DNA of 64,000 bases from Bdellovibrio sp. ZAP7 (GTDB lineage Bacteria > Bdellovibrionota > Bdellovibrionia > Bdellovibrionales > Bdellovibrionaceae): NCBI RefSeq assembly GCF_006874645.1, contig NZ_CP030082.1, positions 248,001-312,000 on the forward strand. Reading direction: 5' to 3'. The first letter of the stretch is position 1, and every line of letters begins with the position of its first letter. The position numbers and the translations under genes are program-made. The notes beneath the pieces were generated by a model, which was not told the origin of the DNA, did not search any database, and saw nothing but the letters and a program-made list of their open reading frames with translations. Below are positions 1-64,000 of this stretch, one piece after another.

Positions 1-628
1 TGGTTAAAGGAATCGCAAAGCTATGTTGCAACACCACGCCGACTAGTAACGTAAAGGCGCTTCCATACAGCATACCCCAAGTGTTTGAAACCACGACCGG
101 AACTGATTTCCGATAGGATTTCTGCGACAACATATTGCCCGCCGAAGCCGATAGGGTTGCGATCAGTCCAATGACCAAGCCCATGATGGTGCGCTCGTTG
201 GCATGTAAACCTAAAATCTCATTGATAAAGATTAAAATGATTCCCGCTCCACCAAGCAGGGATCCCGCAATCACTTTAGGAGTAATGGGTTTTTTAAAGA
301 ATAATCTCATGCCGATCATGTTGTATGGGACGATGACTGTAAAACAGATCGCAGCGATTCCTGAACTCACCATGGTTTCGGACCAATAAACCAGCATATA
401 GTTCACTGAGAACATAAAAATACCCATAGTCATGAACGTCAAATGATCCGATTTACTGTAAGTCAGTTTCTTCTTAGTTAGCAGGCAGTAACTGAGTAGC
501 AGAAATGCGCCTAAGGTGAAGCGCCAGAAAACGGAAGCAATAGGGGAAGCCGAATCCACCTGAAAAGTGATAACCAGCCAAGTAGAACCCCAGATAAGAG
601 TGCATATTGCATATAGAAGGAAATTCAT
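1..628 (-). CDS. EamA/DMT-family drug/metabolite exporter (partial, runs off left edge)
   Basis: The minus strand is open from an ATG at 628 to the window edge, giving about 209 residues of the N-terminal part. It begins MNFLLYAICTLIWGSTW, the usual first helix of EamA transporters, and continues with alternating hydrophobic helices (for example VSSGIAAICFTVIVPYN and VIAGSLLGGAGIILIFI). Such proteins have ten helices in two EamA repeats and export metabolites or drugs across the inner membrane. Here one repeat and the start of the second are visible. The substrate cannot be told. The gene diverges from the secreted protein at 746. Confidence 0.85.
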   Translation of the reverse strand, partial: MNFLLYAICTLIWGSTWLVITFQVDSASPIASVFWRFTLGAFLLLSYCLLTKKKLTYSKSDHLTFMTMGIFMFSVNYMLVYWSETMVSSGIAAICFTVIVPYNMIGMRLFFKKPITPKVIAGSLLGGAGIILIFINEILGLHANERTIMGLVIGLIATLSASAGNMLSQKSYRKSVPVVVSNTWGMLYGSAFTLLVGVVLQHSFAIPLT

Positions 629-699
629 GGAATCACAGTCGGTGAGGTCTCAGCTTAAGTCAAGAAATGGGACTTCCGGCCCCACCTTGTTGCGTATTC

Positions 700-727
700 T
701 TGCAACCATTAGTATTCTTCATATATT
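700..727 (+). promoter_or_regulatory. possible sigma70-like promoter for the 746 gene
   Basis: TTGCAA at 700-705 and TATATT at 722-727 are separated by 16 bases, matching the -35 and -10 consensus at 4 and 5 of 6 positions. Transcription would start near 733-735, leaving a leader of about a dozen bases before the GTG at 746. The call rests on motif match alone. Confidence 0.3.
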
Positions 728-745
728 GGCAAAGGACGGTGGGTA

Positions 746-1189
746 GTGAGTAAATTTGTTTTTGCATTCGTCACATTAATGGCTTTGATCGCGTCAGCGG
801 CTCCATTGAAAATGAAGACTGCTCCCTATAAAAAAGGCCCGGATTTTTATCGTGGCGTTGTGTATTTCCACTATGACATCAAAGGTAAAAAAGAGCGCGA
901 ATCTTTGCACATCCAACAAGACATCATCCGAGTGAATGCCGAACCGGTGCAGAAAAAGAATTGGAAAAAAGGCGAGCCTGCGATGAAGGTTCTGTTGAAG
1001 CTTGAAAAATCCACGACAGCGAAGTGCACAGCTGGAAGTTATTCTTTAAGGGTGGCAAAGGGTGAGCAAAAAAGTCAGGTTGAAAAAGGCTGCGTGGGAA
1101 CTCCACGATTCAAACAGCTACAGCAATCTTTTGCGATATTAAAAGGACTGGTTCCTAAGCAGTACGATAAAAACTTAAATCCGATTTAG
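746..1189 (+). CDS. small secreted protein of unknown function
   Basis: This 147-residue protein starts with GTG at 746, just after a purine-rich AAGGACGGTGGG stretch. It has a signal peptide (hydrophobic residues 4-18, cleavage likely after SASA near residue 18). The mature part is basic and contains two cysteines, in AKCTAG and EKGCVG, that could form a disulfide. I do not recognise the family. It ends at a strong bidirectional terminator shared with the convergent gene at 1246, so it is probably a single-gene transcript. Confidence 0.7.
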   Translation: MSKFVFAFVTLMALIASAAPLKMKTAPYKKGPDFYRGVVYFHYDIKGKKERESLHIQQDIIRVNAEPVQKKNWKKGEPAMKVLLKLEKSTTAKCTAGSYSLRVAKGEQKSQVEKGCVGTPRFKQLQQSFAILKGLVPKQYDKNLNPI

Positions 1190-1210
1190 TTAAATAGCTG
1201 AAAAAGAAAA

Positions 1211-1230
1211 AGCCCTGGTCTCCCAGGGCT
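1211..1230. terminator. bidirectional intrinsic terminator
   Basis: AGCCCTGG (1211-1218) pairs perfectly with CCAGGGCT (1223-1230) around a 4-base loop. A-rich sequence precedes the stem and a T run follows it, so it can end transcription from both convergent neighbours (genes ending at 1189 and 1246). Confidence 0.9.
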
Positions 1231-1245
1231 TTTTTATGACCGGGA

Positions 1246-1659
1246 CTAGTCTTCGTCCTCGTCGTCATAATCCTCATCATCGTCTTCGTCATCATCGTCG
1301 TCGTCTTCATCATCTTCGTCCTCATCTTCATCGTCGACATCGTCGCTCGATTCGATGCGAACCAACCAACCCTCTTCGTAAGGGTCTTCCATGATAAGAG
1401 ACGGATCGTCGATCACTGACGTGTTCACTTCGATAACAGTTCCATCAACTGGAGAATAAATATCCAAAGGACCGTCGCTGGTTTCGATAGATCCGATCAC
1501 AGTTTCAGTGTCCACTTCCTCTTGTTCAGCCGGAAGGTCCACAGTGCTGATAGATTCGAAATCCTCAAGTCCATCTTCGTTGATACCAATTGTGATCACG
1601 CCATCTTCTTGGCGGTACCACAAATAGCCCATATAATTTCTTACGTCATCTGATGCCAT
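1246..1659 (-). CDS. GcvH-like (lipoyl-fold) protein without the lipoyl lysine, with a polyacidic tail
   Basis: The 137-residue protein follows glnA by 22 bases and has its own ribosome site (CTGGAG). Residues 12-103 align by eye with glycine cleavage H protein: YLWYRQEDGVITIGI, then a VDLP block, then DIYSPVDGTVIEVN and DPYEEGWLVRI. In GcvH the lipoylated lysine lies four residues before the Asp of DIYSP; here that position is Asp62 and no lysine is nearby, so it should not carry lipoate. Residues 106-137 are almost all Asp and Glu. No gcvT or gcvP lies nearby. Position after glnB-glnA suggests a nitrogen-linked role. Fold is likely; function is unknown. Confidence 0.8.
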   Translation of the reverse strand: MASDDVRNYMGYLWYRQEDGVITIGINEDGLEDFESISTVDLPAEQEEVDTETVIGSIETSDGPLDIYSPVDGTVIEVNTSVIDDPSLIMEDPYEEGWLVRIESSDDVDDEDEDEDDEDDDDDDEDDDEDYDDEDED

Positions 1660-1681
1660 TTAATCTCCAGGAAAAAAACTA

Positions 1682-3097
1682 TTAACAATCGTAGTACAAG
1701 TGGAACTCGTAAGGAACTGGTCTTTGCTGTACTGGACGAACTTCTTTGTCGATTTTGTACTGCACCCAAGTTTCAATCAAGTCGTCGCTGAAAACATCGC
1801 CTTTTTTCAAGAAGCTGCAATTTTTCATCAAATTAGCCAGGGATTCTTCTAAAGTTCCTGGAACTGATGGGATCAAAGCGGCTTCTTGTGGTGGCAATCC
1901 ATAGATATCTTTATCCAGTGGGTCGCCTGGATTGATCTTATTAATGATACCATCTAAGCCAGCCATCAAAATAGCAGCCTCTGCCAAGTAAATGTTCGCA
2001 GTTGGATCTGGCGTACGGAACTCAATACGTTTTGCCTTAGGATTTGGACCAGAGTTTGGAATACGCATCGCCGCTGAACGGTTTTTAAAGCTGTAAGCCA
2101 ATTTCGTTGGAGCCTCAAAGCCCGGAACCAAACGTTTATAAGAGTTTGTCGTAGGATTGATGATACCACACAAAGCTGGAGCATGTTTCAACACGCCACC
2201 GATGTAGTGCAGCGCCATTTCAGACAAACCTGCGTATTTGTTGCCTGCAAAAAGATTTTTACCGTCTTTCCACAGAGACATGTGGATGTGCATACCAGAA
2301 CCGTTGTCGCCGAAGATTGGTTTTGGCATGAAAGTCGCTGTTTTTCCGTGGCGCATACAAACGTTTTTCACGATGTATTTGAACCACATCATTTTGTCGC
2401 CCATGTTCAAAGCTGTGTCGTATTGGAAATTGATTTCACATTGACCAGCGGAAGCTACTTCGTGGTGATGGCGTTCTACGCGCATGCCACAAAGTTCCAT
2501 CTCTGCGCAAATTTCAGAGCGGATATCTTGCAGGGTATCTGTTGGAAGGGCCGGGAAATATCCTTCTTTAGAGCGGATTTTGTATCCAAGATTGCCGCCG
2601 CCTTCATCGCGACCTGTGTTCCATACAGCTTCATTACTGTCGACTGTATAGAATGCAGAGTTCGAAGTTTGTTCAAAGCGTACATCATCAAAGATAAAGA
2701 ATTCAGCTTCAGGTCCGAAGTAAGCTGTGTCAGCAATGCCTGTTGACTGCATGTAGGCGATTGCTTTTTTAACGATCTGACGTGGGTCACGATCATATGG
2801 TTGAAGAGTCTCTGGCAAGCAAACATCGCAAATCAATGACAACGTCGGCATTTCCATAAACGGATCCATCATCGCTGTTTTAGCATCAGGTCTGATAATC
2901 ATGTCAGACTCTTCGATGCCCTTCCAGCCACGAATCGAGCTTCCGTCAAAGCCAAATCCATTTTCAAAAGATTCTTCTTCAAGCTGGTGAAGAGGAATTG
3001 TTAAATGTTGCCAAGTTCCGATCATGTCACAGAACTTGAGATCTACCATCTTCGCGCCTTTTTCGTGGGCGAATTTTAAAGCTTCCTTCGCAGTCAT
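1682..3097 (-). CDS. glnA: glutamine synthetase type I
   Basis: This 471-residue enzyme makes glutamine from glutamate, ammonia and ATP in the cytoplasm. The start is ATG 3097 ([10 protein letters not shown]), preceded by AGGGAGA; an in-frame ATG 18 bases upstream has no such site. Visible signatures are the FDGSSIRGW loop, the metal-binding GPEAEFFIF, the [15 protein letters not shown] block and [13 protein letters not shown]. Tyr399 in DIYGLPPQE matches the adenylylated tyrosine of GSI-beta enzymes, so control by GlnE is likely. Length is typical (about 470). It lies between glnB and the GcvH-like gene, with an attenuator-like hairpin upstream. Confidence 0.98.
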
Positions 3098-3132
3098 TTT
3101 GCGTCTCCCTTGCAAAAATCAAAAATCAAAAC

Positions 3133-3160
3133 AAAAAAATAGCCGTAGTGTTTGCTATGG

Positions 3161-3163
<3 letters not shown>
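3133..3163 (-). terminator. attenuator-like hairpin between glnB and glnA
   Basis: Read on the minus strand, TAGCCATAG (3163-3155) pairs with CTACGGCTA (3148-3140) with one mismatch and a 6-base loop, and seven T residues follow (3139-3133). The glnB stop codon is the first three bases of the stem. It looks like a partial intrinsic terminator that would let glnB be transcribed in excess of glnA. Confidence 0.6.
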
Positions 3164-3514
<351 letters not shown>

Positions 3515-3613
3515 CTAAAGATGTCTAATTTCGTTGAAACCAAGAATAACAAAGGGTTGGAAGAATGCAAAAAGGACTCAAGCAATTTTATAATTTTAAT
3601 TTTCTAATAACGC

Positions 3614-3630
3614 GAAACGGTAAGCGTTTC
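3614..3630. repeat. short inverted repeat upstream of glnB
   Basis: GAAACG (3614-3619) and CGTTTC (3625-3630) form a 6-bp dyad with a 5-base spacer, in the intergenic region between the divergent genes glnB and 3737. It could be an operator. The rest of this intergenic region (3500-3736) shows nothing else I can name. Confidence 0.3.
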
Positions 3631-3736
3631 TAGGTTGAGCACTCTAGTTGTTTTTGGTACACAGCCCGTCCGCGTGTAGTTTTACTAGGCGCGTTCGGGA
3701 TCGGAAAATCACTATTGTTGTCAGACCGGGGGGATT

Positions 3737-4339
3737 ATGACTGCAACACGTTTTTTCGTATATGGATCATTGACCGAGGGGATGGTTCATTACTCAAAAA
3801 TTCAGAACTTCGTGGAATCATTAAGCTTTGCCAGAATCAAGGCAACAGCATATCGACTAAAAGTTGGCTTCCCAGCACTGGTTAAAGGTGGCTCGGATCT
3901 GGTGCCGGGTCAGTTAGTGGAGTTAAAAGCCTCCGATTTGCTAATCAGTTTGTTAGACGAATTTTATGGTTTTAACAGATTGGATTCGGACAAGAGCCTT
4001 TACTCCAGAGAAGAAGTCGACGTGTACATCGAAGGCTCTTCTGAGCCGGTGAAGGCTTGGACCTATTTTTTAAATCCGCTTAAGCTTCCAGTAAATGCCT
4101 CGGTTATTGTTGGTGGTGACTGGAAAAAATCAATCGAAGATCAACCTTTGATGACATCTAAGTTGACTGAAAAACAAGCAACTTATATTCAACGCTTGGG
4201 TCGTTCTTCAGGTCGGGAGATCGTACCTATTGATTTGACGCTTTATCGAGAGCTGATGAACCTGGAGTTGATCGTCGATAAGGGTCGCAGATTGGCTCTA
4301 TCTAAATTGGGCCAAGAGGTATTTAAACATCTTGGATAA
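3737..4339 (+). CDS. gamma-glutamylcyclotransferase-like protein with C-terminal winged-helix-like extension
   Basis: Residues 5-115 look like the GGCT/AIG2 fold: the FVYGSLTEGM substrate loop opens the protein and LLDEFYGF supplies a candidate catalytic acid. Members split gamma-glutamyl amines or dipeptides to 5-oxoproline. The family is usually 110-150 residues; this one has 200, and residues 165-200 (a YRELMNLELI helix, RRLALSKLG turn, EVFKHLG helix) resemble the second half of a winged-helix domain. The downstream gene trmL overlaps it by 8 bases, so the two are translationally coupled. Confidence 0.7.
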   Translation: MTATRFFVYGSLTEGMVHYSKIQNFVESLSFARIKATAYRLKVGFPALVKGGSDLVPGQLVELKASDLLISLLDEFYGFNRLDSDKSLYSREEVDVYIEGSSEPVKAWTYFLNPLKLPVNASVIVGGDWKKSIEDQPLMTSKLTEKQATYIQRLGRSSGREIVPIDLTLYRELMNLELIVDKGRRLALSKLGQEVFKHLG

Positions 4340-4808
4340 TTCGAACAAAATCTTCCGCATCGTTTTGATTGAGCCTGAAATTCCGCAAAATACAGGAAAT
4401 ATCGGGCGCACATGTGTAGCTACGAACTGTGAGTTGCATATCGTGGGGAAGATGGGATTTGAAATCAATGATACCAATGTAAAGCGCGCGGGGCTGGATT
4501 ACTGGCCTCATCTAACGTGGCATCATCATGCGACGTTTGAAGACTGGTGGAAACTGGTTGAAGACCCTTCGCGTGCCTGGTTCTTTACAACAAAAACAAA
4601 ACGCACTTATTTTGAACCGAAATTCCAATCGGGCGACTGGTTGGTGTTCGGTAAAGAAACAAAAGGATTGGATCCAGATCTTTTGGCGAAATTTCCATCG
4701 CAAACTGTGACTATTCCGATGATCGGTGAAGGTTCCCGCAGTTTGAATCTAGCAACCAGCGTTGCGATTGCCGCTTATGAAGGCGTCAGACAAATCAAGT
4801 ACACGTAA
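4332..4808 (+). CDS. trmL: tRNA (cytidine/uridine-34 2'-O)-methyltransferase
   Basis: This 158-residue SPOUT methyltransferase modifies the wobble base of tRNA-Leu isoacceptors. Features seen are IVLIEPEIPQNTGNIGRTC at the N-terminus, LHIVGKMGFE, LVFGKETKGLD (SAM knot) and the terminal IPMIGEGSRSLNLATSVAIA, all hallmarks of the TrmL/CspR group. The start is TTG at 4332, overlapping the stop of the upstream gene; no better in-frame start exists before the conserved block. Length equals that of E. coli TrmL. Confidence 0.95.
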   Translation: MDNSNKIFRIVLIEPEIPQNTGNIGRTCVATNCELHIVGKMGFEINDTNVKRAGLDYWPHLTWHHHATFEDWWKLVEDPSRAWFFTTKTKRTYFEPKFQSGDWLVFGKETKGLDPDLLAKFPSQTVTIPMIGEGSRSLNLATSVAIAAYEGVRQIKYT

Positions 4809-5000
4809 TTCGTTAACACAAACATCTGCAAATTCTGGAAAATCAGGATGAATTTTTGTTGGATGTCCATCTACCAAAAATCGAAATTCGTGGGAGTACT
4901 TACTTAGATCGCCGAGCCAGTTAGTGAAGCGAGATTGGTTCGGCGGTCGCGCAATATGGTCATTAAAATCCATTAACGCAAGTAAGGTGATATCACTTTT
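4749..5000 (-). pseudogene. possible gene remnant or small protein convergent with trmL
   Basis: A minus-strand frame is open from a stop near 5010 to the stop at 4749. The ATG at 4973 would give 74 residues, including NWLGDLSKYSHEFRFLVDG, which reads like genuine protein. The protein-like text continues upstream of that ATG (ITLLALMDFNDH) without a start codon or ribosome site, which suggests a truncated copy of a longer gene. The last 60 bases lie antisense to the trmL end. I do not recognise the family. Confidence 0.3.
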
Positions 5001-5009
5001 TTCGATTTA

Positions 5010-5145
5010 TTTTTCGCTCTATTACACCTGTGTTGGCCCTAAGTCCGGGTTTACGAATTTCCTAGTGATCTCGCGTCAATGACGCACCAATAAAAAGCCC
5101 CTGTGCCTTGCAGCTCGCATCTGTTTCGAGCTATCCTTAGCCACT
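5010..5145. other. secA upstream region
   Basis: The 136 bases before secA carry no convincing ORF on either strand. There is no clear Shine-Dalgarno just before the secA ATG (the sequence reads ATCCTTAGCCACT). I see no recognisable riboswitch or SecM-like arrest peptide. Confidence 0.4.
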
Positions 5146-7821
5146 ATGGTAACGCAAATACTTACAAAAATATTCGGAACAAAACACGACCGTGAAATGA
5201 AAAAGATTCAACCGATGGTTGATCGTATCAATGCCTTGGAACCAAAGATGAAGGCGCTCACGGATGAACAACTTAAAGCGAAAACTCCTGAGTTCCAGGA
5301 ACGTTTGAAAAAAGGCGAGACAGTTAACGACATCTTGCCGGAAGCATTTGCTGTTTGCCGTGAAGCTTCGATTCGTGTTTTGGGCATGCGCCATTACGAC
5401 GTTCAGTTAATCGGTGGTATCGTTCTTAACAGCGGTAAGATCGCCGAGATGAGAACGGGTGAAGGTAAAACCCTTGTGGCAACTTTGCCTGTTTACTTGA
5501 ATGCACTTACTGGTAAGGGTGTTCACGTTGTGACGGTGAATGATTACCTGGTCCGTCGTGACTCCGAACACATGGGGCGTTTGTACGGCTGGTTAGGTCT
5601 TACAACGGGTATCATCGTTCATGGTTTGAACGATCAACAGCGTAAAGAGATGTACGGTTGCGATATCACTTATTGCACGAACAACGAACTGGGTTTCGAC
5701 TATCTTCGTGACAATATGAAGTTTGATTTGGCTGATTACGTTCAACGTGGTCACAACTATGCGATCGTGGATGAGTGTGACTCTATCTTGGTCGACGAAG
5801 CGCGTACGCCGTTGATTATTTCCGGTCCTGCGGAAGCCTCTACTGAAAAATACCAAATCGTAAACTCCATCATCCCTCACTTGAAGCGCGATCTTCACTT
5901 CACTATGGAAGAGAAATCGAAAACGGCTTCATTGACTGAAGAGGGAAATGCGAAAGTTGAAGAGTTGTTGGGCGTGGGGAATCTTTACGATCCACAAAAC
6001 ATCGAACTTCTTCACCACGTTTACCAAGGTTTGAAAGCTCACTACCTGTACCGTCTTGACGTTGAATACATGATCAAAGATGGCGAAATCGTGATCGTGG
6101 ATGAGTTCACGGGTCGTTTGATGCCGGGTCGTCGTTGGTCTGATGGTCTTCACCAAGCTATCGAAGCTAAAGAAGGCGTTGAAGTTAAATCTGAAAACCA
6201 AACTTTGGCGACTATCACATTCCAAAACTATTTCCGTATGTACGATAAACTTTCGGGTATGACGGGTACGGCAGATACAGAAGCGGTTGAGTTCAAAAAG
6301 ATTTACAATCTTGATGTAAATGTGATTCCGACAAATAAACCAATCACTCGTAAAGACGAAGAGGACGTGGTTTATAAATCTGAAAAGGCCAAATACAAAG
6401 CGATCACAGCAGATATCAAAGAGCGCACTCAAAAAGGTCAACCCATCCTGGTGGGTACGGCTTCTATTGAAAAATCTGAGGCTTTGAGCCGTTTCCTTCG
6501 TAACGAAGGTATCAAACACGAAGTCTTGAATGCGAAACATCACGAACGTGAAGCAGAAATCATCGCTCAAGCAGGCCGTAAAGGTTCTGTGACGATCGCT
6601 ACCAATATGGCGGGTCGTGGTACTGACATCATGCTGGGTGGTAATGCGGATATGTTGGCGAAAGCTGCAGTCGGCAATGATGATTCTCCAGAGTACATTG
6701 AGGCTTTGGCGAAAGTTAAAGGCCAAGTTGAAAAAGAACGTGAAGAAGTTCGTCAATTGGGCGGTTTATACATCATCGGTACCGAACGCCACGAATCTCG
6801 TCGTATCGATAATCAGCTACGTGGTCGTTCTGGTCGTCAAGGTGACCCGGGTGAATCTCGCTTCTATCTTTCACTGGAAGATAATTTGATGAGAATCTTC
6901 AATGGTGAACGTATCCAAAAAATTATGGAAATGTTGAACATTCCTGAAGATGAACCAATCACAGCGAAAATGGTGACGAACGCGGTTGAGGGTGCTCAAC
7001 GTAAAGTGGAAGGTCACCAATTCGATATCCGTAAAAACTTGATGGATTACGACACGGTTATGAATAACCAACGTAATGCTATCTATGGAATGCGCCGTAA
7101 CCTTCTTGAAGGTAAAGATGTTGAGCGTTCTGTTTTGGATATGTTGGGCGATGTGGTTTCAAACATCCTTGATACTTACGTCCCAGAAGACGGCAAAAAG
7201 GAAGAGTTCAACGTTGAAGGTTTGAACAATTCTTTGGCGCAAACATTCGGTTTCAAAATCGATGTCAGCGGACAAGCTGTAAACTCTGAAATGATCATCG
7301 ATCAAGTTCGTGCCGGTGTAAAAGCGGTTTATGATCGTCAAAAAGAATCCATGGGACCTTTCCTTGAACAAGTTCAAAAAATGATTCTGCTTCAATCTAT
7401 CGATCATCACTGGAAAATGCATTTAGCGGTCATCGATAAACTTAAAGAAGGTATCGGTTTGCGCGGTTACGCTCAAAAAGATCCTTTGATTGAGTATAAA
7501 AAAGAAGCTTTCTTGGCATTCGAGACTTTGAACAACACGATCAAGTCCGATGCTATTGAAAAAATCATGCGCGTTCAGTTGGTGCCTCAACAATCTGAAG
7601 AAGAGATGTTGGAAAGCCTGCGCCCTGAAGAATCTGACCTGGATGAATTGGATTATTCTTCCCCGTCTGAAGCTGATATTGGACATTCTTTACCTGAAGT
7701 GGGCGGTTCTGAAGAGCCAAAACGCAATAAGATGACTTTCCAAAGCGGACCAGTGGATGACCGTCCGATGAACCGTGAAGAGCGTCGTCGTTTGGAAAAA
7801 CAAGGCAAAGGGAAAAAATAA
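5146..7821 (+). CDS. secA: preprotein translocase ATPase SecA
   Basis: This 891-residue motor drives unfolded preproteins through SecYEG. Seen in order: Walker A GEGKT (about 105-109) and [20 protein letters not shown] (Walker B near 209) in NBD1; the preprotein crosslinking domain; [14 protein letters not shown]2 with [14 protein letters not shown] and [13 protein letters not shown]; then the helical scaffold with [10 protein letters not shown]. The protein ends in a basic [16 protein letters not shown] tail and lacks the C-terminal CxCxSGxxxKxCHG zinc motif that binds SecB in many SecAs. The next gene starts on the base after the stop codon. Confidence 0.99.
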
Positions 7822-8601
7822 TTGATCCAATGCCCGAACTGCCAACAGCCAGTAGAGATTCTGGATAAACACATTGGGGCGCTGTTTACGTGTCCCCATT
7901 GTGCGGCGGTTTTCTTTGTCAATTACGATGGCCAACCGGAAATGGCGGCTCACGAAGCCGAACCGGAAACAGCGGAGCAAAACGACAACGCATTTGTTCC
8001 GCCGATCTCTGAAACTCATTACGGCACTCCTGCCGTTGAAGATTACGCTCCAACACAAGAACAATACCTTGAACCCACGGAAGATCCCCAATTTCAACAA
8101 CCTGGGGATTCCTTTGGGGAGTACAATGCAGATCAAGCTGGCGGGGGTTTTAATGAAACTCCGTTGACGGAGCAGTATTCCGAGGAGCTTTCTGAGGCGG
8201 CGACGGAATCTGAGCCTGCTTACGAGATGAATTCTTCGGAAAATTTTGATTATTCAGAAAATCTGAATCAACCTATTGAACCTATTATTGATAACAAAAC
8301 TTCAGATGATGCGAATTTCGCTGACGTGATTGATTTTGCCAATGCGAACACCACTGCAGGAAACTTCTCCTATGCGGTGATTATCGAAGGGATCGATAGC
8401 AGCCAATTGGTGTATCAGCTCAAAGAGGCGATGACAGACTCCAAATTCGGCTGGGATGTGAGCGAGCTTTTAACTCATATCGGCGGTGGACGATTGGTGG
8501 TCAAAGGACTCAGTCCAGCTAAAGCTTCTGTCTTTATCAACCGAATTAAATATCTGCCGTTTAAGGTTTCCTGGAGGCAAGATGTACTCTCTGGTTCTTA
8601 G
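7822..8601 (+). CDS. zinc-ribbon protein coupled to secA
   Basis: The 259-residue protein begins with TTG immediately after the secA stop. Cys4, Cys7, Cys24 and Cys27 (CPNC and CPHC) form an MJ0042-type zinc ribbon. Residues about 45-165 are acidic and low-complexity, rich in Glu, Pro, Asn and Thr, so probably disordered. A C-terminal domain of about 80 residues (FSYAVIIEGIDSSQLVY to the end) looks folded, with an alpha/beta pattern. It overlaps the next gene by 20 bases. A role linked to secretion is only inferred from its position after a SecA that lacks its own zinc motif. Confidence 0.75.
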   Translation: MIQCPNCQQPVEILDKHIGALFTCPHCAAVFFVNYDGQPEMAAHEAEPETAEQNDNAFVPPISETHYGTPAVEDYAPTQEQYLEPTEDPQFQQPGDSFGEYNADQAGGGFNETPLTEQYSEELSEAATESEPAYEMNSSENFDYSENLNQPIEPIIDNKTSDDANFADVIDFANANTTAGNFSYAVIIEGIDSSQLVYQLKEAMTDSKFGWDVSELLTHIGGGRLVVKGLSPAKASVFINRIKYLPFKVSWRQDVLSGS

Positions 8602-9211
8602 ATCCCTGCTTGTTTTAGTCACCGTGATGTCTGTCGCCATGGCCGCGTTTGCCAACGAGGGCGGCGGTGGTCATGGGGGCGGAGAAGAAAAGAAAGCCGA
8701 AGGCGGCGAGGGCGCTAAGGAAGAAAAAGCTGAGCCTAAATCCGCTGAAGAAAGCTATGATAAGGTTGCGGCGAAAGTGGCCGCCTTGGAAGCCAAAATC
8801 CATTCTGGTCAGGAAGAAATCGAAAAGCTGATCGAAGAAAAGGCGCACGCTAAAGATCCCGCGCAAATCAATGAAATCGTAAAACAAATGCTGACCTTGC
8901 ACAAAGAACTGCAAAAAAACGTGCAGGAATATGATCAGGTCCGTGGTTTGATGAAGTACCGTTATCCTGAAAAAGGTCTTACAACCAAGCGTGAATACGA
9001 ACGTATCGAAGTCAAATCGCTGGATGATATGGAATCCGCGATGAGTCTTTCCTCGTCGGTAAAACGCACGATGAAGAAAGTTCGTAAGCAATACGATACT
9101 CCAGAACAGGCTAAGGCCCGTGTCGAGGCGGAAGCCAAGAGACACGGTGAAGATTCTAAAAAGATTAAGAAGCAGCCGGAATTGACTGAGCCAGTGATTC
9201 TTAAGAAATAG
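8582..9211 (+). CDS. secreted coiled-coil protein of unknown function
   Basis: Start ATG 8582 is preceded by CTGGAGG inside the end of the upstream gene, giving 209 residues. A signal peptide (residues 1-24, ending AAFAN) is followed by a Gly/His stretch (EGGGGHGGGEE), then a Lys/Glu-rich segment of about 90 residues with heptad character (KVAALEAKIHSGQEEIEKL), and a basic C-terminus. It is likely periplasmic. I do not recognise a family. It forms a run with secA and the zinc-ribbon gene. Confidence 0.7.
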   Translation: MYSLVLRSLLVLVTVMSVAMAAFANEGGGGHGGGEEKKAEGGEGAKEEKAEPKSAEESYDKVAAKVAALEAKIHSGQEEIEKLIEEKAHAKDPAQINEIVKQMLTLHKELQKNVQEYDQVRGLMKYRYPEKGLTTKREYERIEVKSLDDMESAMSLSSSVKRTMKKVRKQYDTPEQAKARVEAEAKRHGEDSKKIKKQPELTEPVILKK

Positions 9212-9290
9212 TGTCTCAAATCGGGACGGCCGTGGCGCCAGCCTTTCGATCCCAAGCTGGAACTGATATCTTAAAGGTGTGGGGGAAATC

Positions 9291-9734
9291 ATGTTACGAC
9301 TGATGTCGATTCCGATCGTCGTTATAGGGCTGTTCACATCAGCTTGTCAGACATCCATGCTTAAACAATTCGAGTCTATTAAACCCGGCATGGAAAAAGA
9401 TGACGTTTTGGATCTTATGGGAAGCCCCAACCAAACCCAACGTGTATCCGGCAAAGATCGCTGGTACTACACATTTTATGACAAACGCATTCGCTTTCAA
9501 AAAGAAGTTCAATTTGTGGATGGTGCCGCTATCTACATCGGTGAAGTTTATCAGCCGCCTGCAGAGCAGACGGCTGTCGCAATTGACACCCGCAATGAGT
9601 CTCGAAACAAACAAATTGATGAAGAGATAAAAAAAGAAGTTCAGGAAAATCGTAAGGCGTATGATGCTTACGAATCACAAACGAAAGGGACAGATAAAGT
9701 TCGTTACGTCCCTCAGTTCGAGCCTATTCGGTAA
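9291..9734 (+). CDS. SmpA/OmlA (BamE-like) lipoprotein
   Basis: Start ATG 9291 follows a GGGGG ribosome site; a GTG 12 bases upstream is less likely. The 147-residue product has a lipoprotein signal with lipobox FTSAC. Residues 25-85 match the SmpA/OmlA fold: FESIKPGMEKDDVLDLMGSP followed by WYYTFYDKR. BamE assists the outer-membrane barrel assembly complex, and other proteins of this fold act as small envelope factors. The C-terminal 50 residues are charged and helical, beyond the usual domain. It converges on the gene at 9724 with an 11-base overlap. Confidence 0.8.
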   Translation: MLRLMSIPIVVIGLFTSACQTSMLKQFESIKPGMEKDDVLDLMGSPNQTQRVSGKDRWYYTFYDKRIRFQKEVQFVDGAAIYIGEVYQPPAEQTAVAIDTRNESRNKQIDEEIKKEVQENRKAYDAYESQTKGTDKVRYVPQFEPIR

Positions 9735-10314
9735 AATTAAGTGGAGATCCTAAAACAGAAATGATTTCGTAGCCATTTACTTCCAGGAAGTCGGATTTGT
9801 CGCGGCTATAAAGCTTAATGCCTGTCCAAACCCAATTGTAACCTGCGGGCAGTTCAACCTTCACACCATCTAAATGTAAACCATCTGGTGACACCGAGCA
9901 GTGACCCTGAATAACGGTGTGTGGAATATCGCCAGATACCGCCACACCATCGGCAGAAAAAGTTAATTCAATATAAGGATAGCGCTGACATACGGAAACT
10001 TTGGCGCCGTCCTGATCTGCCATGAAAAAGTGACCCAAGTGCAAGCGTTTGCCATCACTGAAATCAGTGACCTTGGCATCTTTTAATAGCTGATATTTAA
10101 AAGCTTTTAGGAAAGTTGTCGGATTGGATCCAGAAAGATCAGCACTTGCCAGTGCTGTATCCATCTGCGCTTCTTGTTCAGTCGATGCGATTTTGCGAGA
10201 GCTGGACATGCGGTTATTCAAGTAGGTAATCGCAATCGGAAATGCCAACAAGATCAGGAAGGTGATGGCGCTGCGTTTTCTATTTTTTATGACAGGCTTT
10301 TGTTCTTCACTCAT
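9724..10314 (-). CDS. single-pass membrane protein of unknown function
   Basis: This 196-residue protein has a basic N-terminus, one transmembrane helix (about residues 15-32, AITFLILLAFPIAITYL) and a soluble domain that is probably periplasmic. It contains two cysteines (VCQRYPY and GHCSVS). The ATG directly abuts the stop of the matrixin gene (10315), so the two are translationally coupled and may act together. No family is recognised. Confidence 0.7.
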   Translation of the reverse strand: MSEEQKPVIKNRKRSAITFLILLAFPIAITYLNNRMSSSRKIASTEQEAQMDTALASADLSGSNPTTFLKAFKYQLLKDAKVTDFSDGKRLHLGHFFMADQDGAKVSVCQRYPYIELTFSADGVAVSGDIPHTVIQGHCSVSPDGLHLDGVKVELPAGYNWVWTGIKLYSRDKSDFLEVNGYEIISVLGSPLNFTE

Positions 10315-10950
10315 TTAGTACTCACATTTCAGGGCTTTGCGATCAGCCTCTGTTAATACATCACGCTTTGTTCCGGCATTCAATACCGGCCACATGACTG
10401 TTGAAAGAGTGGATCTGTGTTTCAAACCTAATACGTGTCCGAACTCATGCACAATCAAACTGTGCAAATGAAGATCAGAAGTAAGTTCTGGATGTTCAAT
10501 GTAAAAGCGGAAGTATTTTGCATCGACCGTCATGTCTGACTCGGTGATTTTATTTCCGGTCCAATATAGTGTTGTCATGGCCTGTAAATTTGGAGATTTG
10601 GTCCAATTGGTATTCCAATAAATTCCGTTACGGCCGTCTTTGCTGCCATCATAAGAAATGTCGTCTTCGTTGGTGATATTAAAAAGAGACATTCCCGCGG
10701 CGTCTTCCCAAACTTTTGCAGCCGATCTCACGATAGATTCATATTCTGAAGGAACATTCTTTGAAATAAACATGTTAATCGGCAAAGTTGTTTTCCAAGA
10801 AATACGCTGACCATAAACGTTTTGCACAAATCCGCATTCATCTTGAGCGGCACTCGCAAGAGTCGTTTCAGAGCCTGGTCCCAAAGTCACGCCCTGTTGG
10901 CATCCACTGACTAAAAAGCTCAACATTGTGAATACTAAAAATTTATACAT
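10315..10950 (-). CDS. matrixin-type (M10) zinc metalloprotease lipoprotein
   Basis: Start ATG 10950 is preceded by GGAGGAT; longer readings upstream lack a ribosome site and a sensible N-terminus. The 211-residue product has a lipobox (LVSGC) and a compact protease domain ending in VHEFGHVLGLKH, the HExxHxxGxxH zinc site of metzincins, followed by a VMWPVL Met-turn. Family members cut proteins or peptides; here it would sit on the envelope. It is coupled to the membrane protein at 9724 and diverges from the SDR gene at 11069. Confidence 0.9.
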   Translation of the reverse strand: MYKFLVFTMLSFLVSGCQQGVTLGPGSETTLASAAQDECGFVQNVYGQRISWKTTLPINMFISKNVPSEYESIVRSAAKVWEDAAGMSLFNITNEDDISYDGSKDGRNGIYWNTNWTKSPNLQAMTTLYWTGNKITESDMTVDAKYFRFYIEHPELTSDLHLHSLIVHEFGHVLGLKHRSTLSTVMWPVLNAGTKRDVLTEADRKALKCEY

Positions 10951-11068
10951 ATCCTCCAATTTACCATTGAAACCGTGGTTATCTGAACAGCACTTTCTTA
11001 TTCCCGACCTTCGACTGGTCCTGTGTCCTTCCTTGCTTCGTGAAGTGGTGGGGCGTAGGCTTTGGGGC

Positions 11069-11812
11069 ATGATAAATTTTAAGTTCATTAATAAGAATGC
11101 TGTAGTAACAGGTGGCGCTGCTGGTATTGGCCTTGAGATCTCTCAAAGCTTTTTAGCAGCTGGTGGGAACGTTTCCGTATGGGATTACTCTGAGAAGGCC
11201 TTGGCAGCCGCTCAGGATGAGCTTTCCAAGTACGGCTCTCAGGTTCAATACGTTCAAGTCGATATTACAAATCGCGATTCGGTCGCGAAAGCCGCTGCTG
11301 GCTTGCCTTGGGCTGTGGATATCCTTGTGAATAACGCCGGAATCACACGTGATAAATCATTTGCGAAAATGGGCGCGGATGATTGGGATGCTGTGATTAA
11401 TACAAACTTAACTGGTTTGTTTAATGTCACAAAAACCTTGCTCGAAAAATTCAATCCGAATTCACAACACAAACGCATTATCAATATTTCTTCCGTGGTG
11501 GGTATTTACGGTAATTTTGGTCAGACAAATTATGCGGCGGCAAAATCCGGCGTAATTGGTATGACAAAAACTTGGGGTAAAGAGTTGGGTCGTAAAGGAT
11601 TTACTTCCAACGCCATTGCTCCGGGCTTCATCAACACTGCGATGACGAAAGCTATGCCTAAAGAAGCGATAGATGCTATGGCAGCTAAGGTCCCAGTGAT
11701 GCGCCTTGGCGAAACTTCTGACATTGCGAATGCTGTTCTGTTTTTAGCAAGTGAACAAGCATCTTACATCAACGCCACTGTTATAAGTGTCGACGGTGGC
11801 ATCACTTTATAA
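11069..11812 (+). CDS. short-chain dehydrogenase/reductase, FabG/PhaB-like
   Basis: This 247-residue cytoplasmic NAD(P)H-dependent reductase shows the Rossmann motif TGGAAGIG (about 14-21), the NNAG motif, catalytic Ser in ISSVVGIYGN, and YAAAK with the catalytic Tyr and Lys, plus a C-terminal VDGGITL. Start ATG 11069 follows TTTGGGGC. The family reduces 3-oxoacyl-ACP or acetoacetyl-CoA. No fatty-acid genes are adjacent, so the substrate is uncertain. Confidence 0.93.
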   Translation: MINFKFINKNAVVTGGAAGIGLEISQSFLAAGGNVSVWDYSEKALAAAQDELSKYGSQVQYVQVDITNRDSVAKAAAGLPWAVDILVNNAGITRDKSFAKMGADDWDAVINTNLTGLFNVTKTLLEKFNPNSQHKRIINISSVVGIYGNFGQTNYAAAKSGVIGMTKTWGKELGRKGFTSNAIAPGFINTAMTKAMPKEAIDAMAAKVPVMRLGETSDIANAVLFLASEQASYINATVISVDGGITL

Positions 11813-11829
11813 GATTTGACCTTTTGCGG

Positions 11830-11870
11830 CGCAACAATGACCCCTGGATAGTGTGGTGTAATTTGTTGCG
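11830..11870. repeat. inverted repeat upstream of the caa3 oxidase operon
   Basis: CGCAACAA (11830-11837) and TTGTTGCG (11863-11870) are perfect inverted copies 25 bases apart, 90-130 bases before the first gene of the oxidase operon. They could be operator half-sites or a stem. The remaining sequence to 11959 is AT-rich (TAGATTATATTACAAT) and likely holds the promoter. Confidence 0.35.
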
Positions 11871-11959
11871 GTCCCTAGGGTTTTCGGGTACTTAACTTAG
11901 ATTATATTACAATACTGTGACAAAACTTTTTTGCGTCCGCCCTTTGGGAGTGCCAGCCT

Positions 11960-12493
11960 ATGTCTGAGAATAAAGATCATTATAACCGCGGTGGTTTGTT
12001 TGCATTCATGTTTTCTATGGCGTTTGTATTCGCCTTTTTCTTCTACCTAGTTGTAGTCAACAAAGGTGTGGATTTGGCAGAAAACGTTATCGATCCGAAT
12101 GCTCCAGCAGCAGCGACAGGTCCCGTGTTTGATATCACGACTGTGAAAGAACCATGGGTTGAAACTCCTGAAATGATCACGTACGGTCAAAAATTCTTCA
12201 AAACAAACTGTGCTATGTGCCACGGTGACACTGGTCACGGTGATGGTGCTGCGGGTGCGGCTTTGAATCCTAAACCACGTAACTTGGTTGAAGGTAAATG
12301 GACGCAAGGTGAAGGTATCATCAATCACTTTAAAGTGGTTACGAATGGTATCCCGAACACTTCAATGGCAGCATTCGGTCACTTCAAAGCGGCTGATCGT
12401 TGGGCTGTTGTTCACTTCATTAATTCTATCTCTAACAATAAATCTAAAGACGATCCTGCTAAAGTTGCTGAGTTTGCAAAAACCGCAAAATAA
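11960..12493 (+). CDS. membrane-anchored monoheme cytochrome c
   Basis: The 177-residue protein has one N-terminal membrane helix (about 12-34) and a class I cytochrome c domain with heme site CAMCH (Cys84-His88) and a candidate Met ligand in GIPNTSMAAF. It heads the oxidase operon (SCO starts 15 bases later), so it most likely feeds electrons to the caa3 oxidase or replaces part of a quinol:cytochrome c reductase. It is longer than CcoP-type single domains mainly because of the anchor and a C-terminal Lys-rich tail. Confidence 0.93.
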   Translation: MSENKDHYNRGGLFAFMFSMAFVFAFFFYLVVVNKGVDLAENVIDPNAPAAATGPVFDITTVKEPWVETPEMITYGQKFFKTNCAMCHGDTGHGDGAAGAALNPKPRNLVEGKWTQGEGIINHFKVVTNGIPNTSMAAFGHFKAADRWAVVHFINSISNNKSKDDPAKVAEFAKTAK

Positions 12494-12508
12494 TTAGGAA
12501 GTTATTTA

Positions 12509-13390
12509 ATGCTGAAAAGTCGTTTGGTTTTGAAAGCAAAAAAAATGGGAATAGTTCTGACTGGAACCGTTCTCGTTTTGTTTTCAGTGACAACGACTTT
12601 CGCATACAACGGAACTGAAGCCGGCATGGCGGCGGGTGATAAAGCTCGCGAGCTTCAGGGAGTTGGGATCGAAGAAAAATTGGGCAAGAAGCTCGATTTG
12701 GGAATGAAGTTTAAGGACGAAACTGGCAAAGAGGTCGCACTCGGCGACTTCTTTGACGGAAAACACCCCGTGATTATTTCGCCTGTGTATTTTTCTTGTC
12801 CTGGTTTGTGCAACTTTCACCTGAACGGTCTGACAGATGCACTCAAAGTGATGGATAAGAATTGGACTGTTGGTGGCAAATTTAAAGTAGTCGCTATCAG
12901 TTTTGACTCGAAAGAGACGCCGGAAATCGCCGCTCATAAAAAAGAGCTTTATATGAAGCTTTATGATCGGCCGGGTTCCGAGTCGGGCTGGCACTTTTTG
13001 ACCGGAAACGAGCAACAAGTAAGAGCTTTGACAGAAGCTATTGGATTTAAGTTCAGATGGGATGAAACTCAAAAGGAGTGGGCACATGCTTCAGCAGCAG
13101 TTGTCGCGTCTCCTGAAGGCACGGTTTCTCGCTATCTTCCTGGGATTATGTTTAATCAGCAGGATATTAAGTTGGCTTTGAACGAAGCAACCGAAGGAAA
13201 GATCGGAAACTTTGTAGATAGCCTAGTGCTTTATTGTTTTCAGTATGATCCACACAAGAGCAAGTACTCGCTTGCCGCAGTTTCAATCATGAAAATGGGC
13301 GGGGGAGTGATGCTTCTGGTGATGGTTTTATGGTTATTGCCGCTTTATATTCGCTCTCGCAGAGCGAAGAAAAATGTGGCGGGGAGATAA
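12509..13390 (+). CDS. SCO1/SenC copper chaperone for the CuA site
   Basis: SCO proteins deliver copper to CoxB and reduce its cysteines. This 293-residue version has a signal anchor, the thioredoxin-like CPGLC copper motif (Cys97 and Cys101), the later conserved His in WAHASA, and a C-terminal membrane helix (about 258-280) with a basic tail. The extra C-terminal helix is longer than in the shortest SCOs. It lies between the cytochrome c gene and coxB (6-base gap), matching its job. Confidence 0.94.
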   Translation: MLKSRLVLKAKKMGIVLTGTVLVLFSVTTTFAYNGTEAGMAAGDKARELQGVGIEEKLGKKLDLGMKFKDETGKEVALGDFFDGKHPVIISPVYFSCPGLCNFHLNGLTDALKVMDKNWTVGGKFKVVAISFDSKETPEIAAHKKELYMKLYDRPGSESGWHFLTGNEQQVRALTEAIGFKFRWDETQKEWAHASAAVVASPEGTVSRYLPGIMFNQQDIKLALNEATEGKIGNFVDSLVLYCFQYDPHKSKYSLAAVSIMKMGGGVMLLVMVLWLLPLYIRSRRAKKNVAGR

Positions 13391-13396
13391 AGGTAC

Positions 13397-14353
13397 ATGA
13401 TGTGGTTTAATATTGCGAAGGCCCAATCCTTCATGCCAACGCAAGGAACCGAGATTGCCAAGCAGGTGGACAATCTTTACGGATTCTTGCTGATTACAAG
13501 TTTCATCGCCTGCGTGCTGGTTATCGGCGGGATGATTTACTTTGTACTTAAGTACAAACGTAAATCTGAAAACGAAAAAACAGCATACATCTCTCACAAC
13601 ACAGCGTTGGAGTTCTTGTGGTCATTTATTCCACTTGTGATCTTCCTAGCGGTGTTCGCCTGGGGTTGGTACATTTACCACGGCATGAGAACTATGCCGA
13701 AAGACGCGTTAGAAATTAACGTTCTTGGTAAACAATGGGCTTGGGAAATCGAATACAAAAACGGTTTCAAAGCTGTGAACGAAGTAGTTGTTCCAGTGAA
13801 CACAGACGTGAAGTTGCTTTTGACTTCTCAAGACGTGATCCACTCATTCTTCATCCCAAGCTTCCGTATTAAACAAGACGCCGTACCAGGTCGTTATACT
13901 GCTTTGTGGTTCCGCGCTGAAAAACTTGGTGAATTCCACGTTTTCTGTGCTGAGTACTGCGGTACTACTCACTCCGGTATGATCGGTAAAGTACGTGTTG
14001 TAACTCGCGCTGAGTTCGACAAGTACATGGAAGAAGGCCAAGAAGAAGGCCAATTGCCAATTGCTGAACGTGGTAAAAAACTTTTCGCGTTGAAAGCGTG
14101 CGCATCTTGCCACTCTGTTGACAATCCTGCTGTAAAAGTTGGTCCATCATTGTTCCAGGTATTTGGTCACGAAGTTGACGTTGATGGCGGCGGAAAAGTT
14201 ATCGCAGATGAAAACTACATCCGCGAATCTATCCTTCAACCAAATGCTAAAATCGTAAAAGGTTTCCCTAAAGGCGTTATGCCAACGTTCCAGGGTCAGA
14301 TTAACGAAAACGAACTTAACGCTCTGGTTGAGTACGTTAAGAGTTTGAAATAA
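13397..14353 (+). CDS. coxB: cytochrome caa3 oxidase subunit II with fused cytochrome c
   Basis: The 318-residue subunit has two membrane helices (about 28-50 and 70-92), the CuA cupredoxin domain (DVIHSFFIPSFRIKQD and FCAEYCGTTHSGM carrying the Cys, His, Glu and Met ligands) and a C-terminal cytochrome c domain with CASCH at 235-239. The fused heme c defines a caa3 enzyme. It accepts electrons from cytochrome c on the periplasmic side and passes them to subunit I. Confidence 0.97.
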   Translation: MMWFNIAKAQSFMPTQGTEIAKQVDNLYGFLLITSFIACVLVIGGMIYFVLKYKRKSENEKTAYISHNTALEFLWSFIPLVIFLAVFAWGWYIYHGMRTMPKDALEINVLGKQWAWEIEYKNGFKAVNEVVVPVNTDVKLLLTSQDVIHSFFIPSFRIKQDAVPGRYTALWFRAEKLGEFHVFCAEYCGTTHSGMIGKVRVVTRAEFDKYMEEGQEEGQLPIAERGKKLFALKACASCHSVDNPAVKVGPSLFQVFGHEVDVDGGGKVIADENYIRESILQPNAKIVKGFPKGVMPTFQGQINENELNALVEYVKSLK

Positions 14354-14365
14354 GGAGTGTAGCTC

Positions 14366-15979
14366 ATGGGTAGTCATTCATCATCAGCTCACGGCGATAA
14401 TTATATTAATTGTGAAAAAGGCCTATGGTCATGGTTAACAACGGTTGACCATAAACGTATCGGTCTTATGTACATGATTGCAGTTATGTTCTTTTTCTTC
14501 ATCGGCGGGGTTATGGCCTTGCTTCTTCGTTTAGAGCTTTTCGCTCCAAATGTAACCGCGGGTGTTGGACAAGTTTTGAAAAACGGCGACACGTACAATC
14601 AGGTTCTGACTTATCACGGTGCGATCATGGTCTTCATGGTTATCATCCCTGGTATCCCGGCGATCCTGGGTAACTTCTTCCTTCCAGTTCAATTGGGCGC
14701 GAAGGACGTGGCTTTCCCTAAGATCAATTTGGCAAGCTGGTACGTATTCATGTTCGGCGCTATGTTGGCAGTTGCGACTTTCTTCACAACTAAAATCGAC
14801 ACTGGTTGGACATTCTATACTCCGTATTCGATCCGTACAGGAACAGCGACAGTAATGATGGTTATTGCAGCCTTCATTATGGGTATGTCCTCAATCCTGA
14901 CTGGTTTGAACTTCATCGTAACTGTTCACAAACTAAGAGCTCCGGGCATGACAATGCACCGTATGCCTTTGTTCGTTTGGGCACTTTACTCAACTGCGAT
15001 TCTGCAAATGCTGGCAACTCCGGTTTTGGGTATCACGTTGATGTTGTTGGCCGCTGAAAAAGTATTCGGTGTTGGTATCTTCGATCCAGCATTGGGCGGT
15101 GACCCGGTATTGTTCCAACATTTCTTCTGGTTCTACTCGCATCCAGCGGTTTACATCATGATCCTTCCAGCGATGGGTGTTGTGTCTGAATTGATCACAA
15201 CGTTCTCTCGCAAAGTGATCTTTGGTTACACAGCGATCGCGTACTCTTCTCTAGGTATCGCGGCGGTGTCCTTCTTCGTATGGGGACATCACATGTTCGT
15301 TTCTGGTCAGTCAGCAACTGCAGGTATCTTGTTCTCTTTCATCACGATGCTGGTTGGGGTTCCAACAGCGATCAAGATGTTCAACTGGGTAGCGACAATT
15401 TATAAAGGTTCTGTGAGCTTCGACTCTCCAATGTTGTTCGCTCTGGGTTTCTTGTTCTTGTTCGCAATCGGTGGTGTGACTGGTATCATGCTTGCGGTTC
15501 TTCCAATTGACGTTCACTTCCATGACACATACTTCGTGGTAGCCCATTTCCATTACGTGATGGTGGGTGGTACTTTGATGGCGTTGATGGGTGGCTTCTA
15601 TTACTGGTTCCCGAAAATGTTCGGTAAGACTTTCAGCGAAGCAGCGGCTCGTATGTCTTTCGTGTTCATCTTCATCGGTTTCAACGTGACGTTCTTCCCT
15701 CAATTCATCTTGGGCGCGATGGGTATGCCACGTCGTTATTTCGACTACATCCCGAACTATGAGCACTTGAATAAAGTGTCGACTGTAGGTTCGTGGTTGA
15801 TCCTTACTGGTTTCTTGATCGGTCTTTACACGATCGTACAAGGTATCAGAAAAGGTGATAAAGCTCCGGCGAATCCTTGGGGCGGTAAAACTCTTGAGTG
15901 GCAGACTTCTTCTCCACCTCCACAATTTAACTTCGATGTTGAACCAGTAGTAACAGCGGGGCCTTATGAGTACAGATAA
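14366..15979 (+). CDS. coxA: cytochrome caa3 oxidase subunit I (A2-type)
   Basis: This 537-residue, twelve-helix subunit holds heme a and the heme a3-CuB site that reduces oxygen and pumps protons. Seen: low-spin heme His in LTYHGAIMVF, CuB ligand His259 and crosslinked Tyr263 in YSHPAVY, WGHHMFVSGQ, and HDTYFVVAHFHYVMVGG. The Glu of GHPEVY in A1 enzymes is absent; Tyr257-Ser258 precede His259 instead, the signature of A2-type enzymes such as those of Thermus and Rhodothermus. It overlaps coxC by 14 bases. Confidence 0.98.
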   Translation: MGSHSSSAHGDNYINCEKGLWSWLTTVDHKRIGLMYMIAVMFFFFIGGVMALLLRLELFAPNVTAGVGQVLKNGDTYNQVLTYHGAIMVFMVIIPGIPAILGNFFLPVQLGAKDVAFPKINLASWYVFMFGAMLAVATFFTTKIDTGWTFYTPYSIRTGTATVMMVIAAFIMGMSSILTGLNFIVTVHKLRAPGMTMHRMPLFVWALYSTAILQMLATPVLGITLMLLAAEKVFGVGIFDPALGGDPVLFQHFFWFYSHPAVYIMILPAMGVVSELITTFSRKVIFGYTAIAYSSLGIAAVSFFVWGHHMFVSGQSATAGILFSFITMLVGVPTAIKMFNWVATIYKGSVSFDSPMLFALGFLFLFAIGGVTGIMLAVLPIDVHFHDTYFVVAHFHYVMVGGTLMALMGGFYYWFPKMFGKTFSEAAARMSFVFIFIGFNVTFFPQFILGAMGMPRRYFDYIPNYEHLNKVSTVGSWLILTGFLIGLYTIVQGIRKGDKAPANPWGGKTLEWQTSSPPPQFNFDVEPVVTAGPYEYR

Positions 15980-16628
15980 TGTAGCTAATCCACACGCAGC
16001 ACATGTGTCGCATCACTTTAAAGATGCGACTCAAGAATACGACAGCGGTAAGCAAGGTATTTGGTTGTTCATGGTTACCGAGATCCTTATGTTCGGCGCA
16101 CTTTTGGTCGGCTACGGAATCTTCCATGCGATTTATCCAGAGATGTTCGCTGAAGGGGCTAAACAGCTTGATTGGAAATTGGGTTTCATCAATACCCTGG
16201 TTCTAATCTTCTCTTCTTTCACAATGGCGATCTCGATTCAGTTGATCCAGCGTAATCAAATCAAAAAGGCGGCGATGGCTTTGGCAATCACGATCCTTTG
16301 CGGTGCGATTTTCATGGTTATCAAATACTTCGAGTGGACACATAAATTCCACATGGGCTTCTATCCAGGTCGTTTCTTGGATATGGCTAAAACGGGTGCA
16401 GAACACGCGAACCTTGGTATGTACTTCGGTTTCTATTTCTGTATGACAGGTCTGCACGGTCTTCACGTGTTGATCGGTATGGGTTTGATCGCTTGGTTGT
16501 TGATCAGAACGATTCGCGGTGATTTCCACTCCCAATACTGGATCCCAGTAGAAGGCGTTGGTATCTTCTGGCATATCGTCGATTTGATCTGGATCTTCCT
16601 ATTCCCTCTTCTTTATCTGGTGGGTTAA
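15966..16628 (+). CDS. coxC: cytochrome c oxidase subunit III
   Basis: The 220-residue protein has five predicted membrane helices and conserved family text (IWLFMVTEILMFGALL, TGLHGLHVLIGM, YWIPVEGVGIFWHIVDLIWIFLFPLLYL). Subunit III stabilises subunit I and its proton uptake. At 220 residues it is the short five-helix bacterial form. The start ATG 15966 lies inside the end of coxA. Confidence 0.96.
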   Translation: MSTDNVANPHAAHVSHHFKDATQEYDSGKQGIWLFMVTEILMFGALLVGYGIFHAIYPEMFAEGAKQLDWKLGFINTLVLIFSSFTMAISIQLIQRNQIKKAAMALAITILCGAIFMVIKYFEWTHKFHMGFYPGRFLDMAKTGAEHANLGMYFGFYFCMTGLHGLHVLIGMGLIAWLLIRTIRGDFHSQYWIPVEGVGIFWHIVDLIWIFLFPLLYLVG

Positions 16629-16630
16629 CA

Positions 16631-16972
16631 ATGGCAGCAGCAAATAATCATAAACACGACCCTAACGTTCTTCATCCACACATCTCTCCAACTTCCATGT
16701 ACTTGAAAGTTGCAGGGGCATTGTTTGCGCTAACTATCTTGACGGTAGTTGCGCATCAGTTCCACGTGGCATTGGGTGCATTTGCAGCCGTTATCGCTTT
16801 CGCGATCGCAGCGGTAAAAGCAACTTTGGTTTTGTTGTACTTCATGCACTTGAAGGACGATAACAACATGAACCGTGTGATCTTCGCTTCTGGTTTCTTC
16901 TTTTTGCTAGTTCTTCTGTTCTTTAGCGTGATTGATATCCTGACTCGCGTTGCAGAAGTAAGTCCTCTATAA
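16631..16972 (+). CDS. cytochrome c oxidase subunit IV (caa3-type)
   Basis: The 113-residue protein starts two bases after the coxC stop and has three hydrophobic helices with the typical VKATLVLLYFMHLKDD segment and a VIFASGFFFLLVLLFF helix. This small subunit is found with bacterial caa3 and related oxidases. It has a His-rich soluble N-terminus (NNHKHDPNVLHPHI). Confidence comes from family pattern plus position. Confidence 0.92.
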   Translation: MAAANNHKHDPNVLHPHISPTSMYLKVAGALFALTILTVVAHQFHVALGAFAAVIAFAIAAVKATLVLLYFMHLKDDNNMNRVIFASGFFFLLVLLFFSVIDILTRVAEVSPL

Positions 16973-16976
16973 GACC

Positions 16977-17855
16977 GTGTTAAAGACTTACGCGGATCTT
17001 ACTAAGTTTGGCATAGTCGTGTTCTCCGTTCTTGCGGGATTGGCCGGCTATGCCACTGGTTTTCAAAGCGAAAATCCCTTCGACTGGAAAGCCATCCTTG
17101 AAACTCTTCTTGGAATCTATTTCTTAAGCTCGGGTTCTTTGGCCTTGAATCAAGTTCAAGATCATAAGCTCGATGCAAAAATGCCCAGAACAGCCAATCG
17201 CCCAATTCCTGCAGGTCGTTTAAAGCCAGCAGCAGCGGGTATTTTGTCTTTCTTCTTCTTGTTTGTGGGATTGCAGTTGTTGTTCACGGTGCAACCGATG
17301 GCAGGATTTGTTGGTTTGATCTGCGTGCTTTTCTATAACGGTCCTTACACTCTTTATCTTAAAAAGAAATGGGCGTACGGAGCGGTTCCGGGAGCAATCC
17401 CTGGTGCTTTGCCAGTGACGATCGGCTATGCGGCAGCAAACCCTGATATCTTTAATTCTGAATCCATCTACTTGTTTCTGATCATGTTCATCTGGCAAAT
17501 GCCGCACTTCTGGGTATTGGCTATTCGTTATAAAGATGACTATGCAGCCGGTAATATTCCGGTTCTTCCAGTAGCTCGCGGTCTTGATAAGACTCTTCAG
17601 CAAATCGCTCTTTGGACATTTGCATACGTGGGCGTCGCTTTGGCAGCTCCCTTGTTCGTTCATGCAAGCTGGTTATACATCCTTTTGACTATTCCCTTCG
17701 TTTTCAAAGTTTTGCAGGAGCTTTACCGCTACTACAAATCTCACGGGACGGAACGTTGGTTGGCTTTCTTTATGTGGCTCAACGTGAGTATGCTGATTTT
17801 CATCATAATCCCGGTTGTAGATAAATGGCACTTTCTGATCACTGAAAATAGATAA
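16977..17855 (+). CDS. ctaB: protoheme IX farnesyltransferase (heme O synthase)
   Basis: CtaB attaches farnesyl to heme b to make heme O, the precursor of the heme A used by this oxidase. The 292-residue UbiA-family membrane protein shows the prenyl-diphosphate motif NQVQDHKLDAKMPRTANRP and the second loop YKDDYAAGNIPVLPVARG, with about eight helices. It starts with GTG at 16977, four bases after the previous stop. It closes the operon before a strong terminator. Heme A synthase (ctaA) is not in the window. Confidence 0.95.
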   Translation: MLKTYADLTKFGIVVFSVLAGLAGYATGFQSENPFDWKAILETLLGIYFLSSGSLALNQVQDHKLDAKMPRTANRPIPAGRLKPAAAGILSFFFLFVGLQLLFTVQPMAGFVGLICVLFYNGPYTLYLKKKWAYGAVPGAIPGALPVTIGYAAANPDIFNSESIYLFLIMFIWQMPHFWVLAIRYKDDYAAGNIPVLPVARGLDKTLQQIALWTFAYVGVALAAPLFVHASWLYILLTIPFVFKVLQELYRYYKSHGTERWLAFFMWLNVSMLIFIIIPVVDKWHFLITENR

Positions 17856-17861
17856 TGAAAA

Positions 17862-17879
17862 AGCCCGGTCACCCGGGCT
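17862..17879. terminator. bidirectional intrinsic terminator after ctaB
   Basis: AGCCCGG (17862-17868) pairs with CCGGGCT (17873-17879), flanked by an A run before and a T run after. It ends the oxidase operon and the convergent gene at 17909. Confidence 0.9.
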
Positions 17880-17908
17880 TTTTTGTTTTGGCTAATTCCA
17901 GGGTCGTA

Positions 17909-18568
17909 TTAGGGTTGGCGTAAGTCTTCCGGTGTATCAATCTGACGGCTGAAGTGAGCTTTGATGAACATCGGGTGCTTATCCAAGTTATCAAAGATCT
18001 TCATCACAGTTGGATACTTTGAAAGGTCCACGTGGAAGCGCTGACAAGTGATGATCTGCGGATATAGAACAATATCAGCCATGGTGACTTCGTCGCCAAA
18101 GCAGTATTTCCCGGCAAATTCAGGTAATGTTTTTTCCAAAGCATCCAGCCCTTGCATCACCCATTTTTGAACCCATTGGTCCTTTTGCTGTTGAGAGTAG
18201 TCATGGGTTTCGCCGAGGTATTTCGTAACTTTCAAGTTTCCATAAGGGTGCATGGAGGCGTTAACGATTTCGCAAACCTGACGAACGCGAGCGCGGTGAT
18301 AGGGGTCTTTGGGCATGATTGAAGGTGAGGGGTGAATCTCTTCCAGATATTCAAGGATCGCCATCGAATCGGGAATGATTTTACCATCGTGAATTAACGT
18401 CGGAATTCCGCCTAAGGGATTTAGTTTGCGATAGTCCGGAGAGTGCTGTTCATCCTTTAGTAAGTTGATGGGCTTGTATTCAAAGGGGATGTTTTTCAAA
18501 TGAAAGGCCACGCGGGCGCGGAAGGATGTGGAGCTTCGAAAATAGTTGTAAAGAACGAACGAGGTCAT
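17909..18568 (-). CDS. maiA: maleylacetoacetate isomerase / zeta-class glutathione S-transferase
   Basis: The 219-residue protein has a thioredoxin-like N-terminal half with YFRSSTSFRARVA, the zeta-class active-site motif, then GGIPTLIHDGKIIPDSMAILEYLEE (glutathione site), and a helical C-terminal half. The motif usually has Cys after the two serines; here it is Thr. In tyrosine breakdown it converts maleylacetoacetate to fumarylacetoacetate. Homogentisate dioxygenase (28255) and a fumarylacetoacetase-like gene (19971) lie in the same window, supporting this role over a generic GST. Confidence 0.88.
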   Translation of the reverse strand: MTSFVLYNYFRSSTSFRARVAFHLKNIPFEYKPINLLKDEQHSPDYRKLNPLGGIPTLIHDGKIIPDSMAILEYLEEIHPSPSIMPKDPYHRARVRQVCEIVNASMHPYGNLKVTKYLGETHDYSQQQKDQWVQKWVMQGLDALEKTLPEFAGKYCFGDEVTMADIVLYPQIITCQRFHVDLSKYPTVMKIFDNLDKHPMFIKAHFSRQIDTPEDLRQP

Positions 18569-18628
18569 ATACTAACTCCTGTTGAGGCGCATAATTAACA
18601 ACTCAGATTCTCATCAAAGGGCGTTTTA

Positions 18629-19354
18629 ATGCCAAGCAGATTTATCTTTTCGCTACGCTTTTCCTCAAAGGTAATGGTTAAGCTCGCGAAGTTGTCTCTT
18701 GCCATGGTTCTGTTCATGAGTCTTTTCAGACTGAACCTTTTCTTTTTATCTGCGTTTGCCAAAGTTGAACAAGCAACTCTTTTGGAAATCGTTCAATCTT
18801 TTGTGGCGGGTTTCCGTTTTGATATCCTGATTTTTGGTTTTCTGTTGCTGCCGATCTATTTCATTTTGATGATTCAGGCTATTTCAGAAAAGTGGCCGAA
18901 TTGGATTTTCGTTCTTTATAAAATCTATTTTGCGATCATTTGGTTTATTATCTGTGTGATGTCTTTCGTCGACTTCTTTACTTATGCTCACCATGGGCGG
19001 CGCATGAGGTTTGCGGAGTATTTCAACTGGACGCCGGATCTGACCTGGGAGCAGATGCATGCGTTGCAAACTAATCAGGTGATCTTCTTTACGGTCAGCA
19101 CAGTGATTTTGTTTTCTTTAGGTTACATGATGATCCGAGGCATGCAGTTCGGCCAGTGGAAGGATGAGTATTCTCCACAAAAGGGATCCTATGGGGAGAT
19201 GGCATTGCGCATCGTATTGCCTTTGCTTCTTATTGTTTTAGCAGCGCGTGGCACCGTGGAACCTCATCACTTGGCTTTAGAACACAGCCAGGTTTCCAGT
19301 ATTCCGGCCCTCAATGAAATGGCTCTGAATGCCGTTTGGTGTTTTGATAAATAG
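18629..19354 (+). CDS. LtaS/sulfatase-family N-terminal membrane domain without the catalytic domain
   Basis: The 241-residue protein has about five membrane helices and the loop features that precede the sulfatase domain in LTA-synthase-like proteins: FVAGFRFDILIFG, SFVDFFTYAHHGRRMRF, and LAARGTVEPHHL followed by NEMALNAVW. Full proteins have 550-700 residues with a periplasmic phosphoethanolamine or glycerolphosphate transferase domain; here the reading ends with TAG exactly where that domain would begin, and no sulfatase sequence follows in other frames. It is either a truncated gene or a membrane partner. Confidence 0.7.
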   Translation: MPSRFIFSLRFSSKVMVKLAKLSLAMVLFMSLFRLNLFFLSAFAKVEQATLLEIVQSFVAGFRFDILIFGFLLLPIYFILMIQAISEKWPNWIFVLYKIYFAIIWFIICVMSFVDFFTYAHHGRRMRFAEYFNWTPDLTWEQMHALQTNQVIFFTVSTVILFSLGYMMIRGMQFGQWKDEYSPQKGSYGEMALRIVLPLLLIVLAARGTVEPHHLALEHSQVSSIPALNEMALNAVWCFDK

Positions 19355-19359
19355 AAAAA

Positions 19360-19386
19360 CTTGTGGGAGACTATGCCCACAAGGAG
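19360..19386 (+). promoter_or_regulatory. hairpin overlapping the ribosome-binding site of the 19392 gene
   Basis: CTTGTGGG (19360-19367) and CCCACAAG (19376-19383) are perfect 8-bp inverted copies around an 8-base loop. The 3' arm runs into the AAGGAG Shine-Dalgarno (19381-19386), so the folded leader would partly hide the site. It may also serve as a stem after the upstream gene, but no T run follows. Confidence 0.5.
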
Positions 19387-19391
19387 TTCTT

Positions 19392-19961
19392 ATGAAAAAA
19401 CTGGCACTGTCTTTACTTGTCGTTTCAGGTCTTTTCTCTTCTGCAGCTTTCGCTGGTCTTAATTACGGAATTGAAGCGGGTATGCGCAGCCAATCTGGTG
19501 ATACAGATGCAACTGGTGGATCCACTGATTCTCAAACAGCCATGCAAGTGGGTATGTTTGGTATAATGCCAATTTCAGGCGCTTGGAATATCCGTACGGG
19601 TTTACTTTACACACAACGTCCTTTGACTGAAAAAAACAGCGGTATCGAAAACAAAATTGATATGAACTATGTCGATATCCCTTTCAATATCATGTACAAA
19701 TTCGAAGATTATGCGGGCGTGTACTTGGGCGTGAATCTTGCGATCAACATGGATAAAAAATGTAGCGCTAATGGATGCACGATGGGCGATGTGACTTCTC
19801 CATTGATTCCATTGGTGGTGGGCGCAGCCTTTAAATTTTCTCCGAATTTCGGTGTGAATGTTTACTTTGAAAGTGCCAGCGGAAAAGTTGTCACTGTAAA
19901 CAGCCACGATCTTAAAAACTACCGCGCAGTTGGCGCAAACTTGCTACTGACTTTTGACTAA
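19392..19961 (+). CDS. small outer-membrane beta-barrel protein
   Basis: Start ATG 19392 lies six bases after AAGGAG; the longer upstream frame is untranslated. The 189-residue product has a signal peptide ending AAFA and alternating strands (YGIEAGMRSQ, IRTGLLYTQRPL, YVDIPFNIMYKF, GVYLGVNLAINM) closing with a terminal aromatic-hydrophobic strand, typical of an eight-stranded OmpA/OmpX-like barrel. Two cysteines (KCSANGC) sit in a likely extracellular loop. Precise role unknown. Confidence 0.8.
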   Translation: MKKLALSLLVVSGLFSSAAFAGLNYGIEAGMRSQSGDTDATGGSTDSQTAMQVGMFGIMPISGAWNIRTGLLYTQRPLTEKNSGIENKIDMNYVDIPFNIMYKFEDYAGVYLGVNLAINMDKKCSANGCTMGDVTSPLIPLVVGAAFKFSPNFGVNVYFESASGKVVTVNSHDLKNYRAVGANLLLTFD

Positions 19962-19970
19962 GGATATTTT

Positions 19971-20951
19971 GTGAAATTAGGTTCTCTGAAATCAGCTCAA
20001 AGTTTGGACGGTGATCTGTGCGTGATCAGCCGTGATTTGAAAACGGCGGTTAAAGCGACTCATATCGCTCCGAACTTGCGCGAGGCTATGGAAAAATGGT
20101 CTGCGAAAGAAGCTGATTTGAAAAAATTGTATAATGATTTGAACGAAGGCAAAGCTTCTGCTGCCTTCCCAGTGAATGAAAAGGACTTCCATTCTGCACT
20201 GCCAAGAACATGGTTATTTGCGGATGGTTCTGCTTTCATCTATCACATTAAGCTTGTACGTAAGGCTCGTAATGCTCCATTGCCAGAAACATTGTCTACA
20301 GTTCCTTTGATGTATCAAGGGGAGTGTGGGCAGTTCCTGGCACCGACCGAAGATATTCCGCAACGTGATTTCGCGCATGGAACAGACTTTGAGGGCGAAG
20401 TGGGAGTGATTACTGATTTTGTTCCTATGGGTGTAACTCCTGACGAGGCACTAAAGCACATCAAGCTTTTTGTATTGATCAATGATGTATCTTTGCGTGG
20501 GTTGATCCCTGAAGAGCTTGCCGGTGGTTTTGGATTCTTCCAAAGTAAACCAGCTTCAGCGCTTTCGCCGTTTGCTGTTACAGCGGACGAATTGGCAGAG
20601 GGATATAAAGATGGCCGTGTTCATTTGCCATTGGATGTGACTTACAACGGTGAGTTCTTTGGTAAAGCCAATGCCGGTGCGATGCATTTTCACTTTGGTC
20701 AATTGATCGCTCATGCAGCCAGAACACGCAATTTGCCAGCGGGTGCACTGATTGGCAGCGGTACGGTTTCTAATGAAGATCATTCAAAGGGTTCCAGCTG
20801 CTTGGCTGAAAAACGAATGATTGAACAAATTGAAACAGGATCTATCAAAACGCCTTTCATGAAAGCCGGCGATACGATTCAGATGCAGATGAATAATTCT
20901 AAAGGTGAAAATATCTTTGGGAAAATTTCTCAGAAAGTTCGTTCCGTCTAG
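19971..20951 (+). CDS. fumarylacetoacetate hydrolase family protein
   Basis: The 326-residue protein starts with GTG nine bases after the previous stop. It has the FAH fold with metal ligands in DFEGEVGVITDF and INDVSLRG, and the later GSGTVSNEDHSKGSSCL and KAGDTIQMQM segments near the C-terminus. FAH cleaves fumarylacetoacetate to fumarate and acetoacetate, the last step of tyrosine and homogentisate breakdown. With maiA (17909) and hmgA (28255) nearby this is the likely role, although other diketone hydrolases share the fold. Confidence 0.87.
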   Translation: MKLGSLKSAQSLDGDLCVISRDLKTAVKATHIAPNLREAMEKWSAKEADLKKLYNDLNEGKASAAFPVNEKDFHSALPRTWLFADGSAFIYHIKLVRKARNAPLPETLSTVPLMYQGECGQFLAPTEDIPQRDFAHGTDFEGEVGVITDFVPMGVTPDEALKHIKLFVLINDVSLRGLIPEELAGGFGFFQSKPASALSPFAVTADELAEGYKDGRVHLPLDVTYNGEFFGKANAGAMHFHFGQLIAHAARTRNLPAGALIGSGTVSNEDHSKGSSCLAEKRMIEQIETGSIKTPFMKAGDTIQMQMNNSKGENIFGKISQKVRSV

Positions 20952-20982
20952 CGAACGAAATTTTAGTGCTGATATCAAAAAA

Positions 20983-21003
20983 AATGCCGGGGGACCCGGC
21001 ATT
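20983..21003. terminator. bidirectional intrinsic terminator
   Basis: AATGCCGGG (20983-20991) pairs with CCCGGCATT (20995-21003) around a 3-base loop, within a run of A before and T after. It separates the convergent genes at 19971 and 21041. Confidence 0.9.
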
Positions 21004-21040
21004 TTTTGTTTCTAATTTAGCTATAAAGATACGGCTTAAA

Positions 21041-21580
21041 TTACATTGCTTCGATAACGCCGCAAGCTTCACGAGGTCCCGAGTTGCCAGCAGGTTGGGA
21101 TTTCAAATCATCTTTACCTTTGTGCACAACGATAGATTTACCGATGATGCCTTCTGGGCCATTTAAAGCGGCTTTCAAAGTCATAGTCGTGTTGCCTTTA
21201 CCTTTTTTATCAGCCATCAAGTTACCCAGGTCTCCCGTGTGACGTTCTGTACCAGTTGGTGAGCCGTGTTTTTTACTTGTTGGATTGAAGTGGCCACCAG
21301 CTGAAGTGAAATCACCTTCACAAGTTCCAACTTCGTGAATATGGAAACCATGAGGGCCGGCTTTCAAACCATCGATCATTGTTTCTACTTTGATTTCGCC
21401 ATTTTCTTCCGTGAAGTGAACGACACCTTTAATTTTTGAGCCTTTGGCTGCTTTTAATACAGCTTGAGCTTTTGTCGGTGGCGGAGGTGGTGGCGGAGCA
21501 GCTACAACTGGAGCTTCCTCTTTGTGCGCGCAAGCGCCAATTAGTAATGCCGCAAGGACTGGTGCAATAAATCTTTTCAT
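21041..21580 (-). CDS. sodC: Cu/Zn superoxide dismutase lipoprotein
   Basis: Start ATG 21580 follows AGGGAGA. The 179-residue protein has a lipobox (LIGAC), a polyproline linker and a full SodC domain: GPHGFHIHEVGTCEGD (copper ligands and disulfide Cys), GGHFNPTSKKHG and HTGDLGNL (zinc loop), and SIVVHKGKDD with GNSGPREACGVI. It removes superoxide in the periplasm or at the envelope, a plausible defence during growth inside prey. Confidence 0.95.
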   Translation of the reverse strand: MKRFIAPVLAALLIGACAHKEEAPVVAAPPPPPPPTKAQAVLKAAKGSKIKGVVHFTEENGEIKVETMIDGLKAGPHGFHIHEVGTCEGDFTSAGGHFNPTSKKHGSPTGTERHTGDLGNLMADKKGKGNTTMTLKAALNGPEGIIGKSIVVHKGKDDLKSQPAGNSGPREACGVIEAM

Positions 21581-21643
21581 GTTGATTCTCCCTTTAGTGG
21601 TTTTACATGAAAAGATGGTCACAGATTTTTATCAAGCTGTCAT

Positions 21644-21766
21644 TTATTGATTCGCAACTAGACGAATAAGCTCCACCGCTACAAAGGTGACAATGTAAAA
21701 TGCTAAGACTTTGCGTCCAGTTCTGATTTTAGATGCAAGCAATGCGCGAGTTCCAAGCGTAGTCAT
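21644..21766 (-). CDS. 40-residue single-helix membrane protein
   Basis: ATG 21766 is preceded by AAAGGGGGCG and opens a 40-codon frame ending TAA at 21644. The product is basic at the N-terminus (LASKIRTGRK) and carries one hydrophobic helix (LAFYIVTFVAVELIRLV). A good ribosome site and amphipathic design argue for a real small membrane protein. It lies between sodC and the OsmC gene on the same strand. Confidence 0.5.
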   Translation of the reverse strand: MTTLGTRALLASKIRTGRKVLAFYIVTFVAVELIRLVANQ

Positions 21767-21859
21767 AACGCCCCCTTTACCTATTCAGTATCGGGTGTTC
21801 TAGATTATAGATCCAATTGATTAAATCTACTGGCCTTATAGATAAATGCTATAAGGCAG

Positions 21860-22270
21860 CTATGCTATATCATAGTGAAATAACACAGGAATTTGCATAT
21901 CCGGATGCATGCTTTCTTTCACGGGGCAACCCAAGGCAAAGCCTTCGATTTTCTTGCGATAGTCATGGGGAATGCTCATTGGCAAATGTAGGACTACATT
22001 TAATTTTGCGATTCTTCGAGGATTTGCAATCATCTCTTTTTCAACAGAAGCCCAAGCACCTTTAAGAACGATGCCGTCTTTTTCCGAGTGAATAGCCATC
22101 GTGGTTAGCATGCAGCTACCCATCGCGGCTCCAACTAAATCTGTCGGAGAGAAAAGTTCACCCTTACCATGATTGTCTTTAGGTGCGTCTGTGGCAATTC
22201 GAGCGCCGGAGGGTTCATGCGTGATTTCACAATGTTTTTCACCTTGATAGTGAGTCGTTGATTTAACCAT
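21860..22270 (-). CDS. OsmC-family peroxiredoxin-like protein
   Basis: The 136-residue protein has the OsmC/Ohr pattern: FSPTDLVGAAMGSCMLTTMAI with the first redox Cys and FALGCPVKES with the second. Such enzymes reduce organic hydroperoxides with thiols. It is 15 bases after the response regulator of the phosphorelay operon on the same strand, so it may be co-transcribed. Confidence 0.9.
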   Translation of the reverse strand: MVKSTTHYQGEKHCEITHEPSGARIATDAPKDNHGKGELFSPTDLVGAAMGSCMLTTMAIHSEKDGIVLKGAWASVEKEMIANPRRIAKLNVVLHLPMSIPHDYRKKIEGFALGCPVKESMHPDMQIPVLFHYDIA

Positions 22271-22285
22271 GGGACCTTCCAGGAA

Positions 22286-22786
22286 CTAATTAGACATCTG
22301 GTCGATAATTTTACGCAGACGCATCTCTGATGATTTAGACATGTCGTTGTAAAGCTTGCGAAGATGTGTGGATTGAATAGCGTCGCCCTTTGAGGCTTTC
22401 ATTTCACGACCGATTTTGATAGCAGAGCAAACGCTTTCGATAACGAATTTTCTTTTTGAATCTTTGGTGATGAAGTCAAAGGCTCCCAGGGAAAGTGCTT
22501 CCAGGGCGCGAGCATGATCTCCGTGTGCAGTCAGAACCACGAAAGGAGTCATGTGACCCAATGAGCGAACGTAAGCCAAAAACTTTAGACCGTTCATTTG
22601 GGGCATTTCGATGTCCGATAGAATGGTATCGAACTCTTTAGTCTTTACGTATTGTAAAGCTGCAGCACCGTTTTCTGCCTCAACGATTTCATCGACGAAC
22701 TCTTTCAAGAAATGTTTAAGGAGCTCGCGAATATCTGCGTCGTCCTCAACAATCAGCAATCTGCTTTTTTCTTCCTGTGGGTTCAT
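22286..22786 (-). CDS. response regulator (receiver domain with helical tail)
   Basis: The 166-residue protein is a CheY-like receiver: acidic pocket in LIVEDDADIR, phospho-acceptor Asp58 in LSDIEMP, Thr in VVLTAHG and Lys in FITKDSK. About 40 extra C-terminal residues are helical and contain no DNA-binding domain, so output is probably by protein contact. It starts nine bases after the hybrid kinase stop and is the likely final acceptor of the Hpt phosphorelay. Confidence 0.93.
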   Translation of the reverse strand: MNPQEEKSRLLIVEDDADIRELLKHFLKEFVDEIVEAENGAAALQYVKTKEFDTILSDIEMPQMNGLKFLAYVRSLGHMTPFVVLTAHGDHARALEALSLGAFDFITKDSKRKFVIESVCSAIKIGREMKASKGDAIQSTHLRKLYNDMSKSSEMRLRKIIDQMSN

Positions 22787-22795
22787 CTCGAATCC

Positions 22796-25700
22796 TTAGT
22801 TCATCGTGTAACGGTTAATCACGCCCAGCAAAACGTCTTTCTTAAATGGCTTTGTGACGTGATCATCACAGCCCGCATTTAAGGACTTTTGTTTGTCATC
22901 AGAAAGGGCGTGTGCTGTCAGCGCGATAATCGGGATGTGTGAATGCTGAGTCGTGCGTTCCCATTCCCTGATAATCGCCGTAGCGGCATAGCCGTCCATC
23001 TCTGGCATTTGAACGTCCATAAAGACGATATCAAACTCGTTCGATTTTATCTTATCTACTGCTTCAAGTCCATTCTCCGCTTCAATTATTTCAAACGGCT
23101 GGTTCTTAAAGAAGTGCGTAAATAAAATGCGATTGTCTTCCGTGTCGTCAGCTAACAAGATACGAATTTTTCTGAATTTGTCCAGTTCACGAGCTTCTAT
23201 TTGATCAGCAAATGAAAGCAGGCTGGTTTCAGGCATTCGTACAGTTTTTAGCTGAAGACCTGGGGACTGTTCACGGTAAGGAACCGTAAAGAAAAACGTT
23301 GTCCCGGCGTTTTCACGGCTCTTAAACCAAATTTGACCACCCATAAGTTCGACAAGGCTTTTGGAAATTGCCAGGCCCAACCCCGTTCCACCATAGCGCC
23401 GTGTGATCGAGCTGTCGGCTTGGGAAAACTTCTGGAATATCAAATGTTGCTTTTGCGGAGCGATACCGACACCAGTGTCGCTGACGCTGATCAGAAGGCT
23501 GTCTTTCTTGGTCGGACTCTTAACAACCGTGACTTTGATTTCACCACGCTCAGTAAACTTTATCGAGTTGCTCACCAAGTTGATCAGAACCTGACGTAAT
23601 TTGGTTGGATCACCCATCAGGAATGTGCTGACGCCAGGACCGATATCAAAAGAGTACTCGACTCCTTTGATTTGTGCACGAGGACGCATCATCTCTTGGA
23701 CGTCTGTCATCATCTTATGAAGCTCAAACGAAATATTTTCGATAGAAACTTCACCGGCTTCAATCTTGGATAGATCCAGAATATCATTGATCAACGTCAT
23801 CAGTACGTCGCTGGCTTTTTGGAAGATCGTTAAGTAATAGCGCTGATCAGGATCAAGCTTGGTATCTTTTAAAAGCTCGGCCATACCCATGATCGCATTC
23901 ATTGGGGTACGAATCTCATGGGGCATGTGAGCCAGAAACTGAGATTTCGCCAAAGATGATTTTAACGCCTCATCCTTCATGGCAATTAATTCTTGTTCTG
24001 CTTTTTTCATTTGCGTGATGTCTTGGTTAATACCCCAAGTGCAGACGGGATTTCTTTTGTCATCGTATTCAGTCAAGCCCATCAAATTTGTCCAGATGAA
24101 CTCGTGGGTGTCAGCTCTGCGCACACGAACTTCAAAGTGGAATTCACGGATGCCGGAACCGGCTTGCTTAAGCGCGGTCTCTAAGATGTGAACATCTTCA
24201 TGATGGACCATGGCTTTGAAAAGATCGTAGCTGGGCTGAACTTCGTTGGGATTTAAACCCAAGAGTTTAAACTGCTCATCTGACCAAATCATTTTGCCCA
24301 GACGGAAATCCCAACGGAAGGACCCGGTTTTAGAAATTGCCTGAGAAGCCTTCAGTAAATCTTCCTTCATGCGAAGTTCGCGTTCCGCCTCGAGCTTCCA
24401 GCGCAAGTCACCTCCGACAATCACGAATCTTTCGCGTCCTGCAGAGTTGTTCATCGGAACAGTGGTGATAGCCAGTGGAATGCGCTCTCCAGAAAGGCAT
24501 TTCAAATGGGCTTCAGTTCTTTGCTGGTCAATCAGGTCTTTAAGATCAATCTCTAACCACAAAGATAACTCCGACCCAACAAGTGCTGCCTCGGGAGTGC
24601 CGATCAGTTCGTTCGCAATCGGATTGGATTTGCGGATAATGGCTTTTAAGCTGCCACCAAAGCCAGGAATAATTTCCACCATGAACATCACTTTGTTAAG
24701 CGTGCGCACGACTTGCTCTAGAACTGTTTTCTCCTGCTGTTCTTGGCCATAGGAACTTGCAAGCTTGTTGAAGTCTTTAAAGATATTCGCAAATTCGTCC
24801 TGGGAGGAATAACTGATTTCCTGAACTTTATTACCCTGAGTGCTGATGCGGGAATGCAGGAAGTTCAGGGGTTGGATCAATTGTTTGGAAAAGAAAAAGG
24901 CGATCAAAAGAGAAATCAAAAGGAACAGGGAGCCAATGATCACAAAAATAATCAGATAGTGATTAATCGGGCCTGTCGTCTCGTTGAAATTCGACTTCGC
25001 CACCAGCGCCCACTCGACGCCACCAGGAAGTTGTACTTTCCCGATGGACATTAGGCTGACTGCATTCAAATAGTCAGTGCCGGTTTCCACGATGTCGTCA
25101 TTACGTAAGTAGTGACGAATTTTATCGGCTGGCAAGCTTACAGCCATCGCCGTAGTGCCGCTGTCTTTGACCAGTTGCGGGACCTGGGACTTATTTGCGC
25201 TGGATAATAGTTTTAGGAACTCGCCTGGATTTTCATAATGCAGACGAGAGTTGTTGCGCATATATCCGTCAGGACCATATGCGATCACTTCACCAGTTTC
25301 ACGTAAGCCCGAACGCTTCCATTGAAAATTATCGCTAAGGATTTGATCGAAACGATCGAGCGCGATTTGAAAAACTAAAGTTCCGATATAGGTTTTTTGG
25401 TCGTAAATCGGTGCCGCAATATAAGAAACGTACTCAGGCAGAACTCCCGCCAGCGGAGCAAAGTCAAAGAAGCGAAATGTTTGCGGAGGCGCACTTTGTG
25501 ACCACCGATAAACATCCGTTAATCGTGTTGCGCTGAAGATGCCCGTGTTTAGATTGGCACCCAGTTCAAAACCTTTTTGCACTGAATAGACGACGACGCC
25601 GTCCTTATCGATCAATAAGACATCGGCCATTTGAAAACGATCGGCATAATCTGACATGAAAGTGTGAATATCGCCGTGAGTTTTGAAATAACCATAAGGA

Positions 25701-26164
25701 TCGATGGTTTTTAAAGCCGTGACGTTGCGGGGAGTGCTTTCATTTCTTTCAGCCTCCTGCAAAATCATCGATTGCAGAATCACCGCGGGCTTACTTAGGC
25801 GAGCGGCAATATTTTTTTCTTCCTCGAAACCAGGTTTGTTTTTGTAATAAGAGCTGACAATGCGGATGTCTTTCGCCGGAGCGATTTCACTGGTGCCGTC
25901 ATTGATTTTCTTAAAGTTTGCATGGAAGGATAAAACTGCATCGCGCACTCGGCCCATCTCGGCAGCGACGAGCAAGTTATTGCCAAGATTTTCAAGATCA
26001 GTCTTTAAAGCTTGAGCACGGTTCAGTCGAATTTGAATCAAACGCTCCGAATGACCGCTTTGGAGTGAGGAAGTACCCACTTTATAGCCCATTGTTCCGG
26101 CGGCAATCATGGCTCCAGTAACAATGAGCAGTGTAAAGAGAAGTATCCTAACCCGTATTGTCAT
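22796..26164 (-). CDS. hybrid sensor histidine kinase (periplasmic sensor, HAMP, PAS, HisKA, HATPase, REC)
   Basis: This 1122-residue kinase has a first membrane helix at 5-27, a large periplasmic region of about 370 residues (Cache-like, inferred from layout), a second helix near 402-425 and a HAMP segment. Two PAS-like blocks follow (the second includes FRWDFRLGKMIWSDEQ). The H-box HMPHEIRTPMNAIMGM puts the phosphorylated His at 749. N, G1 and G2 boxes are intact (LINLVSNSIKF, VSDTGVGI, GTGLGLAIS). A C-terminal receiver has Asp1050 in MDVQMPEMDG. The Hpt gene is 6 bases upstream. Ligand unknown; the nearby PhnD-like protein is a candidate partner. Confidence 0.96.
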   Translation of the reverse strand: MTIRVRILLFTLLIVTGAMIAAGTMGYKVGTSSLQSGHSERLIQIRLNRAQALKTDLENLGNNLLVAAEMGRVRDAVLSFHANFKKINDGTSEIAPAKDIRIVSSYYKNKPGFEEEKNIAARLSKPAVILQSMILQEAERNESTPRNVTALKTIDPYGYFKTHGDIHTFMSDYADRFQMADVLLIDKDGVVVYSVQKGFELGANLNTGIFSATRLTDVYRWSQSAPPQTFRFFDFAPLAGVLPEYVSYIAAPIYDQKTYIGTLVFQIALDRFDQILSDNFQWKRSGLRETGEVIAYGPDGYMRNNSRLHYENPGEFLKLLSSANKSQVPQLVKDSGTTAMAVSLPADKIRHYLRNDDIVETGTDYLNAVSLMSIGKVQLPGGVEWALVAKSNFNETTGPINHYLIIFVIIGSLFLLISLLIAFFFSKQLIQPLNFLHSRISTQGNKVQEISYSSQDEFANIFKDFNKLASSYGQEQQEKTVLEQVVRTLNKVMFMVEIIPGFGGSLKAIIRKSNPIANELIGTPEAALVGSELSLWLEIDLKDLIDQQRTEAHLKCLSGERIPLAITTVPMNNSAGRERFVIVGGDLRWKLEAERELRMKEDLLKASQAISKTGSFRWDFRLGKMIWSDEQFKLLGLNPNEVQPSYDLFKAMVHHEDVHILETALKQAGSGIREFHFEVRVRRADTHEFIWTNLMGLTEYDDKRNPVCTWGINQDITQMKKAEQELIAMKDEALKSSLAKSQFLAHMPHEIRTPMNAIMGMAELLKDTKLDPDQRYYLTIFQKASDVLMTLINDILDLSKIEAGEVSIENISFELHKMMTDVQEMMRPRAQIKGVEYSFDIGPGVSTFLMGDPTKLRQVLINLVSNSIKFTERGEIKVTVVKSPTKKDSLLISVSDTGVGIAPQKQHLIFQKFSQADSSITRRYGGTGLGLAISKSLVELMGGQIWFKSRENAGTTFFFTVPYREQSPGLQLKTVRMPETSLLSFADQIEARELDKFRKIRILLADDTEDNRILFTHFFKNQPFEIIEAENGLEAVDKIKSNEFDIVFMDVQMPEMDGYAATAIIREWERTTQHSHIPIIALTAHALSDDKQKSLNAGCDDHVTKPFKKDVLLGVINRYTMN

Positions 26165-26170
26165 CTTGCT

Positions 26171-26479
26171 CTAGGACATCGGAACAAATTGAATTTCGAT
26201 ATTTTCAAAATGGTTTTTCATGTCTTGGGCAAGGGCCGCAAGTTGAGTGCCCTCGTTGTTTTTGGAGAGCTTTTCCATTTGAGCAGCAATTTCACTTAAT
26301 TGCATAAAACCGTAACTGGAAGCAGCGCCCTTGATTTTGTGGGTTAAAGCCGCGATGGCGGGAAGATCATTTTTTCCAATGAGTTCTTCAAGGGTCAAAA
26401 TGTCCTTTTTGCGGTTCTCGGTGAACTGCGGAATCAGATCTTGAAGATCAGCGTCGATTTCTACTTTGATTTTTGCCAT
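26171..26479 (-). CDS. histidine phosphotransfer (Hpt) protein
   Basis: The 102-residue protein is a stand-alone Hpt four-helix bundle with the acceptor His47 in LTHKIKGAASSYG. It shuttles phosphate between the receiver of the hybrid kinase (22796) and the response regulator (22286). It is first in the operon Hpt-kinase-regulator, with only a 6-base gap to the kinase. Confidence 0.93.
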   Translation of the reverse strand: MAKIKVEIDADLQDLIPQFTENRKKDILTLEELIGKNDLPAIAALTHKIKGAASSYGFMQLSEIAAQMEKLSKNNEGTQLAALAQDMKNHFENIEIQFVPMS

Positions 26480-26605
26480 AGATGGGTCGGTTATCCTTTT
26501 TAGTGGTTCTCATTACAATAAAATTTAGTTTACGAAGGCGTTTATTGCATAGATTTAATATCAACGGTAAATTCCTCTCTGCACACCATGTATAGGGCTG
26601 ATTTT

Positions 26606-27496
26606 ATGAAGAAAATACTCATTTTTCTAACGCTATTCTCCGCGCTTTCTTGCACGTCAAAGCGCGAGTTGGGTACGGAAGGAAATCCCATTCATTTTGC
26701 TCTGGTTCCCGGACAAGATGCAGCCGTTTTGTTAGAAAACGGGAAAATTTTAGAGCAGTGGCTGCGCGATCAAACGAACTTAGTCGTGAAGATTCAAGTT
26801 CCAGCAAATTTCGTTGCTGTTATTGAGGGCTTGGGATCTCAGCGAGTTGATTTCGCGATCATCAATACGTTTGGATATATATTGGCTCACGACAAGTACC
26901 AGGCTAATGCAGTTTTGATTGGTGAAAACAATGGTCGTTCTGAATATTGGGGTCAGATTATTGCGAGAGACCCCAAAATTAAATCTCTTAAAGATATCAA
27001 CGGAAAGAAAATGGCTTACGTCGATCCCGCGTCGACGTCTGGATATGTTCTGCCAGCAACACTTTTAAAGGATGCTGGTGTGAAGCCGAGAGAATTAGTG
27101 TTCGCAGGCAAGCACGACAGCGTTGTCAGCATGGTTTATCAGGGCCAAGTGGATGCGGGAGCAACTTATCATACTCCCGCAGAAGACGGTAAACCTCAGG
27201 ATGCACGCCGTTTGGTGCTCACTCAATTTCCAGATGTTTTTGACAAAGTACGAATCATTGCGATGACGGGATCTATTCCGAGTGATCCGGTTGTATTTCG
27301 TGCGGGATTTCCGGCTGAACAGCAAAAGAAATTGGTGGAAGCGCTTAAGAATTTTTCCGCTTCTCCAAATGGAAAGCAGACTTTGCGTAAGCTTTATCAC
27401 ATTACGAATTTTAAAGACTGTACTGATCAGACATTTGACCCGGTTCGCAAGATCCTGCTCAATCTGGGTAAGAATGCACAGGATCTCGTAAAATAG
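26606..27496 (+). CDS. PhnD/PhnD-like periplasmic binding lipoprotein without a transporter
   Basis: Start ATG 26606 is chosen because AGGG lies upstream of it and it gives a clean lipoprotein signal (LFSALSC). The 296-residue mature-type protein matches phosphonate/phosphite binding proteins: IEGLGSQRVDFAIINTFGYILA, LKDINGKKMAYVDPASTSGYVLP and GQVDAGATYHTP. These normally serve ABC importers, but no permease or ATPase gene is adjacent. It diverges from the Hpt-kinase operon, so it may supply that kinase with a ligand signal (inference). Confidence 0.85.
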   Translation: MKKILIFLTLFSALSCTSKRELGTEGNPIHFALVPGQDAAVLLENGKILEQWLRDQTNLVVKIQVPANFVAVIEGLGSQRVDFAIINTFGYILAHDKYQANAVLIGENNGRSEYWGQIIARDPKIKSLKDINGKKMAYVDPASTSGYVLPATLLKDAGVKPRELVFAGKHDSVVSMVYQGQVDAGATYHTPAEDGKPQDARRLVLTQFPDVFDKVRIIAMTGSIPSDPVVFRAGFPAEQQKKLVEALKNFSASPNGKQTLRKLYHITNFKDCTDQTFDPVRKILLNLGKNAQDLVK

Positions 27497-27528
27497 ATGA
27501 TCTACAATACGGCTTTGCCGAAGTGGCC

Positions 27529-28104
27529 TTAGAACATGAAAGGCAGGCTTACGCTGATCATGCTGACTTTATTGCCGAAGTCATCAAGGCTTGGGATAGA
27601 ACCCCAGTTGCCTGTTCCTTTTGAGTATTTCAGATCCATGTACTCAAAGTTGATTGCGACCAGGAAGATCTTAATTCCTACTCCGAATTTAGGTCCTTTG
27701 GCTTCGTCGAATTTGACGTCAAATATACCGCTTTCCTCGGGATCCAAAGTGCCGCCGGCAACATATCCAGCCCAAAAGCGTAAACCAAGCAGGGGAGTCT
27801 GCACACCAATAATCCCACCGTATGTGCTGGAGGTTGCGTCGGCTTCGTAACCGGTGTTGTCGTGTTTGAATTTTGGTTTGGAATAGGACCCATCGACTCC
27901 CACAAACAGCATGTGATCCACAAAGTGCATGCCCAGTTTTAAATCGACACCCATGCCCTTAGTTGTTGCTTCGGAATTGTCGATGTCGACGTTGCCCTTT
28001 CCGCTTTCATAAAAAACTGCAGGTTCGAAATAGAATCCTGCCGCCATGGATTGCGTGGAAAAAAGAAGAACAGCAGCCGTAAATGCCAACTTCAATAACT
28101 TCAT
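27529..28104 (-). CDS. outer-membrane beta-barrel protein
   Basis: The 191-residue product has a signal peptide (ending SMAA), then alternating amphipathic strands such as AGFYFEPAVFYESG, MLFVGVDGSYSKPKF and VAINFEYMDLKYS, and it ends VSLPFMF with a terminal Phe, typical of BAM-recognised barrels. An eight-stranded OMP_b-brl-like barrel fits its size. Function unknown. It converges on the PhnD-like gene. Confidence 0.82.
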   Translation of the reverse strand: MKLLKLAFTAAVLLFSTQSMAAGFYFEPAVFYESGKGNVDIDNSEATTKGMGVDLKLGMHFVDHMLFVGVDGSYSKPKFKHDNTGYEADATSSTYGGIIGVQTPLLGLRFWAGYVAGGTLDPEESGIFDVKFDEAKGPKFGVGIKIFLVAINFEYMDLKYSKGTGNWGSIPSLDDFGNKVSMISVSLPFMF

Positions 28105-28218
28105 GAGTGACCTCCATGGGAAACAGGTTACTGCGAGTTTGAATTAACGTCGCACTGTGTTTTATCACTCAGTGGACAAGCCCCGCTGTCAAACCGGGGT
28201 GGGTGTTGTGGCGATTTA

Positions 28219-28249
28219 TTGACTTTGGTAGGTGAAACCTGATTATCAT
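28219..28249 (+). promoter_or_regulatory. possible promoter giving a leaderless hmgA transcript
   Basis: TTGACT (28219-28224) and TATCAT (28244-28249) match -35 and -10 elements at 5 of 6 positions each, though the 19-base spacer is long. A start site about 7 bases downstream would fall on the hmgA ATG (28255). No Shine-Dalgarno lies at a usable distance. Confidence 0.35.
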
Positions 28250-28254
28250 GACCT

Positions 28255-29538
28255 ATGGAAAATCAATATTTGTCAGGATTCGGAAATCATTTTTCTTCAG
28301 AGGCTCGTCCCGGTGCTTTGCCTGTGGATCAAAATTCTCCACAAAAAGTAGCTATGGGACTTTATGCGGAACAACTAAGTGGTTCTGCATTCACAGCGCC
28401 AAGACATCATAATCTTTATTCCTGGCTATATCGTATTCGTCCATCTGTTGTTCATAAAGCTTTTGTACCGTTGCAAGAACTGACGGCGAAAACTTTCATG
28501 AAACCTCAACACATCAATCCCAATCAAATGCGTTGGAATCCTTTGGCAGCATCAGGCGATGCTGATTTCGTTGAAGGAATTCGTACAGTTTGTGGAGCGG
28601 GTGGTGCCGAAGATCATCGCGGTATTGATGTGCATTTGTATTCTTTCAATAAAGCCATGGGGAAACGCTACTTCATGAATGCTGATGGAGATTTCCTATT
28701 CGTTCCTCAATCCGGATCGATTCAGTTGAAAACTGAAGTCGGCGTGATTGAAGCAGAGCCGGGCGAAATCGCTGTGGTTCCACGTGGAATGAAATTCCAG
28801 GTGAACCCATTGGGTGCTGGTAAATGCACAGGTTATATCGGTGAAAATTTCGGCAGTCCTTTTCAGCTTCCTGAATTGGGTCCGATTGGTGCAAATGGTT
28901 TAGCTCACCGTCGTCACTTCCTGACACCCAAAGCAGCTTTCGAAGATTTGGAAGGCCAATTTGAATTGGTCGGAAAATTCGCGGGTCAGTTGTGGGCGGC
29001 AGAAATGACTCATTCACCACTGGATGTGGTGGCTTGGCATGGGAACTACGTTTCCTACAAATACGATCTAAGAAAATTCAACGTTATCAATACCGTCAGC
29101 TTCGATCATCCAGATCCCTCTATCTTCACGGTGCTGACTTCTCCAAGTGAGACGCCAGGAACAGCGAACGTGGATTTTGCGATCTTCCCACCACGCTGGA
29201 TGGTGGCGGAAAATACTTTCCGTCCTCCGTATTTCCATCGCAATTGCATGAGTGAATACATGGGTTTGATTTACGGCGAGTACGACGCGAAAACGGCTGG
29301 CGGCTTTGTTCCTGGCGGCGGCAGTCTTCATAACTTCTATTCCGCGCATGGACCGGATGTGGATGCTTTTGAAAAAGCCAGCAATGCGGATCTGAAGCCG
29401 ATTCGTTTGACGGCCACAATGGCGTTCATGTTTGAATCGCGCTCTCCGTATCGAGTGACTGATTTCGCAATGGGGAAAGATTTCTTGCAGGCAGATTATC
29501 AATCTTGCTGGCAGGGTTTTAAAAAGTATTTCAAATAG
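28255..29538 (+). CDS. hmgA: homogentisate 1,2-dioxygenase
   Basis: This 427-residue Fe(II) enzyme opens the ring of homogentisate to maleylacetoacetate. The family text is clear: QYLSGFGNHFSSEARPGALP at the start, GLYAEQLSGSAFTAPR, FVPQSGSIQLKTEVGVIEAEPG region, and the iron site FHRNCMSEYMGLIYGEYD with SLHNFYSAHGPD. Length is typical (about 430-440). Together with maiA and the FAH-like gene it makes a lower tyrosine pathway. No ribosome site is evident. Confidence 0.97.
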   Translation: MENQYLSGFGNHFSSEARPGALPVDQNSPQKVAMGLYAEQLSGSAFTAPRHHNLYSWLYRIRPSVVHKAFVPLQELTAKTFMKPQHINPNQMRWNPLAASGDADFVEGIRTVCGAGGAEDHRGIDVHLYSFNKAMGKRYFMNADGDFLFVPQSGSIQLKTEVGVIEAEPGEIAVVPRGMKFQVNPLGAGKCTGYIGENFGSPFQLPELGPIGANGLAHRRHFLTPKAAFEDLEGQFELVGKFAGQLWAAEMTHSPLDVVAWHGNYVSYKYDLRKFNVINTVSFDHPDPSIFTVLTSPSETPGTANVDFAIFPPRWMVAENTFRPPYFHRNCMSEYMGLIYGEYDAKTAGGFVPGGGSLHNFYSAHGPDVDAFEKASNADLKPIRLTATMAFMFESRSPYRVTDFAMGKDFLQADYQSCWQGFKKYFK

Positions 29539-29561
29539 ACTGAGTTTAAAATTTAAAAAAT

Positions 29562-29591
29562 AAAAAAGGGCTCTTTGTGGAGCCCTTTTTT
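29562..29591. terminator. bidirectional intrinsic terminator after hmgA
   Basis: A perfect 12-bp stem, AAAAAAGGGCTC (29562-29573) with GAGCCCTTTTTT (29580-29591), has a 6-base loop. It serves hmgA and the convergent gene ending at 29591, whose stop codon lies in the T run. Confidence 0.92.
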
Positions 29592-30115
29592 TATTTTTCT
29601 AAATTTGAAAGCAAAGTTTCGATTCGGCTGGCAAGTTCCTGAGTCTCAGGATTTTGGCGCATTTCTTCGAACTGTGTGAACGGGATGCGATCGTTATTTG
29701 CTAGGCCTATGCTCGCAAAATAATTGTCGGGATTATCAAAGTGAAGAATGAAACCTTCATTGTCTCGCTCAACCGTTACTGATTGGTGCAGATCCGTGAT
29801 GCTTTGTTCAAGCATGTCCACCGCGTCTTCTGTCAGCTCCAAGTTGATATTGCGATGAACCACTTCACCTGTTGTTGGCGGAGTTGCCATCGGGGTCCCG
29901 TTCGGCGTAGCGGCTATGTTTGCCTCCGCTGTTTCAGGAGGTGGTGGAATATCCCCGCCGGGAAGTTCATTGTTTTGTCCAGGGGCAGCGCTGTCCTCAG
30001 CAGCCACCTGTGCGATTTCGGTTCCTGCAGATGTAGGATTTGGAGTGGTGAATTTAAAAACTCCCCAGCCCACCAAAATACCCAAAGCGAATGCGATTAA
30101 TAAATCCTTGTTCAT
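29591..30115 (-). CDS. membrane-anchored protein with proline-rich linker
   Basis: ATG 30115 gives a 174-residue protein with one N-terminal membrane helix (LLIAFALGILVGWGVFKF), an Ala/Pro/Glu-rich linker of about 65 residues and a folded C-terminal domain of about 85 residues. The pattern (helix, linker, small periplasmic domain) recalls GspC-like or PDZ-like anchors, but I cannot see a firm motif. It diverges from the quinone oxidoreductase gene with a palindrome between them. Confidence 0.65.
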   Translation of the reverse strand: MNKDLLIAFALGILVGWGVFKFTTPNPTSAGTEIAQVAAEDSAAPGQNNELPGGDIPPPPETAEANIAATPNGTPMATPPTTGEVVHRNINLELTEDAVDMLEQSITDLHQSVTVERDNEGFILHFDNPDNYFASIGLANNDRIPFTQFEEMRQNPETQELASRIETLLSNLEK

Positions 30116-30194
30116 GAGCCCGATATTAGGCACCTCGACAAAAAAGGCAATAGGCTTTGTCTTATTTGCACGATTCTTAATGAATATCCTACGT

Positions 30195-30216
30195 CTGACA
30201 AATCGGGATTTGTCAG
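30195..30216. promoter_or_regulatory. perfect 9-bp palindrome (candidate operator)
   Basis: CTGACAAAT (30195-30203) and ATTTGTCAG (30208-30216) are exact inverted copies around CGGG. The site lies midway between the divergent genes starting at 30115 and about 30276, where a dimeric repressor would control one or both. A TetR- or MarR-like regulator is plausible, but none is encoded next to it. Confidence 0.55.
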
Positions 30217-30275
30217 GATGGCGCGGGTCTTTACTATCAGTCCGTGTTTATTTATGGTTAAGACTGAGGTGCATG

Positions 30276-31256
30276 ATGAAGGTTATTGAAATCACTCGGC
30301 CCGGCGGCCCCGAGGTACTGGCAGTTGCCGATCGCCCGGTTCCTAAACCCGCTGATAATGAAGTTCTGATAAAAGTAAAAGCGGCGGGAGTGAACCGACC
30401 TGACTGTGCCCAGCGCCAGGGAACGTACCCACCTCCACCGGGGGCTTCGGATCTTTTGGGCTTGGAAGTGGCTGGTGAAATTGTGGAAGTCGGTCCCAAG
30501 GTCACCCGCTGGAGCAAAGGTGATCCGGTCTGTGCTTTGGTTTCCGGTGGAGGCTACGCAGAATATGTGGTTGCCCCGGCGGGACAGTGTTTGCCTATTC
30601 CTTATGATTTAGATTTCACCCATGCAGCAGCTTTGCCAGAAACTTTTTTCACAGTGTGGACCAACGTATTTGAAAGTGGTCAGTTGAAAAAGGGCGAGAC
30701 GATTCTGGTTCATGGTGGTTCCGGTGGTATTGGAACTACGGCTATTCAATTAGCGCATCAAATGGGAGCCCGAGTTTTCACGACGGTGGGAAAAGAATCC
30801 GCTGTAAAACCTTGCCAGGATTTAGGCGCAGAAAAAGTCATTCAATACAAAAAAGAAGACTTTGTCGCCGTCGTTAAAGAAGCGACCGGTGGCAAAGGCG
30901 TCGACGTTATTTTAGATATGGTGGGCGGGGAGTATTTTCCTCGCAATATCGAGTGCCTGTCCCCGCTGGGGCGTCTGGTGCAAATCGCGACCTTGCAAGG
31001 TGCGACGGCAACTTTTGACTTAAGAAAAATGATGGCGAAAAGGTTGGTGATCACAGGATCCACTTTGCGCCCTCGCTCGGTGGAAGAAAAAGCCCGAATT
31101 GCCAAAAGTTTAGAAGATCATGTGTGGCCGTTATTAAATAAAGGACGACTAAAGCCCGTTATTTTCAGAGAGTTTAAACTTGAACAAGCCCGTGAAGCTC
31201 ATGAACTGATGGAATCCAGTGCGCATACTGGAAAAATCGTATTGAACGTCAATTAA
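30276..31256 (+). CDS. NAD(P)H:quinone oxidoreductase (zinc-independent MDR family)
   Basis: The 326-residue enzyme belongs to the PIG3/QOR-type medium-chain reductases. Seen: MKVIEITRPGGPEVL start, KAAGVNRPDCAQRQGTYPPP, the LGLEVAGEI block, and the NADPH site VHGGSGGIGTTAIQLAHQMG. No catalytic zinc ligands are present. ATG 30273 and 30276 are both possible; 30276 has the better spacing from GAGG. It likely reduces quinones or reactive carbonyls and follows the palindrome at 30195. Confidence 0.93.
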   Translation: MKVIEITRPGGPEVLAVADRPVPKPADNEVLIKVKAAGVNRPDCAQRQGTYPPPPGASDLLGLEVAGEIVEVGPKVTRWSKGDPVCALVSGGGYAEYVVAPAGQCLPIPYDLDFTHAAALPETFFTVWTNVFESGQLKKGETILVHGGSGGIGTTAIQLAHQMGARVFTTVGKESAVKPCQDLGAEKVIQYKKEDFVAVVKEATGGKGVDVILDMVGGEYFPRNIECLSPLGRLVQIATLQGATATFDLRKMMAKRLVITGSTLRPRSVEEKARIAKSLEDHVWPLLNKGRLKPVIFREFKLEQAREAHELMESSAHTGKIVLNVN

Positions 31257-31272
31257 CTTATCGGAGGTCTTA

Positions 31273-31968
31273 ATGGTCTTCTCGCCCGCCGGAGGTTTAT
31301 CTGTCCTGCTTTTCATGGCGGTGGTTATTGGCGTTTGTATTATGTTTATCGGTGCTGTTGGCGTGGCCAGTGAGCGGTTGGAGTTTTCCGTAAACCGCGA
31401 AGTTATCAAAGTTACGTTGCTTACTTTGTTGTGGCTCGCATTCGGTACATTTCTAACGTACACCAAAATCTTTCAGTTTCGTCCTTATCCCGTGGCTCTG
31501 GCATATTTCATTCTTGTGTTATTGTTGTCGATTGGCCTTGCTTTATCACGCTATGGAAATCGCCTGGCCTTGAGCCTTTCATTATCTGCCTTGGTTTTGT
31601 TTCACGGCTTTCGTCTGCCCTTGGAAATAATTTTTCATCAGTGGGCCGAGCAGGGAACTATGCCAGCCACCATGACTTGGACGGGATATAATTTTGATAT
31701 TGTGGCGGGAATAATGGCGCTGATGATTGCTCCCTTTGCGAATAGTCACAGATGCCTTGCGTGGGTATTTAATATCGTCGGATTTGCTTTGGCTGTGAAT
31801 GCCGTCTATGTCGGAGTGATGTCGTCACCCTTGCCATTTGCCTGGCAGATCGAGCCTCGGCTTTTACTCCTGTATCATATTCCCTACTTCTTAGTGATGC
31901 CTGTCTGCGTGGGAGGCGGAATCGCGGGTCATGTGATTTTGACAAAGGCCTTGTTGTACCGTGCTTAA
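31273..31968 (+). CDS. seven-helix membrane protein of unknown function
   Basis: The 231-residue protein has about seven hydrophobic helices and few charged residues, beginning 16 bases after the quinone oxidoreductase stop with a CGGAGG ribosome site. The HGFRLPLEIIFHQWAEQG segment with conserved-looking His and charged residues between helices is notable. No known transporter motif is seen. Likely co-transcribed with the upstream gene. Confidence 0.7.
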   Translation: MVFSPAGGLSVLLFMAVVIGVCIMFIGAVGVASERLEFSVNREVIKVTLLTLLWLAFGTFLTYTKIFQFRPYPVALAYFILVLLLSIGLALSRYGNRLALSLSLSALVLFHGFRLPLEIIFHQWAEQGTMPATMTWTGYNFDIVAGIMALMIAPFANSHRCLAWVFNIVGFALAVNAVYVGVMSSPLPFAWQIEPRLLLLYHIPYFLVMPVCVGGGIAGHVILTKALLYRA

Positions 31969-31999
31969 CTTCTGAAAATGAGTGTTGGGGAGGGCATCG

Positions 32000-32431
32000 A
32001 TGGAATCCCAAAAACAACAGGAAACAGATTTTATTTCTCCAACGGGAGCTTTGAGTTTTTCTGAATTCATTGCCTCACTGGAACAAACCCTGGTCGACTA
32101 TTGCCGTGTGGATCTTTTGGAAGGCCGATTGATTTTTGTTGCTGATGATGGCGAGGTCTATTCGGATACTCTTGATATAAAATCCGATATTGCAGAAAAA
32201 TTTGATGATGGTGGGGTACGCCAAGCCATTCTGGATAACCAATTGGATCGCCTAAGTTTTAAAGATTTCGTCTCGGCACTGATGAGCAGCGGAGTTGTGA
32301 GTTACACAATTCATCTTTCCGGAAATAAAGTAATCTATTTTGGAAAAAACGGTGATTGTTGCTATGAGAATCTTAAATTAAAACCAGGTGGCGCTCGACG
32401 TCCAGCACTGGGGACTTCAGCGGTTCAATAG
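32000..32431 (+). CDS. DUF1398-like protein with an internal duplication
   Basis: Start ATG 32000 follows GGGGAGGG. The 143-residue protein contains two copies of the same unit: residues 18-59 (SFSEFIASLEQ then RLIFVADDGEVYSDTL) and 85-126 (SFKDFVSALMS then KVIYFGKNGDCCYENL). The second copy matches the DUF1398 (E. coli YbcV-like) pattern of GVxxYxVxxxxxxVxYxGxNG. A related single-copy protein is at 43474. Its 3' end runs antisense to the rsmG end for 59 bases. Function of the family is unknown. Confidence 0.75.
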   Translation: MESQKQQETDFISPTGALSFSEFIASLEQTLVDYCRVDLLEGRLIFVADDGEVYSDTLDIKSDIAEKFDDGGVRQAILDNQLDRLSFKDFVSALMSSGVVSYTIHLSGNKVIYFGKNGDCCYENLKLKPGGARRPALGTSAVQ

Positions 32432-32984
32432 TCACAACCAGATCTTTAAATTTTTTGCGAGCTAACAATAGCTCTTCATCGATCTTTTCTTTACGCGCTT
32501 TCAAAAGGAAGTACTTTCCTTTTTTTGCGTAATAAGTGCGGCTGACATCCAAGATCACATCAACCGGTTTAAAACCGCGTGCTGTGACTACATCGACGGC
32601 CCCAAGGTCCTTAGGGATTTCTCCGTGTACGTGAAGATTCGGTGCGATCTTTTTGCAATTGTTCAAAAAGTTTTGTTTAAGAACGCTTTTTTCGTACAAG
32701 TGAAATTGAACTTCCGGAAATTGAATAGCGTAAATAACGCCAGGCAAACCACCGCCGGAACCAAAGTCGGCTGCGACCTTGATGTTCTTTGGAAAGTATT
32801 TAAGCGGCAGCAAGCAATCAACGACGTGGTTATCCAGCAGTTCATCAAAAGTCATTTTGCGGCTGATAAGGTTCAGCTCCTCGTTGGAACTCCAAAGAAG
32901 ATCGATATAACTTTTCAGCTTATCAAGGGCCTCTTTACGGAAACCTAAATCCAAAATCGTGGGGATGCGTTGCTCAAATGACAT
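32373..32984 (-). CDS. rsmG: 16S rRNA (guanine-527 N7)-methyltransferase
   Basis: The 203-residue enzyme methylates G527 of 16S rRNA. The SAM motif VAADFGSGGGLPGVIYAI and the upstream LNLISRKMTFDELLDNHVVDCLLPL segment are diagnostic, with VTARGF later. Length is typical of RsmG (about 207). Here it is not beside mnmG or parA as in many genomes; it follows a membrane-anchored protein gene by 15 bases. Confidence 0.95.
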   Translation of the reverse strand: MSFEQRIPTILDLGFRKEALDKLKSYIDLLWSSNEELNLISRKMTFDELLDNHVVDCLLPLKYFPKNIKVAADFGSGGGLPGVIYAIQFPEVQFHLYEKSVLKQNFLNNCKKIAPNLHVHGEIPKDLGAVDVVTARGFKPVDVILDVSRTYYAKKGKYFLLKARKEKIDEELLLARKKFKDLVVTIEPLKSPVLDVERHLVLI

Positions 32985-32999
32985 GGGCCCCCTTATACC

Positions 33000-33653
33000 T
33001 TATGGGCTGTTTTTTGGTAGTTCCTTTTGCACGAATAGAAAGAAATCACGATCGTTGTACTTTCGTAGGAAAAAATACAACTGCTTGGGATCCTTCATCT
33101 TTCTGTGAATCTCGCGGACTGAAACCGGGGTCACGCAATCCAGGGTCAGGCGTTGTTGTTGGTCGCAGTATTCGGGTACGACTTCGTCCCCATTAAAGGG
33201 CATGGTTGTGATCGTGATATGAGCTTTTTGGGTCGGCTCAATCTTGCTGCTGATAAACTTGTTGGCCGATAATTCATTGGCCTGGTCATGAGGCATTTTA
33301 ATCCAGCACGGTTTTGGGCAATTCTGGATTTCCTCTGTTGAGGCTTCCAACCCGTTTTGGATGATGTGAACGGGGATCTGCAGCTTTTTGTAGTACTCTT
33401 CCATGAAATGGGTCATCAGCAGTTGGGTATCGGGTGTTTCTGGCAACACGCCCCAAATCACATAATGGTTCTGTTGAAGATCTGGAAAAATTCGCAAGAC
33501 CGTGTGGCTGGCGATATTACGTTGATCGGCGCTGATAACAGTCGGGCGGATCAGGGGCTCCGAACGAAGGCTGACTCCTTTGCGGACCAAATAGATCATG
33601 CAAAAGGTAATGATGATGAAAACCAGGCCTAGGATGGTGAATATCTTCTTCAT
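33000..33653 (-). CDS. membrane-anchored protein of unknown function
   Basis: The 217-residue protein has an N-terminal membrane helix (about 4-24) and a periplasmic domain with four cysteines, in NCPKPCW, PEYCDQQ and LDCVTP, likely two disulfides. The rest is mixed alpha/beta with a basic C-terminus. It is upstream of rsmG with a 15-base gap, so both are probably one transcript. No family recognised. Confidence 0.7.
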   Translation of the reverse strand: MKKIFTILGLVFIIITFCMIYLVRKGVSLRSEPLIRPTVISADQRNIASHTVLRIFPDLQQNHYVIWGVLPETPDTQLLMTHFMEEYYKKLQIPVHIIQNGLEASTEEIQNCPKPCWIKMPHDQANELSANKFISSKIEPTQKAHITITTMPFNGDEVVPEYCDQQQRLTLDCVTPVSVREIHRKMKDPKQLYFFLRKYNDRDFFLFVQKELPKNSP

Positions 33654-33747
33654 ACTTAAGCGCAGACTAGGATCTCACGGCCCTTGAAGTCAAGACGTGA
33701 CGGGCCTTCCGGAAAGAAGTAAACCCAGATGATCAAAGGAGTATTCC

Positions 33748-34245
33748 ATGGCGTCTATCACACTTAAAGGCAACCCAGTTCAAACATCCGGTCAGATTCC
33801 TGCTAAAGGATCTGTAGCTAAAGATTTTAAATTGGTTCGTAACGATCTTTCTGAAGTAAGTCTTGCGGACTATGCTGGTAAAAAGAAAGTTCTTAATATC
33901 TTCCCAAGCATTGATACTGCAACTTGCGCAACTTCTGTACGTCACTTTAATCAGGACGCAACCAAGCTTGCTAACACAGTTGTATTGAACATCTCTATGG
34001 ACCTGCCATTCGCACAAACTCGTTTTTGCGGTATCGAAGGCATCAAAAACTCTGAATCACTATCTGCTTTCCGCAGCACATTTGGTAAGGACTGGGGCTT
34101 GGATATCACGGATTCTCCTCTGAAAGGTCTTCTTTCACGAGTTGTGATCACTTTGTCTGAAGATAACAAGGTTTTGCATGCGGAACAGGTTTCTGAGATT
34201 GCTCACGAGCCGAACTACGACGCAGCTTTGTCTTCTCTTCGCTAG
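33748..34245 (+). CDS. tpx: thiol peroxidase
   Basis: The 165-residue atypical 2-Cys peroxiredoxin reduces alkyl hydroperoxides using thioredoxin. Peroxidatic Cys60 lies in SIDTATCATSVR and resolving Cys94 in RFCGIEGIKN, the spacing of E. coli Tpx. SD AAAGGAG is upstream of the ATG. It is a single gene with its own leader; the small hairpin region at 34263 follows. Confidence 0.97.
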   Translation: MASITLKGNPVQTSGQIPAKGSVAKDFKLVRNDLSEVSLADYAGKKKVLNIFPSIDTATCATSVRHFNQDATKLANTVVLNISMDLPFAQTRFCGIEGIKNSESLSAFRSTFGKDWGLDITDSPLKGLLSRVVITLSEDNKVLHAEQVSEIAHEPNYDAALSSLR

Positions 34246-34262
34246 TATTTTTTATAAAAGCA

Positions 34263-34288
34263 GCGGCCTCGGTGCAGATTGAGGCCGC
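34263..34288 (+). promoter_or_regulatory. stable hairpin in the leader of the 34310 helicase gene
   Basis: GCGGCCTC (34263-34270) pairs perfectly with GAGGCCGC (34281-34288) around a 10-base loop. No T run follows on the plus strand, so it is not a standard tpx terminator. It sits directly before the UUCG hairpin of the helicase start. Confidence 0.5.
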
Positions 34289-34294
34289 CTGTGA

Positions 34295-34310
34295 TAGACC
34301 TTCGGGTCTA
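34295..34310 (+). promoter_or_regulatory. UUCG tetraloop hairpin ending on the helicase start codon
   Basis: TAGACC (34295-34300), the loop TTCG and GGTCTA (34305-34310) form a perfect 6-bp stem with the extra-stable C(UUCG)G loop. The last paired base is the A of the ATG at 34310. No free Shine-Dalgarno is visible, so initiation should depend on opening this stem. Confidence 0.6.
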
Positions 34311-35587
34311 TGAAATTCCAAACGTCTTCTCTTCGTCAGAACTCCTTTCAAGATATGAATCTGTCTCCGGTGCTTTTCGCGGCACTCGAGAAAATGTCCA
34401 TCAAAAAACCCACCCCAATTCAATCCCAAGCTATTCCAGTGGTGATGAATGGTTCTGACCTGATCGGAATTGCACAGACGGGAAGTGGTAAGACCTTGGC
34501 GTACGCACTGTCAGTATTGACGGGGCTTGCGAATAAACCGAATTCCAGAGCGCTAATCCTGGCTCCCAGCCGTGAGATGGCACAACAAATCTACAAAGTG
34601 TTCTTGGATCTTTGCAAAGAAATGCCAATTTCAGTTTGCCTGGCTATTGGTGGAACCACGGGTTCCAAGCAAGCCAATCAGCTTAAGAAAAATCCTAAAA
34701 TCATTATCGCAACACCGGGCCGCATGAATGATCACTTGCAAACAAATAAACTTCTTTTGAAGGATGTCGAGTATGTGGTGATCGACGAAGCGGATCGCAT
34801 GCTGGATATGGGATTTGCTCCGCAGCTTAAAAATATTCAACTGACATTGCGTGGGAACCGTCAAACTTTGATGTTCTCTGCAAGCTTTGGTCATAACGTG
34901 GACATGATCGCTCAGCTTTTCTTACATCCTAAAGCCGTGATGATTCGCTCTGAACAAGCGGAGGCTCCGGTCGAAAGTTTGAAACAAAAGGTTCTGTTCC
35001 TGGATCGCGCTATGAAAAACGATCGCCTGCTGGATGAGTTGAATGCAACTCGCGGGGGAGTAATTGTATTTACGGGCAGTCAGGAAAGCTGTGAAAATGT
35101 CGGTGAGTATTTGAAGTCTTATGGCTTTGATACGGATTTGATTCACGGGGGACTTTCACAGGGTCAACGTAATCGTGTGGTGCGTGCATTCCGTGAAGGT
35201 GAAATACGTATCATGGTGGCGACAGATCTTTTGGCCCGCGGATTGGATGTGCCTCATGTTGATCACGTCGTAAACTTTGATTTACCATTTCAGGCTGAAG
35301 ATTTCTTACACCGCATCGGGCGCACAGCGCGTGCCGGCCGCAATGGTGAGGCCATCACATTCGTGACGCCTTCGGATCACCGTATGTATAATAAAGTGAA
35401 GGGCTACCTTCAAGGTGCCAAAGAAGAACAATTGGATCCTTCATTTAAGTTTATTGATCGCTCTAAAAAGTTTGCTAAAAAGTCTGATGCGCGACCTGTA
35501 TCTAAAAGGTCAGCTGGTAAAGGCGCACCGCCGCCGAAAAAGGGTTCCGGAAAATCTTCTGTAAATCCTTTCAAAAAGCGTAGATAA
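34310..35587 (+). CDS. DEAD-box RNA helicase (RhlE-like)
   Basis: The 425-residue helicase shows the full motif set: Q motif KPTPIQSQAIP, AQTGSGKT (motif I), PSREMAQQ, TPGRMND, VIDEADRM (DEAD), SAS for motif III, then domain 2 with HGGLSQGQR, ATDLLARGLDVP and HRIGRTARAG. The C-terminus is basic and low-complexity (KKGSGKSSVNPFKKRR), typical of RhlE/CsdA-type RNA binding. It remodels structured RNA. The start codon is embedded in a hairpin, see findings. Confidence 0.95.
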   Translation: MKFQTSSLRQNSFQDMNLSPVLFAALEKMSIKKPTPIQSQAIPVVMNGSDLIGIAQTGSGKTLAYALSVLTGLANKPNSRALILAPSREMAQQIYKVFLDLCKEMPISVCLAIGGTTGSKQANQLKKNPKIIIATPGRMNDHLQTNKLLLKDVEYVVIDEADRMLDMGFAPQLKNIQLTLRGNRQTLMFSASFGHNVDMIAQLFLHPKAVMIRSEQAEAPVESLKQKVLFLDRAMKNDRLLDELNATRGGVIVFTGSQESCENVGEYLKSYGFDTDLIHGGLSQGQRNRVVRAFREGEIRIMVATDLLARGLDVPHVDHVVNFDLPFQAEDFLHRIGRTARAGRNGEAITFVTPSDHRMYNKVKGYLQGAKEEQLDPSFKFIDRSKKFAKKSDARPVSKRSAGKGAPPPKKGSGKSSVNPFKKRR

Positions 35588-35595
35588 TCGCTCTC

Positions 35596-37320
35596 ATGTA
35601 TCTGCTGCGCCCGTACCAACAGGAAGCGGTCCAAGCGACCCTTCAGCACTTTCGCAAAGAAAAATCACCAGCGGTGATTGTGCTGCCGACGGGTGCCGGT
35701 AAAAGTTTGGTTATTGCCGAGCTCGCACGCCTTGCCCGCGGCCGCGTTCTGGTCATGGCTCACGTCAAAGAACTCGTTGAGCAAAATCACGCAAAATATA
35801 TTTCCTTTGGTCTGGAAGCGGGAATTTTCTCTGCCGGATTGGACCGCAAGGATTCTTCCCAGAAAGTTATTTTTGGAAGTATTCAGTCTATTGCTCGTGC
35901 CGAGGAAGATTTCTTTCAGGATTTTTCTTTGGTTGTTATCGACGAATGCCATCGTGTTTCGATGGAGGGCGAGACTCAGTATTTCCAGGTCGTTTCAAAG
36001 CTGCAAAAACTAAATCCTGAAATTTGTGTCCTGGGTTTGACAGCGACACCTTATCGTATGGGACTTGGCTGGATTTATCAGTATCATGTGACGAAAAAGG
36101 TGCAACAAACCACAGAAGATCGCTTTTTTAAAAAATGTATCTATGAGCTCTCAATTGGATACATGATTAAAAATAAATATCTGACACCACCTTTGAAAAT
36201 TGATTCTCCGGTGGCTTGCTATGACTTTTCCAGTTTGAAACTGCATGGAACTAGTTACCTTACCGCTCAGATTGAAGCTTTATTGAAAGATCAAAAGCGG
36301 ATCACCCCATTGATTATTAAAAACATCGTGGATATGTCTATGGACCGACATGGTGTGATGATTTTCACCAGCTCGGTCAATCACGCCGTGGAAATTATGA
36401 AAAGCCTGCCCCCATATGTTTCGGCTTTAGTGGTGGGAGACACGGAAATTCAAGAGCGTGACGAAATTATCGCGGAATTTAAAGAACGCAAACTTAAATA
36501 CCTGGTCAATGTCTCGGTTTTAACGACGGGGTTCGATGCGCCTCACGTGGATGTTATTGCGGTCTTAAGACCCACGGAATCTGTGAGTTTGTATCAGCAG
36601 ATTATTGGGCGTGGGCTGCGACTAAGTCCGGGAAAATCTGATTGTCTGGTATTGGATTATACGGGTCAGAACCATGACCTGTTTGCACCTGAAATTGACG
36701 ACGACAAACCGACTTCAGGTTCCGTGATGGTGGAAGTCCCGTGTCCTGAGTGTGGAACAGTTAATAATTTCTGGGGTATCAAGAATTCCGAAGGCGAAGT
36801 GGAAGAGCACTTTGGCCGTCGCTGCAAGGGGGCCTTTCAAGATCCCATCAGCGGCGAGATCGAGGCCTGTGGATTTCGGTTCCGTTTTAAACGCTGCCCT
36901 GATTGTGGTCATGAAAATGATATCGCGGCTCGAAGCTGCGAAGGTTGTCAGGCTGTTTTAGTTGATAACGATAAAAAGCTTAAAGAGGCGATGGCATTAA
37001 AAGATGCCCACGTGCTTCGCGTAGACTCAGTTACCTACGCGAAAGGATATGATAAAAAGGGCAACGAGCGTTTGGAAGTTAAATACTATGATGTCGATGC
37101 CAAGGCTTTGACCGAATATTTCTATCTGAATTCTGCATCTGACAGTCGTGCGTTTTATTTTAACTTCACCCGTATGCACCAGCGCATGCCGGGCAAAAAG
37201 ATCTTCATCAAGTCCGCGGATGAGGCTATCAAACTTAAAGATCAGTTCCGCTCTCCTATGTTTGTAATAGCCCGAAAACAAAAGAGCTTTTGGGCTATTC
37301 GCGAGAAGATATTCGAGTAA
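35596..37320 (+). CDS. radD: DNA-repair superfamily 2 helicase RadD
   Basis: The 574-residue protein begins LRPYQQEAVQATLQHF and carries motif I LPTGAGKSLVIAELARLARG, VIDECHR (DECH), LGLTATPYRMG, VLTTGFDAPHVD and QQIIGRGLRLSPGK, closely matching E. coli RadD (YejH) including its zinc-ribbon tail (CPECG, then CPDCG and CEGC). RadD aids RecA-mediated strand exchange and double-strand break tolerance. It starts 8 bases after the DEAD-box helicase stop with no clear ribosome site, suggesting coupling. Confidence 0.95.
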   Translation: MYLLRPYQQEAVQATLQHFRKEKSPAVIVLPTGAGKSLVIAELARLARGRVLVMAHVKELVEQNHAKYISFGLEAGIFSAGLDRKDSSQKVIFGSIQSIARAEEDFFQDFSLVVIDECHRVSMEGETQYFQVVSKLQKLNPEICVLGLTATPYRMGLGWIYQYHVTKKVQQTTEDRFFKKCIYELSIGYMIKNKYLTPPLKIDSPVACYDFSSLKLHGTSYLTAQIEALLKDQKRITPLIIKNIVDMSMDRHGVMIFTSSVNHAVEIMKSLPPYVSALVVGDTEIQERDEIIAEFKERKLKYLVNVSVLTTGFDAPHVDVIAVLRPTESVSLYQQIIGRGLRLSPGKSDCLVLDYTGQNHDLFAPEIDDDKPTSGSVMVEVPCPECGTVNNFWGIKNSEGEVEEHFGRRCKGAFQDPISGEIEACGFRFRFKRCPDCGHENDIAARSCEGCQAVLVDNDKKLKEAMALKDAHVLRVDSVTYAKGYDKKGNERLEVKYYDVDAKALTEYFYLNSASDSRAFYFNFTRMHQRMPGKKIFIKSADEAIKLKDQFRSPMFVIARKQKSFWAIREKIFE

Positions 37321-37468
37321 AAAGTACCCATTTGTCCTGTCTAAACTTTTGACGATCAAGGAACTTTGCCAAATGAAGGTGGCATTTTCGGCTGTTCCCT
37401 TGCGCAAACCCCCTTGCCGGAGGTATTTCTCCTCAGTCCTTCAATTTTCTTTCTGAAAGAGGTTTCTT
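37321..37468. other. intergenic region after radD
   Basis: The 148 bases hold no ORF with a ribosome site except the start of the next gene. A pyrimidine-rich block (TTGCCGGAGGTATTTCTCC) lies near 37415, with no terminator stem of note. Confidence 0.3.
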
Positions 37469-37717
37469 ATGAAAATGATGATCGCTGCTCTTATGCTAGT
37501 TTCTACTTCCGCACTCGCTTCTGGAATTAATGATAATAATGTTTTTATTAATAATGCATCTCATTGCGAAGGCAACAATATCGTAAACTCTAAAACGGGT
37601 GCGATTGAAAGAACTTGCTCGAATTCTAATCCTTGTATCGCTTCTCAACACATTAGAGAAACTCCGGGTCGTCAGGTTGTTACAAATGTAGCTATTTGTG
37701 ATGGTGAACAAAAATAA
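37469..37717 (+). CDS. small secreted cysteine-containing protein
   Basis: The 82-residue product has a GAAAGAGG ribosome site, a signal peptide ending ALAS (about residue 18), and a 64-residue mature part with four cysteines (SHCEGNN, RTCSNSN, PCIAS, ICDGEQ), probably two disulfides. It is Asn-rich and lacks a known domain. It lies alone between radD and the 37758 gene. Confidence 0.65.
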   Translation: MKMMIAALMLVSTSALASGINDNNVFINNASHCEGNNIVNSKTGAIERTCSNSNPCIASQHIRETPGRQVVTNVAICDGEQK

Positions 37718-37757
37718 CAACTAGTAAGACGATAGCTAGACTGGTAGCCTTTTTGAG

Positions 37758-38798
37758 ATGACCCAAGCTCAAAAGGCCTTTGGGGACCTCCTAAGAAGAG
37801 GTCCTTCTTTATTTTCTGATCTCCAGTTGCTGAACACTCAGCATTTGGCGGAAATCTATGTACTTGCGGCCTTCACTCAAACGGCCATTCCTTTTATCAC
37901 GGAATCTCATTGGCTCTATCGTAAACAGAATGGCGCGGCTCCGATTCTTCCGATCTTCTTGGAATCTCTATTTGGAAAAGAACTCGCGCGCATAAGTTTT
38001 TTCCGGGCTTACCTGGAAGAAATCGAACTTAAGGGCTTTAAAGAATTAAAAGAACATCTGCATTGCTTGGAAGTTGCGCTGATTGAGTATATTCGAACTC
38101 GGCCCGCCCCTGAGCAGCGCGAGTTTTCCCGTTCTTCTTTGCTTCAGATGTCGGCTTTGTTCGCGGAAGAAGAAAGCTGGCAACCGACGGGGATTTCGCT
38201 CTATAGAACTTTCGACCGTCTGGATGAAGTTTTTGAACTTAATTACGAAGCTGATGCCGGAATGAAAATCGAGACGATTGATGGTGGGGAGCGCCTGTAC
38301 GAGGGTGCGGGTGTCGGTGTGCAATCGGGATACTCCACGGTATTGACGGCGTTAAATCATCTGCAGCTTTGCGACTCTGCGCGATTTGTCGATTTGGGTT
38401 CTGGTTATGGCCGGGTTGGTTTGGTTGTGGGACTGCTTAGACCCGATATCAACTTCGTGGGATATGAATATGTACCCCACCGGGTTCATATTTCTGCAAA
38501 GACGGCTGAACGCTTTCAACTGCATGAACACGTTAAATTCGAAATTCAGGATTTGTCTTTAGCAGAGTTCTCGATTCCTGAGGCAGAGGTTTACTATCTC
38601 TATGATCCTTTTAGTGAAGAGACTTATAAATATGTCTTGGATCAGTTAATTGAAATCAGTCGCAGAAGATCCATCGTGATTGTTACTAAAGGGAATGCAA
38701 GAAAGTGGCTCTTAGATGTCGCGGCTCGAGAGAATTGGTCTCAACCAAAGCAATATGACAGCGGAAACCTGTGCGTATTCCGCACAAGATCCGCTTAA
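37758..38798 (+). CDS. class I SAM-dependent methyltransferase-like protein
   Basis: The 346-residue protein has an N-terminal helical region of about 190 residues and a methyltransferase domain with motif I RFVDLGSGYGRVGLVVG, acidic motif FVGYEYVPHRV and motif IV-like YYLYDPFSEE. The DLGSGYGR form and YDPF are reminiscent of DOT1-like and related protein methyltransferases, but the substrate is unknown. It has no clear partner gene; the convergent pyridoxamine-oxidase-like gene lies 13 bases away. Confidence 0.8.
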   Translation: MTQAQKAFGDLLRRGPSLFSDLQLLNTQHLAEIYVLAAFTQTAIPFITESHWLYRKQNGAAPILPIFLESLFGKELARISFFRAYLEEIELKGFKELKEHLHCLEVALIEYIRTRPAPEQREFSRSSLLQMSALFAEEESWQPTGISLYRTFDRLDEVFELNYEADAGMKIETIDGGERLYEGAGVGVQSGYSTVLTALNHLQLCDSARFVDLGSGYGRVGLVVGLLRPDINFVGYEYVPHRVHISAKTAERFQLHEHVKFEIQDLSLAEFSIPEAEVYYLYDPFSEETYKYVLDQLIEISRRRSIVIVTKGNARKWLLDVAARENWSQPKQYDSGNLCVFRTRSA

Positions 38799-38811
38799 GA
38801 AGTATTAAATT

Positions 38812-39318
38812 TTAGTGTCTTAAGTTCAGCTCGCCGTGGTTGCCCATTTTAATGTGGCGGGAGCCAGTGGTCAGTTTCACAAACTCCAGAATCTTAGCGA
38901 CGGGGTTTGAATGCCCTTCCCAGTACTCCGCCTTTTCAACATCAATTCTTAGAAGCTGTATGTTGGGATCATTAGGTCCCTGCGGAAACCATACTTCGTA
39001 TGCTTTCGACCAAAGTTCGCGAACTTTATCTGGTTGGTTGTCGACCAGCTCTGCCACACCCGTGACAGAAACATACTTGCTGTGTCCCGAGTAAATAACA
39101 TTCACGCGATTTTCATTATGAATGTCAGAGGCCTTTTGCGAAGCTTTGGATATGATAAACCAGAGACTGCCGTCGAAGTCCACTTCCTGAGTCATCAAGG
39201 GCGCGCTATGCAAACTGTTGCCATCGGAAACGGTCACGAGCATTGCTATTTTAATATCTTGGATTAAATCTCCTAGCTTCTTGATTTCTGGAATGGAGTT
39301 TGTTGTGTTATCTTCCAT
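38812..39318 (-). CDS. pyridoxamine 5'-phosphate oxidase-family (general stress) protein
   Basis: The 168-residue protein has the split-barrel flavin-binding pattern: MLVTVSDGNSLHSAPLM, DGSLWFIISKASQKASDI and VNVIYSGHSKYVSVTGVAELV. It fits the stress protein 26 subgroup, which binds FMN/FAD and helps under stress, rather than true PdxH. It ends with an extra 25-residue tail. Confidence 0.88.
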   Translation of the reverse strand: MEDNTTNSIPEIKKLGDLIQDIKIAMLVTVSDGNSLHSAPLMTQEVDFDGSLWFIISKASQKASDIHNENRVNVIYSGHSKYVSVTGVAELVDNQPDKVRELWSKAYEVWFPQGPNDPNIQLLRIDVEKAEYWEGHSNPVAKILEFVKLTTGSRHIKMGNHGELNLRH

Positions 39319-39509
39319 GAGGCCTCCTAGTCTTCATTAAAGATTATCGCGCGAAACTTGTGTCCTCACCAAGGTGACTTTATACACACGAATGTCAGCT
39401 GCCTGTTTCCCAGACAAAGATCGATTGTGATTTTGCACGTAAATCCAAAATATTTTCCCTTCCAAAATGGAGACGCCTAGTCTGAGGTCCTTCACTGAGG
39501 GGAAACAAC

Positions 39510-41108
39510 ATGGAAGTCGTTCGTTTTGTGAACCGAATCGTAGTCGCGTTGCTGCTGTTACCCGCCCTCGCGTGGGCACAACTGCATACGAGTGCTAAGC
39601 CAAGGCCGTCTGAGCCACTTGACTATGAGACGGTCGTTTCAAATATTTCAATCGGAGATATGCGCGCAGCTATCAAAGAAAGCTGGAAGCATGGCCTGAA
39701 TCCAAAACTTTATTGGACGGATAGTCTGGAATCCAAGTATTCCAAAGGTGCAAACGTTCGCGCAGCGGCGAACCAGGCGTATCTACGAATGCTGAATCAC
39801 CTTTATGGTGGAAGTGTTAATCCGCAATTTGTAGGTTATGATGTTAAGTTTGTAAAAAAAGATTTTCTAAGTCCCAAACAGCTTCGCGCGATCGTTCTTG
39901 CCACTGGCAACGATGCAAAAAGCCTGGTTGATGAGGTCGCGCCACAAAATGCTCCCTATCAATCTGTACGTCAGGGATTCGTAAAAATTTATCCAGCATG
40001 TACGGATGGAACCTGGTCGGAAATCGTTCCTGTGAATACGTCACTTAGACTGTATTCAAAAAATCCGGTGATCTCGCAAATCAAAAAGCGTCTGGCTATT
40101 TTAGGCTATAAAATGTCCAATTCCGATGACGTTTTCGACGGCGATCTATTGAATGCTATCACGGATATTCAGTGGAATTTGCGTATCAAGCCTGACGGGG
40201 AAATTTCTCCAAAAGGTAAAGTGTGGCAGTTTTTAAGTGTTCCTTGTCAGGAACGCGTACGCCAGTTGCAAGTCGATATGGAAAAAATGCGCTGGTTTCC
40301 ACAATACTTTGAAGATCGCTATATCTTCGTAAATCTTGCGATGTCGTATTTTATATTAATGGATACGTCGAACCCAGATTATCACCGCGTGATGAGTTTC
40401 AGAACGGTCAATGGTCGTCCGTCGCGCAAATCGCCAACAATGCGGGATTTGATCGTTAAAGTGATTTTGAATCCATATTGGACAGTGCCACCCACGATCT
40501 TTAGTGAAGACAAAGTCAACGACTTGAAAGTCCTAACTAAAGCGCAGATTCGTGAATACTTTGATTCCCATCACTACGAAGTATGGTCAGGCGACTGGAA
40601 ACGTCGTATTGATCCGACATCTATTGATTGGATGGCTTTAAGTGAAGGCCGCGTAAGTTATGATATCAGTATCCGTCAGCTGCCTCACTTGGGGAATGCG
40701 CTGGGTGTTGTGAAATTCGATTTAACCAATGGATTCTTGATTTATCTTCATGACACCAATCAACGGGAACTTTTCGATGTGCCAATGCGCCAGCTCAGCA
40801 GTGGTTGCATGCGCCTGGAAAAGCCATTTGATTTGGCAGAGTACTTACTTGAAGACACGGCTTGGGATCGCAAAACTATCGAATCGATGGTGGCCCGTCC
40901 AGGCGAAGTTTTAAGTAAGTCCACCGAGATTCCGGTTCCAAAAGCTAAGCAAACACCAGTGTACACAGCCTATCTTACTTCGATGATGAGCTCAGATGGA
41001 GTCGTGCGCTTTGTCGACGATATCTATGGTCAGAATACGGCGATCAAGACGTATCTTTCCCCGCTTTTTGTCGGAGAAGAAAGCAGTCAATACTGGGGCT
41101 TAAATTAA
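39510..41108 (+). CDS. YcbB-like L,D-transpeptidase
   Basis: The 532-residue exported enzyme has a signal peptide ending LAWAQ, a peptidoglycan-binding-like helical region (about 185-240) and a YkuD catalytic domain with VYLH...-type layout IYLHDTNQ and SSGCMRLE (catalytic Cys433). It forms 3-3 crosslinks or swaps D-amino acids in peptidoglycan. In Bdellovibrio, L,D-transpeptidases act on prey wall; whether this one does is not shown. It is followed 32 bases later by the 41141 gene, probably co-transcribed. Confidence 0.93.
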   Translation: MEVVRFVNRIVVALLLLPALAWAQLHTSAKPRPSEPLDYETVVSNISIGDMRAAIKESWKHGLNPKLYWTDSLESKYSKGANVRAAANQAYLRMLNHLYGGSVNPQFVGYDVKFVKKDFLSPKQLRAIVLATGNDAKSLVDEVAPQNAPYQSVRQGFVKIYPACTDGTWSEIVPVNTSLRLYSKNPVISQIKKRLAILGYKMSNSDDVFDGDLLNAITDIQWNLRIKPDGEISPKGKVWQFLSVPCQERVRQLQVDMEKMRWFPQYFEDRYIFVNLAMSYFILMDTSNPDYHRVMSFRTVNGRPSRKSPTMRDLIVKVILNPYWTVPPTIFSEDKVNDLKVLTKAQIREYFDSHHYEVWSGDWKRRIDPTSIDWMALSEGRVSYDISIRQLPHLGNALGVVKFDLTNGFLIYLHDTNQRELFDVPMRQLSSGCMRLEKPFDLAEYLLEDTAWDRKTIESMVARPGEVLSKSTEIPVPKAKQTPVYTAYLTSMMSSDGVVRFVDDIYGQNTAIKTYLSPLFVGEESSQYWGLN

Positions 41109-41140
41109 AAATCAAACTGAAGGATGAAAAGGGGTTTCAA

Positions 41141-42499
41141 ATGCATTACGGTAAGATGTTACTTTTAATTCTAGCCAGCGCTCAAATGGCGAGTGCGGCT
41201 CCGACTAACCGTGCGGCGGCGGCACCTGCAAAGCCGGGAGCTTCAGAAAGCGTTTCTGATAAAGCTAAGCCGGATAAGGGCAATGGGCAATTGCCTAAGC
41301 CACCAGCTCCACCAACACAGCCGACTCAACCGCCGACTGAAAATCAGTATTCAGGTGTGGGGAAAGTTGATTCTGTGACCAGACAAACTGGCGGAGATGT
41401 CTATAGACTAGAGCTGGTTAAAGCGATTCCATTGGTTCGTATCGAACTAAAATCAAAACTGGGTCGCTCTAAAATCTATTCCGCTAGTTTAGTAACGGAT
41501 AAAAACGACCGCGTTCCGTTGCGCTTGCTTACTGGAATTAACATTGATGATGGTTCCGGTGCGGTTAGCTCAGAGATCCTGAATGTTCAGACGAATATCG
41601 TAGCAATTGAAATCTTGGCTGAGGCTATGGGCGGGGAATCTTCTGTGGATATCATTGCCTACTCCACGAAGGAAGCTCCTCGGTTGGCATTGGCGAACCG
41701 AGTTCCAGAATTTTCATGCAAACGCAGCCTAGATTCGTTGTTAAAGGATAAATTGGATCCGGTCCAATTGTGGGTGGGACGTGCTGAAAGTGCCACACCA
41801 GGTTCTGTTCAGGAAAAGTTTGCTGGCAACCAATTGAAGGAGCAAGTTCGTGACTTCGTTTCTACAATTAAATCTGGTGGATCATATACGACACTGAACT
41901 ATTTGATCACTTTGATTAACTTCTTTGCTGATCAATACAATAACGTTCGCGTTGGAGGTGTGTCAGAGCCTGCATATCGTGATTTGCTGCAAGCGGGTAA
42001 CGATGTAATGATGATTGCGATTCAAAATGAGCTGCCATGCCGCAAATTCTCAAGCGATACATTGATCAAAATCTCAACTGATTTTGCTAAGAAACTTCAG
42101 TCTATGCCGGCGGACGCTCGTGCTCGCGGATTATATGAGAAGTTGACGACAAGAGTTCGTGACTATGCTCCGGATCAATATCGTAAAGAAATTGGTGCCG
42201 CGAATCTGTCTTTCCGTGATGCTGATAATGAAGGCATCAAGCACTACAAAAACTATATCTCGGCTAAAGACGGTGAGTTTTTGAAAGAAACAAGCAAAAG
42301 CATGAGTGCTTACGCATTCATGGTTGCGGAAAATGCTTTGAAGGTTGAAGTAAAAATGATGGACGTGGAACAACGCTATCAACTGATTGTTGAGTTCCAA
42401 GGAAAATACAACTCAAACGGGGAGTATCCACAAGCTGTTGCTGCCAGATATCTAAATATCCTGGCTGAACAGACCTTTGGCTATCGTCTCTTCCGTTAA
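41141..42499 (+). CDS. secreted protein with proline-rich N-terminus and helical C-terminus
   Basis: The 452-residue protein has a signal peptide ending ASAAP, a Pro/Ala/Thr-rich stretch to about residue 70, a beta-rich domain (about 72-190: YRLELVKAIPLVRIELKSKLG) and a helical remainder with a few cysteines. No enzyme motif is seen. It follows the transpeptidase gene and ends at a strong terminator, so it may work in the same wall-related process. Confidence 0.75.
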   Translation: MHYGKMLLLILASAQMASAAPTNRAAAAPAKPGASESVSDKAKPDKGNGQLPKPPAPPTQPTQPPTENQYSGVGKVDSVTRQTGGDVYRLELVKAIPLVRIELKSKLGRSKIYSASLVTDKNDRVPLRLLTGINIDDGSGAVSSEILNVQTNIVAIEILAEAMGGESSVDIIAYSTKEAPRLALANRVPEFSCKRSLDSLLKDKLDPVQLWVGRAESATPGSVQEKFAGNQLKEQVRDFVSTIKSGGSYTTLNYLITLINFFADQYNNVRVGGVSEPAYRDLLQAGNDVMMIAIQNELPCRKFSSDTLIKISTDFAKKLQSMPADARARGLYEKLTTRVRDYAPDQYRKEIGAANLSFRDADNEGIKHYKNYISAKDGEFLKETSKSMSAYAFMVAENALKVEVKMMDVEQRYQLIVEFQGKYNSNGEYPQAVAARYLNILAEQTFGYRLFR

Positions 42500-42520
42500 G
42501 AGTCTGTCCAGACCACCCCG

Positions 42521-42549
42521 AAGCTGCGGTTGCCAAACGACCGCAGCTT
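42521..42549 (+). terminator. intrinsic terminator of the transpeptidase operon
   Basis: AAGCTGCGGT (42521-42530) pairs perfectly with ACCGCAGCTT (42540-42549) around 9 bases and is followed by a T-rich run. The next start codon is only 16 bases further, at 42565. Confidence 0.93.
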
Positions 42550-42564
42550 TTTTATTTTATAAGT

Positions 42565-43419
42565 ATGTCTCAAACGAAAGTAATTCCTGATCATACGGCT
42601 GTTCGAGTTGCGCTTTGGCGGGCGCTGCACGTTGAACTTGATTCAGCTCCTTCCGTGGTGGCTGATACGGTCGGTCTCAAGTTGATCGCGCCGGAAGATG
42701 GTTGGAAAAATCGTGGTGACATGCATCCGATGGGTACCCGTGGTTATCGTGCCTCGATTGTAGGTCGAGCTCGTTTATTCGAAGATATCGTTGAAGAAAA
42801 AATAAAAAATGGAGTCGATCAATACGTCATCTTAGGTGCGGGAGTGGATACCTTTGCTCAGCGCCGTCCTGATTTAGCAGCAAAGGTGAAAGTTTTTGAA
42901 ATCGATCAGCCTGACACTCAAGCCTGGAAACGAGAACGTCTGGAAGAAACTGGATTCGGCATCGCTGGAAATTTGGTTTTGGTTCCGGTCGACTTTGAGT
43001 CGGGTGAATCGTGGAGAAAAAAACTTTCTCAGCACGGCTTCAATGATCAAAAGCCTGCAGTGGTCGCATCAACGGGTGTCTCTATGTATTTGACCCGTGA
43101 AACCAACAAAGCCACCATGACGGAAATTTCCAAGATGGCCCCGGGAACGACATTTGCGATGACCTTTATGCTTCCGTTAGAAATGTTGCCAGCGGAAGAG
43201 CGCCCTGGTCACGAAAGAGTCTATGCCGCTGCAAAAGCTGCGGGGACGCCGTTTATTAGCTTTTTTAAACCACCGGAGGCCGTTGCCTTGGCTTTGGAAG
43301 CAGGTTTTAAAACTGCGAAACATGTGTCCCGAGAAGAAGTCATTGAAAAGTACTTTAAAGGCCGTGCGGATGGACTTGAGCCATCCCCGGGCGAAGAGTT
43401 TTTAATTGCCACGGTTTAA
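42565..43419 (+). CDS. SAM-dependent O-methyltransferase of the leucine carboxyl methyltransferase type
   Basis: The 284-residue protein fits the bacterial PPM1/TIGR00027 group: DHTAVRVALWRALH at the start, DMHPMGTRGYRASIVGRARLFEDIV, YVILGAGVDTFAQRRP (motif I) and VFEIDQPDTQAWK. These enzymes methylate unknown small molecules. There is no Shine-Dalgarno; the start codon follows the T run of the upstream terminator closely, so promoter and leader must be very short. Confidence 0.93.
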   Translation: MSQTKVIPDHTAVRVALWRALHVELDSAPSVVADTVGLKLIAPEDGWKNRGDMHPMGTRGYRASIVGRARLFEDIVEEKIKNGVDQYVILGAGVDTFAQRRPDLAAKVKVFEIDQPDTQAWKRERLEETGFGIAGNLVLVPVDFESGESWRKKLSQHGFNDQKPAVVASTGVSMYLTRETNKATMTEISKMAPGTTFAMTFMLPLEMLPAEERPGHERVYAAAKAAGTPFISFFKPPEAVALALEAGFKTAKHVSREEVIEKYFKGRADGLEPSPGEEFLIATV

Positions 43420-43430
43420 ACGAGGTCGCG

Positions 43431-43487
43431 ATGGATAAGATGGAAATAGTTTTAAAGAAAATGGGAGAAGCCGATGGCAAACACTAA
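43431..43487 (+). CDS. 18-codon mini-ORF overlapping the DUF1398 gene start
   Basis: ATG 43431, preceded by AACGAGGT, reads 18 codons (MDKMEIVLKKMGEADGKH) and stops at 43485-43487, inside the start of the 43474 gene in another frame. It could be a leader peptide coupling translation. It is short and unsupported beyond the ribosome site. Confidence 0.3.
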   Translation: MDKMEIVLKKMGEADGKH

Positions 43488-43914
43488 TAAAAACATTGAG
43501 AAACTATTAGAAGCGCAAAAACGTGCCATGTCTGTTCGTCCTAAAGTTGGCGGATTTCCATATCTTGCGGAGGCTCTAAGACAAGCCGGTATTTTAAAAA
43601 ATATTTGGTCATTACCCTCGTGCCAATCCGTTTATCTGATGAAAGAGGGTGGTGTGGTTCAGCAAGGAACACCTTTAGTAACAGGGACTCATTCCGTACC
43701 GAATTTTGATAAAGATGCATTGATCAAAGCCCTTCGCACAGATCAAGCAGGTAACAGCACTTTTCCGGAATTCTTGGATTCAACTTGGAAAGCTGGAGTC
43801 GTGAAATATGAAGTCGATTTTTCACGTCGTCAGGTGAATTATTGTGGAGCCAATGGTGAGTCGTATCTTGAGGAATATCCCGCTGTTGAAATCAAAGAAT
43901 CCTTAGTTGGATAG
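43474..43914 (+). CDS. DUF1398 (YbcV-like) protein
   Basis: The 146-residue protein ends in the DUF1398 signature FPEFLDSTWKAGVVKYEVDF followed by RQVNYCGANGESYLEEYP. The family, also described as phage-envelope-protein-like, has unknown function. GGGAGAAG precedes the ATG. It is a paralogue of the duplicated protein at 32000. Its end overlaps the convergent nitronate monooxygenase gene by 12 bases. Confidence 0.88.
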   Translation: MANTNKNIEKLLEAQKRAMSVRPKVGGFPYLAEALRQAGILKNIWSLPSCQSVYLMKEGGVVQQGTPLVTGTHSVPNFDKDALIKALRTDQAGNSTFPEFLDSTWKAGVVKYEVDFSRRQVNYCGANGESYLEEYPAVEIKESLVG

Positions 43915-44952
43915 GTATTCTTGCCAAAGGACTTCGATCAGTTCTTTGGCAGGCATTTTTCTGATTCTAGAAAAATTACTTCCCGCCCAGAGCGAAAGAA
44001 AGTCAGATTTTCCCATTTGAGCAGATTTGTTTCTGATGTCTCTGGTGAAGTTATTCTGAGCTGGAAAAGGCAGAATGCTTTCCTTTTTATTTTCCATTTC
44101 GCGCATAAAACGATTTTCGATTCCGCGGGCGATTCTTCCGGAGAATGCGCGAGTCAATTTGGTCGCATCAGATGGCGAATTGGTGAGGGCCTGTCGGTAG
44201 GGAGCTGAGGTTCCCGCTTCATCACACAAAAGAAATGCTGTTCCCATTTGAGCCACCTGTGCTCCTGTCGCAAGGGCCGCGCGCATATCTTGGCCATTCA
44301 TGATTCCACCCGCCGCAATTACAGGAATCTTAGTGTTCTTTACGATTGATTTCGCCAGCTCCAACATTCCAATCAACGGATCTGGAGTTTCTGTCGAGAA
44401 AAGTCCTCGATGTCCTCCGGCTTCCACGCCTTGGGCCACAATCGCATCGACTCCCAAATCTTCAAGTAGCAGGGCCTCTTCCAGAGTGGTTGCGGTTCCC
44501 ATGGTAAGAATCCTCTGGGATTTGCAGGCATTTATATGTTCCTTGGATATCAGACCAAATGTGAAACTAAATCCAGCCGGAGCAGCTTTTAGAACAACCT
44601 CAAATTGCTTTTCAAAGTCATAAGAAAATGGCGGTTTCAAAGATGGTGTTGAAGTTAGTTCCAGTTCTTTTCTGTAGAGTGCCAGTGCCGTCGTTGCCGC
44701 CTCAATCTGACTTTGTGAAAGAATCGGATCTGCTTGCGGTGCGAATAAGTTTACCGCAAATGGTTTTGTCGTAAGTTCTTTGGTTTTACGAATGGTTTCA
44801 TGAATGTGCTCGGGAGTTTCGTAGGCACAACCCAGTGATCCCAAGATTCCCGCATTTGAAGCAGCCGCAACCAACTGAGGAGTCGAAGGGCCACCTGCCA
44901 TGGGAGCTAGAATCAAAGGCTTTTCAATGCCGAGATCTTTTAAAAGATTCAT
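43903..44952 (-). CDS. nitronate monooxygenase (2-nitropropane dioxygenase family)
   Basis: The 349-residue FMN-dependent TIM barrel oxidises nitronates such as propionate 3-nitronate. Family text includes PLILAPMAGGPSTPQLVAAASNAGILGSLG, DAIVAQGVEAGGHRG and IPVIAAGGIMNGQDMRAALATGAQVAQMGTAFL. Length is normal. It is a single gene, preceded by about 170 bases with no other feature visible. Confidence 0.94.
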   Translation of the reverse strand: MNLLKDLGIEKPLILAPMAGGPSTPQLVAAASNAGILGSLGCAYETPEHIHETIRKTKELTTKPFAVNLFAPQADPILSQSQIEAATTALALYRKELELTSTPSLKPPFSYDFEKQFEVVLKAAPAGFSFTFGLISKEHINACKSQRILTMGTATTLEEALLLEDLGVDAIVAQGVEAGGHRGLFSTETPDPLIGMLELAKSIVKNTKIPVIAAGGIMNGQDMRAALATGAQVAQMGTAFLLCDEAGTSAPYRQALTNSPSDATKLTRAFSGRIARGIENRFMREMENKKESILPFPAQNNFTRDIRNKSAQMGKSDFLSLWAGSNFSRIRKMPAKELIEVLWQEYLSN

Positions 44953-45123
44953 GATGATTTAATTTTCTTCCTGAACGCCGTGTAAGTCATGGGATTTGTG
45001 TTTTTAGCCTTAGGACCTGAGTTGGATCGAATAAATCGCAAAAGTAGGATTGATATTTTCGGAAATGACCGCAAAACTAATTGAAGCGCGCCAAGGATGT
45101 GCACGCGTTCGGTTGGAGTTTCT

Positions 45124-45486
45124 ATGAAGAATGTATTCTTAGGTCTATTGCTTTTGCCACCTGTCTCGGCTTTCGCAGGAAATTATAATATTGAATGCAC
45201 GGCCCAAGTTTACGAATCATTTTCCGATGGAAGCTCCAGACAGAATAAAGTGCCAATGACTGTCGAAGTTGAAAATGCCGCACACATCGTATTGTCGGCG
45301 GATCTTGAAGAGCGTGCCTTTATTTTAAACGGACCGAAGGAAGGTCCGTTTCACGTTAGTATCGTCGAGGCTCCTAATTATACAAAAGGATCTGTTTCAA
45401 CGGCAGATTTCTCTAAAGAGGGTCGTTTACAGCTTTCTACAGTGAATGGACCTTTGATTTACAAATTGGAATGCTTTAAAAAATAG
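45124..45486 (+). CDS. small secreted beta-rich protein
   Basis: ATG 45124 follows TTGGAGT. The 120-residue product has a signal peptide ending AFAG and a mature beta-rich domain with Cys in NIECTAQ and a last Cys in LECFKK, probably a disulfide. No family is recognised. Its TAG stop is the first part of a palindrome shared with the convergent response regulator gene. Confidence 0.68.
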   Translation: MKNVFLGLLLLPPVSAFAGNYNIECTAQVYESFSDGSSRQNKVPMTVEVENAAHIVLSADLEERAFILNGPKEGPFHVSIVEAPNYTKGSVSTADFSKEGRLQLSTVNGPLIYKLECFKK

Positions 45487-45518
45487 AAAATTGTTCGCGT
45501 CCCGCGCGCAATTTTCTA
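45484..45518. terminator. palindrome containing both convergent stop codons
   Basis: TAGAAAATTG (45484-45493) and CAATTTTCTA (45509-45518) are perfect 10-bp inverted copies; the core adds CGCG (45496-45499) against CGCG (45503-45506). Each outer arm begins with the TAG stop of one neighbour. A terminator role for both genes is likely, though U runs are short. Confidence 0.6.
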
Positions 45519-46379
45519 GCCTGACTTCTTGGAACTTATATAGTTATCTAAAATCGCTTGTCCGTCAGCATTCAGGTGCTTTTGAAGTTCTGTGATCACT
45601 TCCCAAGGAATCAGAATTGCATCCAAACTCATCAGATAAGTCTTAAGATCCTTATCAAGATGTTCTGGTAGAGGCGGGTGAGGCTTTCCGCTTTCGATGG
45701 AACTTACCGATTGATTGATAAAGGAAACGTATTCCTTTATAATTTCCGAGAGCGGCGTAAGCAGTCGCTGATCTTTGTTTAACGCCATCCCAATTGTATC
45801 GTCAATTTTTTGCGAGTACTCCGCAAGCAACGGCCACGTTCCCGATCTGGCTTTTACGCTTAATTCCTGAATACTCTGAAGACAGCCTGAAAGGTCCAAG
45901 GCATTTTTTAGGGGAAGGAATTGCTGAATCTCTGTCAGATGTTGTTTGGCTTCAGCCGTAAAAGAATCTGATTTGGGAATTTTAGATTCATTGATGACGG
46001 AAATTCTTTTTTGTAAGTAGGAGTGGATATCGGCAGCCGTTGTCGGTTTCTTTAAAAGACCCGCGGCTCCATACGTAACAGCAGTCACCAGGCTTGAGTT
46101 TTCGTATTCGGAAGTTAAGAAAAATACGGGTAGACGGTGATAAACTGGGTGCGATTTCAAGATGCACAATAAATTGAAACCACTTTTTCCGGGCATCAGC
46201 CAATCCGTTAAAATCAGATCGAATTGTTTTCCTGAAAATAGAAGATTCAAGGCCTCGTCGACCGAACTTACCTGGGTGAGTTCGTAATTTTCTTTAAATT
46301 CTTCCATCCCACGGCTGACTGTTTTTCGTAGGATAGAGGAGTCATCTATATGAAGTACTTTTAGTGGCTTTGTTGTCAC
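45516..46379 (-). CDS. response regulator with unknown helical output domain
   Basis: Residues 7-125 are a receiver (acidic pocket HIDDSS, phospho-acceptor Asp in LTDWLMPGKSG, FLTSEYE, and LKKPTT with the conserved Lys). The C-terminal 160 residues are helical with no known DNA-binding or enzyme motif. No histidine kinase is adjacent. It probably signals through protein contact. The total is 287 residues. Confidence 0.88.
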   Translation of the reverse strand: MTTKPLKVLHIDDSSILRKTVSRGMEEFKENYELTQVSSVDEALNLLFSGKQFDLILTDWLMPGKSGFNLLCILKSHPVYHRLPVFFLTSEYENSSLVTAVTYGAAGLLKKPTTAADIHSYLQKRISVINESKIPKSDSFTAEAKQHLTEIQQFLPLKNALDLSGCLQSIQELSVKARSGTWPLLAEYSQKIDDTIGMALNKDQRLLTPLSEIIKEYVSFINQSVSSIESGKPHPPLPEHLDKDLKTYLMSLDAILIPWEVITELQKHLNADGQAILDNYISSKKSG

Positions 46380-46495
46380 AAAGGACTTATCGAAGATTAT
46401 TCGCGTAAGCTGAAGCTTTGGGCATTAAAGCGAAGTAAGGATCGGCTTATAGCTGAATTTGTTCTCGGAATGAGGCGAATATCTGAGCAGTACTT

Positions 46496-46532
46496 TATGT
46501 CCATCAGAGTTTCATAAGCACTGATGGACATA
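46496..46532 (-). repeat. 12-bp perfect hairpin downstream of the repeat protein
   Basis: TATGTCCATCAG (46496-46507) and CTGATGGACATA (46521-46532) are exact inverted copies around 13 bases, starting ten bases after the stop of the 46542 gene. No T run follows on the minus strand. It may be a transcript 3' end or a stability element. Confidence 0.5.
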
Positions 46533-46541
46533 TCAGTCATG

Positions 46542-47153
46542 TTAGCGAAGAGCCATTCTTTGTGCGCGCTCATAAGAAGCGCCTGTTCTAATGACTCTTT
46601 CAAACACGTACATATCGATCCGATTCTGCGCAGATAGTTCTCCAATTTCTTGGGCTCTGCTGTAAGAGGCACCTAAGCTAACGGCTTTTTCAAATGCGTT
46701 GATATCAAATTGTCCCAAAGCTGCTTTCATAGCTAATTCTTGTGCTCGTTCATAGCTAGAACCTTTTGAAATTGCTCGTTCAAAGACATTAATACTTAAG
46801 CGACCATTTGCTACTAGGATACCGATTTCCTGTGCGCGACCATATGATGCCCCACTGCGGACTGCTCTTGCGAACGCATCCATGCTAAGTTCACAGTGAC
46901 TTGCTAATCTAGCCAATTCCTCGGCACGACCGTACGAGCTTCCCAAAGAAATTGCGCGTTCGTACGCGCTAAGATCCGGTGTATTTAAGTCGCAGGCATA
47001 TTCTGGATAAGAGCGTTCGAGCCTGTCTCCTTGCTCGGTCTGAACAATCTCAATTGTCGTCACGGTTTTTGTAGTCGTCGTAACAACGACCGTCGTATTT
47101 GCAAAAACAGGGGTCGCAGCTAGCATAGCTAGGCCTAAAACAAGCGTCTTCAT
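46542..47153 (-). CDS. secreted protein made of five exact 30-residue helical repeats
   Basis: The 203-residue protein has a signal peptide ending VFAN, a Thr/Val-rich segment (about 20-45) and five repeats in perfect 30-residue register: GSSYGRAEEL (71), GASYGRAQEI (101), GSSYERAQEL (131), GASYSRAQEI (161) and GASYERAQRM (191). Each unit pairs an AFERAI-type helix with a G[SA]SYxRAQE helix, like Sel1 or TPR helix-turn-helix repeats but not matching either consensus. It would form a small curved solenoid in the periplasm or outside. Function unknown. Confidence 0.8.
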   Translation of the reverse strand: MKTLVLGLAMLAATPVFANTTVVVTTTTKTVTTIEIVQTEQGDRLERSYPEYACDLNTPDLSAYERAISLGSSYGRAEELARLASHCELSMDAFARAVRSGASYGRAQEIGILVANGRLSINVFERAISKGSSYERAQELAMKAALGQFDINAFEKAVSLGASYSRAQEIGELSAQNRIDMYVFERVIRTGASYERAQRMALR

Positions 47154-47258
47154 ATAATTCTCCTTTAGATTTTACGTTCCGACGCTGATTTAGCACTTTC
47201 TGTGCCTCTAAAATCTGACTCCAAATTGTGTGTATTAGAGCTGGGAAGCAAGAACTTA

Positions 47259-47304
47259 AAGTGACCGCCGAATCAAAGCTTCGCGTAGCCCGAGAGGGTC
47301 ACTT
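47259..47304. repeat. inverted repeat downstream of the adenosine deaminase gene
   Basis: AAGTGACC (47259-47266) and GGTCACTT (47297-47304) are perfect inverted copies 30 bases apart, with a smaller CGAA/TTCG pair inside. It lies between the 46542 and 48817 genes. It could be a 3' end structure; no T run is seen. Confidence 0.35.
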
Positions 47305-47338
47305 ACGTGATCTAAAAGAAAACAGAGTGATGGGAGTT

Positions 47339-48817
47339 TTAGTAGCCGTGGCTTCTTTCAAATTGGTGGAATCTCTTGGATAAAGCCCTGATGAGGGACT
47401 GTTTATCAGATTCAGAGGCAAATGAAGTGCGGATAGAATTGAAAGCCATCTTTTTAAGTTCTGAATAAGTCACATCAGTCTGTTCGATCGCGATTTGGCA
47501 TTCGTGATTGATATCGATATCGAAAATGCCTTCGTCATCAGTACTTAGGCTTACGGGCAACCCCAGACGCAGATAGTTCAAAAACGGATGTTCCGATATT
47601 TTGTCTACGTCTGAAAGACGCAAGTTGCTGGAAAGATTAATCTCAATCGGCTCGTGAATTTTCGCAGCATATTCCAATGCTACTGGATCTTTCGCAAGAT
47701 TCACTCCGTGACCAAGGCGTTCTGCTCCCATAATCATGGCATCACGAGGATTGCGAACATCGCCGATTTCCCCCGAATGCATCGTGCGACGAAGTTTAGT
47801 TTCACCCTTCATATGTTTATGTAAAAGGGTTCCGTAAAGGATCTGACCTTTTTCCAAAGCCGGGTTGGTGCCTTCGTTGTCCAAAAAGTCGATACCCACA
47901 AGGTGGAGGTTCCCCGGGTAACTTAAGAGGGTTTGAAGTCCATTCTCCAAAGTATCTAAGTCACGCGTGCGGTTAAATGCGTTGTTCACGCGAATGACAA
48001 GACCGGTCTGCTGTTCTACGACGGCGATTGCTTTAAATAGATCGTCACTCGTGCTGGTTGTGAGTTCAGCGTAAAGAACTCCTTGGCGAACTGCTCTTTG
48101 CGCGAAGTCCAGCAGAACCTGCTCGTATTGCTCCCACTCGGGAAAGGCATATCCCAGGAATGAAAACACACTATTGAATCTTGGAAAAGGCTGTTTTCCC
48201 GGAGGTAGGAACAAGTAGTTAGAAAATGTCTTTTGGTCCGCGGGCGATAACGTCAGATAGTTCGCATCGGCGGGAATTTGTGACAGCCACGCACGCTCTT
48301 CGGGGAGCAGCATCGAATTGCCACCGGTGCTGTCGATATGCTTAAGAAGCTCTGCCGCTTCAATTTTCGCGTTTACATCTGCCAGTAACTTCGCGGCAAG
48401 AGCACGATCTAATGTTCCACCCGGATGGATGTGTAACATAGCTCCCTTGGGAATTTTCTCGCAGAACTGTTTAGCAGTTTTTTTAGCGCGAATACGATCC
48501 AGATTGATGATGGAATCAAGCTTAGCTTTATCTTTTGCGATTTGAATGCGACGAGCTTGGATATTTTTTAAGTCAGAAAGATCTTGCGGAGTAAAAGCAT
48601 AGTCCTCCGGAAGTTGAAGGATTTTCTCCCAAGCTTCACGAGAGATCGCACGTTGAGCGGCGGGGATATCAGTTTTTTGAACTTGCTCTAGCAATAATGC
48701 CCGAGCCTGGTCATAGCGTTTCCACTGTTCGGTCAGTTTTTCCTGAAGAGTCGGGGCTGCAACGGCAGATACCGTAGTAATGAACAAGAATAACGCCAAG
48801 ACAGCCTGAAATCTCAT
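47339..48817 (-). CDS. secreted adenosine deaminase-like enzyme
   Basis: Start ATG 48817 follows CGGGGGTG and gives 492 residues with a clear signal peptide (ending SAVAAP), unlike cytoplasmic Add. Metal and catalytic motifs are present: MLHIHPGGTLD (HxH), TMHSGEIGD, RLGHGVNL and SLSTDDEGIF. The long N-terminal part resembles ADGF/CECR1-type exported deaminases. It turns adenosine into inosine, plausibly to use nucleosides released from prey (inference). No nucleoside transporter is adjacent. Confidence 0.92.
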   Translation of the reverse strand: MRFQAVLALFLFITTVSAVAAPTLQEKLTEQWKRYDQARALLLEQVQKTDIPAAQRAISREAWEKILQLPEDYAFTPQDLSDLKNIQARRIQIAKDKAKLDSIINLDRIRAKKTAKQFCEKIPKGAMLHIHPGGTLDRALAAKLLADVNAKIEAAELLKHIDSTGGNSMLLPEERAWLSQIPADANYLTLSPADQKTFSNYLFLPPGKQPFPRFNSVFSFLGYAFPEWEQYEQVLLDFAQRAVRQGVLYAELTTSTSDDLFKAIAVVEQQTGLVIRVNNAFNRTRDLDTLENGLQTLLSYPGNLHLVGIDFLDNEGTNPALEKGQILYGTLLHKHMKGETKLRRTMHSGEIGDVRNPRDAMIMGAERLGHGVNLAKDPVALEYAAKIHEPIEINLSSNLRLSDVDKISEHPFLNYLRLGLPVSLSTDDEGIFDIDINHECQIAIEQTDVTYSELKKMAFNSIRTSFASESDKQSLIRALSKRFHQFERSHGY

Positions 48818-48894
48818 GAACACCCCCGAGTGGTAATCAGCTACCACAAGGCCTTTTGGGGATTCAACATAAAAGGGTGTAATTCACATTTAAA

Positions 48895-49449
48895 CTAAAT
48901 ATGAATAGACGAAATCTTTTGATAAAGCTTTAGGCCAATCCACGCGTCAGTTGCTGCGTACAGAATCTGCTTATGAGTCAGTTCGTTGGCTTCCCAGTTC
49001 GTCGTCTTGGGGCCTTTGGTGATTGTTCCCTCCAGAACTTCCTCGGTCATGCTCTTTAGCCCAAAGTTATTCAGATTCTTGGCTTTTGCCAGCGTCTGCA
49101 GTTCCACGAAACCATCAGGAACAAATTGAAAACGTTTGTTCAGATTTTTGATGTCGTCTCTGATCGCAACTCCGGCTTTGATGACGTTGGGATTCTCGAA
49201 AATATTCTTGATCAATTCGAAATTTCTAATGTGTTTAAGGCGAATGACGTAGGCGTCGGTTTCTGTCGCCAGTTGTAGCAAGGTAACCTGATATACTTCA
49301 CCTTTTTTAAACGCAGGACGAGTTTCGGTGTCAAAGCCCAACTCATTCGCGGACTCCAGCGCACTGGCCACGGCTTGAAGCTCGTGATCGGTGTTGATAA
49401 GATGAATCTTTCCAGTGAAAGATAGAATTTTGAATGCCGGTTGAGTCAT
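48895..49449 (-). CDS. DnaQ-like 3'-5' exonuclease (RNase D-type)
   Basis: The 184-residue protein has exonuclease motif I LGFDTETRP (DxE), a middle VIKAGVAIRDDIKNL (motif II) and ILYAATDAWIGLKLYQ (motif III with Tyr), matching the RNase D/WRN exonuclease group without an HRDC domain. It likely trims RNA or DNA 3' ends. The ATG is 2 bases after the ArsC-like stop, so the two are coupled. Confidence 0.92.
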   Translation of the reverse strand: MTQPAFKILSFTGKIHLINTDHELQAVASALESANELGFDTETRPAFKKGEVYQVTLLQLATETDAYVIRLKHIRNFELIKNIFENPNVIKAGVAIRDDIKNLNKRFQFVPDGFVELQTLAKAKNLNNFGLKSMTEEVLEGTITKGPKTTNWEANELTHKQILYAATDAWIGLKLYQKISSIHI

Positions 49450-49451
49450 AT

Positions 49452-49802
49452 TTATTTCTTTATCAATTCTTTGATGTTTTCTAAAGGCCGGCCCACGACA
49501 GCTTTGCCTTTTCCCTGAAGAACAGGCCGTTCCATCAAGTGGGGTTTTTCAGAAAGTCGCAGTGCTACTTCCTCTGCTGAATTTACGTCAAATGGAGCAG
49601 CGGTAAATTCCACATCTTTCGTTCGCACCAGCGCTGAAAGTGGGCCTGTCATTTGTGCGATCAATTCACGGAGTTCATCACGGGAAGGTGGGTATTTGAT
49701 ATATTCCACCGTTTTAAAGTCGACGGCTTCAGTTTCAAGGAAAGCCAAGGCTTCGCGACTCTTACTGCAATTGGGATTGTGATAGAACTTCCATGATGAC
49801 AT
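49452..49802 (-). CDS. ArsC/Spx-family reductase-like protein
   Basis: The 116-residue protein has the thioredoxin-like ArsC pattern: KFYHNPNCSKSREALAFL with the catalytic Cys, PSRDELRELIAQM, LMERPVLQGKGKAVVGRP. It may be a glutaredoxin-dependent arsenate reductase or a related YffB-like protein. It is not next to other arsenic genes. Confidence 0.9.
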   Translation of the reverse strand: MSSWKFYHNPNCSKSREALAFLETEAVDFKTVEYIKYPPSRDELRELIAQMTGPLSALVRTKDVEFTAAPFDVNSAEEVALRLSEKPHLMERPVLQGKGKAVVGRPLENIKELIKK

Positions 49803-49901
49803 ACGTTTTTTCTATACCGGAAGGTGGGGAATGGCAAAGGCATAGTGGTTAGAAACCTTGCGCCTGTTTTCTAAATGGTTATGATTGAATGTGGAGGCCT
49901 G

Positions 49902-50465
49902 ATGAGAAAGTTAATCTTGAGAATATCCGTGTCCATTGATGGCTATATCGAATCATCAGATAGCAAAATCGATTTTGGAAAGACCAGAAGCCCCGAAGGA
50001 GCTGCCTGGTTGGCGGAAAAGATTGAAAATATCGGTGCTCATCTGTTGGGAAGAAAAGCCTTTACTCAGTTGGGCTCCTTTTGGCCCACAGCTCCCGGAG
50101 TCGTGGCGAAACACATGAATGAAATCCCTAAGATCACATTTTCCCGAAACGGCTTCGACCCTTCTCAGGTTGTGAGCGCAAAATCTTGGTCAGATGCAAA
50201 GGTGATCACTGGTGACTTGGTTAAGGGAATCACAAACCTAAAGAAGGAATCTGGGAGAGACCTTCTAGCGCACGGTGGAGTAGAGTTTGCACAAAATTTG
50301 GTTCAAACTGGTTTAGTTGATGAATTCTGGATTGCTACTCATCCCCTTGCAGCAGGAGGAGGTTCGGCCTTGTTTGCCAAGCTGGAGAAGCCTCTATATC
50401 TGAAATTGATCGAATCGAAAGTATTCAGTACTGGTGCGATGATGAACGTTTATCGTCCAGAATAG
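49902..50465 (+). CDS. dihydrofolate reductase-fold (RibD C-terminal) protein
   Basis: ATG 49902 follows GGAGGCC. The 187-residue protein begins MRKLILRISVSIDGYIES and contains GAHLLGRKAF and LLAHGGVEFAQNLVQTGLVDEFWI, the DHFR/RibD-C fold found in small stress or antibiotic-resistance reductases. NADPH is the likely cofactor. The true substrate is unknown. Confidence 0.9.
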   Translation: MRKLILRISVSIDGYIESSDSKIDFGKTRSPEGAAWLAEKIENIGAHLLGRKAFTQLGSFWPTAPGVVAKHMNEIPKITFSRNGFDPSQVVSAKSWSDAKVITGDLVKGITNLKKESGRDLLAHGGVEFAQNLVQTGLVDEFWIATHPLAAGGGSALFAKLEKPLYLKLIESKVFSTGAMMNVYRPE

Positions 50466-50473
50466 AGAGCGAA

Positions 50474-50505
50474 AAAAGCCTCCCAGAAATCTCTAGGAGG
50501 CTTTT
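50474..50505. terminator. bidirectional intrinsic terminator
   Basis: AAAAGCCTCC (50474-50483) pairs perfectly with GGAGGCTTTT (50496-50505) around 12 bases, ahead of a T run. It serves the convergent genes at 49902 and 50511. Confidence 0.92.
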
Positions 50506-50510
50506 GTTTT

Positions 50511-50936
50511 TTACATAGCTTTCAAATAGTAGCCAGTGTCTTTAGAAGTCATCGTGTTTGATTTCTTCATCTTCATGTAGCGGTTGAAATCTTTAGTGTA
50601 CGCTTTTTTGAAGTTTGTTTCGTGCTTGTTAAACATTTTATCCAACCAAGTGTAGTAGCAAGTGTACATGTGGTTGGATAGGAAGTTGCAATACCATGCA
50701 AATGGCATGTTTGCAGAGAAATTGAACTTTTTAGAGAAAGCCATGATCTCTTTGTTGAACATGCTCCACCATTGTGTTGCTTCTGTTTTGTGAACGAAGT
50801 TACCTACCCAGTAAGTACGGTTACCTTGTTTAAAACCAACTTCCCAACCATTACCTACAGCTTTAAAATAAGATTTGAAAGTGTAAGGACCGTATTGGTA
50901 CGTTTTCATTTTCATTGTTGTCTTTGTGTTCATCAT
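50511..50936 (-). CDS. aromatic-rich, lysine-rich protein of unknown function
   Basis: ATG 50936 (or 50933) follows GAAGGAAGG. The 141-residue protein has no signal peptide. About 32 residues are Phe, Tyr or Trp (roughly 23%), with many Lys and Met and few acidic residues; examples are WYCNFLSNH and TYWVGNFVH. The even spread of codons and a strong ribosome site argue for a real, perhaps abundant protein. I recognise no family. It has its own terminator and a 249-base upstream region. Confidence 0.7.
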   Translation of the reverse strand: MMNTKTTMKMKTYQYGPYTFKSYFKAVGNGWEVGFKQGNRTYWVGNFVHKTEATQWWSMFNKEIMAFSKKFNFSANMPFAWYCNFLSNHMYTCYYTWLDKMFNKHETNFKKAYTKDFNRYMKMKKSNTMTSKDTGYYLKAM

Positions 50937-51185
50937 GTTGCCTTCCTTCTTTGTTTGGCGTTTGAAGCAGCATTCATCTTGCGCACAATTTCTTTCTCAC
51001 TAAACAAAATTTTAAGTTTGCGTGGGTGTTGAAGGAAAAACTGGTCAGTGGTCTCAATGTTTCCAACGAGCGTTCTGTAGCAATTGTTGGGTTATTGGTG
51101 GTTTGTTAACGAATGAAGTCGGAACATCATGTGTGCTCATTTTGTAAAATGGATTCACCGAACATCAAATGACGGGAGGAATAAG

Positions 51186-51581
51186 ATGTGCAAAACAATA
51201 AAACAAAAGGTTCATTTCAAGGCTGTACCTGAGGTGATCTACAGCTTGCTCACTGATTCCAAAAAGTATGCAGCCTTAACCGGAAAAAAAGCCAACATCG
51301 GAAAGAAGGCAGGAGCTTCATTTTCAGTTTATGGTGGGCAAGCAACAGGAATCATCGTGGAGCTCGTTCGCAATAAAAGAATTGTCCAAGCATGGCAAGG
51401 GCACAGCTTCCCTGATGGAATATTCTCGATGGCAACATTCAATTTGAAGCCATCCAAGACCGGCACCGAACTTGTGCTGATTCACCGAGGCGTACCGAAG
51501 GAAATGATCCCCGCAATTGAAAACGGATGGCGCAAGTACAACTGGGATCCGATAAAGATTTATTTGGAAAAGCAGAAATAA
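51186..51581 (+). CDS. SRPBCC/AHSA1-like ligand-binding domain protein
   Basis: ATG 51186 follows GGGAGGA. The 131-residue protein matches the AHSA1 (Aha1-like) START fold: QKVHFKAVPEVIYSLLTDSKKYAALTG, GQATGIIVELVRNKRIVQAW and NGWRKYNWDPIKIYLE. Such proteins bind hydrophobic ligands. It lies just before a convergent tRNA-Ser gene. Confidence 0.88.
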   Translation: MCKTIKQKVHFKAVPEVIYSLLTDSKKYAALTGKKANIGKKAGASFSVYGGQATGIIVELVRNKRIVQAWQGHSFPDGIFSMATFNLKPSKTGTELVLIHRGVPKEMIPAIENGWRKYNWDPIKIYLEKQK

Positions 51582-51588
51582 GAAAAAA

Positions 51589-51679
51589 TGGCGGACAGGG
51601 AGAGATTCGAACTCTCGGTAGGCTTTTGACCTACACACGCGTTCCAGGCGTGCGCCTTCAGCCACTCGGCCACCTGTCC
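51589..51679 (-). tRNA. tRNA-Ser(GGA)
   Basis: The minus strand reads GGACAGGTGGCCGAGTGG from 51679, an anticodon stem CACGC/GCGTG with loop CTGGAAC (anticodon GGA), a long variable arm typical of class II tRNAs, the GTTCGAATC T-arm, an acceptor stem GGACAGG/CCTGTCC and an encoded CCA (51591-51589). It reads UCC/UCU serine codons. Confidence 0.97.
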
Positions 51680-51877
51680 ATCGGGAACGATCTGAAGAGG
51701 AGCTAACATAACAATTGCCCTCAGGGAAATCAAGGACGTGGTTTATGAATATCTGGGTGATATTCGGCTCTTGATTTGATGCGTTAACATTTGGATTCAT
51801 CCAAAACCTAGCCCCAGGTCGAGTCATCAAAAGTCCTCTGATTGCCGAATAATATTAATCACTTCGGAGGATTTTAC

Positions 51878-53389
51878 ATGAATAAATTGGTCATGATTGC
51901 CACAGCAGCGGTGATGGGATTGATCTCGGCTTGTACAAGCAGCTCAACCAAACCAATGGAACCTCAATCATATCGTAATCCTGCCAGTACGGGGGAGTTG
52001 ATCACGGGCAGCCAGAAAGTTTTGGCTGATATCAATAACTCGCAGATTTTTAATCCGCAAACTTGTGTGACGTTCGTGAACAACGTGACGGATTACCTTT
52101 ACTATTTGCCGGCAGATCACTTCGTTCCAAAATCTTCCACTGAACAACAGAGTCTTCGCAAATATGGCCCCGAAGTTTTAGATACGATTTTCCAAATTCG
52201 CATTTCATTGCACGAAAAACTTCAAGAGTTCGATATTCGCAGTGAGCTTAGCAAGGACTGCGCAACAAAAGCGCGTGAAGGATTTCAATACGCACGCTTT
52301 GCCGAAGAGTATCTGCTGGATTGGTTGTATGCACAGAAAGTTTATAACTTTAAAGCAGCTCCGATACTGACTAATCAAAAACCCAGCACTTGGACGAATC
52401 CAAAATTTGAAGGTTTTGAATTGCAAGCGGGTGACGTCATGATCATTCGCGGGAAGTCCTATGTTTCTGCGATGATCGCGCGTATCGCGGACGAAGAAGG
52501 AAACTTTTCGCATTTGGCTGTCGTGGGTGAAGATAAAGCCGGCAAGAAGTATGTGGTCGAAGCCCTTATTCAATACGGAACGATTGTGACTCCGCTAGAG
52601 AAATGGCGCCAGTCTGCAGATGCTCGCGTGGCATTGTTCCGTCATCCTGATCAGACACTGGCTAAACAAGCGTCTCGCTATATTTATGACTATGCTCAAG
52701 GTGCATTGGATAAAGGCCAAGGCATCAAGTATGACTTCTCGATGAATGATGACGACTATTCGACGATGTTTTGTTCGGAAGTTGTCAGAATGGCCTATGA
52801 TAAAGCATCTAATGGTCAGGTGATCATTCCAAAATTCCGTAGCACCGTTAGCAAATTCAAAGGCAATGCTTATCCACGTTCTTTGGGTGTGACGAAAACT
52901 TCATTGTTCGCACCATATGACGTGGAAGTGGATCCCCGTTTTGATTTCGTGGCAGAGTTCAGGCATATGCCACTTCTTCGTCAGGTGCGTATGCAGGACG
53001 CGGTTTTACAAAGCGTTTATGGTTGGATGATCACAAAGGGATATAATTTCCACTGGGAGCCAAAGCACGCGGGCAAAGCTTATCTTGCGAAAATGGTCCG
53101 ACAGTTCGGTATTGCCAAAGACACTCTTCCGAAATACATGCCCGTCGAGAGCATCAAAACAAACGTGCAGTTCGAAGTCGTGGCCAGTGCTTTGGAAAAG
53201 AATATTTATGCTAAGGAAGCTGAGTTCTATAAAAAGAACGGCTATCTTCCTTCATTCCAGGACCTATTGATTATCAATGAAGCTTATCGCCGTAAGGACT
53301 GTATGGATGACAAGGCTCTCCACATCCCTGGTTTCGGTGGTTCACAGTTCCACTGGTTCTTTTACGACGATAACCACAAGTGCGATTAA
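51878..53389 (+). CDS. YiiX/YebB-like papain-fold (C92) lipoprotein
   Basis: ATG 51878 follows CGGAGG. The 503-residue lipoprotein has lipobox LISAC. Its centre shows the permuted NlpC/P60 pattern of YiiX: LQAGDVMIIRG, FSHLAVVGE (His212) and TMFCSEVVRMAY (Cys299). Such enzymes cleave amide or thioester bonds, often of peptidoglycan or lipids; which one here is not known. A C-terminal third of about 150 residues is extra. Confidence 0.88.
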   Translation: MNKLVMIATAAVMGLISACTSSSTKPMEPQSYRNPASTGELITGSQKVLADINNSQIFNPQTCVTFVNNVTDYLYYLPADHFVPKSSTEQQSLRKYGPEVLDTIFQIRISLHEKLQEFDIRSELSKDCATKAREGFQYARFAEEYLLDWLYAQKVYNFKAAPILTNQKPSTWTNPKFEGFELQAGDVMIIRGKSYVSAMIARIADEEGNFSHLAVVGEDKAGKKYVVEALIQYGTIVTPLEKWRQSADARVALFRHPDQTLAKQASRYIYDYAQGALDKGQGIKYDFSMNDDDYSTMFCSEVVRMAYDKASNGQVIIPKFRSTVSKFKGNAYPRSLGVTKTSLFAPYDVEVDPRFDFVAEFRHMPLLRQVRMQDAVLQSVYGWMITKGYNFHWEPKHAGKAYLAKMVRQFGIAKDTLPKYMPVESIKTNVQFEVVASALEKNIYAKEAEFYKKNGYLPSFQDLLIINEAYRRKDCMDDKALHIPGFGGSQFHWFFYDDNHKCD

Positions 53390-54042
53390 AGAAACAACTG
53401 ATCGAGCTGCTTAAAGTACCAATCCTGAAGAGATTTTCTTAAAGGAAGGGAGTTAAGCATCTCGGTTTTGTTTTGCACATTTCCCGTGCGCGCCGAGAGA
53501 TCTTTTTCGGAGCAGTATTTGATCCATTCGTCTGTGGCTTCCGGATGAAATTGAGTGGCCACGATATTTTTGCCAACTCGATATGCCTGATTCTTACAAA
53601 AATCATTCGTGGCGAAAAGTTCAGCACTTTTTGGTAAATCAAAAGTGCAAAGGTGAGATTGAAATACCTGCAAGGTTTCACCGCTCGACATTTTCACCGG
53701 CACGAATCCGGATTCCCAGCCCGCCGGGTGAACAAAGACTCTTTCTCCCAATACATCTGCAAGGAGTTGTGCGCCCAAGCACAATCCAAAAACCTTCTGG
53801 TCGTTTTGAACCAGGTTTTTAATGAATGCCTTTTCCGTCTGCAGCCACGGGAATTTATCCTCTTCAAAAGCATTCGCCGTTCCGCCACAAATCACAACGC
53901 CCAAATATGGTTTAAAATCCGGAGCCGGCGTTCCGTCAGCAGGATGCCAATACTCCACCTGAATGCTATTCTTTTTCGCCCACTCAAGTGTCGAGCCAGG
54001 AGGAACCGATTGCTGATGTTGGATGATTAAAAGCTTTTGCAT
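53386..54042 (-). CDS. class I glutamine amidotransferase-like protein (GMP synthase-type)
   Basis: The 218-residue protein has GATase1 features: VVICGGTANAFEE, FGLCLGAQLLADVLG with the nucleophile Cys, and ATQFHPEAT with the His-Glu pair. It resembles the GuaA-like stand-alone amidotransferases that lack a synthetase domain. It converges with the YiiX-like gene with a 4-base overlap. Substrate unknown. Confidence 0.92.
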   Translation of the reverse strand: MQKLLIIQHQQSVPPGSTLEWAKKNSIQVEYWHPADGTPAPDFKPYLGVVICGGTANAFEEDKFPWLQTEKAFIKNLVQNDQKVFGLCLGAQLLADVLGERVFVHPAGWESGFVPVKMSSGETLQVFQSHLCTFDLPKSAELFATNDFCKNQAYRVGKNIVATQFHPEATDEWIKYCSEKDLSARTGNVQNKTEMLNSLPLRKSLQDWYFKQLDQLFL

Positions 54043-54107
54043 GTTTAAAAATGCTATCTAATCATTTTCCTATTGTCCATCGAGCAGAGACTTGTCAGTA
54101 TTTAGGC

Positions 54108-54620
54108 ATGAAAACTATTACGCGTTCTCTTAAAGCTTTGGTGTTCTTGTGTGTACTCTTGAATAGTGGCCTTGCGTTAGCGGAAGGCATGGGTAAGTTG
54201 GGGCTCTTGTATATGAGCTCTTCTTCCGAGGATTCAGGAGCTGAAAGTAAATCGACTCGTACTCTGTACGATGTGGCTCTTTACTATAAATTCCAAGGTT
54301 CCCCTTGGGTGTTGGGTGGACTTTACCAGAATGACGCGCAGGCATCAGATTCAACCACGGTGAATCGCACGTCGTACGGTGTAAGTGGCGGCTATATGAC
54401 TCGCAAAGAAAGTGGCGGATACCTTTTAGCGACATATTTCGTTTCTTCGACTTACGGAGACTACAAAGAGGGTTCTGGCTTCCAGATCGACTTCGGTTAT
54501 AAAGTTCCCACTAAAATCCCGTTGGCATTTCAGCTTAGTTACAAAAGCTATGATTATTCCAAATACAATCATAAAGACACCAAGCTTGATCCTTATTTCG
54601 TAGTGATCGCGGATTTCTAA
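54108..54620 (+). CDS. small outer-membrane beta-barrel protein
   Basis: ATG 54108 gives a 170-residue product with a signal peptide (ending ALAEG) and alternating strands such as MGKLGLLYMSSSS, ALYYKFQGSPWVLGGLYQ and IPLAFQLSYKSYDYS, ending in Phe. It fits a small barrel (about eight strands). It overlaps the next gene by one base (TAATG), which suggests co-translation. Confidence 0.78.
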   Translation: MKTITRSLKALVFLCVLLNSGLALAEGMGKLGLLYMSSSSEDSGAESKSTRTLYDVALYYKFQGSPWVLGGLYQNDAQASDSTTVNRTSYGVSGGYMTRKESGGYLLATYFVSSTYGDYKEGSGFQIDFGYKVPTKIPLAFQLSYKSYDYSKYNHKDTKLDPYFVVIADF

Positions 54621-54976
54621 TGCAAAAGCACATCGGAAGCTGTCATTGCGGTGAAGTAAAATACGAGGCGACCGGTAACTTTACAGAAGTTATCAGCTGC
54701 AACTGTTCAATGTGCCGAAGAAAAGGCACATTGCTGGCATTTGTTCCTGTTGAGAATTTCAAAATGCTTTCTGGAGCTGAAAAGCTGGTCGACTATCAAT
54801 TCGGCAAAAAACAAATTCATCATACCTTTTGCGGTGAGTGTGGCGTGACTCCATTTGCCCATGGCACTGCACCCAACGGTGCTAAAATGGTTGCGATCAA
54901 CGTACGCTGTTTGGAAGACGTTGATCTGGATAATCTGAAGATCACTAAAGTGGACGGAAAATCATTCCCTATCTAG
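54620..54976 (+). CDS. GFA/CENP-V-family zinc protein
   Basis: The 118-residue protein has the GFA zinc pattern: GSCHCGEVKYEA, ISCNCSMCRRKG and TFCGECGVTPFAHG (seven cysteines binding two zincs). The family was named for glutathione-dependent formaldehyde activation, but function is uncertain in most members. It starts on the last base of the upstream stop codon. Confidence 0.93.
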   Translation: MQKHIGSCHCGEVKYEATGNFTEVISCNCSMCRRKGTLLAFVPVENFKMLSGAEKLVDYQFGKKQIHHTFCGECGVTPFAHGTAPNGAKMVAINVRCLEDVDLDNLKITKVDGKSFPI

Positions 54977-54995
54977 TCACTGAAAGATAAACAAG

Positions 54996-55075
54996 ACCTC
55001 GAAATGACTTATATCAAAGCCAGCTCTCTAATCTTGAAATACAGGGGGAGGGTGTTTGAAATAGAGTTTCGAGGT
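54996..55075 (+). promoter_or_regulatory. long-range inverted repeat covering the RBS of the 55081 gene
   Basis: ACCTCGAAA (54996-55004) and TTTCGAGGT (55067-55075) are perfect 9-bp inverted copies. The 3' arm contains the GAGGT ribosome site for the ATG at 55081. The 62-base loop makes pairing less certain than in the other leaders. Confidence 0.4.
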
Positions 55076-55080
55076 GTACC

Positions 55081-55593
55081 ATGAGCAAATATCTGAAAAT
55101 TCAAATTTCCATTTTGATTCTTTTCGTTAGTTCACTGGCATCGTCCCAGATCAAAATGTTCAAGAACGTGGTTCGCCCCAGCAAAGGAATAGCCGTGACT
55201 TACCCTGCAAAACAAATCAGCATTTCAATTGGGAAAAACGTAAATGAAGTCTATCAATTCATTTCCACACCAGAAAACATGCCACGCTGGGCCGCGGGCC
55301 TAAGTCAGGCAGAGTTGGTGAAATCAGGAGATGATTGGATCGCGGATTCACCCATGGGTAAAGTGAAAGTACGCTTTGCCGAAAAGAATAAATTCGGTGT
55401 GGTTGATCATGATGTCACTCTTCCATCCGGAGAAGTGAATCACAATCCCTTAAGGGTGGTTAAAAATGCTGATGGCAGTGAAGTGATATTTACTTTGTAT
55501 CGTCGTCCTAAGATGTCTGATGTAGATTTTGAGAACGATGCAAGAGCGGTCACAAAAGATCTGCAGAAGCTAAAACAGATACTGGAAAAATAG
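55081..55593 (+). CDS. exported SRPBCC-like protein
   Basis: The 170-residue protein has a signal peptide (ILILFVSSLASS) and a START-like domain (ISISIGKNVNEVYQFISTPENMPRWAAGL, TLYRRPKMSDVDFENDA). SRPBCC proteins bind lipids or small hydrophobic molecules; an exported form is less usual. A DUF4442 gene follows nine bases later. Confidence 0.82.
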   Translation: MSKYLKIQISILILFVSSLASSQIKMFKNVVRPSKGIAVTYPAKQISISIGKNVNEVYQFISTPENMPRWAAGLSQAELVKSGDDWIADSPMGKVKVRFAEKNKFGVVDHDVTLPSGEVNHNPLRVVKNADGSEVIFTLYRRPKMSDVDFENDARAVTKDLQKLKQILEK

Positions 55594-55602
55594 GAACATC
55601 GA

Positions 55603-56103
55603 GTGATTAACGTTTTTACGTCATATCTTAGAAAATTGGGATCCAAAACTCCAAGCTGGCTGGTAAAGCACATGATCAGCTTGTGGATGCCTTATCTGGG
55701 GGCGGGGATCAAGATTGAAGAGATTTCTTCTGACTATCGCTATATCAAAGTGTGTCTGAAGCAGACTTGGTATAATCGTAATTACGTTGGAACACAGTTT
55801 GGTGGATCTCTTTACGCGATGACGGATCCCTTCTATATGCTGATGCTGATCAATAACCTTGGACAGGATTACTATGTTTGGGATAAAGGGGCGACGATTG
55901 ATTTTGTGGCTCCAGGAAAGTCCAAAGTAACTGCCGAGTTCAGAATTAACGATGAAATCATCGAAAAAGTTCTTAAAGAAACAGCTTCCGGAGAGAAGTA
56001 CATCTTTGATTTGCCAGTGCACGTGATCGATGCCAAAGGGGAACTGGTTGCTTCTGTTCTTAAAAAACTTTACGTTCGTAAAAAGAAAAAAGAGCGCACT
56101 TAA
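55603..56103 (+). CDS. DUF4442 hotdog-fold thioesterase-like protein
   Basis: GTG 55603 follows AGGAACATC. The 166-residue protein matches DUF4442: KVCLKQTWYNRNYVGTQFGGSLYAMTDPFYMLML and KGATIDFVAPGKSKVTAEF. Members are thioesterase-like hotdog proteins with acyl-CoA-like substrates. It forms a pair with the exported SRPBCC gene. It converges with the 56100 gene (4-base overlap). Confidence 0.9.
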   Translation: MINVFTSYLRKLGSKTPSWLVKHMISLWMPYLGAGIKIEEISSDYRYIKVCLKQTWYNRNYVGTQFGGSLYAMTDPFYMLMLINNLGQDYYVWDKGATIDFVAPGKSKVTAEFRINDEIIEKVLKETASGEKYIFDLPVHVIDAKGELVASVLKKLYVRKKKKERT

Positions 56104-56882
56104 AACGAAATTTTAAAACTGATATCGATATTGTTGGGGATGAATCCAGCACGGTGACTGATAGTGTCTGTCGCATTAACTTCGTTTGCAGTATAGGTGT
56201 CGTAAGCGCTTTTTAGCATGCTGGCGACCACGCTTGAAGCGACACCAATCCAGTATGCTTGTTTCTTGGTGATGTTAAATCCTTTATAGGCAAGGGCAGC
56301 GCTGGATACGGCAACCAAACTTCCCGCAACAGAATTTATGATCTTGTCGTTGTGCTCGATACTGTCTTGATCTTTAGCCAGCAACCCTTGCATCAATGTA
56401 CCTGCGCCAACTTCCAACAGAATATCACTGGGGTCATCAGTTTTGATGTTCGCTGGTTTTGAGATATCGGTTGTGAACTGGAGGACCTGCAAGTCAGCCA
56501 AAATCTCGTGTTGATCTAAGGTTGCGATAAACTGAATCGTTTCAGGAATTGCGTGATAGTCGCTTTTGTTATCGCACTGAAAATTTAAAACCGTTAAATT
56601 TCCATTTTTCTGAACGGTCATCGTTTTTGCGTAGCGGTCATTGCGCACGTTGGGAACGCAGGCCTTTCCGAAAAGCTTCCACACTGCCACTGCTGTAGTA
56701 GGAATTTTCTCGTTGGTAACTTGCAGTTGGCCTGAGTTTAGTTGCAACGCACGGTCCAGTTTAGAGGAATGAGTGAAGTACTCTTTATCTTGAGGAGTAT
56801 AGATTTTCGTCGCTGCCAAAGACATGCCTGAAAGCAGACTGATCGTGCAAACCATTACGAATTTCATGGATCTTTGAAGCAT
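56100..56882 (-). CDS. secreted protein of unknown function with C-terminal hydrophobic segments
   Basis: ATG 56882 is preceded by AAGGGGAACGGGG and gives 260 residues; ATG 56867 (MKFVMVC) has a weaker site. After a signal peptide (ending SLAAT) comes a beta-rich domain with Cys in KACVPNV and FQCDNK, then Ala/Gly-rich hydrophobic helices (IINSVAGSLVAVSSAALAYKG and WIGVASSVVASML), and an end FKISF. It may associate with the membrane. A terminator separates it from 57011. Confidence 0.7.
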   Translation of the reverse strand: MLQRSMKFVMVCTISLLSGMSLAATKIYTPQDKEYFTHSSKLDRALQLNSGQLQVTNEKIPTTAVAVWKLFGKACVPNVRNDRYAKTMTVQKNGNLTVLNFQCDNKSDYHAIPETIQFIATLDQHEILADLQVLQFTTDISKPANIKTDDPSDILLEVGAGTLMQGLLAKDQDSIEHNDKIINSVAGSLVAVSSAALAYKGFNITKKQAYWIGVASSVVASMLKSAYDTYTANEVNATDTISHRAGFIPNNIDISFKISF

Positions 56883-56982
56883 CCCCGTTCCCCTTAGCGC
56901 TGGTTCGTTTCTGAATAGCGAAAGATATGCCACGGCTCAGGTTTATATAGCGGGGTTGAGTTCGCGAACGGTGAAATTAGGT

Positions 56983-57008
56983 AAAAAAGGTGACCAAAAT
57001 TTGGTCAC
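56983..57008 (-). terminator. intrinsic terminator after the 57011 gene
   Basis: On the minus strand GTGACCAAA (57008-57000) and TTTGGTCAC (56998-56990) pair perfectly around one base and are followed by CC and a T run (56988-56983). It lies directly after the 57011 stop codon. Confidence 0.85.
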
Positions 57009-57010
57009 TC

Positions 57011-58429
57011 TTAGAATGGAAGATCCTTGTTCGGAAAGGTGTATCCAAGAGCGATACCCGCTGCCACAAAGGCTGCCGAGTCCACAGATGTGGGAGAGTT
57101 AGTAACATCGGAAATAATATTACTCCACATGCCTTCTGGCACAGTCGCACTTCGGCTGAATATTTGAATACTCCAACGTTCTTTAATAAACATCATCGCG
57201 CCAATTTCAAGGCCTACCGTCACGCCAAGACTGTCTTCGCGATAATCGCGCCCCTGCCATTCGGTCGTGATCGAGTCGTAGCCCACCGTCGGAAAGATAT
57301 TTAGATACAGATTGTATCGATTGTTCCCATAGTTAAAGCTTGGGCCCCAGCCGACATCCGTGTGAAAGCGTTTAAACTGAACGTCTTTCAATGCCGGAAT
57401 GTCGTTAAAATGTTCGCGGGCGTAAGAAAAACTTAAACTCGGAGTTAAGCGAAAGTGATAGCGCCATTCCTTGCGTTTCGAAGGAGGCAGAAAGTTTTTT
57501 AAACTGATGGCAGCCAGGTACTGTGTGGTCTTTTCCACAAATCCTTCAGAGCTGACCTCCTCTGCGCTGACATTTTGTTCATTGATAGTCAGGCTGGTTT
57601 TGCCGGAGGCTGGAATAATAAAAATCGAATTAGGTAAAACACTTACGACTTCAGAGCTTCTATCTGTCCATCCCACCTCGTAAATGGAAGGCGTCAGCGA
57701 TTTATCAAAAGCAAAGTCCATGCTTTTTGATTCCGCAGGATTTAAAATATCTTGAAGTTCACCCTTGACCAGTACCTTGTGAGGATTAGAAGAGATATCG
57801 ACAGTACCTAGGTAAATTTTTGAAGCCTTCAAGCGATAAGCAGTCTCATAACGATCTGACTTGTCACCTTGGTCATCGTTATCCATGTCATGATCGTTAA
57901 AAATCGGTAGTGACTGGTTGTAGGGAAGAACCGTTGCTGAAGTCTGTGTGCTGCTTAAGTCCGTGCTAATAAGTCTTCCGACTTCGTCAGCAATATTAGG
58001 ATGAGCAGCAATCGGTGGAGCGACGGTTATAATGACGGGAGGCTGGTAATTGCTTGGGCGCGATTTAGGAAAATCTAAATTGACTTCGTCTTGGTACTCC
58101 CAGGCCGCACCTGTCAGCAAATCTGTGGCCCAGCCAATCGGGGCCCAGCTTAGAAAACCCAGATTGCCGGCAAAGCTTCGTCCCCAACGATAATGACCAT
58201 TGAGTTCGGCTGTCGTCTTGGATTGTCCATCCACGGCATTCAGTTGGAGTGAGCTTTTACGAGGGACTTCTGCAAGAAGGGGAGCTTGGCCCAGGAGTTC
58301 GTCGTCTTGATAGACCTTGGCTCCTGGGAGGTTTGTATGAACGTGAATGATTTGGCGTCGTCCACCGCTGGTTGCGCAGGCTGAAAGAATCAAGCTGAGA
58401 CTAAGGGCTGCGCAAATTCTGAATTTCAT
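57011..58429 (-). CDS. PEGA-like lipoprotein with C-terminal barrel-like region
   Basis: The 472-residue protein is a lipoprotein (lipobox LSACA). Residues 25-60 look like a PEGA domain (IIHVHTNLPGAKVYQDDELLG, APLLAEVPRKSS), followed by a glycine-zipper-like GFLSWAPIGWATDLLTGAAW. A middle domain has a DNDDQGDKSD stretch, and the last 160 residues show alternating beta strands (FRLTPSLSFSYA, YNLYLNIFPTVGYDS), suggesting a barrel or surface module. Envelope location is likely; function unknown. Confidence 0.75.
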   Translation of the reverse strand: MKFRICAALSLSLILSACATSGGRRQIIHVHTNLPGAKVYQDDELLGQAPLLAEVPRKSSLQLNAVDGQSKTTAELNGHYRWGRSFAGNLGFLSWAPIGWATDLLTGAAWEYQDEVNLDFPKSRPSNYQPPVIITVAPPIAAHPNIADEVGRLISTDLSSTQTSATVLPYNQSLPIFNDHDMDNDDQGDKSDRYETAYRLKASKIYLGTVDISSNPHKVLVKGELQDILNPAESKSMDFAFDKSLTPSIYEVGWTDRSSEVVSVLPNSIFIIPASGKTSLTINEQNVSAEEVSSEGFVEKTTQYLAAISLKNFLPPSKRKEWRYHFRLTPSLSFSYAREHFNDIPALKDVQFKRFHTDVGWGPSFNYGNNRYNLYLNIFPTVGYDSITTEWQGRDYREDSLGVTVGLEIGAMMFIKERWSIQIFSRSATVPEGMWSNIISDVTNSPTSVDSAAFVAAGIALGYTFPNKDLPF

Positions 58430-58438
58430 TCCGTCGTT

Positions 58439-59686
58439 TTACTTTTTCTTCCACTTCGCTTTCTTAGGATTTGCAAACAGATCTTCGCTATCAAGCAAAG
58501 CTTGAAGGCTCTTATCGATATCTGAAGTTTCCGGTTGAGAAGCGATAATTTTATAGTCGGCTTTGTTTACTTTAATAACTTCAACTGGCTTGGTCAACAG
58601 CGCCTCGATATTCGCAAGTTGTTCTTTTTCTTCCGTAGCACAGAAGGAAACAGCGATACCTTTGTTAAAACCGCGGCCTGTACGACCGATACGATGAACG
58701 TAGTTTTCAGGTTTTTCCGGCAAGTCATAGTTAATGACATGTGTAACGTCAGGGATATCGATACCGCGGGCACTTACGTCAGTTGCGATCATGATTTTGC
58801 ATTCGCCTTTTCGGAAGGCTGCCATCACGTCAGCACGGTCGACTTGATCTTTTTCTCCGTGCAACGTCAAAGACGCGATATTCACGCGCTCTAAAGCTTT
58901 AGCAACGCGTTCAGCACGCACACGAGTACGAACGAAGACGATAAATTTACCATCTGCATTTTGATTGATGTACTCTGCAAGGAAGAAACGTTTGTCATCC
59001 ATTTCCACGAACATCACATAGTGCTTCACGTTTTTAGAAACAGGATCTTCCGGAGAAATTTCGATACGGATAGCGCTGCTGCGAACTTGAGAGTAAGCAA
59101 GTTTTTTGATTTCAGGATTGATCGTTGCGGAGAAGAACAAAGTCTGGTGGCGACGGTTTAGTTTTCTTTTGATGTCTTCGATGTCGTCAATGAAACCCAA
59201 ATCCAACATTTGGTCTGCTTCATCCAAAACCAGGTGTTCGATGAAATTCAAGTTAATGAAACCTTGAGAGATCAAGTCAAACATACGACCAGGGGTCGCG
59301 ATCAACACGTCGATGCCGTCTTGAAGTTTTTTAATTTGCGCATCCTGTTCGATGCCACCAAATAAAGCGAACGGTTTAACCTTCGTGTGTTTGGAAAGTT
59401 TATTAAACACTTCACCAATTTGCTGAGCCAATTCACGAGTCGGAACGAGTACCAGGCATTTGATACCGATTGCACGCTTGCTGCTTTTTTCGGAGTGGAT
59501 CATGTTGATAATAGGAATTGCAAAGGCCGCCGTTTTACCGGTACCGGTTTGGGCAATGGCCAGAACGTCTTCGCCTTTAAGAATGGATGGAATGGCTTTG
59601 AACTGAATGTCAGTTGTGCGGAAATAGCCGTTGTCTTCAAGGTTGCGAAGAAGGTCTTCAGAGAGGTGGAATTTTTCGAATTTCAT
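58439..59686 (-). CDS. DEAD-box RNA helicase
   Basis: The 415-residue ATP-dependent RNA helicase shows the Q motif TTDIQFKAIP, AQTGTGKT, PTRELAQQ, TPGRMFD, VLDEADQM, SATI (motif III), and domain 2 with ATDVSARGIDIP and HRIGRTGRG. It is an RhlE/CshA-like protein with a short basic C-terminus (KKAKWKKK). A strong hairpin covers its ribosome site and ATG (see findings). DoxX lies 53 bases upstream on the same strand. Confidence 0.96.
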   Translation of the reverse strand: MKFEKFHLSEDLLRNLEDNGYFRTTDIQFKAIPSILKGEDVLAIAQTGTGKTAAFAIPIINMIHSEKSSKRAIGIKCLVLVPTRELAQQIGEVFNKLSKHTKVKPFALFGGIEQDAQIKKLQDGIDVLIATPGRMFDLISQGFINLNFIEHLVLDEADQMLDLGFIDDIEDIKRKLNRRHQTLFFSATINPEIKKLAYSQVRSSAIRIEISPEDPVSKNVKHYVMFVEMDDKRFFLAEYINQNADGKFIVFVRTRVRAERVAKALERVNIASLTLHGEKDQVDRADVMAAFRKGECKIMIATDVSARGIDIPDVTHVINYDLPEKPENYVHRIGRTGRGFNKGIAVSFCATEEKEQLANIEALLTKPVEVIKVNKADYKIIASQPETSDIDKSLQALLDSEDLFANPKKAKWKKK

Positions 59687-59718
59687 GACAGACCTCTATC
59701 ATGGAGAGGTCTGTCATG
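59684..59718 (-). promoter_or_regulatory. 14-bp hairpin burying the SD and AUG of the 58439 helicase gene
   Basis: CATGACAGACCTCT (59684-59697) and AGAGGTCTGTCATG (59705-59718) are perfect inverted copies around 7 bases. In the mRNA, the 3' arm contains AGAGG (the ribosome site) and ends with the AUG of the helicase. The folded RNA would block initiation. Confidence 0.8.
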
Positions 59719-59739
59719 TCCAACTTGCTGAATTATTTA

Positions 59740-60147
59740 CTATTTTTTGTGAAACAAAGCCTTAATTTTTGGCGCGTATGGCGGCGCAAAGAAGGCCAAA
59801 TAGATCAATAAAGCACCCAGGATCAAAGCTAGGGGCACGCCACTTGGAGCCAGGAACGCATGGATAAAGAAAATATTCAAAACGATCGGCGCCATGATGA
59901 CCAGGCAAAGTGGCACAAACCAGCCAATCAGAATCAAAAGCCCGCACACGGTTTCCGTGATTTTAAGTAGCGGCATGAAATAAACGGAAGCCATGATGCC
60001 TTGGAAGTAAGTCAACATTGCCGGTGGCATGCCTTCTACGGGTGGAGGTGGCATAAGGCCCATCTGTTGTGCAAGGCCAGCAACTCCCGAAAGAAAAAAG
60101 ATCAAACCGAAAAGAATACGCGCGATCATTGGTAGTTTAGCTTTCAT
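59740..60147 (-). CDS. DoxX-family membrane protein
   Basis: The 135-residue protein has four helices and DoxX features: IARILFGLIFFLSGVAGL, PLLKITETVCGLLILIGWFVPL and IVLNIFFIHAFLAPSG. DoxX-like proteins have been tied to thiosulfate oxidation in archaea and to redox stress in bacteria; the role here is unknown. It starts about 60 bases from the divergent YeiH-like gene. Confidence 0.9.
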   Translation of the reverse strand: MKAKLPMIARILFGLIFFLSGVAGLAQQMGLMPPPPVEGMPPAMLTYFQGIMASVYFMPLLKITETVCGLLILIGWFVPLCLVIMAPIVLNIFFIHAFLAPSGVPLALILGALLIYLAFFAPPYAPKIKALFHKK

Positions 60148-60206
60148 GATGAATACCCCTTTTTAAATATTGGAGCTTATCTTCAATTTAGTATCAACCA
60201 AGAATT

Positions 60207-61193
60207 ATGTCGGTTACTCTTTTCCCTATGAATATACCAAGAATCCAATATCTCGTTTCGATGGCTCTCATTCCACTACTTGCAGTGGCGTGTTTTGTTT
60301 TTAGCTTCTCATCAGCACTCGCATTGGTTCTGGGATTGGTTACGGCAGTCACAGTCGGCAATCCCTATATCTCTAAAACACGTAAGTTGACCTCGAATCT
60401 TTTAAGCATCGCCGTTGTCGGTTTGGGTGCGGGAATGGATTTGAATGTGGTTGGCCGAGTAGGCGCGCAAGGTGTGGGTTACACAGTGCTAGGTATCTCG
60501 TTGACCCTGATCATTGGTTATTTCTTGGGTAAAGTTCTAAAAACTGAGCGTGATACTTCGATTTTGATTTCAGCGGGAACAGCCATTTGCGGAGGCAGTG
60601 CTATCGCGGCGGTTTCTTCTTCCATCAAAGCGAAGCCCCATGAAATTTCGGTCTCCTTGGGTGTGGTGTTCATGTTGAATGCCCTGGCCTTGATTGTTTT
60701 CCCATTTGTGGGTCATCACTTTAATTTGACGGAAGGTCAATTCGGTCTGTGGAGTGCACTTGCGATTCATGACACAAGTTCTGTTGTCGGAGCGTCTATG
60801 CAATATGGTGCTCACGCCTTAGAAGTGGGAACAACGGTGAAACTTGCAAGAGCATTGTGGATTGTTCCAGTGACATTGTTCTTTGGATATTTGGTTTCAC
60901 GTAAACAAGAATCTACGGCGGGCAAAACAAAATTTCCGTGGTTTATTCTTGGGTTTTTATTAGCGGCAGCTCTAGTTACTTGGATCCCTCAGCTTCAGGG
61001 AGCAGGAAAAGTCGTCAACGAACTTGCCAAAAAACTTTTAGTGGTCACGTTGTTTCTGATCGGCGCGAATTTGACTCGCGACACATTACGCAGTGTCGGC
61101 GTGCGACCATTGATCCAAGGTGTTTTACTATGGATTGTTGTTGGCGGACTGACATTAGCAGCAATTTTAGCGGGCTGGATCGGGCTCGCGTAA
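60207..61193 (+). CDS. YeiH/UPF0324-family putative sulfate exporter
   Basis: The 328-residue protein has about ten helices with family text: NLLSIAVVGLGAGMDLNVVG, SAGTAICGGSAIAAVSS, IHDTSSVVGAS and LTRDTLRSVGVRPL. YeiH proteins are proposed anion exporters. ATG 60207 and 60228 are both possible; neither has a strong ribosome site. Diverges from doxX. Confidence 0.93.
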   Translation: MSVTLFPMNIPRIQYLVSMALIPLLAVACFVFSFSSALALVLGLVTAVTVGNPYISKTRKLTSNLLSIAVVGLGAGMDLNVVGRVGAQGVGYTVLGISLTLIIGYFLGKVLKTERDTSILISAGTAICGGSAIAAVSSSIKAKPHEISVSLGVVFMLNALALIVFPFVGHHFNLTEGQFGLWSALAIHDTSSVVGASMQYGAHALEVGTTVKLARALWIVPVTLFFGYLVSRKQESTAGKTKFPWFILGFLLAAALVTWIPQLQGAGKVVNELAKKLLVVTLFLIGANLTRDTLRSVGVRPLIQGVLLWIVVGGLTLAAILAGWIGLA

Positions 61194-61216
61194 TCCTCGA
61201 AAGCAAAGGAATATCC

Positions 61217-62047
61217 ATGGCATTCAAATCGGCAGTTACGTTAAGAGATGGCACCCACATGCCTCAATTGGGCTTCGGCGTTTGGCAGGTGCCCGATGAT
61301 GGTGCCGAGACAGCAGTTGCCGAGGCTTTCAAAGTTGGTTACCGGTCGATTGATACTGCAGCTATTTATCGCAACGAAGCCGGCGTAGGTCAGGCAATTA
61401 AAAACAGCGGACTTGCCCGTAGCGAGATATTCATCACAACAAAACTTTGGAACGAAGACCAAGGATATGACAAAGCGATGAAAGCGATTGATTCGAGTCT
61501 GAAAAAACTGGGAATCGAGCAAGTTGATCTGTATCTGGTGCATTGGCCGTCCCCACATCGTGGTCTTTATCTTGAAACATGGAAAGCCATGATTGAGATT
61601 AAAAAACAGGGTAAGGCAAAATCAATCGGTGTATCTAATTTCATGCCCGAGCATCTGACTCGTATTATCGATGCAACCGGAGAAATTCCAGTCCTTAATC
61701 AAATTGAACTTCATCCAAAATTCCAACAAAAGAATTTGCGTGAGTTCCATGAAAAGCACGGCATTTTCACCGAGTGCTGGAGTCCCTTGGGTCAAGGTAA
61801 GCTTTTGGATGATTCACATCTGAAAGAAATCGCGGCAAAACATGGCAAGTCCACGGCGCAGGTTATTTTGCGCTGGCATTTGCAGAATAATTTTATCGTG
61901 ATTCCGAAATCCGTGACACCTTCACGCATTAAAGAAAACTTTGATGTTTCTGATTTTAAATTAAGTGCCGATGATATGGCTAAGATTGAAAAAATGGACA
62001 GCAAAGATGGGCGTATTGGACCAAATCCAATGACTGCAGAGTTCTAA
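61217..62047 (+). CDS. aldo/keto reductase
   Basis: ATG 61217 follows AAAGGAA and gives 276 residues. AKR motifs seen: MPQLGFGVWQV, YRSIDTAAIYRNEAGVGQAI (Asp and Tyr of the catalytic tetrad), ITTKLWN (Lys), VHWP (His), GVSNF and IPKSVTP. It is the 2,5-diketo-D-gluconate reductase type, an NADPH enzyme for aldehydes and ketones. Substrate unknown. It follows the YeiH-like gene by 23 bases, so possibly co-transcribed. Confidence 0.96.
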   Translation: MAFKSAVTLRDGTHMPQLGFGVWQVPDDGAETAVAEAFKVGYRSIDTAAIYRNEAGVGQAIKNSGLARSEIFITTKLWNEDQGYDKAMKAIDSSLKKLGIEQVDLYLVHWPSPHRGLYLETWKAMIEIKKQGKAKSIGVSNFMPEHLTRIIDATGEIPVLNQIELHPKFQQKNLREFHEKHGIFTECWSPLGQGKLLDDSHLKEIAAKHGKSTAQVILRWHLQNNFIVIPKSVTPSRIKENFDVSDFKLSADDMAKIEKMDSKDGRIGPNPMTAEF

Positions 62048-62049
62048 AA

Positions 62050-62550
62050 TTATTCGCGAAAATAATCATAGCGATCCTCTTGTGAAAGATCGCGGTAAAG
62101 GGCGGCCCTGCGCCGCTCTTGTAATCGATATTCTATAAAGTTCCAATACACGATTTGATACACCAAAAAGACCACCACTCCGGCGGCAATCATTAAAACC
62201 ATTTGCCGATGCGATTCCCAGATATAAACCGCCGAAAACAATAGCAGCGGATGCACCACAAAAAGAAGCGCGTGCAGCCACATCTCCATCGCAGAGCAAA
62301 ACTTACGATGAACCCATTCGTCCTTGGTGATAAAGACGCATGAAAATATCGCCATTGAATAGTAAATAGTTTCAGTCGTGGAGTTTTTAGGTGCTAAACC
62401 TATGAATAGCAAACAGGAAAGAACTGTTGCTGTATCCATAGGGTGTCCCAATCTTTCCCAGCGGGGCAATCCTCGTTTGTGATGAAAAAAGACTTCATCA
62501 ACAAATATCAGAACACCTTGAAGGATAGTGAGAAACAGGAAGACGCTCAT
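62050..62550 (-). CDS. membrane protein paired with the type III polyketide synthase
   Basis: The 166-residue protein has about four hydrophobic helices with a charged ending (LQERRRAALYRDLSQEDRYDYFRE). His-rich segments are present (VFFHHKRGLPRWERLGHPMD and WLHALLFVVHP). Its start overlaps the end of the PKS gene by 4 bases (ATGA), so the pair is translationally coupled and probably one pathway: it may modify or move the PKS product. Family not recognised. Confidence 0.8.
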   Translation of the reverse strand: MSVFLFLTILQGVLIFVDEVFFHHKRGLPRWERLGHPMDTATVLSCLLFIGLAPKNSTTETIYYSMAIFSCVFITKDEWVHRKFCSAMEMWLHALLFVVHPLLLFSAVYIWESHRQMVLMIAAGVVVFLVYQIVYWNFIEYRLQERRRAALYRDLSQEDRYDYFRE

Positions 62551-63656
62551 AGCTTCTCCATCAGTCCTCCGCAGACAGTCAGACCGGGACCGAATGCGTA
62601 ACTAATGATCTGAGTTCCTGACGGTACGTTGTCGTCATGGATGATGGATTCCCACAAGTGGGGGAGAGTTGCTGAAGACATATTGCCCCGGCGATGCAAA
62701 AGTCGACGACTGGCTTCAACTTGTGAACTTTTTAATTCTAAGTGATGCGCAACTTGATCAATAATTTTTGGTCCACCAGGGTGAACAGCGAACAGAGCAT
62801 TCTTTTGAAGTTTGGAAAGATCATAACCGCGCGTTTTTAGCCAGCGCTCGGTGAATTCGCGAATCTTTGTCCCGACCATCGAGGGAACATCTTTCGACAG
62901 AGTCATTTTCATTCCCCAATCGGAAACCATCCATTCCATTGCATCAGCTGTGTTAGGAATAATTTCTTCATAAAGCGAATGAATTTTAAAGCCCGAGTCT
63001 GGTCGTTCGTGACTCATGCGGTAGGCGATACAACCATCAGCGAACAAACTTTGAATCACCATTTGCTCTAGAGATGATTCTTCGGGATTTAAATGCAGGC
63101 TGCATAACTCGGTGTGAACCAAATCCACGCTGCGCTTTTCTCCCAAGATAGATTCATTGGCTAAAAATCCCGCTGCCATTCTTAATGCCGGAAAGGCGCC
63201 ATAGCAGCCCATGTGGTAGGAATGCGTGACGGTGACTGGTTTAGGGGATTTTAGAGCAATAAGCTGAGCAGCACTTGGTGAGACGTATCCTGTGCAGCTG
63301 ACATGAATCATATCGTCAGGATAAGTCCGGGTGTCGTAAATCTGTTTGAAAAGATCTTGCACGATCTTGTGATAGTATTCGTGGCGATGGTGCATGCTGA
63401 CGCCACGCTTGCTGACGGAAATAGGGTAAATTTTATTTTGAGACCAATCGTGCTCGCCGACATCAGGTACAAAAAAATATCTCTGCTGAATTTGTTGCGA
63501 CGAACAACCCACCCTGTGGAGCATTTTTAAATACTCCTCTTTCGTGTGGGATTGTCCATTTTGTGCAAGTTGATGAGCTGTCGAAAGCCAATCAAGACTG
63601 GCATCCTGGGATACCTGATACGGAGGCTCAATGGAGTGAAACTTTCCTAGATACAT
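62547..63656 (-). CDS. type III polyketide synthase (chalcone/alkylresorcinol synthase-like)
   Basis: The 369-residue thiolase-fold enzyme carries the Cys-His-Asn triad: Cys151 in YHMGCYGAFPALRMA, His in LFAVHPGGPKII and Asn in RRGNMSSATLPH, and ends with ISYAFGPGLTVCGGLM (the GFGPG loop). It extends acyl-CoA starters with malonyl-CoA, often to alkylresorcinols or pyrones. The coupled membrane gene suggests a lipid-like product. No regulator or acyl-ligase is adjacent. Confidence 0.95.
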   Translation of the reverse strand: MYLGKFHSIEPPYQVSQDASLDWLSTAHQLAQNGQSHTKEEYLKMLHRVGCSSQQIQQRYFFVPDVGEHDWSQNKIYPISVSKRGVSMHHRHEYYHKIVQDLFKQIYDTRTYPDDMIHVSCTGYVSPSAAQLIALKSPKPVTVTHSYHMGCYGAFPALRMAAGFLANESILGEKRSVDLVHTELCSLHLNPEESSLEQMVIQSLFADGCIAYRMSHERPDSGFKIHSLYEEIIPNTADAMEWMVSDWGMKMTLSKDVPSMVGTKIREFTERWLKTRGYDLSKLQKNALFAVHPGGPKIIDQVAHHLELKSSQVEASRRLLHRRGNMSSATLPHLWESIIHDDNVPSGTQIISYAFGPGLTVCGGLMEKL

Positions 63657-63728
63657 GACTCCATGCTAAGGGCCCGCGTACACCTCTTGTAGATCCAGTG
63701 TGAACATACACCGGGGAGGCTAACAATT

Positions 63729-64000
63729 CTAAGAATCAAGAGCCTCATCTGTGTGGTACTTCTTCATGCCTATAAGCATGAGTAATCCCGGTACTGCAAT
63801 CAATGCGCAAGCATAAAAGAAATTCGCCCAACCCAAATGCTTTACCAGATCCCCGGTGAAACCCGAGAAAAAAGTTCTTCCCAAAGTCGCGACACTTGAA
63901 AGAATCGCATATTGAGTTGCTGTGTATTTCTTGTTGCTAAGTGCGGCCATGAAAGCCACGAAGGCTGCGGTTGCCATGCCTGTGCTGATATCTTCAAACA
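63729..64000 (-). CDS. AmpG-like MFS permease (partial, runs off right edge)
   Basis: The minus strand is open from the window edge to the stop at 63729, giving about 89 C-terminal residues. FEDISTGMATAAFVAFMAAL and NKKYTATQYAILSSVATLGR match the AmpG muropeptide permease, which imports GlcNAc-anhydroMurNAc peptides for wall recycling. The final helices LIAVPGLLMLIGMKKY end it. The N-terminal part lies outside the window. Confidence 0.85.
   Translation of the reverse strand, partial: FEDISTGMATAAFVAFMAALSNKKYTATQYAILSSVATLGRTFFSGFTGDLVKHLGWANFFYACALIAVPGLLMLIGMKKYHTDEALDS

Follow-up and report, generated by a model that had tools for sequence, protein, structure and literature searches.

Synthesis of a DEAD-box RNA helicase in Bdellovibrio sp. 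ZAP7 is probably subject to a real brake or switch, in the form of a hairpin at the start of the gene that pairs both the Shine-Dalgarno sequence and the start codon. On balance, we favour the reading that this leader structure is selected, that it keeps translation very low by default and that the ancestor of four Bdellovibrio species acquired it in a single event. In the window analysed here, a stretch of 64,000 nucleotides, the hairpin runs on the minus strand from 59718 to 59684 as a perfect inverted repeat of 14 bp with a 7-nt loop, and occupies part of the 53-nt gap between a DoxX-like gene and the helicase gene, together with the helicase ATG. The 5' arm (CATGACAGACCTCT, 59705-59718), which complements the region from the Shine-Dalgarno sequence to the AUG, is followed by the loop CCATGAT (59698-59704) and the 3' arm AGAGGTCTGTCATG (59684-59697); the latter contains the Shine-Dalgarno sequence AGAGG (59693-59697) and is closed by the ATG itself (59684-59686). 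A standard 16S tail with CCTCC was found in the ZAP7 genome. The preliminary description of this locus had proposed just such a stem of 14 bp with a 7-base loop hiding AGAGG and AUG, and both the positions and the pairing (arms 100 % complementary) were borne out. With the ribosome site and the start codon lying inside a stable predicted stem, the hairpin is a member of the known class of start-sequestering leader structures, of unusual strength and on an apt gene.

The helicase gene (58439-59686, minus strand) encodes a protein of 415 amino acids with matches to PF00270 and PF00271, and its best NCBIfam matches are CshA and RhlE, each scoring under its curated cut-off. The AUG at 59686-59684 is very likely the true start, since the N terminus MKFEKFHLS is common to near relatives from residue one and an in-frame TAG lies three codons upstream. 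The DoxX-like gene (59740-60147, minus strand) has its stop codon 53 nt before the helicase start, and the spacing is alike, at about 55 nt, in the four species that carry the hairpin. The two genes are possibly co-transcribed. Sigma-70-like sites numbered two in 2 kb against 3.5 expected, neither of them immediately upstream of the helicase. A doxX-like gene, recognised by eye in this and other relatives, also precedes the helicase in the related locus L007, at a distance of about 160 nt. The hairpin may thus have been acquired as the doxX and helicase genes came close together.

The predicted stability of the leader is exceptional by several measures. The 101-nt leader has a minimum free energy of -31.9 kcal/mol against a mean of -16.2 for shuffled sequences (z -5.1; none of 200 shuffles as low). 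Opening the region from -15 to +5 is predicted to cost 24.0 kcal/mol, which ranks first among 419 mechanically chosen ORF starts in 464 kb of the genome (the window and 20 stretches of 20 kb each), where the runner-up costs 18.1 and the median start 6.7 kcal/mol. Six other DEAD-domain genes were detected in the same genome at E<=1e-30, and the candidate starts of the five that could be read (L152 gave no burial value) cost 2.1-15.1 kcal/mol.

Pairing has been retained while the arms changed. On comparing the four species, with one gap in L005 moved by hand, three of the 14 pairs were found to have changed on both sides: one is A-U in ZAP7, G-U in L003 and G-C in L004 and L005, a second is G-C in L004 and C-G in the other three, and a third is U-A in L005 and C-G in the other three. 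A fourth variable pair is U-A in ZAP7 and an unpaired C.A in L003-L005, and the remaining ten are invariant. The order of the G-C, G-U and A-U states at the first of these pairs is consistent with the tree, and L003 has one extra U inserted in its 3' arm. The paired change in L004 converts AGAGG to AGACG, destroying the Shine-Dalgarno sequence with pairing retained, so that a long hairpin has been kept by paired changes even at the expense of the Shine-Dalgarno sequence. When seven substitutions were placed at random on the tree, starting from the inferred ancestral stem with the C.A already unpaired and with the L005 gap moved by hand, the observed pairing was reached in 785 of 2,000,000 runs. 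These changes are meaningful because the synonymous divergence among the species is high: four-fold sites differ from ZAP7 at 45 of 165 positions in L003, 80 of 151 in L004 and 93 of 147 in L005.

A pair-counting tool applied to the unmoved MAFFT alignment, with a possible outer helix included, found 96.8 % of cells paired and two pairs changed on both sides; slid versions paired at only 29-44 %, and 80 of 500 shuffles scored as high, a control that is not striking, partly because the gap placed by MAFFT hides the L005 pair. Compensatory changes of the kind seen in sequestering leader hairpins are accordingly to be read here for four species and alongside that shuffle control. RNAalifold, run on the same alignment, independently predicted the same structure except for the C.A pair. 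Covariation within this subclade supports the earlier proposal of an RNA structure that conceals the ribosome site and AUG, and we regard a selected RNA structure as the better reading, though from four sequences only.

Constraint is also evident outside the stem. Between the doxX stop and the stem only 2 of 21 leader columns vary among the four species, and only three of codons 2-14 are variable as compared with 71 % of codons overall; among windows of 13 codons this is the lowest in variation, with no other of 402 as low. In 108 orthologue sets lacking the hairpin, which overlap one another and have similar overall variation, none showed three or fewer variable codons at 2-14 (mean 8.7, minimum 4), and for codons 2-10 alone two of the 108 were as low. 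This pattern fits an RNA constraint that would extend into the coding region. A weaker outer helix, predicted jointly for the four relatives, would possibly explain the codon constraint and is kept as a candidate; on the minus strand, its 5' strand (TCAG..AG.TGGA) lies at 59719-59731 and its 3' strand, within helicase codons 6-10, at 59658-59670. Just two columns of the 5' strand vary, both in a predicted internal loop, and the strength of the duplex is unremarkable, as 240-362 of 5000 shuffles were as good. The stretch ACCUCUCU, placed by the preliminary description just inside the coding region as a further possible partner of the ribosome site, is indeed present at 59667-59660, but is predicted to pair partly with the leader at 59731-59719 and not with the Shine-Dalgarno sequence.

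The distribution of the hairpin is narrow. Close orthologues of the helicase (E<=1e-130) were detected in 16 of the 24 genus genomes searched, apart from G010, where only the 3' part of the gene lies at a contig end and could not be scored. Four of the 16, namely this genome, G022, G021 and G011 (loci L002-L005), carry the hairpin, and the helicases of the latter three are 93-99 % identical to that of ZAP7. The other 12, among them the orthologue of G006, have no such stem, and their starts cost 3.9-6.9 kcal/mol to open. Over the family, burial amounts to 16.7-24.0 kcal/mol in the four hairpin species as against 2.6-10.9 in the 25 other rows computed, one of which (L145) is mis-anchored; L141 was not located. 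A tree of 28 rows, drawn from 31 family genomes matched at E<=1e-130 and leaving out L141, L145 and L028 (G043), places the hairpin species in one clade with support of 100/100, nested among relatives with weak start codons; its sister, with moderate support (92/87), is the GTG-starting L008. This topology suggests a single gain of the hairpin, before the four species diverged.

A covariance model built from the four leaders and searched against 79 genomes under the stricter filters of Infernal reached E<=1.2e-21 only in those four, although some match at E<=1 was obtained in 15 of the 79. These confined matches, together with the count of 4 in 16 genus orthologues, rule out a genus-wide element. 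A comparison of homologous leaders across Bdellovibrionota for covariation had been suggested at the outset; covariation holds within the four-species subclade, for four sequences only, and the element itself is not general in Bdellovibrionota. The next-best match of the model, at 34.8 bits and E 3.9e-5, was the G035 helicase leader, whose score derives partly from shared coding sequence. In this leader, from another genus, a GC-rich stem GGGGGCC/GGCCCCC (L021:1453-1529) stands directly before the ATG of the orthologue with an opening cost of 10.6 kcal/mol, and possibly arose independently of the hairpin of the ZAP7 clade. In the helicase leader of G042 (L018) an upstream ACCTCT can pair with the AGAGGT ribosome site over a longer loop, with a mean pairing probability of the Shine-Dalgarno sequence of 0.83 at 37 C.

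Relatives without the hairpin appear to limit initiation differently. By alignment, 16 orthologues of the 28-row tree (L006-L016, L018, L022 and L142-L144) start with GTG or TTG, and in every one of them GAGG occurs within -16 to -5. L006, L013, L014 and L022 each have an alternative ATG upstream in frame, which makes the weak start likely rather than certain in these four. Within the genus, 11 of the 12 orthologues lacking the hairpin have an apparent weak start behind GAGG, the exception being L017, with an ATG and no GAGG. A weak start codon at this gene thus looks like a conserved trait, one that a single lineage seems to have exchanged for AUG and a strong hairpin. The 5' arms of L003-L005 present CAC opposite the ATG, leaving the C.A mismatch, and CAC would pair perfectly with GTG; since CAC fits GTG, we infer that the stem arose while the start was still GTG, that GTG then changed to ATG and that ZAP7 later restored the pair through a C to T change. 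The hairpin may accordingly act in place of the weak start codon to limit translation, an interpretation drawn from one lineage. In many of the weak-start relatives, a TGGTAAAT-like stretch was noticed by eye about 40-50 nt upstream of the start. Control through a weak start codon is known from infC, with its AUU. As with infC, initiation at the helicase gene would be limited at the start region, most of the nearest ZAP7 orthologues apparently having GTG or TTG behind a GAGG that is more exposed than in ZAP7; in the hairpin subclade, by contrast, which uses AUG, structure would impose the limit.

If the leader folds in the cell as predicted, the hairpin would keep the ribosome off the start and limit helicase synthesis, with AUG plus hairpin taking over the limiting role of the weak start codon of the relatives. 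A block of the predicted strength implies an active opener, and when the protein is needed the hairpin might be opened by a helicase (the product itself or a paralogue), by S1 on the ribosome, which is a possible opener of leader structure, or by a nuclease such as RNase III. Against a simple brake it may be said that the predicted 24-kcal/mol block exceeds what a mere set-point needs. Should the selected-structure reading be true, the gene would offer a compact natural test of whether an RNA helicase can open its start site to control its own translation, and of whether selection swaps a weak start codon for structure as the limiter of translation, and the four hairpin species with their weak-start relatives form a ready comparative set.

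As regards the opener, positive autoregulation, in which the protein would unfold the hairpin over its own start and so promote helicase synthesis, is conceivable though unlikely. The gene encodes an RNA helicase, and none of the other starts among the 419 is buried as deeply, those of the other readable DEAD-domain genes being less so; DEAD-box enzymes, however, unwind short duplexes non-processively, and a GC-rich hairpin of 14 bp is a hard substrate that refolds fast. Moreover, no sequence feature names the opener, the arms differ between species with no fixed sequence site kept, and most relatives have the same gene without the hairpin. A more elaborate form of the idea has a self-gating helicase whose 24 kcal/mol lock permits translation only where some helicase activity exists beforehand, so that a threshold or bistable switch results; the lock would have arisen when the GAGG-GTG start region was copied in inverted orientation, and would have replaced the weak start codon. 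This we consider rather improbable. Autoregulation of a bacterial DEAD-box helicase has been reported for CrhR of Synechocystis, although the directness of the effect is left open in the text available (PMC3485376). The crhR gene resembles the present case in being under post-transcriptional control, and differs in that the control described there concerns transcript accumulation and protein stability, the terms "UTR" and "start codon" being absent from the main text of that paper (PMC3485376). Feedback of the helicase on its own leader, the logic put forward in the preliminary description, is best treated as hypothetical.

Activation by RNase III, whereby a cut in the duplex frees the start codon, is likewise rather improbable. 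A single RNase III family match occurs in the ZAP7 genome, but a stem of 14 bp is short for this enzyme; an adequate length would be attained only if the stem stacked on the weakly supported outer helix, and cleavage within the 3' arm could separate the Shine-Dalgarno sequence from the message. In the available text of PMC5371410, RNase III is reported to expose the occluded ribosome sites of E. coli adhE and lambda cIII. These leaders are similar to that of ZAP7 in that a structure occludes the ribosome binding site and translation needs an opening event (PMC5371410), and dissimilar in that the ZAP7 stem is perfect, includes the AUG, belongs to a helicase gene and has no Rfam covariance-model match (none at E<=1 in 58000-61000).

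We find it improbable that the hairpin is a mutational relic, that is, a palindrome made by template switching during replication, repaired by similar events and with little or no function. A single template-switch event can yield a perfect stem together with compensatory changes, as described in the available part of PMC8794818, and two 5'-arm changes on the ZAP7 branch, one C to T and the other G to A, each lead towards a perfect complement of the 3' arm. The stem has nevertheless persisted through high synonymous divergence, the leader and the first 14 codons are unusually conserved, the G-U pair of L003 resembles a stepwise intermediate, and a useless block at the start of a conserved gene would be expected to be lost. 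An origin of the stem by template switching is plausible, but such an origin does not account for its upkeep.

A palindrome acting at the DNA level, as a transcription-factor operator or as the terminator of doxX, is very improbable. The site has perfect dyad symmetry and lies 21 nt past the doxX stop; against this, the letters of the arms vary with pairing kept and L003 has a G-U pair, which suits an RNA better than a fixed protein site. The hairpin is also single-copy in the 4.12-Mb genome when any loop letters and up to three mismatches are allowed, which counts against an operator and rules out a repeated element. A doxX terminator is ruled out, as the flanks AAATTCGA (minus strand) and TCCAACTT (plus strand) contain no TTTT and the hairpin is absent from the terminator scan. 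Perfect stems of at least 11 bp with loops of 3-12 nt number 49 in 464 kb of the ZAP7 genome, and 45 of them carry TTTT where an arm ends or next to that point, the helicase hairpin being among the four that do not. In 39 cases an ORF stop is close by, with the stem on its 3' side, the helicase hairpin being counted there by its distance to doxX, and three overlap a start codon, taken mechanically as the first start: the helicase hairpin, a T-flanked stem in L124 and a stem in L122 without a T-run.

An RNA thermosensor that melts on warming, also suggested in the preliminary description, is hardly credible, for although the ribosome site is buried in a hairpin as in RNA thermometers, the predicted opening cost falls only from 26.3 kcal/mol at 30 C to 24.0 at 37 C and is still 21.3 at 45 C, so that by prediction the stem is far too stable to melt near growth temperature or to open within the growth temperature range.

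With regard to other helicase leaders, that of rhlE of Caulobacter crescentus, likewise a helicase gene of the RhlE type, also has predicted stem-loops; this leader, of 186 nt, was tested for low-temperature induction, and the available text has no start-codon hairpin (PMC5472812). Titles and opening lines of abstracts in the open-access literature yielded neither a description of a bacterial helicase opening its own start hairpin nor a study of Bdellovibrio DEAD-box helicases. The part of PMC10715135 available has nothing on this subject, PMC5874925 concerns, in its accessible part, feedback on RNase J, and the word "helicase" is absent from the main text of a Bdellovibrio transcriptome paper, which deals with HD100 (PMC3627812).

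Some other hairpins of the ZAP7 genome deserve mention. Long hairpins at L122:19943-19990, L115:7935-7976 and L114:5841-5874 have in common a core like GGTACGG(C/A)CTTAC and may represent a repeated palindromic element. At L130:5445-5501 a perfect 27-bp hairpin, closed by a 3-nt loop and lacking TTTT next to its ends, stands between two converging ORFs.
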